Virus record (IMG/VR): IMGVR_UViG_3300030104_005895
Location: 1-25,970 of that record
Origin: a virus
Strand: one strand, 5' to 3'
Length of the DNA: 25,970 nt
Position numbers and translations under genes: made by a program. Under the pieces are notes generated by a model, which saw only the letters and a list, made by a program, of their open reading frames with translations, was not told where the DNA came from and did not search any database. Positions within the stretch are counted from its first letter, which is position 1. Every line of letters begins with the position of its first letter. Below are positions 1 to 25,970 of the stretch, one piece after another.

Positions 1-20
1 CCATCAAGCTCATCCAGTGA
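1..20 (+). CDS. C-terminal end of upstream gene (partial)
   Basis: One frame reads Ile-Lys-Leu-Ile-Gln followed by TGA at 18-20, and this stop overlaps the Shine-Dalgarno site of the next gene, as is common in this compact late block. In phages of this layout the gene before the scaffold is usually the portal protein, but five codons cannot show that. The identity is therefore an inference from gene order only. Confidence 0.4.
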
Positions 21-26
21 GGACAC

Positions 27-839
27 ATGTCACATGAAAGCGTTGCCGAGCAAGTGCTTGCAGAAGTGCAGGCGCAAACCACTACCGAGCCGCAAGCGGC
101 CGAGCCGACACCCGCAGACCCCGAGCTCGCAGCGATGCAAGCTACCATGGAGGCAGACGGGGCAGAAGTCGAGCTCGAAGAGCAGACGGGCAACGAACCG
201 CCGAAGAAGCGCGGGCTAAGCTGGGAACAAGCCGTCAAGTCAGTGCCCCCTGACATCGCGAAGCTCATGCGCAGCATGCAGGCCGACTACACCCGCAAGA
301 CGCAGGAGCTTGCCGAGCAGCGCAAAGACTTCATGCGCGAACGTCAGGCGCTCATGAAGGGCAAAGAAGCCCTGACTACACCGGACGAGCTGCCCGAGTA
401 TGACCCGTTCAACGAGTCGAGCATCAACGCACGCATCGAGAGAGAGGTCACCAAGCGCCTGCAGCAGGTCCTTGAGCCGATGCAGGCCGAGTATGAGCAG
501 ATGGCAGCGCAGGACAGCTACAAGGGCTTCCTGCAGAATCACCCTGACTTCGAGACGGACACCGGCCTTCGCTCGGAGGTGCAACACCTGCTCGAGCAGA
601 ACGAAGGGCTCGACCTCGAGACCGCCTACTGGGCTGCGAAGGGCAAGCGAGGCAAGGCGGAGGCCGCCAAGGCCAACGAAGCACGGGCAGCAAAGCGACG
701 GGCAGCCAAAGAGGCAGCGCTCAAGGGCACCGGCACACCCCGAAGAGGTGGCGTAGGACGCCGCCCCAACCGGGCAGACCTCAAGAAGGCAAGCGCGGCA
801 GACATCCTCGCCATGGCCCAGGCTATGCACCGCAGCTGA
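27..839 (+). CDS. Capsid scaffolding-like protein
   Basis: This 270-aa protein probably acts as the internal scaffold on which the coat protein assembles, leaving or being degraded before packaging. The N-terminal 55 residues are acidic and rich in Glu, Ala, Pro and Thr. The middle (about 75-165) is a charged, Gln/Glu/Arg-rich predicted coiled coil, and the last 65 residues are strongly basic (Lys/Arg/Ala). An acidic-helical-basic layout directly before the coat gene is typical of scaffold proteins, whose basic tail binds coat. The start ATG is preceded immediately by GAGGACAC (19-26), a motif that recurs upstream of four other genes here. No serine-protease motif was noticed, so a protease fusion is not supported. 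The role is inferred from composition and position rather than from a diagnostic motif. Confidence 0.7.
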   Translation: MSHESVAEQVLAEVQAQTTTEPQAAEPTPADPELAAMQATMEADGAEVELEEQTGNEPPKKRGLSWEQAVKSVPPDIAKLMRSMQADYTRKTQELAEQRKDFMRERQALMKGKEALTTPDELPEYDPFNESSINARIEREVTKRLQQVLEPMQAEYEQMAAQDSYKGFLQNHPDFETDTGLRSEVQHLLEQNEGLDLETAYWAAKGKRGKAEAAKANEARAAKRRAAKEAALKGTGTPRRGGVGRRPNRADLKKASAADILAMAQAMHRS

Positions 840-844
840 GGCCG

Positions 845-853
845 TGCTACAGT
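845..853 (+). promoter_or_regulatory. Possible extended -10 element before the coat gene
   Basis: The 119-bp gap between scaffold and coat is long for this compact region. It holds TG-C-TACAGT, which fits an extended -10 hexamer (TGnTATAAT-like). No good -35 hexamer lies about 17 bp upstream, so this is weak. A separate promoter for the most abundant virion protein would be plausible. Confidence 0.2.
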
Positions 854-958
854 GACCCCCTGTAAGGCCACCCCGTAGCGGAGCCTTGCGCCTTCGGCAC
901 TGCGATGACCGCAGCACGCCCCGAATACGCAAGCAACCTACCGCTATGGGGGCCCACT

Positions 959-1972
959 ATGGCCGCACCTCAAAGTGTCATCAGCACTACGCTGCAGCTC
1001 CTGCGCGACAAGCTGATTGACAACTCGTTCCTCTCGCATCCCCTCTTTCGCGCCATCGAAAGCGCGGGCAACCTGGTAAAGGTCTCGGGCGGCCTCCGCG
1101 TCGAGCAGCCTGTCATCTTCGGTGATCACAGCTCCATCACCGAGCTCACCAACGGCTTCGAGCCGGTGAGTATGGCAGTTACTGACCCCTTCCAGACTGC
1201 CAAGTTTGAATACTCGAACTTTACGCAGCCCATCATCCTGAGCGCAGTCGAGAAGGCCGCGAACAAGGGTGATCTCGCAGTTGTCAACATCCTCGAATCG
1301 AAGATGAAGAACGTCATGCTCGGGCTGAAGAAGGAAGTCTCCAAGCAGGTCATGCGGGGCAACAGCTCTACGTTGACCACGCTGCAGACCCTCAACGGCA
1401 TGACCACCGCAGCCGGTACCGGTTGGCTCGAGGGCATCGCCACGACAACCCAGCAGAACGTAGTTGGCGGGCTGTCGAAGGTGACGTACCGCGGGAACAA
1501 CTGGTTCAACAACTTCTTCGACTCGGGCGCTAACTTCGCCCTGTCGCACCTCGACCAGCTGATGATTGATTGTCAGATTCGGAACCCCTCCGGCGAGTTC
1601 CCTGACCTCATCTTCATGAGCCCGAAGTGCTTCGCAGCCTTCCAGGCAAAGCAGCAGAGCTTCGTCAACTATGTCAGCAGTGAAGGCCGTGACAGCCTTG
1701 ACCGTGACATGGTGGCAATGTGGCGCGGTGCTCGCATCTACGTGGAACCGAACCTCGGCTTCACTGCGCAGAACCCTGCCAAGCCTGTCTCGGCCTACGT
1801 GCTGAGCAGCTCCAACTTCCAGCTCTACGCAGACACGGACGGCTTCTTCGAAGTGTCTGACATGATGCCCGTTCCAGGCACTGCGACAGAGGCCGCTATG
1901 GTCTTCTGCCGCATGCAGCTTGTCACCGGTCACCTTGCTTCGCACGGTGTTCTTCTCGACGCGGAGGCCTAA
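959..1972 (+). CDS. Major capsid (coat) protein
   Basis: This 337-aa protein is the likely shell subunit, presumably of HK97 fold. It lies between a scaffold-like gene and a cement-like gene. It has features common in phage coat proteins: a helical N-terminal region with a LLRDKLIDNSF stretch, a beta hinge with FEYSNFTQPI, a long spine-like helix (about 105-135, KMKNVMLGLKKEVSKQV) and a C-terminal half with repeated aromatic strands. The start is uncertain. An in-frame ATG at 905 would add 18 residues but has no visible ribosome site, whereas ATG 959 follows GGGGG with a short spacer. I chose 959 because the protein then begins at the helical arm. The family assignment rests on context and overall character and is not motif-proven. 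Confidence 0.8.
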   Translation: MAAPQSVISTTLQLLRDKLIDNSFLSHPLFRAIESAGNLVKVSGGLRVEQPVIFGDHSSITELTNGFEPVSMAVTDPFQTAKFEYSNFTQPIILSAVEKAANKGDLAVVNILESKMKNVMLGLKKEVSKQVMRGNSSTLTTLQTLNGMTTAAGTGWLEGIATTTQQNVVGGLSKVTYRGNNWFNNFFDSGANFALSHLDQLMIDCQIRNPSGEFPDLIFMSPKCFAAFQAKQQSFVNYVSSEGRDSLDRDMVAMWRGARIYVEPNLGFTAQNPAKPVSAYVLSSSNFQLYADTDGFFEVSDMMPVPGTATEAAMVFCRMQLVTGHLASHGVLLDAEA

Positions 1973-1975
1973 GCC

Positions 1976-2458
1976 ATGTCAACCTCTACTCTCATTCAGT
2001 TCCTCGGCGACGGCATCACTTCCCCCTCGGGAACCGAAGCCGGCACCAGCAACCGGCGCCAGGTCGAGACCTTCATCTCGGGCGGTGCTATCGCTGCCGG
2101 CGACTGGGTCTCGCTCGACGTCTCGAAGACCGGCTCAGACAAAGCCCTCTACGTCATTGAAGCGCCTGCTACGGCATCTGATGCCCGCTGCATCGGTGTC
2201 GCTCTTGCCGCTGCCTCGGCAGCAGGTGAGCAGGTGCGCGTCGTTGTCGCGGGCTACGTTGCCGAAGCAAACGTAGCAACCGGCACGGGCATCGGGCAGG
2301 CGCTTACCCCGAACGGCACAGCAGGCCGTGTTGGCCCTGCTGAGTACATCGGCAACGGTTCCGGCGCTGCAGCTGTCCGCATTCCGACCGTCTGCGGTGT
2401 CACCTTGACTCTCGCCGCGGCCAACAAGGCCGAGGTCATGGTCAAGAAGCAGTTCTAA
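1976..2458 (+). CDS. Capsid cement / head decoration protein
   Basis: This 160-aa protein starts three bases after the coat stop, with GGAGG upstream. It is rich in Ala, Gly, Val and Thr and in short beta strands. It contains a pattern typical of capsid cement proteins of the DUF2190 type: a G-x-IAAGDWV-like strand near residue 38, 'RCIGVALAAASAAGEQVRVV' around 67-88 and 'ANKAEVMVKKQF' at the end. Such proteins sit at capsid three-fold or quasi-three-fold axes and stabilise the shell. Position directly after the coat gene and before a terminator supports this. The fold assignment is from pattern recognition and would need profile search to confirm. Confidence 0.7.
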   Translation: MSTSTLIQFLGDGITSPSGTEAGTSNRRQVETFISGGAIAAGDWVSLDVSKTGSDKALYVIEAPATASDARCIGVALAAASAAGEQVRVVVAGYVAEANVATGTGIGQALTPNGTAGRVGPAEYIGNGSGAAAVRIPTVCGVTLTLAAANKAEVMVKKQF

Positions 2459-2470
2459 GTCCCCCCCCAG

Positions 2471-2511
2471 GGGCATTAGCCCGGCAACGTGTCCTCGCCG
2501 GCTATTGCCCT
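2471..2511 (+). terminator. Imperfect hairpin upstream of the terminator
   Basis: The arm GGGCATTAGCCCGGC (2472-2486 region) pairs with GCCGGCTATTGCCC (about 2497-2510) with one mismatch and one bulge. The inner CCGGC/GCCGG stem is perfect. It has no T run after it and sits directly before a strong terminator, so it may be an attenuator, RNA-stabilising hairpin or processing site. Confidence 0.45.
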
Positions 2512-2551
2512 GCCCCCTTCGTCTGGTGTCCTTGGCGAAGGGGGCTTCTTT
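2512..2551 (+). terminator. Rho-independent terminator after the head genes
   Basis: A perfect 10-bp stem, GCCCCCTTCG (2512-2521) with CGAAGGGGGC (2536-2545), encloses a 14-nt loop and is followed by TTCTTT. It separates the scaffold/coat/cement genes from the tail genes. It would allow high coat expression relative to the downstream tail and ejection genes. Confidence 0.8.
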
Positions 2552-2565
2552 CCTCGAGGTGACGT

Positions 2566-3933
2566 GTGAATCTTGGCGAGCTGCTCGACTTCTGCGGCAA
2601 CCTTTTAGACTACGACCCGGTCAATACCACCTACCGGGCGCAGCTCGTCTCACTGCTCAACGACGCGCAGACGCGCACCCTGACCGATCGCCCCTGGGCA
2701 TTCGCGTCACAAGACCGAAAGCTGCGGGTCTACACCGACACGACCCTGAGCCTGACCTTCACGAATGGCAGTGCACAGGTGACCGGCGCCGGTCTGCCCG
2801 TCTCGACCGACCCCATCCTGCCCGGCAGCGCTCTCGCTATGGCGGAGCTCACCTTCGATGACAGCGGAGGCACATCCCACCGGTATCGCGTTGCCTGGGT
2901 GGAGCTCGCTACCAGGCTCTACCTTCGCAGACCCTACACCGGGGCGAGCGGAACCTATACGGTGACCGTCAAGCGTCGGCAGGTGCGCCTGCCCTCTGAC
3001 TGCATGACCCTTCAGAACGTCAGCGACCCAAAGGTGGGTATTCCTGCGAAGGCCTTGTTCCTGAGCAAGTGGGAACGCGAAGACGCCGACCTTGACCCAG
3101 ACCTCTTGGGCACCGTCGAAGCCTTCCTCCCGAGCGAAGGCAAGCGAGTACCGGCGCCGCAGGTGCCGCGCGGCGTCGCTATCGTTGCCGGTGTCGCTCA
3201 AGGCGCGCGGACGATCGACGTGTACATGTGCAACGTTCGCGGGCCCGCGGCGCAGAACTTCCCGACCTATCGCAAAGATGCGAGCTCGGGCTTCGAGTCT
3301 GCCCTCAGCAAGGTCGCGAGCTACACGCTGACAAATACGCAGACGCTAACATTCACGCCTGAGGCCTTAGCGAACCAGACCGGCCTCTATCGGCGGTACT
3401 ACTTCACCTGTGCCGAGGCCAATATCCTCGCACCGGTGCGAGTCACTCATGCAGACGCAGTTGACGCGCTAGCCGTCGGTGTCGACACCGTAGCCCCGAC
3501 GGGCGGTGTGACGCTCAAGCCGAGGCTCGGCCTGACACACCTGAGCGGGCAGGCCTTTCAGGCTGAGGCCATCCGCTACAGCTTCAACCAGGCCGGACTC
3601 TACCAGTCCGTCGAGCTCTACCCGCACCCGAGCGGCGACCAGGACATCAACACCCGCATGATCGTGGCACCGCCTCGCATGCAGGAGGACCAAGATGTGC
3701 CCCTGGTGCCTGCCGCCTACGCGCAGATCGTAGCCTATGCAGCGCTCGAGGCTCTAACCTTGAAGGTCGACAACCCTGCACTAGCCTCGGTCTACATGCG
3801 GAAGAAAGACGTGCTGTTCCGGGCCATGGAGCAGCGCTACCTGAAAGAAGTGCCCCGACGCATCATCAAGGGCACACCGACCGCGGGCTATCGCTTCGTG
3901 CGCAATCCCTTCGGCCCCCTGCGCTTCTCATGA
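2566..3933 (+). CDS. Head-tail adaptor-like protein
   Basis: This 455-aa protein begins with GTG, chosen because GAGGT lies six bases upstream, just past the terminator. The N-terminus (residues 1-45, with LLNDAQTRTLTDRPWAFA) is like the helical start of podoviral adaptors that dock under the portal, where 'rPW.fa' after a helical pair is common. A beta segment follows (about 55-75, LSLTFTNGSAQVTGAGLP). The C-terminus (about 390-440, AYAQIVAYAALEAL through RAMEQRYLKE) is again helical. The middle third (about 180-340) looks like an inserted beta-rich domain, making the protein longer than a T7 gp11-type adaptor of about 200 aa. Its last four bases overlap the next start (ATGA), so the two are translationally coupled. 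The function is inferred from motifs and order. Confidence 0.6.
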   Translation: MNLGELLDFCGNLLDYDPVNTTYRAQLVSLLNDAQTRTLTDRPWAFASQDRKLRVYTDTTLSLTFTNGSAQVTGAGLPVSTDPILPGSALAMAELTFDDSGGTSHRYRVAWVELATRLYLRRPYTGASGTYTVTVKRRQVRLPSDCMTLQNVSDPKVGIPAKALFLSKWEREDADLDPDLLGTVEAFLPSEGKRVPAPQVPRGVAIVAGVAQGARTIDVYMCNVRGPAAQNFPTYRKDASSGFESALSKVASYTLTNTQTLTFTPEALANQTGLYRRYYFTCAEANILAPVRVTHADAVDALAVGVDTVAPTGGVTLKPRLGLTHLSGQAFQAEAIRYSFNQAGLYQSVELYPHPSGDQDINTRMIVAPPRMQEDQDVPLVPAAYAQIVAYAALEALTLKVDNPALASVYMRKKDVLFRAMEQRYLKEVPRRIIKGTPTAGYRFVRNPFGPLRFS

Positions 3934-6116
3934 ACCAGTCACAGTATCAGACACCGCTCGCGGGCGGAGTAGCTACCAGGCTGCCGCAGAATCCCCAGGA
4001 CGCAGGCAAGCTGCAGAACTGGACACTAGACCGTGTCTCGGGCGGTTGGTCGTCTCGGGTCGGCTACGAGCAGTACAGGACAGGCCGCAACGACTTCGAC
4101 CCCTTCGGCACAACCGGCCCTATCTACGCGCTGCACGTCGCGCAGCAACTCGCGGGCGGAGCTCGGCAGGCCGTGCTCTTCGAATCAGACGGCAAGCTGC
4201 AGCTCTACTACGACGCGACTGCCGCTCCTGCGCTGCGTACCCTGCAAGCAGACCGGCACATCCCCACCCCAACCGAGGCAGGCAGCTGGTTCACCGACAC
4301 CCCCTACGGCACGATCGTCACCAATGGCGTCGACCGGCCTGTGATTGTCAACCCCTGGCCTCTGGGTGATGCTGCAGAATCGACGGCAGCAATCGGGCGG
4401 TGCTGTCGGGCGTTCGGCTTTGCGGCCTTGCCGAGCTCGCCCGAGCCGCTTGACGTCAACCCGATGCCCGCCCCGAGCGCCACCAGCTACAACCCCACCA
4501 TCATGGGCAGCGCCTTGACCTTGTGGTGTCCGTCGCACCCGCAAGCCATTGCCGACGGAGGGCGGTGGGGGCTCGGCTTCGGCTCGAACATGGCAGGCAC
4601 CCCAGTTGACGGAGGAAACGAGGCTCTCTATGCGTACGTCTGCAGCTTCATCACCGACACGGGCAGCGAAGGACCAAGCAGCGAGGTTGCGACCATCACC
4701 TGGGGGCTGCCTGTAGATGCTGCCCGTATGCGGCACGCCGTTGCAGTGCGCCTGCCTATCGGGCCCGAGGGCACCGTTGCGCGTGCTCTCTACAGAACCA
4801 AGAACTACAGCCCCGACAGCCCCTACGGCGGCGACACAACGCTTTACCGTCTGGAAATCATTCGAAACAACGCCGAAGATCTGCACTTTGACCCCGTTCG
4901 CAGCTCAGACCTAACGCAGCCGAGGCCGGACCTTTCGACCGGTCCGCTGCCTGCCCCGCGGGCCCGCTTCTCGGGGTTGTTCGGGGGCTGCCTTTGGCTC
5001 GACGGCGGTATTGATGACGGCCTCAGTCTCTACTACAGCGCGCCAGGTCTCATCGAGCAGTTTGGCTCCGCGAACTTCATTCAGCTGTCAAGCGAGGGCG
5101 GAGCTATTACCGGCCTCTTCGGTTCCTACACGAACCTGCTTGTCTTCCGAGAGCGGGGCATTGACGTCGTAACGGGCAGTTTCACCGAAGGCTTTCAGGT
5201 CTCAACTATCAGCAACTCGGTAACCTGCCTGAGCCCGCACACTATTGCAGCAGTGCCCGGCCTCGGGGTCGTCTTCCTCGGTACGGATGGTGTGTACGGC
5301 CTAACGGGCGGCCTCGAGGGCGGTGCTATTGCGGACCTCGTGAACTTGACGGTAGGGCAAGACGAGCTCATCGAGAAGATTACACCGGACTGCCTGCCGC
5401 GCGCGGTGGCTACGTTTTCCGCAACAGAGAGGCAATACCAGCTCTACATCCCCACCCAGGGCAACGACCGCCCGAACCGCGGCCTAGTGCTTCACCTTGA
5501 CCGCCTGGCGCTCCTTGACTCGCAGCGCCTTAGCCCCTGGAGCACGCGCAGAGGTTTCCCTGTCGGAGCCATCGCCACACGGGCAGACGGCACCATCATC
5601 TTCGGACATCACACCGGGGCAGAGGCAGGGGGCACCAGCTCACAGCGCGGTCTCTTCGTCATGTCCGGCAAGCGCGCCCTCGGCAGTAGTGTCGTAGCCG
5701 ATGAGATGGTCTTCAAGGCCGCCCCCACCAGCATTTACCGGTCTGCCTGGTGGTCTGCCGGTGACCCGCAGCTGCAGAAGCAGGTCACCTACGTGACTAT
5801 CTGGGTGATGACGACCGGCGACAGCACCATCACTATGCGGCACTACAAAGACTTCGACCTGGTGCCCGTGCTCGAGCGCACCTACCTCGCGCAGCCCCCT
5901 GATGCCGTTGTGCTGCCGACGCTCGACAAGACGGTACTGGGTGCGCCCGAGACCTACCGCTCCGAACGCCTGGTGCCACTGCGGTACAGTGTCGCGCACA
6001 TGTCTGCCGCCTGGTTCTGCTTCGAGCTCGAGACGACGGCAGATATCATCCTGGTAGGCCATGAGTACGAGTTCACCACGAAGGGCACAAAGGTCGTCAT
6101 GGGAAGGCGCGCATGA
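3930..6116 (+). CDS. Tail nozzle / tail tubular protein B-like
   Basis: This 728-aa protein is likely the short-tail nozzle that follows the adaptor (T7 gp12 or P22 gp10 position). It is beta-rich. Repeated strands with hydrophobic/aromatic and Gly-Asp turns, e.g. around residues 345-475 (GCLWLDGG, LYYSAPG, LLVFRERGIDVVTG, VVFLGTDGVYGLTGG), suggest a beta-propeller-like body as known for nozzle proteins. The N-terminus (PLAGGVATRLPQNPQDAGKLQNW) resembles the start of proteins of this class that describe 'stabilisation' or tail tubular B proteins. It overlaps both neighbours by ATGA. No signal peptide or enzymatic motif is visible. A structural tail role is well supported by order; the exact family is inferred. 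Confidence 0.65.
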   Translation: MNQSQYQTPLAGGVATRLPQNPQDAGKLQNWTLDRVSGGWSSRVGYEQYRTGRNDFDPFGTTGPIYALHVAQQLAGGARQAVLFESDGKLQLYYDATAAPALRTLQADRHIPTPTEAGSWFTDTPYGTIVTNGVDRPVIVNPWPLGDAAESTAAIGRCCRAFGFAALPSSPEPLDVNPMPAPSATSYNPTIMGSALTLWCPSHPQAIADGGRWGLGFGSNMAGTPVDGGNEALYAYVCSFITDTGSEGPSSEVATITWGLPVDAARMRHAVAVRLPIGPEGTVARALYRTKNYSPDSPYGGDTTLYRLEIIRNNAEDLHFDPVRSSDLTQPRPDLSTGPLPAPRARFSGLFGGCLWLDGGIDDGLSLYYSAPGLIEQFGSANFIQLSSEGGAITGLFGSYTNLLVFRERGIDVVTGSFTEGFQVSTISNSVTCLSPHTIAAVPGLGVVFLGTDGVYGLTGGLEGGAIADLVNLTVGQDELIEKITPDCLPRAVATFSATERQYQLYIPTQGNDRPNRGLVLHLDRLALLDSQRLSPWSTRRGFPVGAIATRADGTIIFGHHTGAEAGGTSSQRGLFVMSGKRALGSSVVADEMVFKAAPTSIYRSAWWSAGDPQLQKQVTYVTIWVMTTGDSTITMRHYKDFDLVPVLERTYLAQPPDAVVLPTLDKTVLGAPETYRSERLVPLRYSVAHMSAAWFCFELETTADIILVGHEYEFTTKGTKVVMGRRA

Positions 6117-6784
6117 AGCGGTGGGCACAGCGAGACGCAACAACGGGCGGCACACTAAGCCCCGGAGCGGTCAACGATGAGCTGCGGGCGCAGCAGTCAA
6201 GCATCACAACGCTCGACCGCGAGCAGCTGCCGGAAGGGTACGTCACCGAGTCAAGGCTCAAAGACTACGCCATCCTGCGAGGCTACATCGCAGACCAACA
6301 CCCGACAGGCGGGCAGCAGAATACGGTCACCTTCGACCCTTCTTCAGCCCCCACTAGCAACAGCTGGAACGCGGCAGCCTTCCGCGTCTACCCTGGTGGC
6401 TGGCAGAACGTCAGCACGTCCAGCGCGGTAACTCTCGCAGGCTTCAAGGGCGGGCACCTTCACATCGAGTGGGCAGGCAACGGCTACATCTTCGGAGCCA
6501 TGGCGGACGGTCTGAACGTCCCAACCCCAAAGACGCCCCGATACCTCAACCTCCGCATCACCGCGAACGGTGTCACGCTTGTCGAGAAGCGCGGGCCCGG
6601 ATGTCATGAGGCTTTCCGAGTCATTGGCTCGAGCCTCGTGCCGCAGGGAGACATCTCGGTACGCTTTCAGTGGCGTATCACAGGGCCATCACAGGACGAT
6701 AACAACGTCACAACTGCCGGCATGCCGGTCACTCAGGCGCACCTCTACAGCATGCGCTACCTCGCTATCGGAAGGTGGCGCTAA
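6113..6784 (+). CDS. Virion fibre-like protein 1
   Basis: This 223-aa protein has GGAAGG before an ATG that overlaps the preceding stop. Residues 1-60 form a probable helical attachment region (LSPGAVNDELRAQQSSITTLDREQLPEG). Residues 75-220 are beta-rich with alternating hydrophobic strands (LHIEWAG, YLNLRITANGVTLVEKRG, DISVRFQWRITG), suggesting a jelly-roll-like domain. It shares a NxWNAA stretch, and a 14-nt identity (6364-6377), with the next gene. I do not recognise a named family. Position after the nozzle suggests a tail or collar appendage or head fibre, perhaps for adsorption. No depolymerase motif is seen. Confidence 0.5.
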   Translation: MKRWAQRDATTGGTLSPGAVNDELRAQQSSITTLDREQLPEGYVTESRLKDYAILRGYIADQHPTGGQQNTVTFDPSSAPTSNSWNAAAFRVYPGGWQNVSTSSAVTLAGFKGGHLHIEWAGNGYIFGAMADGLNVPTPKTPRYLNLRITANGVTLVEKRGPGCHEAFRVIGSSLVPQGDISVRFQWRITGPSQDDNNVTTAGMPVTQAHLYSMRYLAIGRWR

Positions 6785-7671
6785 TGTCTCGCATCACAGA
6801 CGGACCCATCGAGGGCGGAGACACGCTTGACGCCGCCAGCCTCAACACCCGCTTCGCGTCTTACACCCAGACCGACCTCAACCAGTTCAACCACCGAGAC
6901 GCAGCTCACGACCTGCCGCAGTTCTCCGGCTCAAGCTGGTTGCTGACGCATGCGCAAGAGCAAGGCATCGGCCTGAACAACTGGAAGCACTCGAGCTCGG
7001 TGACGGTCAACGGCATGACCTCCATGCCTGCAGACCCGCACCCGATCGAAGACGGAGCAGGCAACCCGAGTCAGATGAGCTTCGGGGCAGGCCTTACGGT
7101 AGCCACGGGTGAAGTGCTCCGCGTCTACTGGAACCTCTCCGCCAAGGCCACCCAGGGCGGCAACTGGAACGCGGCAGGCAGCCTCGGATACTACGAATTC
7201 AACGATGGCAGCGGAGGCGGGCAGAAGACAGACACCTGGGGGGCTGTCTGGGTGTTTTACCTCGAGTGGGACATCACTAGCGCAGCCCGTGCGAACTACG
7301 TCGCAGTGCCTGGGCAGGGCGACTTTAAGAGCACAATCGGAGGCTATCGGGGCGAGCTGCTCACCAATACGCTGGCGAGCAGTGTGATGCCTGCGGGGCT
7401 CCGGTATGCAGACACCCCAGACAACGGCATCCTGCCCCGCGCGAGCAAAGCGAGCACGCAGCTTTGGCGCGGAATCTCCGGGGCTTGGTTCTACCCGAAG
7501 ACGTCAGGCTCGCAGACAATCTACGGGCTGCGGGTAGTCGTCAAAGGTGTCCTGCATCCATACAAGACAGGCGGGAACAACTACCTGGTTCACGACACGA
7601 CCTATAGCAACGGCTCGAGCCTTGCCTATAATGGCGGCAACCTCGCTGTTCTCAAGCACCGGGTGAAGTGA
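6784..7671 (+). CDS. Virion fibre-like protein 2
   Basis: The start is placed at ATG 6784, which overlaps the upstream TAA and has GGAAGG eight bases upstream; a GTG at 6775 is less likely. The 295-aa product has an N-terminal attachment-like segment (LDAASLNTRFASYTQTDLNQFNHRD) comparable with that of the preceding protein. A beta-rich body follows, with LRVYWNLSAKA, WNAAGSLGYYEF, VWVFYLEWDI and YGLRVVVKGVLHP. It shares a GGGQ(K/E)TDT motif with the following protein, backed by a 13-nt identity (7212-7224 and 8067-8079). It is probably one of three diverged paralogous appendage subunits. The function is inferred from context. Confidence 0.5.
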   Translation: MSRITDGPIEGGDTLDAASLNTRFASYTQTDLNQFNHRDAAHDLPQFSGSSWLLTHAQEQGIGLNNWKHSSSVTVNGMTSMPADPHPIEDGAGNPSQMSFGAGLTVATGEVLRVYWNLSAKATQGGNWNAAGSLGYYEFNDGSGGGQKTDTWGAVWVFYLEWDITSAARANYVAVPGQGDFKSTIGGYRGELLTNTLASSVMPAGLRYADTPDNGILPRASKASTQLWRGISGAWFYPKTSGSQTIYGLRVVVKGVLHPYKTGGNNYLVHDTTYSNGSSLAYNGGNLAVLKHRVK

Positions 7672-8388
7672 ATGTCATTCAGTCCGCCCAACACCTTTGT
7701 CGATGGCACCGTCTGCACTTCTGCAGCGCTCGAGGGCAACTATCAAGCCCTGCGCGTGTACCTTCATGGAGGCATTGTCTCAGGTGACGTGCAGGCCTCT
7801 CAGTGGATCGATACCCGTCACATCCAGCCCCCGAGCTTCGAGCCTTACAGCGCAGTGCAGCACGGCATTAGCGGACACCAGGGAGGCAGTAACTCCGGGC
7901 TCGTGCGCCTGACCTTCTGCACCAAGTACCTAAGCGGGCAGGGGCGGTCGACCTCGCAGGCCTTCCACCTTATCCCGGGCACCGCCATCACCATCGACGC
8001 TCGACGGGCTTGCACCGCGGTCTATCACTACTGGTGGGAAGTCGAAGGCGGACCGGACGAGAGCACCGGAGGCGGGCAGGAGACCGACACAGCTCGTCAG
8101 GTCTGGATTGCCCCCTACGTGCAGAAGGTCTCGACCGCCTACACCGCATACAGAGGGCATGCTCAGGAAGTCGCGAACATCCAAGGCACCTCTCGCATGT
8201 GGAACAACCCGGTCACCCGCGGAGCTGCCGCCCCCTACACCGTTGCCGGTGCCTACCAGAGCCGAGACGGCGTCCTCGTGCACAGTGCCATCAACGGCCG
8301 GAGCACCTTCGGGCTCGCAGCTCACTCACAGATTGACCGGGCTGCAGTCGTCAACTGGGGCGTCGCAATCGAGACCTTCTACCTCTGA
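7672..8388 (+). CDS. Virion fibre-like protein 3
   Basis: This 238-aa protein starts immediately after the previous stop. The N-terminus (FVDGTVCTSAALEGNYQALRVYLHGG) resembles an anchoring helix plus turn, followed by 'IDTRHIQPP'. The rest is beta-rich (AITIDARRACTAVYHYWWEVEG, ARQVWIAPYVQKVS, VVNWGVAIETFYL). The GGGQETDT stretch matches protein 2. It is likely the third member of a small paralogous appendage set. No enzymatic signature is visible, and it may be a receptor-binding or head-fibre subunit. Confidence 0.5.
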   Translation: MSFSPPNTFVDGTVCTSAALEGNYQALRVYLHGGIVSGDVQASQWIDTRHIQPPSFEPYSAVQHGISGHQGGSNSGLVRLTFCTKYLSGQGRSTSQAFHLIPGTAITIDARRACTAVYHYWWEVEGGPDESTGGGQETDTARQVWIAPYVQKVSTAYTAYRGHAQEVANIQGTSRMWNNPVTRGAAAPYTVAGAYQSRDGVLVHSAINGRSTFGLAAHSQIDRAAVVNWGVAIETFYL

Positions 8389-8396
8389 GGTAACCA

Positions 8397-9065
8397 ATGG
8401 CAGACCCTCTCACCTTAGGCCTTCTGGGTATCGGCGCAGCTAAAGCCGTCGGCGGTATCGCTCAAGGAGTCGGCACAGCGCGAGCAGCTGACGCCATGCG
8501 CTTGACCCGACAGCAAGAGCGCGAGCTCCGGCGCCTGCGCCGACGTCAGGCAGGCGGCAGACTCGGGCTGACGCGGCAGGAAGAAGCAGCTCTCCGGCGC
8601 GAAGCAGAAGCGGCGCAGATGGGTGTCTCGAGAGACCTCGAGGCAATCGGCCTGCAGCAAGCTGCCATCCAAGGAGCCGGAGGCCGGGCAGTGTCCGGCC
8701 GTGACATCTTCCTGCAAGAGCAGGCCGAACAGCAGGCTCTCCGAGCCATCCAGCAGCAGGAAGAGGAAAGCATCAGGCAGGCCGACCAGGCCGAGAGAGA
8801 TGCCGAGAGAGCGCAGATAGCAGCGCTCGAAGGGCAGGCGATGCAAGCAGAGGCAGCCCGTCGTCAGGGCGTCGCGCAGGCAGTCTCTCTCGGGCTTGTC
8901 GGAGGAGCCGACGTCGGTCTTGCTGCCGTGCAGATGGCACAGCAGGCGAGGCTTGCCGAGGCAGCAATACCACAACAGTCTCTTGAAGACCTCATCCGAG
9001 GCCTACAGCCCACACCAACAGGCCGAACCTATGGCGGGCTCGTGCCTGACCCCTTCGGAGCGTAG
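8397..9065 (+). CDS. Small internal virion (ejection) protein, gp14-like position
   Basis: This 222-aa protein has GAGGT upstream of its ATG. The N-terminus carries a small Gly/Ala-rich hydrophobic stretch (LTLGLLGIGAAKAVGGIAQGVG, residues about 5-26). A long Arg/Gln/Glu/Ala-rich coiled coil follows (35-160), then a second short hydrophobic region (AVSLGLVGGADVGLAAVQMA, about 160-182). A Gly/Ala hydrophobic start plus coiled coil is typical of the smallest of the three T7-type ejection proteins (gp14, 196 aa), which forms a channel in the outer membrane. The following two larger genes complete that pattern. The assignment is by order, size and composition, not by detectable sequence identity. 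Confidence 0.55.
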   Translation: MADPLTLGLLGIGAAKAVGGIAQGVGTARAADAMRLTRQQERELRRLRRRQAGGRLGLTRQEEAALRREAEAAQMGVSRDLEAIGLQQAAIQGAGGRAVSGRDIFLQEQAEQQALRAIQQQEEESIRQADQAERDAERAQIAALEGQAMQAEAARRQGVAQAVSLGLVGGADVGLAAVQMAQQARLAEAAIPQQSLEDLIRGLQPTPTGRTYGGLVPDPFGA

Positions 9066-9068
9066 ACC

Positions 9069-10931
9069 ATGGCAACCACTAGCTTCAGAGGGCGCCGCCC
9101 CCAGTACATCGAGAGCTATGCGCGCACGGTCTCGGCCTACCAGCGATTCCAGGACATCTCGCAGGACATCCAGGCCGAGCAGGACAGGCTCAACTACCTT
9201 GACAGCCTCATGGCCTCGGAGAGGCAGAACCTTACGAACCTCAACGAAGTCTTCCGGGTACGCCCGCAGGACCTCGGGGCAGCTCAGGCACTGCTGCAGC
9301 AGCAGTACGCAGGCGAAGACGCGGCAAGGCGGCGCATATCAGCAGGCAGGGCAGGCAGGGCAGCAGACCTGCAGCTACCTCGAGGGCAGGTTGCCGAGCT
9401 TCGGAGGCTGCTCACCGGGCCCAGTAGGCAGCCTGCATCAGCTCGAGACGCTGCGCTGCGGATTGTGACGCAGGACACGACACCCGAGCAGGCGGCCGAG
9501 CTCCTCGGGCTGCTTGAAGAGCTGCAGCTCGACCCGCAAGCAATCCAGCAGGTGCGCGACCAGGTCACCCGAGTGTCTCGAGGCACTGCGCGCACAGGTG
9601 CGCCCCGAGCAGCAAGCCCAGAAGAGCGGGCAGCAGAAGACGCCATCCAGCAGCAACTTGAGGCCGCCTTCTTTGCCGGTCCGGCAGGTATTCGCGGAGG
9701 CTATGACGGGCAGGCAATCGTTGAGCGAAGAGAGCAGACTGCAGCCCCCGAAGGCCTCAGCTTCTCAACCGAGGCCGATGCCTTCGCGGCCGCACTTGCC
9801 GCCATGCAAGACGGCACACTGTCTGCCGAAGACTTCGCCAGCGAGGAAGACTTTCGCTTCGCGAAAGCGCTTTACGACGAAGCCAAGGCGAAGAAGGCAT
9901 ACCGCAACGATGAGCGCGTGAACTTCGAGCCCGAGGTCTTGGCCAGCCGAGCCCGGGTAGCCGAGCTGCAGCAGCTCCGGGCAGAAGCACCAGGCGCACA
10001 GTACACCGACCCGACTCGGGAACGGTTCAAGCGCGAGCTCATCGCCCGAGGGTATGACCCGGACAAGAACAACGGCCGCTATCTGCAGTACCAGCAGAGC
10101 CCATACTATGGGGCCATGGTCGCAGCTGACGACATTCTTGACAGCCTGCTCGCAGATGATGTGGAGCTCGAAGCAGTCAACCGAGGGCAGCGCATGGCGG
10201 CAGACCTCGTGCGGCAGCTCGACGCAGCAGGCAAGCCCTACGACATCAGGAAGGTAGAGAAGCAGCTCGGCAAAGTCCTCGAAGGCGAAGAGCTGCAGGG
10301 GGCGCTTGCCTTCGCGCTCGCAACGAAAGAATACGACGCGCAGGGCATGAGCAGCCCCAACCAGCGAGAGCTGCAACGAGCAGCCAAGGAGCGCGAAGCA
10401 CGGGCAGAAGAGCAGGCGCGCGAGCTCGACGCGGAAATCACTGCAGACATCGAAGCCGAGGCGAAAGCAGAGTTCGACTTCGCCCAACGACTCGCCAAGC
10501 CTCGTTCACAAGAAGAGGCCTTGTCGCAGATGTTCGCACTTCAGCCCGAGCCTGCACCCGAGCCGATTGAGCTGCGCGGTGAGATTGCCCCCGTGCCTGC
10601 TCAGATAGATCCGAGTGATGAGCGATTCAGCTACCGCAAGACGGCAGATGGGTACCAGGTCATTCAGCAAGGACGGGAACCCTACAACGTTCCGAGGGGT
10701 TCGCGAGCTGCCCGCAGCATTGAGCAGGTGCTTGCAGGCAATGCCCCGTTGCCTCCCCTGCAGCCTGCTCCGGCGCCCCCTGCAGCTCCTGCACCTGCAC
10801 CCGTAGACTCTGCCGAAGCCCTTGCCGCCTACGAGCCCCCAGGCATGCAAGCCCCGGCAGGAGAAGTCGAAGCGGCCGCGCAGCAGGTCTTCGTCTTTGA
10901 CCCTAAGACGGGCAAGCTCGTACAGAGGTAG
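9069..10931 (+). CDS. Middle internal virion (ejection) protein, gp15-like position
   Basis: This 620-aa protein is almost wholly charged and helical: Arg/Glu/Gln/Ala-rich coiled-coil segments run from about residue 15 to 490. A Tyr-containing module near 515-555 (RFSYRKTADGYQVIQQG) is followed by a Pro/Ala-rich linker (560-600). The C-terminal tail ends 'VFVFDPKTGKLVQR'. No enzyme motif is visible. It lies between the small and the giant virion proteins, matching the position of T7 gp15 (747 aa), which lines the ejection tunnel. High Ala and Gln use resembles both neighbours and suggests they assemble together. The role is an inference from context. Confidence 0.5.
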   Translation: MATTSFRGRRPQYIESYARTVSAYQRFQDISQDIQAEQDRLNYLDSLMASERQNLTNLNEVFRVRPQDLGAAQALLQQQYAGEDAARRRISAGRAGRAADLQLPRGQVAELRRLLTGPSRQPASARDAALRIVTQDTTPEQAAELLGLLEELQLDPQAIQQVRDQVTRVSRGTARTGAPRAASPEERAAEDAIQQQLEAAFFAGPAGIRGGYDGQAIVERREQTAAPEGLSFSTEADAFAAALAAMQDGTLSAEDFASEEDFRFAKALYDEAKAKKAYRNDERVNFEPEVLASRARVAELQQLRAEAPGAQYTDPTRERFKRELIARGYDPDKNNGRYLQYQQSPYYGAMVAADDILDSLLADDVELEAVNRGQRMAADLVRQLDAAGKPYDIRKVEKQLGKVLEGEELQGALAFALATKEYDAQGMSSPNQRELQRAAKEREARAEEQARELDAEITADIEAEAKAEFDFAQRLAKPRSQEEALSQMFALQPEPAPEPIELRGEIAPVPAQIDPSDERFSYRKTADGYQVIQQGREPYNVPRGSRAARSIEQVLAGNAPLPPLQPAPAPPAAPAPAPVDSAEALAAYEPPGMQAPAGEVEAAAQQVFVFDPKTGKLVQR

Positions 10932-10933
10932 AC

Positions 10934-13900
10934 ATGGAAGTGCTCGTCAAGGGTAACCGTTACCGATTCCCGGACGACATGTCGCCCGAAGATGCTCTCA
11001 GCATTCTGCAGAGAGAGGGCGTGGTGCCTATGCCCGAGCTGCCTGTGCAGCCTGCTACAGAGATGGCGCAGCCCGTTGCCGTCATCCCTGCAGCTGCCGA
11101 GCTCGGTGCCTCTCGCGAAGAAGCCCGGGCAGCCCTTGTAGCGCAGGAGCTCGCACGAAGAGAGCAGCTCATTCCCCGAGGCGAGGTCTTCGACGAAGAG
11201 CGCAGGCTGCTTGAGAGAGAGCAGCGCAGGCAGGAACGGGAGACACAAAGGGTACTACAGCCAGGCAGAGAGGAGCCTCGGGCAGTTGCTCCGGGTGGCT
11301 TCGCTATGCTGCGTCCGTCTCGCATCATCGAGCGGGAGATACCGGCAGTCACACCCGAAGGCGAGACGCTTACAGAGCGGGTCCTCGTAGACCCGAGCGG
11401 AGCAGAGAGACCCGCGACAGCAGAGGATGAAGTCGCCGAGGCTTTTGCCTTGCAGACCGTGCTCGGTGCCGAGTCAGCGCGACAGCTCGGGCAGCAGATT
11501 GCAGCCCAGCAGGCCGAGGTTGACCGACGTATCGCGGAGGGCGAAGAGGTTGGGGTCTTTGAGTTCGCAGGGCCTACGCTCTCGGGCATCTTGACAGAGG
11601 CAGGAGAAAGCGCGGGAGTAGTAGAGACCGAGCTCGGGGCATCTCTACGCAGCACGCTCGGGTGGTTGTCTGCCCTGGCTGCAGAGGGTTACTTCCGCGG
11701 CCTGGGCTACGAGGTAGACCGCAACGGCATACCCGTCGACCCCGATGACCTCGGCCTCGCTGTCGCGCAAGCTCGGCGCACTATCGGCATTCCGGACGTA
11801 GTGTATCCGCTGCAGTTCCCGAGCAAGGTCGGCAGGGAAATCGTAGGGGCGGTAAGCCCCGAGGCTGAAGCGCAGCTCACTCAGCTGCTTCAGTCTGTGC
11901 CGCAGCTCGCCTTCCCGACACCGGGTGTCGCCACTGAGTCTCAGACGCGCAAGGTTACCACCTTCGACCCCGAAGGACGTCGACGCGTCGCCAAGATGGC
12001 AGTGCCGAGCCCGCTCGAAGACTTCGAGGGTTGGAAACAAGCCGAGGTGTCTCGGATTGCGCGCAATGTGGCAGCAGGCCGCACCATGGGCGATGAGTTC
12101 CTCGACGCGCCTGCGGTGCGCGACTGGTATGCCACCATCTGGGGCGACCCTGACGCCGCCTACTATGCTGGCAGTCTAGCCGAGGTCTTTGTCCCTGCCG
12201 GACCAGGCACAGCAGCGAAGGGGGCAGCGAAGGCCGCCAAGGCCGCCACAGGGACACGGGCAGCAAGCAAGGCCGCTACCCTTGCCATACGCGCAGCGGA
12301 GGCCACAGCAGCAGCCAAGCCCCAGGGAAGGGCAAGCAAGGCGGCACAGGCTGCAGCGCTTGCCGTTGCCAACCCAGTCGCAGACATCGCAGCAGCGCTC
12401 ACACCGGGCAGGGCATCAGACGGGCGGGTAGTTCGTCGAGTCGCAAGCAGTGTCTTGAAGGCAGGCGCACTCGACCAGGCAACAGCAGCCAGGGCAGCCC
12501 AGGCGATTAGCGCGGGCAGTGATACCGTCGAGGCTGTCATTCGGGACGTGGCACCAGTGCTCGGCAAGGATGTCGACTACTTTGCCCGTCAGCTGCGTCT
12601 GAACGTCCCCGATGATGTGGTGATGGTCACGGCCAACGTCGGTGTGCCTCGGGTGCATGCGGACACCATGCGGCGCAGCCTGGGCGCTTTCCGTCGGCAA
12701 GTGTTCGGAGGCAGCCCGCAGGCCGTGCTTGACCGTCTGCCCGATGCGATTGCAAGGGAGCTGCGAGCCTTCGACGACTGGGCAGAAGTACCGGCAGGCC
12801 TGCGCCTGCAAGCTTCGACTATCCTCGAGGACGCTCACGCTATCGCACAGGCGCCCAAGCAGGCGCGTCTTGCCCGAGACCTGACTGCAGCGCAGACCTT
12901 CATCACCGGACAGCTCGAGGGCCTTGACAGGCTGCTGAAGGCACCCGCACTGCAGACGCCTACAGCCCGCAGAGTCAAGGCTGTGCTCGGAGGCTCGAGG
13001 CTGCTCGAGGCGGAGACGGCAGCAGTCGCACGAGCTCGGGCAGACATCCGCGCGGCAGCTCAGACCGAGCTCGGCCGTATCGGTAAACGCATGGCAGCCA
13101 AAGCGCGCGAGCTCGGTAGCGCAGACGAAGCGGTTGATGCAATCCTCGCCGGAGAGCTTGCGACGGCACCGAAGCCCCTGACGGGCAGGGAGGCCTGGTC
13201 GAAGGCTATGGGGGCGCTGTACGGAGATGAGCGCAAGGGCATGGACTTGCTCAAACTTGCGATGGACCGAGGCGAGGTGCCGCGGATAGCTACGCCCCTT
13301 CCAACCGTAGACGGGCTGCGGGCAATCGATCAGGCGCTAATGAAGGCACAGATAAAGGGGCTGTCTGGTGTGCGTGGAGATTCGAGGCTCACGAGCTGGT
13401 TAGCGCCTGACTACCAGAAGGCGCTGCTCAAGGTAGCGGTTGACGAAGGGACAAAGAAAGGCCTCGCAGCTCGAGGGCGACTCACGGAGCAGCTTGGGAG
13501 CGTCATCGAGGCGGCAACAACCCGAGCAGGTGCGGTGCCTGCCGGAGCTTCGCGCTTCATCGCAGCGCTCACCGAAGGCCGACCCTTCGAGGTTCCGAGG
13601 CTGCGCCGCGGCAGCATCCGCAGACAGCGCGTCTACGACGTCAGGCAGAGCCACGCAGAACGGATACTCGCAGAGAACGGGGAAGAGTTCGCGCAGTTTG
13701 CGGAGGGCATTGCGCCCCGAGCTCGGCAGGCCTTGCACACTGTGCTCAAAGAAATGCTCGGCAGCTTGCTCATGACAGGCCGGCGCAACATTGTGCAGAA
13801 TGCGCAATATGGCTACGTCTTGCCGAACGTCGTAGGCTTCCCGGCTGCTTTGTTCCGGCAAGCTCTCACGCCCTTGCTCACCGTCGGCCTCAAAGACTCG

Positions 13901-15268
13901 GGCGATATCGTGCGCCGCGTCCTCCGTCGCCGCACGTTCGGCGGAGGCTTGACCACGCAGGACGGTGTGTTCTACACCGGCAAGCAGCTGCACGAGCTCG
14001 CAGAGCAGACCGGGCTCGGCTATTCGACCGTAAGCAGTGAGCGGGTAGGCAGCCTCGCCGATGACCTGCTGAGGGACGCCAGGCGGGCAGCAGAGGGCCC
14101 ACTTGCCCAGGTGGTAAAGCGCGAGCTGTCCCCGTTGGACAAATCGTTCTACACCCGAACAGCCGAAGCCATCGAGATGAGCATGCGCCAGGCGGCCTTC
14201 GAGGCAGCGCTAATCAAGGGGCAGGCACCGCGGCAGGCAGCCGAGACCGCGCGGCGCACTTTTTTCGACTACAGCGAAGTGTTGCCCGCAATCCGTGACA
14301 ACCTCGGGCAGCTCTTCGCGACTGCTGCGAGCAACACGAAGCTCTATACCGAGCTGATGCGCGCCATCATGAGCAACCCAGACAAGGCGCGAATTGTGCT
14401 TAAGGCGCAGCTGCAGAAGGCTCGAGCACAGGACCCCTACAACCTGCACGGAGACAAGGCGCTCAAGAGCCTCGGCTTAGTCGAAGTCGGTGACGGTGTC
14501 TTCTTCGGTCCGGAGCTGCCCGGATTCGCTGCGCCTGAGGTTGCGCTCGGTATGGCAAGACAAGGCGACCTGCTCGTAGAGAACCTGCAGCAGTCGGTGG
14601 CGGCAGCGCAGCAGGCGGGCAGCTTTGCCGACCAGGTTGTTCAAGGCACGACTACCCTGACGCGCAGCCTCGCAGATGACGCCCTGCCTGCTGTTCTGGC
14701 GGCCTTCGACGCATTCACCGAAGAGCAGCTCAGCTACCAGACGCAAGGGATACAGGGGGCTCAGCCTGTCAGTGACGAGCAGATGATGTGGGCCGCTGCG
14801 CTCTACGCTCACCACATAGACCAGAGCAGGGAGAGCGGTGCATGGGACTGGTTCGAGCGCACCTTCAAACCGCAGATAGTGCAGCCCCCTGAGCAGCTCG
14901 CACACCCTGAGCTTCCCCAGTATTGGACAAAGGTACCGAGAGGCATGCCTCACCTGCTGTGGGGCAGGGATGAGCGAGGGTTGCCTCTCTACATGGCGCT
15001 CGAGCTCAGCGACGACGGTGAGCGCTTTCTACAGATTGCGCGCAAGCTGACACCGAATGCCATCGATAACGCTCTGGTGGCAGGTACCTCTTTGCTTGAG
15101 CTGCAGCCAGGGCAACAGCCCGTCATGGTCTTCGGAGGCGATGCCCTGCCGAGCACACCGGGGCAGGCTGTAGCCGAGACGCTTCTCGAGCGTGCACCAG
15201 CAGCAAGCCCGCGAGCCGAGAGGCAGCGACAGATCCAACAGATAGGCGAAGTTATGACCGGCCAGTGA
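10934..15268 (+). CDS. Giant internal virion (ejection) protein, gp16-like position
   Basis: At 1444 aa this is the largest gene in the window. The N-terminus (VLVKGNRYRFPDDMSPEDALSILQREGV) is a short module often found at the start of large phage virion proteins. Residues 50-190 are a charged coiled coil. Residues 415-490 are an Ala/Lys-rich amphipathic stretch that might insert in membranes. Residues about 930-985 (LGSLLMTGRRNIVQNAQYGYVLPNVVGFPAALF) and 1105-1150 (TFFDYSEVLPAIRDNLGQLFATAASNTKLYTELMRAIMSNP) resemble the LPD38-type region of large polyvalent phage proteins. T7 gp16 (1318 aa) carries a transglycosylase domain, but I see no ES...GLMQ-type lysozyme motif here. The likely job is DNA ejection across the cell envelope, inferred from size, order and composition. 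Confidence 0.5.
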   Translation: MEVLVKGNRYRFPDDMSPEDALSILQREGVVPMPELPVQPATEMAQPVAVIPAAAELGASREEARAALVAQELARREQLIPRGEVFDEERRLLEREQRRQERETQRVLQPGREEPRAVAPGGFAMLRPSRIIEREIPAVTPEGETLTERVLVDPSGAERPATAEDEVAEAFALQTVLGAESARQLGQQIAAQQAEVDRRIAEGEEVGVFEFAGPTLSGILTEAGESAGVVETELGASLRSTLGWLSALAAEGYFRGLGYEVDRNGIPVDPDDLGLAVAQARRTIGIPDVVYPLQFPSKVGREIVGAVSPEAEAQLTQLLQSVPQLAFPTPGVATESQTRKVTTFDPEGRRRVAKMAVPSPLEDFEGWKQAEVSRIARNVAAGRTMGDEFLDAPAVRDWYATIWGDPDAAYYAGSLAEVFVPAGPGTAAKGAAKAAKAATGTRAASKAATLAIRAAEATAAAKPQGRASKAAQAAALAVANPVADIAAALTPGRASDGRVVRRVASSVLKAGALDQATAARAAQAISAGSDTVEAVIRDVAPVLGKDVDYFARQLRLNVPDDVVMVTANVGVPRVHADTMRRSLGAFRRQVFGGSPQAVLDRLPDAIARELRAFDDWAEVPAGLRLQASTILEDAHAIAQAPKQARLARDLTAAQTFITGQLEGLDRLLKAPALQTPTARRVKAVLGGSRLLEAETAAVARARADIRAAAQTELGRIGKRMAAKARELGSADEAVDAILAGELATAPKPLTGREAWSKAMGALYGDERKGMDLLKLAMDRGEVPRIATPLPTVDGLRAIDQALMKAQIKGLSGVRGDSRLTSWLAPDYQKALLKVAVDEGTKKGLAARGRLTEQLGSVIEAATTRAGAVPAGASRFIAALTEGRPFEVPRLRRGSIRRQRVYDVRQSHAERILAENGEEFAQFAEGIAPRARQALHTVLKEMLGSLLMTGRRNIVQNAQYGYVLPNVVGFPAALFRQALTPLLTVGLKDSGDIVRRVLRRRTFGGGLTTQDGVFYTGKQLHELAEQTGLGYSTVSSERVGSLADDLLRDARRAAEGPLAQVVKRELSPLDKSFYTRTAEAIEMSMRQAAFEAALIKGQAPRQAAETARRTFFDYSEVLPAIRDNLGQLFATAASNTKLYTELMRAIMSNPDKARIVLKAQLQKARAQDPYNLHGDKALKSLGLVEVGDGVFFGPELPGFAAPEVALGMARQGDLLVENLQQSVAAAQQAGSFADQVVQGTTTLTRSLADDALPAVLAAFDAFTEEQLSYQTQGIQGAQPVSDEQMMWAAALYAHHIDQSRESGAWDWFERTFKPQIVQPPEQLAHPELPQYWTKVPRGMPHLLWGRDERGLPLYMALELSDDGERFLQIARKLTPNAIDNALVAGTSLLELQPGQQPVMVFGGDALPSTPGQAVAETLLERAPAASPRAERQRQIQQIGEVMTGQ

Positions 15269-15315
15269 TAGACTGCTCGGGAACGTCGTCAGTCCACGAA
15301 TGAGGAGAGACCGGC

Positions 15316-15762
15316 ATGCCAACACGTATCACGAACTTCCTTCACAGCTCGACGGTGACAGGCTCGCAAGGCCTGGGCACTGCCCTGAACACCTCAGACG
15401 TGCATGTGCATGACCTGCAAGCGCGCTTGCCCGAGTTCCAGAAGGGCGGCCGCAACTACCGCGGAATCGTCGAGGGCATTCACGTCAAGCTGACGAGCCC
15501 GGGCGCCCCCAGCGCGACGAAGGTGACGGTACGCATCTGCGCCGATGCCAACGGAGATGAGGTGCTCGTGCCTGACACTGAAGCCGACCTGGTTGCCGGT
15601 GTCACCACAACAACGGTGCAGTCTGCAGCCTTCTCGGTCGGTCTGCCCTTGTTCCAGCTCCTTGCTGGACCGGGCAACGGCAACCTCTACCTCTTCGCCA
15701 AGGTCGACAACGCAGGCACGGTGCCCGTGTTCACGCAGTCGGTCATCAGCTGGAGAGAGTAG
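15316..15762 (+). CDS. Small beta-rich virion protein
   Basis: This 148-aa protein has GAGGAGAG nine bases before its ATG. It is almost all beta strands with Thr/Val alternation (IHVKLTSPG, KVTVRICADANGDEV, GNLYLFAKVDNAGTV) and ends in 'VISWRE', the pattern of a single jelly-roll or beta-sandwich. No signal peptide or catalytic motif is visible. It is followed two bases later by a fibre-like gene. It is probably a capsid or tail surface protein such as a fibre tip or decoration, but I do not recognise the family. Confidence 0.45.
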   Translation: MPTRITNFLHSSTVTGSQGLGTALNTSDVHVHDLQARLPEFQKGGRNYRGIVEGIHVKLTSPGAPSATKVTVRICADANGDEVLVPDTEADLVAGVTTTTVQSAAFSVGLPLFQLLAGPGNGNLYLFAKVDNAGTVPVFTQSVISWRE

Positions 15763-15763
15763 C

Positions 15764-16831
15764 ATGCCAATTACCCCATGCTTCGACCCGACGACCGGGG
15801 CAAGCGGCGGAGCAAGCACCGGAGGCGGTGCAAGCGAGCCCGGCCTGACTGTTACCGGTCGCACTGACGGAGAGGCCTACACCGTCTCTGCGGGTGCGCG
15901 CTCCTTGAACATCAGCAACCCAGACAGCGCAGTGCTCAGCACAACCGTTGAGAAGGCAAGCGACGGCAGCAGCATCACAGTGACAGGACCGGCTACCACT
16001 ACCCCGAGCTGGACCGCCCCCAGTGGCAGCACAACCGGCGAGGCTGTGCAAGTTCGGGTCACAGCCACTAAGGCCGGCCTGTCGAGCTCGGTCGGCTTCA
16101 CGGAGAGGATAGCGGGCTCGGGCGGTGCCGGAAGCTGGACCACCAAGAGCACGCACGACATTACCGGTGCAGCGAATGCCGGCCCGTATACGAGCGGTGC
16201 GCAGACAGTAGACGCGACGGGCGGCAACATCACCATGACCGCCACCAGGGCAAGCGGTAACACCGGCAACGTCACCATTACGAACGGCACAGGGGCAGTC
16301 ATTACTGCAGCAGGTGGCAGCGGTGCCATGACCGCAACCTTCGACCTGGGCGCCGTGCTCACCGGCTATGACTTCGAATACATTCGCTTCTATGCCATAG
16401 CCGTAGACGTCTACATCACAAACATCGTCTTTGATGATGACGGCAGCATTGCCCAAATTGCCATCTCAGACAATACCGCCTGGAATGACGGAGACGGCCG
16501 AGGCCTCGAGATTTACCAGGCTGACGCAAGCGACGAGCAGCGACGCATCAGGGGCGCAGGGTCGACGACCACCATCGACACCCGCACGAAGGTGACCGAA
16601 CGCGTTGTGACCCTGGTGATGACTCGGGGGCAGATTGTAGACTTCGCTGACACCTCGGGCACCTCGGCACCAGCAGACCCGCACACGGCAACGCTGTACA
16701 CCGCAGGAGGTGACGCGGTGCCCCGCAACGATGACACGCCCCTCTACATCACGAACTTCTTCTGCAACGTGACTGCCTTCGGCGGTGCCGCGTTGACCTG
16801 TACAAAGATAGTCGTCAGGCGGTTCCAATGA
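15764..16831 (+). CDS. Fibre-like protein with Ig-like domain
   Basis: ATG 15764 is chosen because GGAGAGAG precedes it and it follows the previous stop by one base; an open frame extends upstream inside the previous gene but is a shadow. The 355-aa product begins with a Gly/Ser/Ala linker (12-28). A domain of about 85 residues follows (30-115), with strands AYTVSAGARSLNI, SSITVTGPATTTPSW and AVQVRVTATKAG, that looks like a bacterial Ig-like or cadherin-like fold. A second Gly/Ser hinge leads to a larger beta-rich C-terminal half with repeated N-I-T-M/V-T strands. Such domain strings are common on exposed phage fibres and decoration proteins. It lies in the block of surface genes before lysis. 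Confidence 0.5.
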   Translation: MPITPCFDPTTGASGGASTGGGASEPGLTVTGRTDGEAYTVSAGARSLNISNPDSAVLSTTVEKASDGSSITVTGPATTTPSWTAPSGSTTGEAVQVRVTATKAGLSSSVGFTERIAGSGGAGSWTTKSTHDITGAANAGPYTSGAQTVDATGGNITMTATRASGNTGNVTITNGTGAVITAAGGSGAMTATFDLGAVLTGYDFEYIRFYAIAVDVYITNIVFDDDGSIAQIAISDNTAWNDGDGRGLEIYQADASDEQRRIRGAGSTTTIDTRTKVTERVVTLVMTRGQIVDFADTSGTSAPADPHTATLYTAGGDAVPRNDDTPLYITNFFCNVTAFGGAALTCTKIVVRRFQ

Positions 16832-17121
16832 GTGTGATCATTAAGCAGGTGGACGAGGGTCTTGCCGACGGTGACATCCCCAGCGCGCAGATTGACGTCC
16901 GCTACACCGGGGCAGCAGACACCGGCCTTCATGTCACAGCTACGGTCGACCCTCTGCTGGTTGTGCAGATGCAGCGAGAGCTTGCAGTTGTAGACCAGAA
17001 CCTGCAGCAGATTGCAGAACGCTCGAGGGCAGGCGAGAGCACACCGGTGCTTGTCTCTCACGTTGACGCTCTCGGGCTGCGCACCAGGCTCGAAGAGCTT
17101 GCGCTCAAGAGGTTCCCCTGA
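16828..17121 (+). CDS. Small protein of unknown function, virion block
   Basis: This 97-aa protein starts with ATG overlapping the previous TGA (ATGA) and ends overlapping the next ATG. The first half is beta-like (IDVRYTGAADTGLHVTATVDP). The second half is helical (QMQRELAVVDQNLQQIAERS, then LRTRLEELALKRF), which could trimerise. I do not recognise it. The coupling to a fibre-like gene suggests a chaperone or accessory virion subunit, but this is only context. Confidence 0.5.
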   Translation: MSVIIKQVDEGLADGDIPSAQIDVRYTGAADTGLHVTATVDPLLVVQMQRELAVVDQNLQQIAERSRAGESTPVLVSHVDALGLRTRLEELALKRFP

Positions 17122-17375
17122 TGCCTGTCCGGCGCATCAGAAAGGGGGAGCCCGGCTACGGGCGCAAGAAGTTCGTGGCCACGGGCACCCACCAGGGCAA
17201 GAAGTACACCGTGCGCTTCGGCGACCCCGACATGGAAATCCAGCGAGACAACCCGAAGAAGCGCAAGGCCTTCCGGGACCGCCACAACTGCGACGACCCA
17301 GGGCCACCCAACAAGGCGCGGTACCACAGCTGCAAGATGTGGAGCAAGAAGCCCGTGTCCAAGATTGCGAAGTGA
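17121..17375 (+). CDS. Small basic Cys/His protein, conserved phage type
   Basis: This 84-aa protein is strongly basic. Its core reads FGDPDMEIQRDNPKKRKAF, then RHNCDDPGP, then ARYHSCKMW. The H-x-C and H-x-x-C spacing (His/Cys around residues 55-57 and 69-71) looks like a potential metal site. I recognise this FG-DxxM / RHxC / SCKxW pattern from small conserved proteins in many tailed phages, but I know of no established function. It has GAGG upstream and a one-base overlap with the previous stop. Binding of nucleic acid or a structural zinc is conceivable from charge and Cys/His layout. Confidence 0.55.
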   Translation: MPVRRIRKGEPGYGRKKFVATGTHQGKKYTVRFGDPDMEIQRDNPKKRKAFRDRHNCDDPGPPNKARYHSCKMWSKKPVSKIAK

Positions 17376-17378
17376 ACC

Positions 17379-17792
17379 ATGAGCTACCGCTTCTCATCGC
17401 GCAGCCTGCAACGGTTGAACACTGCACACCCTGACCTTGTGTTGCTGTTCACGGAATCGCTTGCCTCCCCTGACTGCCCGAGCGACATCACGATACTTGA
17501 GGGATACCGCAGCAAGGAGAGGCAGAACGAGCTTTACGAGCAAGGCAAGAGTCAGCTGAGGTATCCGAAGAGCTACCACAACAAGAACCCTAGCCGGGCA
17601 GTAGACGCCGCCCCATACATCGATGGCGGTATCTCGTGGTCTTGGCCGCATTACTACCCGCTGGCAGACCACATCAAGAGCGTGTGGAACCGCCTGCAGA
17701 CCGAGGGCAGGGTGACTGCCGGCCTCCGGCTCGAGTGGGGCGGAGACTGGAAGAGCTTCCCGGATGGTCCACACTGGCAGCTTGTGGGGTAG
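17379..17792 (+). CDS. Endolysin, M15-type L-alanyl-D-glutamate peptidase
   Basis: This 137-aa enzyme belongs to the VanY/M15 zinc peptidases used as endolysins, as in phage T5. It probably cleaves the L-Ala-D-Glu bond in the peptidoglycan stem peptide at the end of infection. Visible motifs are GYRSKERQNELYEQGKS (42-58), SYHN with zinc ligand His67, AVDAAPY with Asp76, the family WGGDW (120-124) and DGPHWQL with catalytic Asp129 and zinc ligand His132. All key residues are present and the length is normal for the single-domain form. No signal peptide is present, so release needs a holin, which fits the membrane-protein gene 240 bases downstream. The GAAGTGA region before ATG gives a weak ribosome site. 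Confidence 0.93.
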   Translation: MSYRFSSRSLQRLNTAHPDLVLLFTESLASPDCPSDITILEGYRSKERQNELYEQGKSQLRYPKSYHNKNPSRAVDAAPYIDGGISWSWPHYYPLADHIKSVWNRLQTEGRVTAGLRLEWGGDWKSFPDGPHWQLVG

Positions 17793-17819
17793 GGTTAAGT
17801 TCACACTTCGGAGGAAGTC

Positions 17820-18035
17820 ATGAAGACCAGACTATGGCGCGAGCTCGGGCGCGCGCTTGTCATCGGCAACGCGGAGCAGCTCACCGAAGCGCTTGATGCA
17901 GTAATTGAGCCGAAGGGCTTGATGTGGGAACGCGTCAGTGATGTCGTCATCGCGTGGACAGTGGAACCCATCATCAAGGGCCGAGCCGAGGTGATTGCAG
18001 GGATTCGAGACGCGCTCGAAGAGGTTGACGGGTGA
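17820..18035 (+). CDS. Small protein in the lysis block, unknown
   Basis: This 71-aa protein has the strongest ribosome site of the late block (CGGAGGAAG). It contains helical stretches (LWRELGRALVIGNAEQLTEALDAVI and EVIAGIRDALEEV), with moderately hydrophobic VVIAWTVEPII between them. There is no clear membrane segment of 18 or more apolar residues. It overlaps the next gene by GTGA, so it is co-translated with the holin-like protein and may be an antiholin or lysis regulator. That role is only from position. Confidence 0.5.
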   Translation: MKTRLWRELGRALVIGNAEQLTEALDAVIEPKGLMWERVSDVVIAWTVEPIIKGRAEVIAGIRDALEEVDG

Positions 18036-18358
18036 TTCTTTCTTTGCTGCTCGCGATTGCATCCGCTCAGGAGCTTGCCCCAGTAGCCCCGGTGCAGACC
18101 GCGCATGACTTCTGGGGGGTAGGCGGCGGAGGCCTGGCTGGTCTGGTGTCGGCTGTGCTTGCCCTGACTGTGAAGGATAAGCTACTCTCACAGCGCGAAC
18201 CTGCTGCGGCGGCAGATTCTGCGACTATCTCCGAGATGCAGACGAGGGTCACCCGACTCGAGCTGCAGCATGAGGCTCTGCGTGACACTCAGAGAGACCT
18301 CCGACAGCTCACCGAGACGCTCGGGCAGCTCATCCGAGACCTTGCCAGCAAGACGTAG
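18032..18358 (+). CDS. Holin-like or spanin-like membrane protein
   Basis: This 108-aa protein begins at a GTG that overlaps the previous TGA. It has a hydrophobic N-terminus (MILSLLLAIASAQ), which could be a signal sequence cleaved near ASA-QE or a short first membrane segment. A second hydrophobic segment follows (about 28-47, FWGVGGGGLAGLVSAVLALTV). The remainder is a cytoplasmic or periplasmic coiled coil with heptad Leu/Arg/Glu (75-105). Small size, membrane segments, a charged coiled-coil tail and location after the endolysin suggest a holin (class II-like) or an i-spanin. It is the last late gene, ending one base before the terminator stem. Confidence 0.5.
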   Translation: MILSLLLAIASAQELAPVAPVQTAHDFWGVGGGGLAGLVSAVLALTVKDKLLSQREPAAAADSATISEMQTRVTRLELQHEALRDTQRDLRQLTETLGQLIRDLASKT

Positions 18359-18400
18359 AAAGCAGGCAACGCAGCTTCTCGCACTGCACTGCCTGCTTTT
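18359..18400. terminator. Bidirectional terminator between convergent operons
   Basis: AAAGCAGGCA (18359-18368) pairs perfectly with TGCCTGCTTT (18390-18399) over 10 bp with a 21-nt loop. A T run follows on the plus strand, and the complementary A run gives TTTCT on the minus strand. It ends both the rightward late block and the leftward replication operon. Confidence 0.85.
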
Positions 18401-18433
18401 GGTGTTGTCACTCCGAGCGAACCTCACCCGAGC

Positions 18434-18817
18434 TCAGAACGGGATTCCGGGTGACGGTGCATCTCTGTTGTAGTCTTTCCGCCCGTAGCCGTTGCCGTTG
18501 CTCTCCTGCTTCGGGCCGCAGAATCCCCAGTCCGACACTTTGACCTCGAGAGACTTGCCCTCGCTGCCGTCTCGCTTGCTGTAGGTGCGTAGGCTCGGCT
18601 CTCCGTTGACTGTCACCCACGAACCCTTTGACAGGTACTTCGCGGCAGTCTCTCCGCGCTTGCCCCAAATGGAGCACTTCCACCAGGTGGTGAGCTTGTT
18701 GTCCCCGTAGCCGGTGTCGACCGGCAACGTCAGCTCGCAGATAGAGGTACCGCTCGGGGTCTCTCGCAGCTCCGGGGCCCGGGCAAGGCGGGCGGTGATG
18801 TTGATGTATGCGGGCAT
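18434..18817 (-). CDS. ssb: Single-stranded DNA-binding protein
   Basis: This 127-aa protein has an SSB-type OB fold: YINITARLARAPELRETPSGTSICELTLPV (4-33), TTWWKCSIWGKRGETAAKYLSKGSWVTVNGEPSLRTY (43-79) and LEVKVSDWGFCG (90-101). A Gly/Asn-rich linker and the terminal IPF, the usual partner-binding tip, follow. It coats single strands during replication and recombination. The acidic residues that normally precede the tip (DDDIPF in E. coli) are reduced to a lone Asp before APSPGIPF. It is the last gene of the leftward operon, with GAGGACAC before its ATG overlapping the stop of the exonuclease gene. Confidence 0.93.
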   Translation of the reverse strand: MPAYINITARLARAPELRETPSGTSICELTLPVDTGYGDNKLTTWWKCSIWGKRGETAAKYLSKGSWVTVNGEPSLRTYSKRDGSEGKSLEVKVSDWGFCGPKQESNGNGYGRKDYNRDAPSPGIPF

Positions 18818-18824
18818 AGTGTCC

Positions 18825-19667
18825 TCACTTCAGCTGAGTGTAATAGCCGGGAATCTCGATGACCCTTTCATCCGGATACCCTGGCCAGTTGTTGAGCTCC
18901 TTGCAGTTGTGAAAGACCTGGGCAAGGTCAAAGTACAAGCTCCGAACCTGTGCCACTGTCTCGGGCCCGAGCTCGCAGGCCGTAGTGTCATGCGGTGCAC
19001 ATGTCTGCGCGAAGAGCGCAATCAACCTGCCCCCGTAGACGTCGTCGGTCGGAAGGTCGTAGTACGCACACGCAGCCTCAAAGTAGTGCCAGAGCTGCAA
19101 GTGCACAGCGAACCGCCCCATTGTGTGCTGCAGGCTGTGCTCATCGAGCTCCGCTCCGTGCGTCTTCAGGTCAAGCACAATGAGACCGTGCTCTACCGAG
19201 TAGTGCAGTAGATCGATCTTGGCCTTGGAGAGACCGAAGACGCCCTGCCACACAACAACAACCTCGAGCAGTGTGCCCGAATGCCCGAGCAGGTCAAGCA
19301 TCAACGGGTGCCTGCTCGCAGCCTGCGCCACCTTTAGAGCGGTCTCATGCTCTCCTTCGGTGATGACCGTCCTGCCTGCCATCTCCTGCCGCTCTTTCCA
19401 CTCTCGATACGCCTTTGTCCGTCGGCTCTCTCCTTCCCAGATTGCATAGCGGGCGGCGAAAGTGTTGGGCTCGAAGACCAGGCAGTGCACCACCTTGCCG
19501 AGGGTCATGCCGATCGTCGGGGGCTTGCTGTGCGTCAAGCTGTGCTGGTACTTCTTCGGGCTCTTCAAGAGCTGCTTCAGGCTGCTGGCATTCACAGCAG
19601 GATAGGCAAAGTATTCGGCCTCGGTCCACTTCTCAGTCTCTTCGGGGGCAATCGTTAGCGCTGTCAT
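18825..19667 (-). CDS. RecE/exonuclease VIII-like PD-(D/E)XK exonuclease
   Basis: The start is set at ATG 19667, which has GAGGACAT directly upstream; the frame stays open for 16 codons further but without a ribosome site. The 280-aa product has the RecB-family nuclease signature: G57-x-x-x-H61 (GKVVH), Glu135, Asp152 in KAKIDLLH, Asp166-Leu-Lys168 (the DxK motif) and Gln191-x-x-x-Tyr195. The N-terminal NASSLKQLLKSPKKYQH helix is typical of the exonuclease VIII C-terminal domain family. It should resect double-strand ends 5' to 3', giving substrate for the Erf annealing protein two genes upstream. It overlaps the resolvase stop by ATGA and is followed by SSB. Confidence 0.85.
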   Translation of the reverse strand: MTALTIAPEETEKWTEAEYFAYPAVNASSLKQLLKSPKKYQHSLTHSKPPTIGMTLGKVVHCLVFEPNTFAARYAIWEGESRRTKAYREWKERQEMAGRTVITEGEHETALKVAQAASRHPLMLDLLGHSGTLLEVVVVWQGVFGLSKAKIDLLHYSVEHGLIVLDLKTHGAELDEHSLQHTMGRFAVHLQLWHYFEAACAYYDLPTDDVYGGRLIALFAQTCAPHDTTACELGPETVAQVRSLYFDLAQVFHNCKELNNWPGYPDERVIEIPGYYTQLK

Positions 19668-20149
19668 GATGTCCTCTCGTCGTGCAGTGTGATGACGGCA
19701 GCAAGAGCCTGCCAAGCGTGTCCTGTGACGCCCTTGAGCGCCGTCTCTTGGGTGTAGTGGTAGGTTTCAGGGTCAAGGCCATGCTGCTCGATGAGACTGC
19801 GCCTAATGCTGCTGTCTGCCTTTCCAAGGTAGGCCTTGACGTCTTTGCGGTGTACGGCGACCGTCTGCAGTCCGCGGAGCTCGGAGAACTCGAGCAGGCG
19901 ACCGACAACGACCGTTGTCTTGATGACCGACCAGGAAGGCGGACCCGGGTGTGTGTGCTCGATGACGACGGTCGGGTCGTCTTCTGCAAGGTATAGGCGC
20001 AAGACCTCACTATTCGCGATGACGGCGCGAACCTCGTCGACAGTCGCATTGCTTCGGGAAGAAATCACCACACCCGAGCAGTCATCCTCAACGCGGTACA
20101 CCACAAGCCCGCAGAACTTCGGGCCCGGGTCGATGCCGATGTACAGCAT
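19664..20149 (-). CDS. RuvC-like Holliday junction resolvase
   Basis: The start is ATG 20149, which overlaps the Erf stop (TAATG) and has GGAG upstream; a longer frame begins inside Erf but lacks a site. The 161-aa protein has an RNase H-like start, YIGIDPGPKFCGLVVY, with catalytic Asp7. Glu64 lies in VVIEHTHPG. The terminal helix VTGHAWQALAAVITLH keeps His144, as in RuvC-type GHAxxAL. The acidic residue usual in that helix is Gln147 here, so the last metal ligand is unclear. It most likely cuts branched DNA formed by phage recombination before packaging. Position inside an exonuclease-annealase-SSB set supports this. Confidence 0.75.
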   Translation of the reverse strand: MLYIGIDPGPKFCGLVVYRVEDDCSGVVISSRSNATVDEVRAVIANSEVLRLYLAEDDPTVVIEHTHPGPPSWSVIKTTVVVGRLLEFSELRGLQTVAVHRKDVKAYLGKADSSIRRSLIEQHGLDPETYHYTQETALKGVTGHAWQALAAVITLHDERTS

Positions 20150-20802
20150 TAGACCCGCTCCGTGCTTGCGGCCTTGATGATTTCGAGGCCGTTGCCGTGT
20201 GCGAGCCAAGAGTAGCAGGTCTCAAGGTTGCGGTTCGCCATGCCTCCGAGCGGTTGACGGTTCGAGCGGCCTGCCCACATGTTGAACTGTTGCACCGACA
20301 GGCCTGCGCCCTCGAGCTCGGCAGCAATGAGTGCAGCCCAGTCCTTCTCCGCCTGAGTCGGGGCAGCGGTCTCGGGCACCTGGCGCCGTTGAGGCTGCCT
20401 CCGCTGAGGCCGGCTCGCCGCGTTGCCGTCATCATCTTCGACGGGTAGCCCCATGATGGACTGCAGGGAGTAGCGGCGCAAGTAGGTGATAGCGCTGCCA
20501 ACGGCCTGCGCGTCCTGCTTCTTGCCCAGGGGAGCGCCGACAGTGGAAGACAGGCGCTGTCCGCTGCTGTGCATCAGGATGGTAGTGAGCCGAACCTCGC
20601 TGCCCTCGATGCTGGGCAGCTGCAGCACGCCTACACCGTTCGCGTTGAGCACGGGGATGACTGCGTCAATGACGGCAGCCAGCGAGGCGTATCGGCTGCG
20701 GAAGTGCGGGTTCTTGCTGTCCTTCACAGCGCTTCCCATCTCTGACTGCGCCTTGATGAGGGCGGTGAATAGGTCGGTGCAAGTGTCTGTGATTCCGTAC
20801 AT
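20149..20802 (-). CDS. Erf-family single-strand annealing protein
   Basis: The ATG at 20802 is chosen because GAGGACAC lies four bases upstream; an upstream in-frame start at 20817 has nothing comparable. The 217-aa protein has the ERF family core: LFTALIKAQSEMGSAVKDSKNPHFRSRYASLAAVIDAVIPVLNANGVGVLQ (11-61) and QAVGSAITYLRRYSLQSIMGL (99-119). A Arg/Gln/Pro-rich linker (130-145) joins it to a C-terminal helical domain (150-217). Such proteins form rings on single strands and anneal complementary ends. This one would use overhangs made by the downstream exonuclease. It is 11 bases after the primase-helicase stop and co-transcribed with it. Confidence 0.88.
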   Translation of the reverse strand: MYGITDTCTDLFTALIKAQSEMGSAVKDSKNPHFRSRYASLAAVIDAVIPVLNANGVGVLQLPSIEGSEVRLTTILMHSSGQRLSSTVGAPLGKKQDAQAVGSAITYLRRYSLQSIMGLPVEDDDGNAASRPQRRQPQRRQVPETAAPTQAEKDWAALIAAELEGAGLSVQQFNMWAGRSNRQPLGGMANRNLETCYSWLAHGNGLEIIKAASTERV

Positions 20803-20813
20803 GGTGTGTCCTC

Positions 20814-23102
20814 TCATGTGGTCGGGGTTGTGGGTGTCGCGTGGGTTGTGAGCTGGTACTCACTCCTTGTGAGTGCCCTGATGCTCAATAGACCGGTCTC
20901 TGCGGCCTCTCTCTTGGTGTCCTTGTAGTAGTAGGTGACTCCGCCCGAGCGATAGCGCCGGAAGCCCGCAGCATGCAGGGCGGAGCTCAAAGAGAGCCCG
21001 AAGCGCTGCGAGCTGAGGTTCACGTCAATCGCTCGAGCGAACTCGGCAACGGTGAAGCGGTTCGCGCGAGCTCCCCCGTTCTGCTCATACGCGCATGCGG
21101 CGCACTGACTGAACCAGTCCAGGTATTGGAAGACGCCATTCGCTCGACGTGCGAGGCTTGCCTCTCCCTTGCTCAGCCACCAGTGTTCACCGCGCTGGTA
21201 GGCGGTGTAGGCCTCGGCAAGCAGCTGCGCTCGGTACTTCCGCAACCACTCGAGGTTCGCGCCTTCACCCATGCAGGCCACCACCCAGTAGCGCCTGCTG
21301 CCCGTTCGGTCTCTGAGCACGTCTTGCTCGTTGCTTGTCATGGTGATGACGGTGTGCCGTCTGAAGGTCTTGAGCTTGCGCCCGAAGGGCGGCCGAAAGC
21401 GGTCGACTGCCGAGGTGATGAAGGCCTTGCGGGTCTCCTGGTCTGCGTTGCTGCTGCCTGCCATCTCTGCGTCTTCATAGATAAGAGCGCTATACAGCTG
21501 CAAATAGCTATCCTTATCCTTGATGTTAAACCGAGTGTCTGAAAAGAGGTCAGGCTGACCAGGCCAGTTCGCCCACTCTCGCCACACGCTGCTTTTCCCC
21601 CAGCCTTGTGGGCCGCTTAACAGCATGCACGTGTGCAGCTGACAGCCTGGGGAGAAGAGCCGAGCCATGAGGCCGATTGCCCACTTTCGCGCGTACACTC
21701 GGTAGATGGGCAGGTCTTCCGTGTGGCAGACCTCCATCAACCAGCGGTCGAGCCGCGGGCAGCCGTCCCACTCGAGGGTCTTGACATAGTCCTGCACAGG
21801 GTTGCGGGTAGATGCTCGACAGACGCTCTCCACAGCCGAGAAGAGCAGCTCTTTGCCGATACGCCAGTGCCATTCATACGCCACTTCCATGTGAGAGATG
21901 ACCCGCACCCAGATGCCATCATCAAGCACCTCATGCCCGTCCATCTCCTGTTCGCGGAACGCGTCAAACCAGAGGTCGAACTCGGCATCATGCGTCAGCA
22001 TCAGGCGCAGATTCGTCAGGATGTTGTACGGTGCCCCCTGCGTGCCGTCCTTCTTCGCAGGCTTGCGCATGAGCTCGGCCAGGCCTGGGCTCCGGGCAGG
22101 CTTGTAGCTGTTCCAGTAGGTAGTGGCAGTCGGTGCGCTGTAGTAGCGCATTCGGCCGTCAGCTTCCCTGTGGAAGAATCCCGAGCCGACCGAGGTGCCG
22201 CCGTAGGGGCAGATGACCTTTAGGCGCTCACCCGGCGCAAGGGCGTCAGCGCACTGCTGCCAGGTGCGTCCGTCGCTTAGGCGCTGCGTTCTGAAGTCGC
22301 AGTCAACCGAGCGCGTCTGCCTCGGGCGGCGTCGGGTAGGGATGAGCTTCTCGGCTGTCTTTGCCCGCTTGCCGTCGGTGAGCTGCCCTTGCTTGACGTG
22401 TGTCTTGCGCAGCAGCTCGAGAGCGTCTGCAGTAATGACGGTGTCCGAAGCGCTCACAACCTCAACGGGCTGCACTCGGTGCTTGGCTTTTGTGTTGTTG
22501 CTGCCCGGTGCTCGGGCAAGGCGGGCGCCTACGTCATGCGTCCTGTCAAAGGCCTTGTGGTAGGTCGTCAAGGGCGGGTGCATGCCCTGCGTATACTCAG
22601 AGGCCTTCTGGTTGCAGACGTCTACAACAGCTGCGTGCACCTGCTGCAAAGCGTCCTTGTTCTGCCGGATGCCTTCTTCCACGGCAAAGTGGAAGTGATA
22701 GCCCCAACCGCTGCAGATGGTGAGGGTAGGGGGCGCACCCATGACCGTCTCAAGTATCTGTCCGATGTCCTGCAACAGCACGTCAAGGCCTGCCTGCCGG
22801 TGCTTCTCCTTCATCGCATACATGTGCTTCTTTCGGTCGGCAGCACGCTCGGGCAGGATGTCACCCCGAGCGAGCCGGGCAGCATCTACGAGGCCGAGCA
22901 GGTCAAGGTCAAAGAAGAGCGAGGTGACACCGGCGCAGTTCTCGACGCTTCGGCCGCGGCCTTGCTGGTCAACGGTGCCCCGAGTGAAGTAGCCTGTGCT
23001 GATGTAGTCCCCACCCTTGAGGGACTGCTCGACGTAGCAGCAGCCCTCGGGCGGTGTCGGCCAGACAGAGCGGACGCGGACATCAGGATGCTGCGCGTTC
23101 AT
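20814..23102 (-). CDS. Primase-helicase (AEP primase plus VirE/VapE-type SF3-like ATPase)
   Basis: This 762-aa fusion likely starts phage DNA replication. The N-terminal archaeo-eukaryotic primase-like domain has FFDLD with metal ligands Asp65 and Asp67, SGWGYHFHF (131-139) and FDRTHDVGARLARAPGSNNTK (185-205). A short Cys-poor domain follows at 290-330 (CPYGGTSVGSGFF), where related proteins carry a zinc ribbon; the metal ligands look lost. The C-terminal VirE/VapE-type ATPase starts at NPVQDYVKTLEWDGCPRLDRWL. It has Walker A SGPQGWGKSS (Lys503), Walker B IYEDAEM (Asp544) and DRTGSRRYW with a likely arginine finger (598-605). It begins at ATG 23102 after GAGGT, overlapping the previous gene by 20 bases. 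Confidence 0.88.
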   Translation of the reverse strand: MNAQHPDVRVRSVWPTPPEGCCYVEQSLKGGDYISTGYFTRGTVDQQGRGRSVENCAGVTSLFFDLDLLGLVDAARLARGDILPERAADRKKHMYAMKEKHRQAGLDVLLQDIGQILETVMGAPPTLTICSGWGYHFHFAVEEGIRQNKDALQQVHAAVVDVCNQKASEYTQGMHPPLTTYHKAFDRTHDVGARLARAPGSNNTKAKHRVQPVEVVSASDTVITADALELLRKTHVKQGQLTDGKRAKTAEKLIPTRRRPRQTRSVDCDFRTQRLSDGRTWQQCADALAPGERLKVICPYGGTSVGSGFFHREADGRMRYYSAPTATTYWNSYKPARSPGLAELMRKPAKKDGTQGAPYNILTNLRLMLTHDAEFDLWFDAFREQEMDGHEVLDDGIWVRVISHMEVAYEWHWRIGKELLFSAVESVCRASTRNPVQDYVKTLEWDGCPRLDRWLMEVCHTEDLPIYRVYARKWAIGLMARLFSPGCQLHTCMLLSGPQGWGKSSVWREWANWPGQPDLFSDTRFNIKDKDSYLQLYSALIYEDAEMAGSSNADQETRKAFITSAVDRFRPPFGRKLKTFRRHTVITMTSNEQDVLRDRTGSRRYWVVACMGEGANLEWLRKYRAQLLAEAYTAYQRGEHWWLSKGEASLARRANGVFQYLDWFSQCAACAYEQNGGARANRFTVAEFARAIDVNLSSQRFGLSLSSALHAAGFRRYRSGGVTYYYKDTKREAAETGLLSIRALTRSEYQLTTHATPTTPTT

Positions 23103-23571
23103 CTCGCACCTCGTTCATGAGCTGAGCCACGGTCTTGCGGGAGAACCGCCAAGGCAGCTCACCGTCGGCCTTGATGCTGTCCCGAACCTGCTCGGGTGAC
23201 AGGTCAGGGTAGTCTCTCACATAGACCGCAACCTCCGCCCGCAGGGCTGCGCGTCGCCTCACCAGGCAGCTCGGTATTCGGAGCTTGATGCGGGTACTGC
23301 TGAAGCTCGAGAAGTTGACGTTGAACCAGAGAGAGAGCTGACGGTCTGACGCGAAGGGGTAGCGCTCAACAGCTTCCCGCACGACCGGCTTCATAAAGTT
23401 CCACTCTCGGCACATGCCCAGGCGGTGCCACCTATCAATGACGCTTTTTACTGCGATGCCAAGGTCTTCCGAGGCTGCCTCTCTTACTAATTGTCGTTGC
23501 TCGGTTGTCTCGGCGAGCTCGAAGCGCTTCCGCCATCTCCGAGTCTGCTCGATTTGTTCGGGTGTCAGCAC
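23083..23571 (-). CDS. HTH-like DNA-binding protein
   Basis: The start is GTG 23571 behind GGGGGAGA. The 162-aa protein is basic, with a helical N-terminus (RRWRKRFELAETTEQRQLVREAASEDLGIAVKSVIDRWHRLG, 11-52) that fits a helix-turn-helix followed by a third helix. Its second half holds 'LSPEQVRDSIKADGELPWRFSRKTVAQLMNEVR' (124-156), where SRKTVAQLMNEV looks like a recognition helix. It directly precedes and overlaps the primase-helicase gene, so it may be a replication initiator, origin-binding protein or regulator. I do not recognise a named family. Confidence 0.5.
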   Translation of the reverse strand: MLTPEQIEQTRRWRKRFELAETTEQRQLVREAASEDLGIAVKSVIDRWHRLGMCREWNFMKPVVREAVERYPFASDRQLSLWFNVNFSSFSSTRIKLRIPSCLVRRRAALRAEVAVYVRDYPDLSPEQVRDSIKADGELPWRFSRKTVAQLMNEVRDERAAS

Positions 23572-23816
23572 AGGTCTCCCCCTATCTTTGCGTTCACGTG
23601 TTCAGACTTCACCCGCAGCAGGTGAGAAGTAGCGGCCGCCATGTCGCCGGGTTGCGCACCAATCGAGAGATACGTTCCGCGCACCGATCCGGCTTTACCG
23701 CCCTCAATGTGCAGCACACGCATCCCCGGCATCCACTGCCAGTCCGGAATCGAGGCAGCGAAGCGGCCCCATTCCTCGGCGGGTGCGTCGTCGGCAGGAG
23801 TCTTCAGTGCGCTCAC
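23565..23816 (-). CDS. Small unknown protein
   Basis: This 83-aa protein starts at GTG 23816 with GGGAGGTGA upstream and overlaps both neighbours. The N-terminal MSALKTPADDAPAEEW is nearly the same as the start of the next upstream gene product (MSALQTPAPDATAAES). The rest differs: WQWMPGMRVLHIEGGKAGSVRGTYLSIGAQ is beta-like. No domain is recognised. Confidence 0.6.
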   Translation of the reverse strand: MSALKTPADDAPAEEWGRFAASIPDWQWMPGMRVLHIEGGKAGSVRGTYLSIGAQPGDMAAATSHLLRVKSEHVNAKIGGDLC

Positions 23817-24082
23817 GAGTCACCTCCCGCAATGCGGACGAGCACTTCGTCGACCTCGGCTATGACCCTGCCGACAGTGGCCGCAAAAGCCTCGTCCGCC
23901 AGTGCGCTTTGCTCGTGTTGCACTTTCCTAAGCGTCGCTAGCTCTTGCCGATATGCGCGAGTGCCGAATCGCCCCATACGCTCAAGCTCTTCGAGACGCG
24001 CATAGTGTCGTTGTGCTCGGGCAATGAAGGGGTCTGACTCCGCTGCGGTTGCATCCGGAGCCGGTGTCTGCAGGGCGCTCAT
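23813..24082 (-). CDS. Small helical unknown protein
   Basis: ATG 24082 is chosen because GGGGAGGT precedes it and the frame upstream lies inside other genes. The 89-aa protein is a probable coiled coil (FIARAQRHYARLEELERMG, then YRQELATLRKVQHEQSALADEAF and VGRVIAEVDEVLVRI). Its start sequence resembles that of the following gene. It is joined to its neighbours by ATGA and GTGA overlaps. The function is unknown. Confidence 0.6.
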   Translation of the reverse strand: MSALQTPAPDATAAESDPFIARAQRHYARLEELERMGRFGTRAYRQELATLRKVQHEQSALADEAFAATVGRVIAEVDEVLVRIAGGDS

Positions 24083-24210
24083 GCGACCTCCCCGTGCTCG
24101 GCCATGCACTGCCACCAGCCGTCTTCGGAGCCCTTGCGGAGGCCTGCCTCGTAGCTGCAGCGGCTGAAGGCGAGGGCAACGATGAGAAGGGCAACGTGTG
24201 AGCGGGTCAC
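24079..24210 (-). CDS. Small membrane protein, 43 aa
   Basis: GTG 24210 overlaps the previous stop (GTGA), and AGGTG lies four bases upstream. The product starts MTRSHVALLIVALAFSRCSY, a hydrophobic N-terminal segment (residues 6-16) with a Cys at 18 that is a poor lipobox, followed by a charged tail with DGWWQCMAEHGEVA. Its stop overlaps the next ATG (ATGA). The clean overlap at both ends and the hydrophobic segment make it a probable gene rather than a chance frame. It may be a small inner-membrane protein of unknown role. Confidence 0.55.
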   Translation of the reverse strand: MTRSHVALLIVALAFSRCSYEAGLRKGSEDGWWQCMAEHGEVA

Positions 24211-24449
24211 TTTGCACCTGCCATGCGCTGCAGTGCTCTTCCTCGCGCAACGGCAATACCTCGGGCGAGCTCGTCTTCGTGCTTGAGAACTATCTTGGCA
24301 AGCGGTGCTAAACTTGGGTCTTCGGCAAGCATCTCCGCCCGCTTCTGCTCGTCTGCCTTGACGTAGTCCTCCACGGTCTGGCATGCGTCGTTGTAGTCGA
24401 GCGGGTCTCTGGCGAGGTGTATAAACTTGATTCGGTTTAGAATGCTCAT
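24207..24449 (-). CDS. Small helical unknown protein
   Basis: This 80-aa protein starts at ATG 24449 after AGGTGTAGA and overlaps both neighbours. It is mostly helical and acidic in the middle (DYNDACQTVEDYVKADEQKRAEMLAEDPS), with a C-terminus ALQRMAGAK. That tail and the DNA behind it repeat those of the gene immediately upstream (QALQRMAGVE), a 22-nt identity. No family is recognised. Confidence 0.6.
   Translation of the reverse strand: MSILNRIKFIHLARDPLDYNDACQTVEDYVKADEQKRAEMLAEDPSLAPLAKIVLKHEDELARGIAVARGRALQRMAGAK
24215..24236. repeat. Gene-junction direct repeat, copy 1 (22 nt)
   Basis: Identical over 22 nt to 24454-24475. On the minus strand it encodes ALQRMAG at the end of the gene ending at 24207 and includes the AGGTG ribosome site of the next gene. 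Confidence 0.9.
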
Positions 24450-24631
24450 TCTACACCTGCCATGCGCTGCAGTGCCTGGCGCTCAATGCGGCGGTTCTTG
24501 TCGGTCATGACCATTGGGCCGATGACCTGCTCGAAGTATTGAGGCACCGAGAGCTTGGCGAGGGCGGCCGCGGCCTTGATGTTGTACTCGAGCTCGGGGC
24601 TGAGGCGAGGACGAAAGGGCGTGGTGTTCAT
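24446..24631 (-). CDS. Small ribbon-helix-helix-like protein
   Basis: ATG 24631 is chosen for the AAGGAG eight or nine bases upstream. The 61-aa product reads RPRLSPELEYNIKAAAALAKLSVPQYFEQVI (7-37). A short strand, then a helix starting with SPELE and a second helix after LSV, matches the Arc/CopG-type ribbon-helix-helix pattern. A regulator of the divergent region is plausible. The C-terminus shares ALQRMAG with the next gene product. The fold is inferred from pattern only. Confidence 0.55.
   Translation of the reverse strand: MNTTPFRPRLSPELEYNIKAAAALAKLSVPQYFEQVIGPMVMTDKNRRIERQALQRMAGVE
24454..24475. repeat. Gene-junction direct repeat, copy 2 (22 nt)
   Basis: Identical over 22 nt to 24215-24236, offset 239 bp. 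It lies at the end of the gene ending at 24446 and includes the AGGTG before ATG 24449, the same positions relative to gene boundaries as copy 1. Confidence 0.9.
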
Positions 24632-24873
24632 CGTGCTTGCTCCTTGTGGAGGTCTTCGAGGGCAATGACTGCACCGGCTACTTCCCCACATGTGTAGTCA
24701 ATCTGCCGGTTCAGTCTGTAGAGCGCCTGGTAGAGGTCTGCGGGGCTCAGGTCTTTCATGTCGGTGATTAGCCTCGAGCTCGCTGCAGCAAGTTTGTCGA
24801 GCTGCGCAGCCATGCTGCGGGCCGGTGTCTGCTCGGGGTCGCAGTAGAGGCGGAGGGCTTCGGCTTCACTCAT
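24628..24873 (-). CDS. Small unknown protein
   Basis: This 81-aa protein has GAGG before ATG 24873 and ends in an ATGA overlap. It is predicted helical: AQLDKLAAASSRLITDMKDL (23-42) and ADLYQALYRLNRQIDYTCGEVAGAVIALEDLHKEQ (45-79). No motif is recognised. It is part of the run of short overlapping early genes. Confidence 0.55.
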   Translation of the reverse strand: MSEAEALRLYCDPEQTPARSMAAQLDKLAAASSRLITDMKDLSPADLYQALYRLNRQIDYTCGEVAGAVIALEDLHKEQAR

Positions 24874-24880
24874 GGGAACC

Positions 24881-24961
24881 TCAGAGGGAAAGGAGGAGGA
24901 AGAGAGCGGAGCAGATGAGCAAGGCGCCCGCTGCTGCTTCGAGGTGCTCGGTGCGGGTCAT
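24881..24961 (-). CDS. Tiny single-pass membrane protein, 26 aa
   Basis: ATG 24961 overlaps the TGA of the gene upstream (ATGA), as at most junctions of this operon, and the frame ends TGA at 24881-24883, seven bases before the next start. The product is a short polar head (MTRTEHLEAAAG) followed by a hydrophobic stretch of about 14 residues (ALLICSALFLLLSL). It has no strong ribosome site of its own and would rely on coupling. It fills an otherwise unexplained 84-bp gap. A chance frame cannot be excluded. Confidence 0.4.
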   Translation of the reverse strand: MTRTEHLEAAAGALLICSALFLLLSL

Positions 24962-25146
24962 GCGATGTGCCGAGCGATGCGGGCTGCGTCACTGTGCGAG
25001 AATTGGGCGAGGTCGAAATGAGAGGGCGTGCCCCGTTCCCACTGTTGGCGAAGGCAGCTCCACATCGTGACTGTGCGGTCGCGGTGGAGGATGATGGTGT
25101 TCATGCCGTCGCGGTCTGCTTTGCTGGGGCGGTCGGTGCGGTTCAT
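24958..25146 (-). CDS. First gene of the leftward operon, small unknown protein
   Basis: ATG 25146 is used because a strong AAAGGAG lies six bases upstream. The 62-aa product is basic at the start (MNRTDRPSKADRDGMNT) and contains IILHRDRTVTMWSCLRQQWERG and SHFDLAQFSHSDAARIARHIA. No family is recognised. Its ribosome site overlaps the arm of a 57-bp palindrome, so its translation or transcription may be controlled there. Confidence 0.6.
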   Translation of the reverse strand: MNRTDRPSKADRDGMNTIILHRDRTVTMWSCLRQQWERGTPSHFDLAQFSHSDAARIARHIA

Positions 25147-25155
25147 GCTTGGCTC

Positions 25156-25212
25156 CTTTGGGACAGGTGGGCCACATGTACCCACGGGACACTTGGCCCA
25201 CAAGTCCCAAAG
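25156..25212. repeat. 57-bp nested palindrome at the start of the leftward operon
   Basis: Outer arms CTTTGGGAC (25156-25164) and GTCCCAAAG (25204-25212) are perfect, as are inner arms TGGGCCA (25168-25174) and TGGCCCA (25194-25200). The gaps are 3 nt on both sides and the loop is 19 nt. In leftward RNA the outer arm includes part of the AAAGGAG ribosome site of the first gene. It may be an operator, an RNA switch-like hairpin or an origin element. Confidence 0.8.
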
Positions 25213-25251
25213 ATGTCAAGACCGTGTCAGGACCCTGTGCAGCCTTGTTAC

Positions 25252-25297
25252 ACCCTGCACAGCCCAAGAGCCCCGCCAGCTGCCCCGAGTGCAGGGT
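25252..25297. repeat. Inverted repeat unit A
   Basis: ACCCTGCAC (25252-25260) and GTGCAGGGT (25289-25297) are perfect inverse copies separated by 28 nt. The geometry is identical to unit B, 124 bp away, while the spacer sequences differ. Confidence 0.8.
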
Positions 25298-25321
25298 GGG
25301 CGACTTCTGCCCCCTTTTCTG

Positions 25322-25336
25322 TACTAGTGCATAGTA
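25322..25336. repeat. Short palindrome TACTA-N5-TAGTA
   Basis: Five-base arms (25322-25326 and 25332-25336) around GTGCA, in the AT-rich core next to the possible -10 element. It is a possible dimeric repressor site, though short enough to be chance. Confidence 0.4.
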
Positions 25337-25340
25337 TGTA

Positions 25341-25358
25341 TTTTCTATATTTAGAAAA
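25341..25358. repeat. Palindrome TTTTCTA-N4-TAGAAAA
   Basis: Seven-base perfect arms (25341-25347 and 25352-25358) flank TATT. It overlaps the TATATT rightward -10 candidate, as an operator would. Confidence 0.55.
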
Positions 25359-25375
25359 AGAGGAAAAAGGTACAC

Positions 25376-25421
25376 ACCCTGCACTCTGTGCATGAATAGG
25401 GCGTTTTGGGGTGTGCAGGGT
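25376..25421. repeat. Inverted repeat unit B
   Basis: ACCCTGCAC (25376-25384) and GTGCAGGGT (25413-25421) with a 28-nt spacer repeat the arms and spacing of unit A. The left arm shares two more bases (AC) with unit A upstream of it. Confidence 0.8.
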
Positions 25422-25458
25422 TAGAACCCCCGTCAACACGGTACTCTGGAGGTACTAC

Positions 25459-25701
25459 GTGCAAGCACTGATGACAACCGGGCAGATTCTCGAGGCCGTT
25501 GCGAAGCTCGCACCCGAGGCAATCAGCTGCATCGAGGGCACATTGCAGGGCCGACAGCAGCCCAACAAGGCGCAGCTCGATAGCGCCTGGCGGGTGCTGG
25601 AGTGGAGCAAGGAAGCGGCAGCAGACCGGGCGGAGAAGGCGACAGACACGCCCGACGTCGAGGAGCTCAAGAACGTGCTCAAGCTCGTGGAGCAGTGGTA
25701 G
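25459..25701 (+). CDS. Small protein, possibly terminase-small-subunit-related
   Basis: GTG 25459 is chosen for GGAGGT five bases upstream; ATG 25471 is an in-frame alternative. The 80-aa product reads LAPEAISCIEGTLQGRQQPNKAQLDSAWRVLEWSKEAA (17-54). This resembles the helical 'laPeAi..L..il......rl.AA..iL' segment found in small terminase subunits. The N-terminal HTH of such subunits is missing. The C-terminal third is acidic and helical (DVEELKNVLKLVEQW). It could be a terminase fragment or an unrelated early protein. Confidence 0.5.
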   Translation: MQALMTTGQILEAVAKLAPEAISCIEGTLQGRQQPNKAQLDSAWRVLEWSKEAAADRAEKATDTPDVEELKNVLKLVEQW

Positions 25702-25724
25702 GGTGTGAGTGAGAGGACACACTT

Positions 25725-25970
25725 ATGAAGGTACTGGAACTGTTTGCAGGAGCAGGCGGGGCAGCTCTTGGCCTTGAGGCAGCAGGCCTCGAGCACGCAG
25801 CGCTTGTGGAGCGTGACCCCGACGCTTGCGCCGTCATGCGGGCAGCGGGCCTGGCGCCTGTCGTCGAGGCTGACGTGCGCGACCTCGACACTATCGAGCG
25901 GTCGATCGTCTTGACCGAATCTGAAGCATGGCAGTTAGCCGGCGATCGTTTGCTCGACGTCAATGTGCCT
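25725..25970 (+). CDS. C5 cytosine-specific DNA methyltransferase (N-terminal part, open at window edge)
   Basis: ATG 25725 follows GAGGACAC by four bases. The 82 codons present start MKVLELFAGAGGAALGLEAAGLEHAALVERDPDA, which is motif I (SAM binding) and motif II of C5 methyltransferases. VVEADVRDL is a good motif III. The catalytic motif IV (Pro-Cys) has not been reached by the window edge. The last 27 codons (TIERSIVLTESEAWQLAG...) look unlike the short linker normally seen there. The enzyme would methylate cytosines, often to protect phage DNA from restriction. Confidence 0.8.
   Translation, partial: MKVLELFAGAGGAALGLEAAGLEHAALVERDPDACAVMRAAGLAPVVEADVRDLDTIERSIVLTESEAWQLAGDRLLDVNVP

Follow-up and report, generated by a model that had tools for sequence, protein, structure and literature searches.

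A mirrored iteron dyad as the probable replication origin of an uncultivated phage with a VapE-type primase-helicase

The dyad at 25252-25421 of the window is very probably an iteron-type replication origin of a phage of about 30 kb, read by the VapE-type primase-helicase of the same phage. The window is the whole stretch of 25,970 nucleotides analysed here, and it comes from an uncultivated virus record (IMG/VR). The assignment draws on sequence and analogy: arms, gap and mirrored layout are kept, the arms change together at the same locus, and two VapE residues follow the arm class; sister phages without VapE lack the dyad, D5/VapE helicases lie beside independent iteron clusters, and the origins of PICIs share the plan. 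The C-terminal winged helix of VapE would bind the four 9-bp iterons. By analogy with SaPI and PICI Rep, one helicase assembly would be loaded per unit, the AT-rich core of about 80 bp would melt, and two forks would depart in opposite directions, giving a bidirectional start. The features concerned are as follows.

20814-23102, minus strand: VapE-type primase-helicase, 762 aa, presumed initiator (Pfam PF05272, E 6e-61; PDB relative 7pds, E 1.6e-28)
20868-21125, minus strand: VapE codons 660-745, C-terminal winged helix in the AlphaFold2 model, presumed iteron reader
24446-24631, minus strand: 61-aa ribbon-helix-helix-like protein, disfavoured as reader (weak Pfam HicB match, below the cut-off)
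25148-25220, no strand: a pair of imperfect palindromes in tandem (GGGAC..TGGGCC..GTCCC type), immediately upstream of the leftward operon, from the repeat search
25252-25297, plus strand: left unit, iterons 25252-25260 (ACCCTGCAC) and 25289-25297 (GTGCAGGGT) with a 28-nt spacer, exact matches kept in relatives
25298-25375, no strand: AT-rich core separating the units, 78 bp, presumed melting region judged by AT content
25376-25421, minus strand: right unit, which repeats the left in inverted orientation, iterons 25376-25384 (ACCCTGCAC) and 25413-25421 (GTGCAGGGT)
25456-25701, plus strand: opening gene of the rightward operon, product of 76-81 aa, in small-terminase position, adjoining the large terminase in relatives

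The repeats are exact and real, and chance falls far short of explaining them. A sequence check bears out the preliminary description in the positions and exact identity of the arms (25252/25289 and 25376/25413), the 28-nt gap within each pair and the pitch of 124 bp. The window has a single case of 9-bp inverted arms paired at equal gaps within 250 bp, and 200 dinucleotide shuffles gave no such case. The core between the units is indeed AT-rich (62% AT, rising to 73% in its middle 59 bp), against a GC content of 61-64% in these phages. The spacers had been called unrelated, which is wrong: they are identical at 16/28 positions (57%) in mirror orientation compared with 5/28 (18%) in direct orientation, and the repeat search finds both units as a single inverted repeat with 69-nt arms that are 71% complementary. 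Since the right unit mirrors the left, spacers included, the whole is a dyad of about 170 bp around the 78-bp core. The arrangement was to be taken as chance if the 9-mer proved frequent elsewhere; apart from the dyad pairs the window holds one further exact copy, at position 3773, and with up to one mismatch there are 13 matches against 9.5 expected, so the 9-mer is not over-represented. A GC-skew switch at the dyad had been suggested as a check. The skew there is weak and uninformative, with no clear origin signal seen, and this counts against the origin reading, as does the location of the dyad, which precedes the VapE start by about 2.15 kb.

Four complete-looking relatives (G001, G003, G004 and G005) are about 30 kb long and have direct end overlaps at arbitrary positions. 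In all four the dyad is intergenic, between a leftward replication operon and a diverging rightward late operon. The leftward operon encodes small ORFs, the VapE primase-helicase, Erf-, RuvC- and RecB-like proteins and an SSB, labels that are partly our own reading. The late operon begins with the 76-81 aa protein and continues with large terminase, portal and capsid genes. A close relative was not found among named phages, where all VapE relatives have less than 60% identity and none covers 80% of the query, and no VapE relatives were found in bacterial genomes. The palindromes at 25148-25220 are probably a separate operator outside the dyad; other sequences occupy the counterpart site in relatives, such as the GGTACC-type palindromes of L009 and L012. 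The gene after the small-terminase candidate, at the contig end of the window (25725-25970), encodes a C-5 cytosine methyltransferase; in the complete relatives examined, the large terminase is the immediate next gene.

Conservation of the dyad was assessed in 26 IMG/VR stretches that contain one exact unit. A second unit with no more than one mismatch, at a pitch of 124-129, is present in 22 of these; three stretches end too early, and the remaining one (L024) was rejected as a dyad carrier, its lone unit being a chance match within repetitive DNA. Related phages thus keep the arms and the 28-nt spacing, and the proposal of a protein binding at fixed geometry is well supported by the kept arms, gap and mirrored layout. 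The core is 78-83 bp long among the class-1 relatives listed. Just inside the outer arm, the two halves of the dyad in several relatives share sequence that varies from phage to phage (TCTTGAGAA in L047, AGAC in L056, ACACCC or ACCCC-like in L040), suggesting that the halves evolve together.

Other arms are found at the same locus. Class 2 arms are ACCCGTCCC, with gaps of 36-37 nt (L010, L011, L013, L064-L066 and L068), and CCCCCCTC-like arms occur in the same layout in L057-L063. TGCACT iterons, at a pitch of 113-129, are also found in more distant phages that share a related large terminase and VapE; five of these phages (L144, L151, L153, L155 and L159) have four iterons per half, up to eight in total. 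The TGCACT dyad is not found in the sister phages L147, L138 and L160, in which a different protein of 970-1,090 aa replaces VapE. L147 and L138 carry several CTATATATAG repeats in its place, intergenic and upstream of the large terminase. In the VapE phage L131/L171 the TGCAC dyad was not found; GGAATGG repeats in both orientations lie some 555-465 bases ahead of the large terminase in L131, and these may, tentatively, be the iterons of that phage.

VapE has a C-terminal domain that is most likely the iteron reader. The AlphaFold2 model is modest overall (mean pLDDT 70, pTM 0.38), and residues 660-745 form a mostly ordered block (pLDDT about 70-91) with the helix-helix-helix-strand-strand order of a winged helix. 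The predicted recognition helix (702-712) contains residue 706 and the wing (715-726) contains residue 723. Among 14 VapE proteins of the TGCAC class, with identity down to 51%, 244 positions are invariant. Four of the 244 differ in class 2 (429, 589, 706 and 723) and eight in class 3, 429 and 723 among them, a covariation that rests on few independent changes because the class 2 and class 3 proteins are a single lineage each. Residue 723 in the wing changes from T to K or N in both classes, and residue 706 in the recognition helix from S to A in class 2. When VapE, the 61-aa protein and the small-terminase candidate are compared, invariant residues that follow the arm class occur only in VapE.

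The preliminary description had named the HTH-like or ribbon-helix-helix-like product of the leftward operon as a candidate ligand, with the 162-aa and 61-aa proteins in mind, and neither has held up. The 162-aa protein is rejected as reader, as several phages that keep the dyad lack a detectable homologue. The 61-aa protein is nearly identical in L037 (class 1, ACCCTGCAC arms) and L013 (class 2, ACCCGTCCC arms), so its sequence is independent of the arms, and changes in the putative operator do not track the ribbon-helix-helix protein. None of its four invariant TGCAC-class positions is altered in classes 2 or 3, and the same is true of the 19 in the small-terminase candidate (25456-25701), which is likewise disfavoured as reader; this test is weaker for both proteins because they are short. 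The protein in terminase position in L029 (9739-10221) has a zinc-ribbon-like N-terminus. Those of L147, L138 and L160 have 149-153 aa with an extra N-terminal part, and the protein is short in the window; profile comparison of the two kinds aligned only 13 columns, so their relation rests on inspection.

PICI origins consist of an AT-rich region between two sets of iterons (PMC6092414), and in SaPI Rep the C-terminal domain reads the iterons, apparently as two hexamers (PMC7581432). The dyad is alike in having two iteron sets around an AT-rich region and in its pairing with an initiator primase-helicase from the same element, and the iteron-reading C-terminal domain of Rep has a candidate counterpart in the predicted winged helix of VapE with its class-following residues. 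In PICIs and SaPIs, however, the origin lies directly 3' of the initiator gene, while the dyad lies well 5' of it, heading the replication operon between divergent operons. The dyad also differs in having only four iterons, arranged as two mirrored inverted pairs whose arms are always 28 nt apart, and in being carried by a phage that has structural genes of its own. In satellite phage P4 (alpha/ori/crr), the primase-helicase alpha recognises repeated short sites, as proposed here for VapE, and the P4 iteron probably differs from that of the dyad. P4 alpha and its ori are also mentioned in the PICI work (PMC6092414).

Similar clusters occur in phages outside this group. A wider scan with the pattern CCCTGCAC-N24-40-GTGCAGGG found mirrored clusters of up to 13 iterons. 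A D5/VapE helicase is encoded within 1.2 kb of 19/23 clusters with at least six iterons compared with 2/76 loci with three or fewer, an association that is partly by construction, since the D5 loci were found via the iteron and the helicase profile was partly seeded from them. Pfam matches and the Marinobacter pelagius case are independent of the hand-chosen seed loci: the neighbouring proteins that were tested contain DUF5906, some of them together with TOPRIM, Prim-Pol, D5_N or Pox_D5, and among 12 stretches of bacterial genomes with the unit, only that of M. pelagius has paired units and an adjacent helicase. Eighteen of the 19 helicase-linked clusters sit directly 3' of the helicase gene, and the neighbours on their far side are varied. 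The D5/TOPRIM-primase clusters, such as those of Moraxella phage Mcat1, Stenotrophomonas phage S1 and M. pelagius, share with the dyad the iteron CCCTGCAC/GTGCAGGG, which in S1 is the variant GTGCGGG. Their unit gap is most often 27 nt (13/38), followed by 36-38, and their core is 71-103 bp, sometimes without AT-richness. They differ from the dyad in having 8-13 iterons, mostly with tandem copies, directly 3' of the primase-helicase, and in a DUF5906 helicase with a C-terminus other than that of VapE.

The preliminary description left the choice between an iteron-like origin and a divergent operator. The origin is well supported; the operator is the weaker part and may be a second role. As the main function, it is unlikely that the dyad is a divergent operator/promoter, at which a regulator bound to the mirrored units controls the leftward replication and rightward late operons. 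The setting would suit it, since both operons start at the dyad, each unit faces its own operon, and the region must hold promoters. However, a sigma-70-like promoter was not found in 25100-25520, the 61-aa and 162-aa proteins fail as readers, and the clusters of unrelated phages lie 3' of a helicase gene and not between divergent operons.

Two further explanations have other proteins as readers. A host protein found widely among bacteria is very unlikely to be the iteron reader that recruits the phage initiator. Such a protein would account for the same iteron at 27-28-nt spacing beside initiators with unrelated C-termini, but arm class and VapE recognition residues change together between close relatives, and the S1 iterons are variant beside an initiator of 51% identity. 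A packaging (pac/cos) site read by the adjoining small terminase is also very unlikely, despite the small-terminase position of the 76-81 aa protein, whose gene comes immediately ahead of the large terminase in relatives. That protein has no class-following residue, and inspection shows it to be missing the N-terminal part present in the longer sister-phage proteins; L029 retains a class-1 unit beside a very different protein in this position; the dyad is absent from sister phages that lack VapE yet have a related large terminase; and terminase genes do not follow the clusters of L219 and L285.

Beyond the VapE phages, the origin reading can be extended only tentatively. It is possible, with the balance somewhat against it, that ACCCTGCAC-N27/28-GTGCAGGGT, mirrored around a core of about 80 bp, is a portable origin module of VapE-type and DUF5906/D5-type primase-helicases, the consensus across unrelated phages having arisen by module exchange, by convergence or through a shared reader. 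Profile comparison detected no homology between the VapE and D5-type C-termini, a point against the main reading, so a third, shared reader is conceivable. To our knowledge there is no published description of the D5-side clusters as origins, and a literature search by iteron sequence gave nothing on phage origins among the matches listed.

The dyad and VapE would provide a defined origin, an initiator and a code for their specificity in an environmental phage group of which a cultured member was not found in this analysis, and the DNA signature may pick out phage origins straight from sequence. Given the natural iteron classes and the few candidate residues, exchanging two or three residues would put initiator-origin specificity to the test. 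The presence of the same iteron beside differing helicase types also raises the question of how phage origins evolve.

The records of Moraxella phage Mcat1 and Stenotrophomonas phage S1 carry no origin annotation at the clusters, which lie 3' of the primase in both. The primases of S1 and L213 share 51% identity. In S1, the annotated hypothetical gene gp2 (L287, 2454-2804) overlaps the GTGCGGG/CCCGCAC cluster 3' of the primase, and it is likely that this region is not a gene but an origin.
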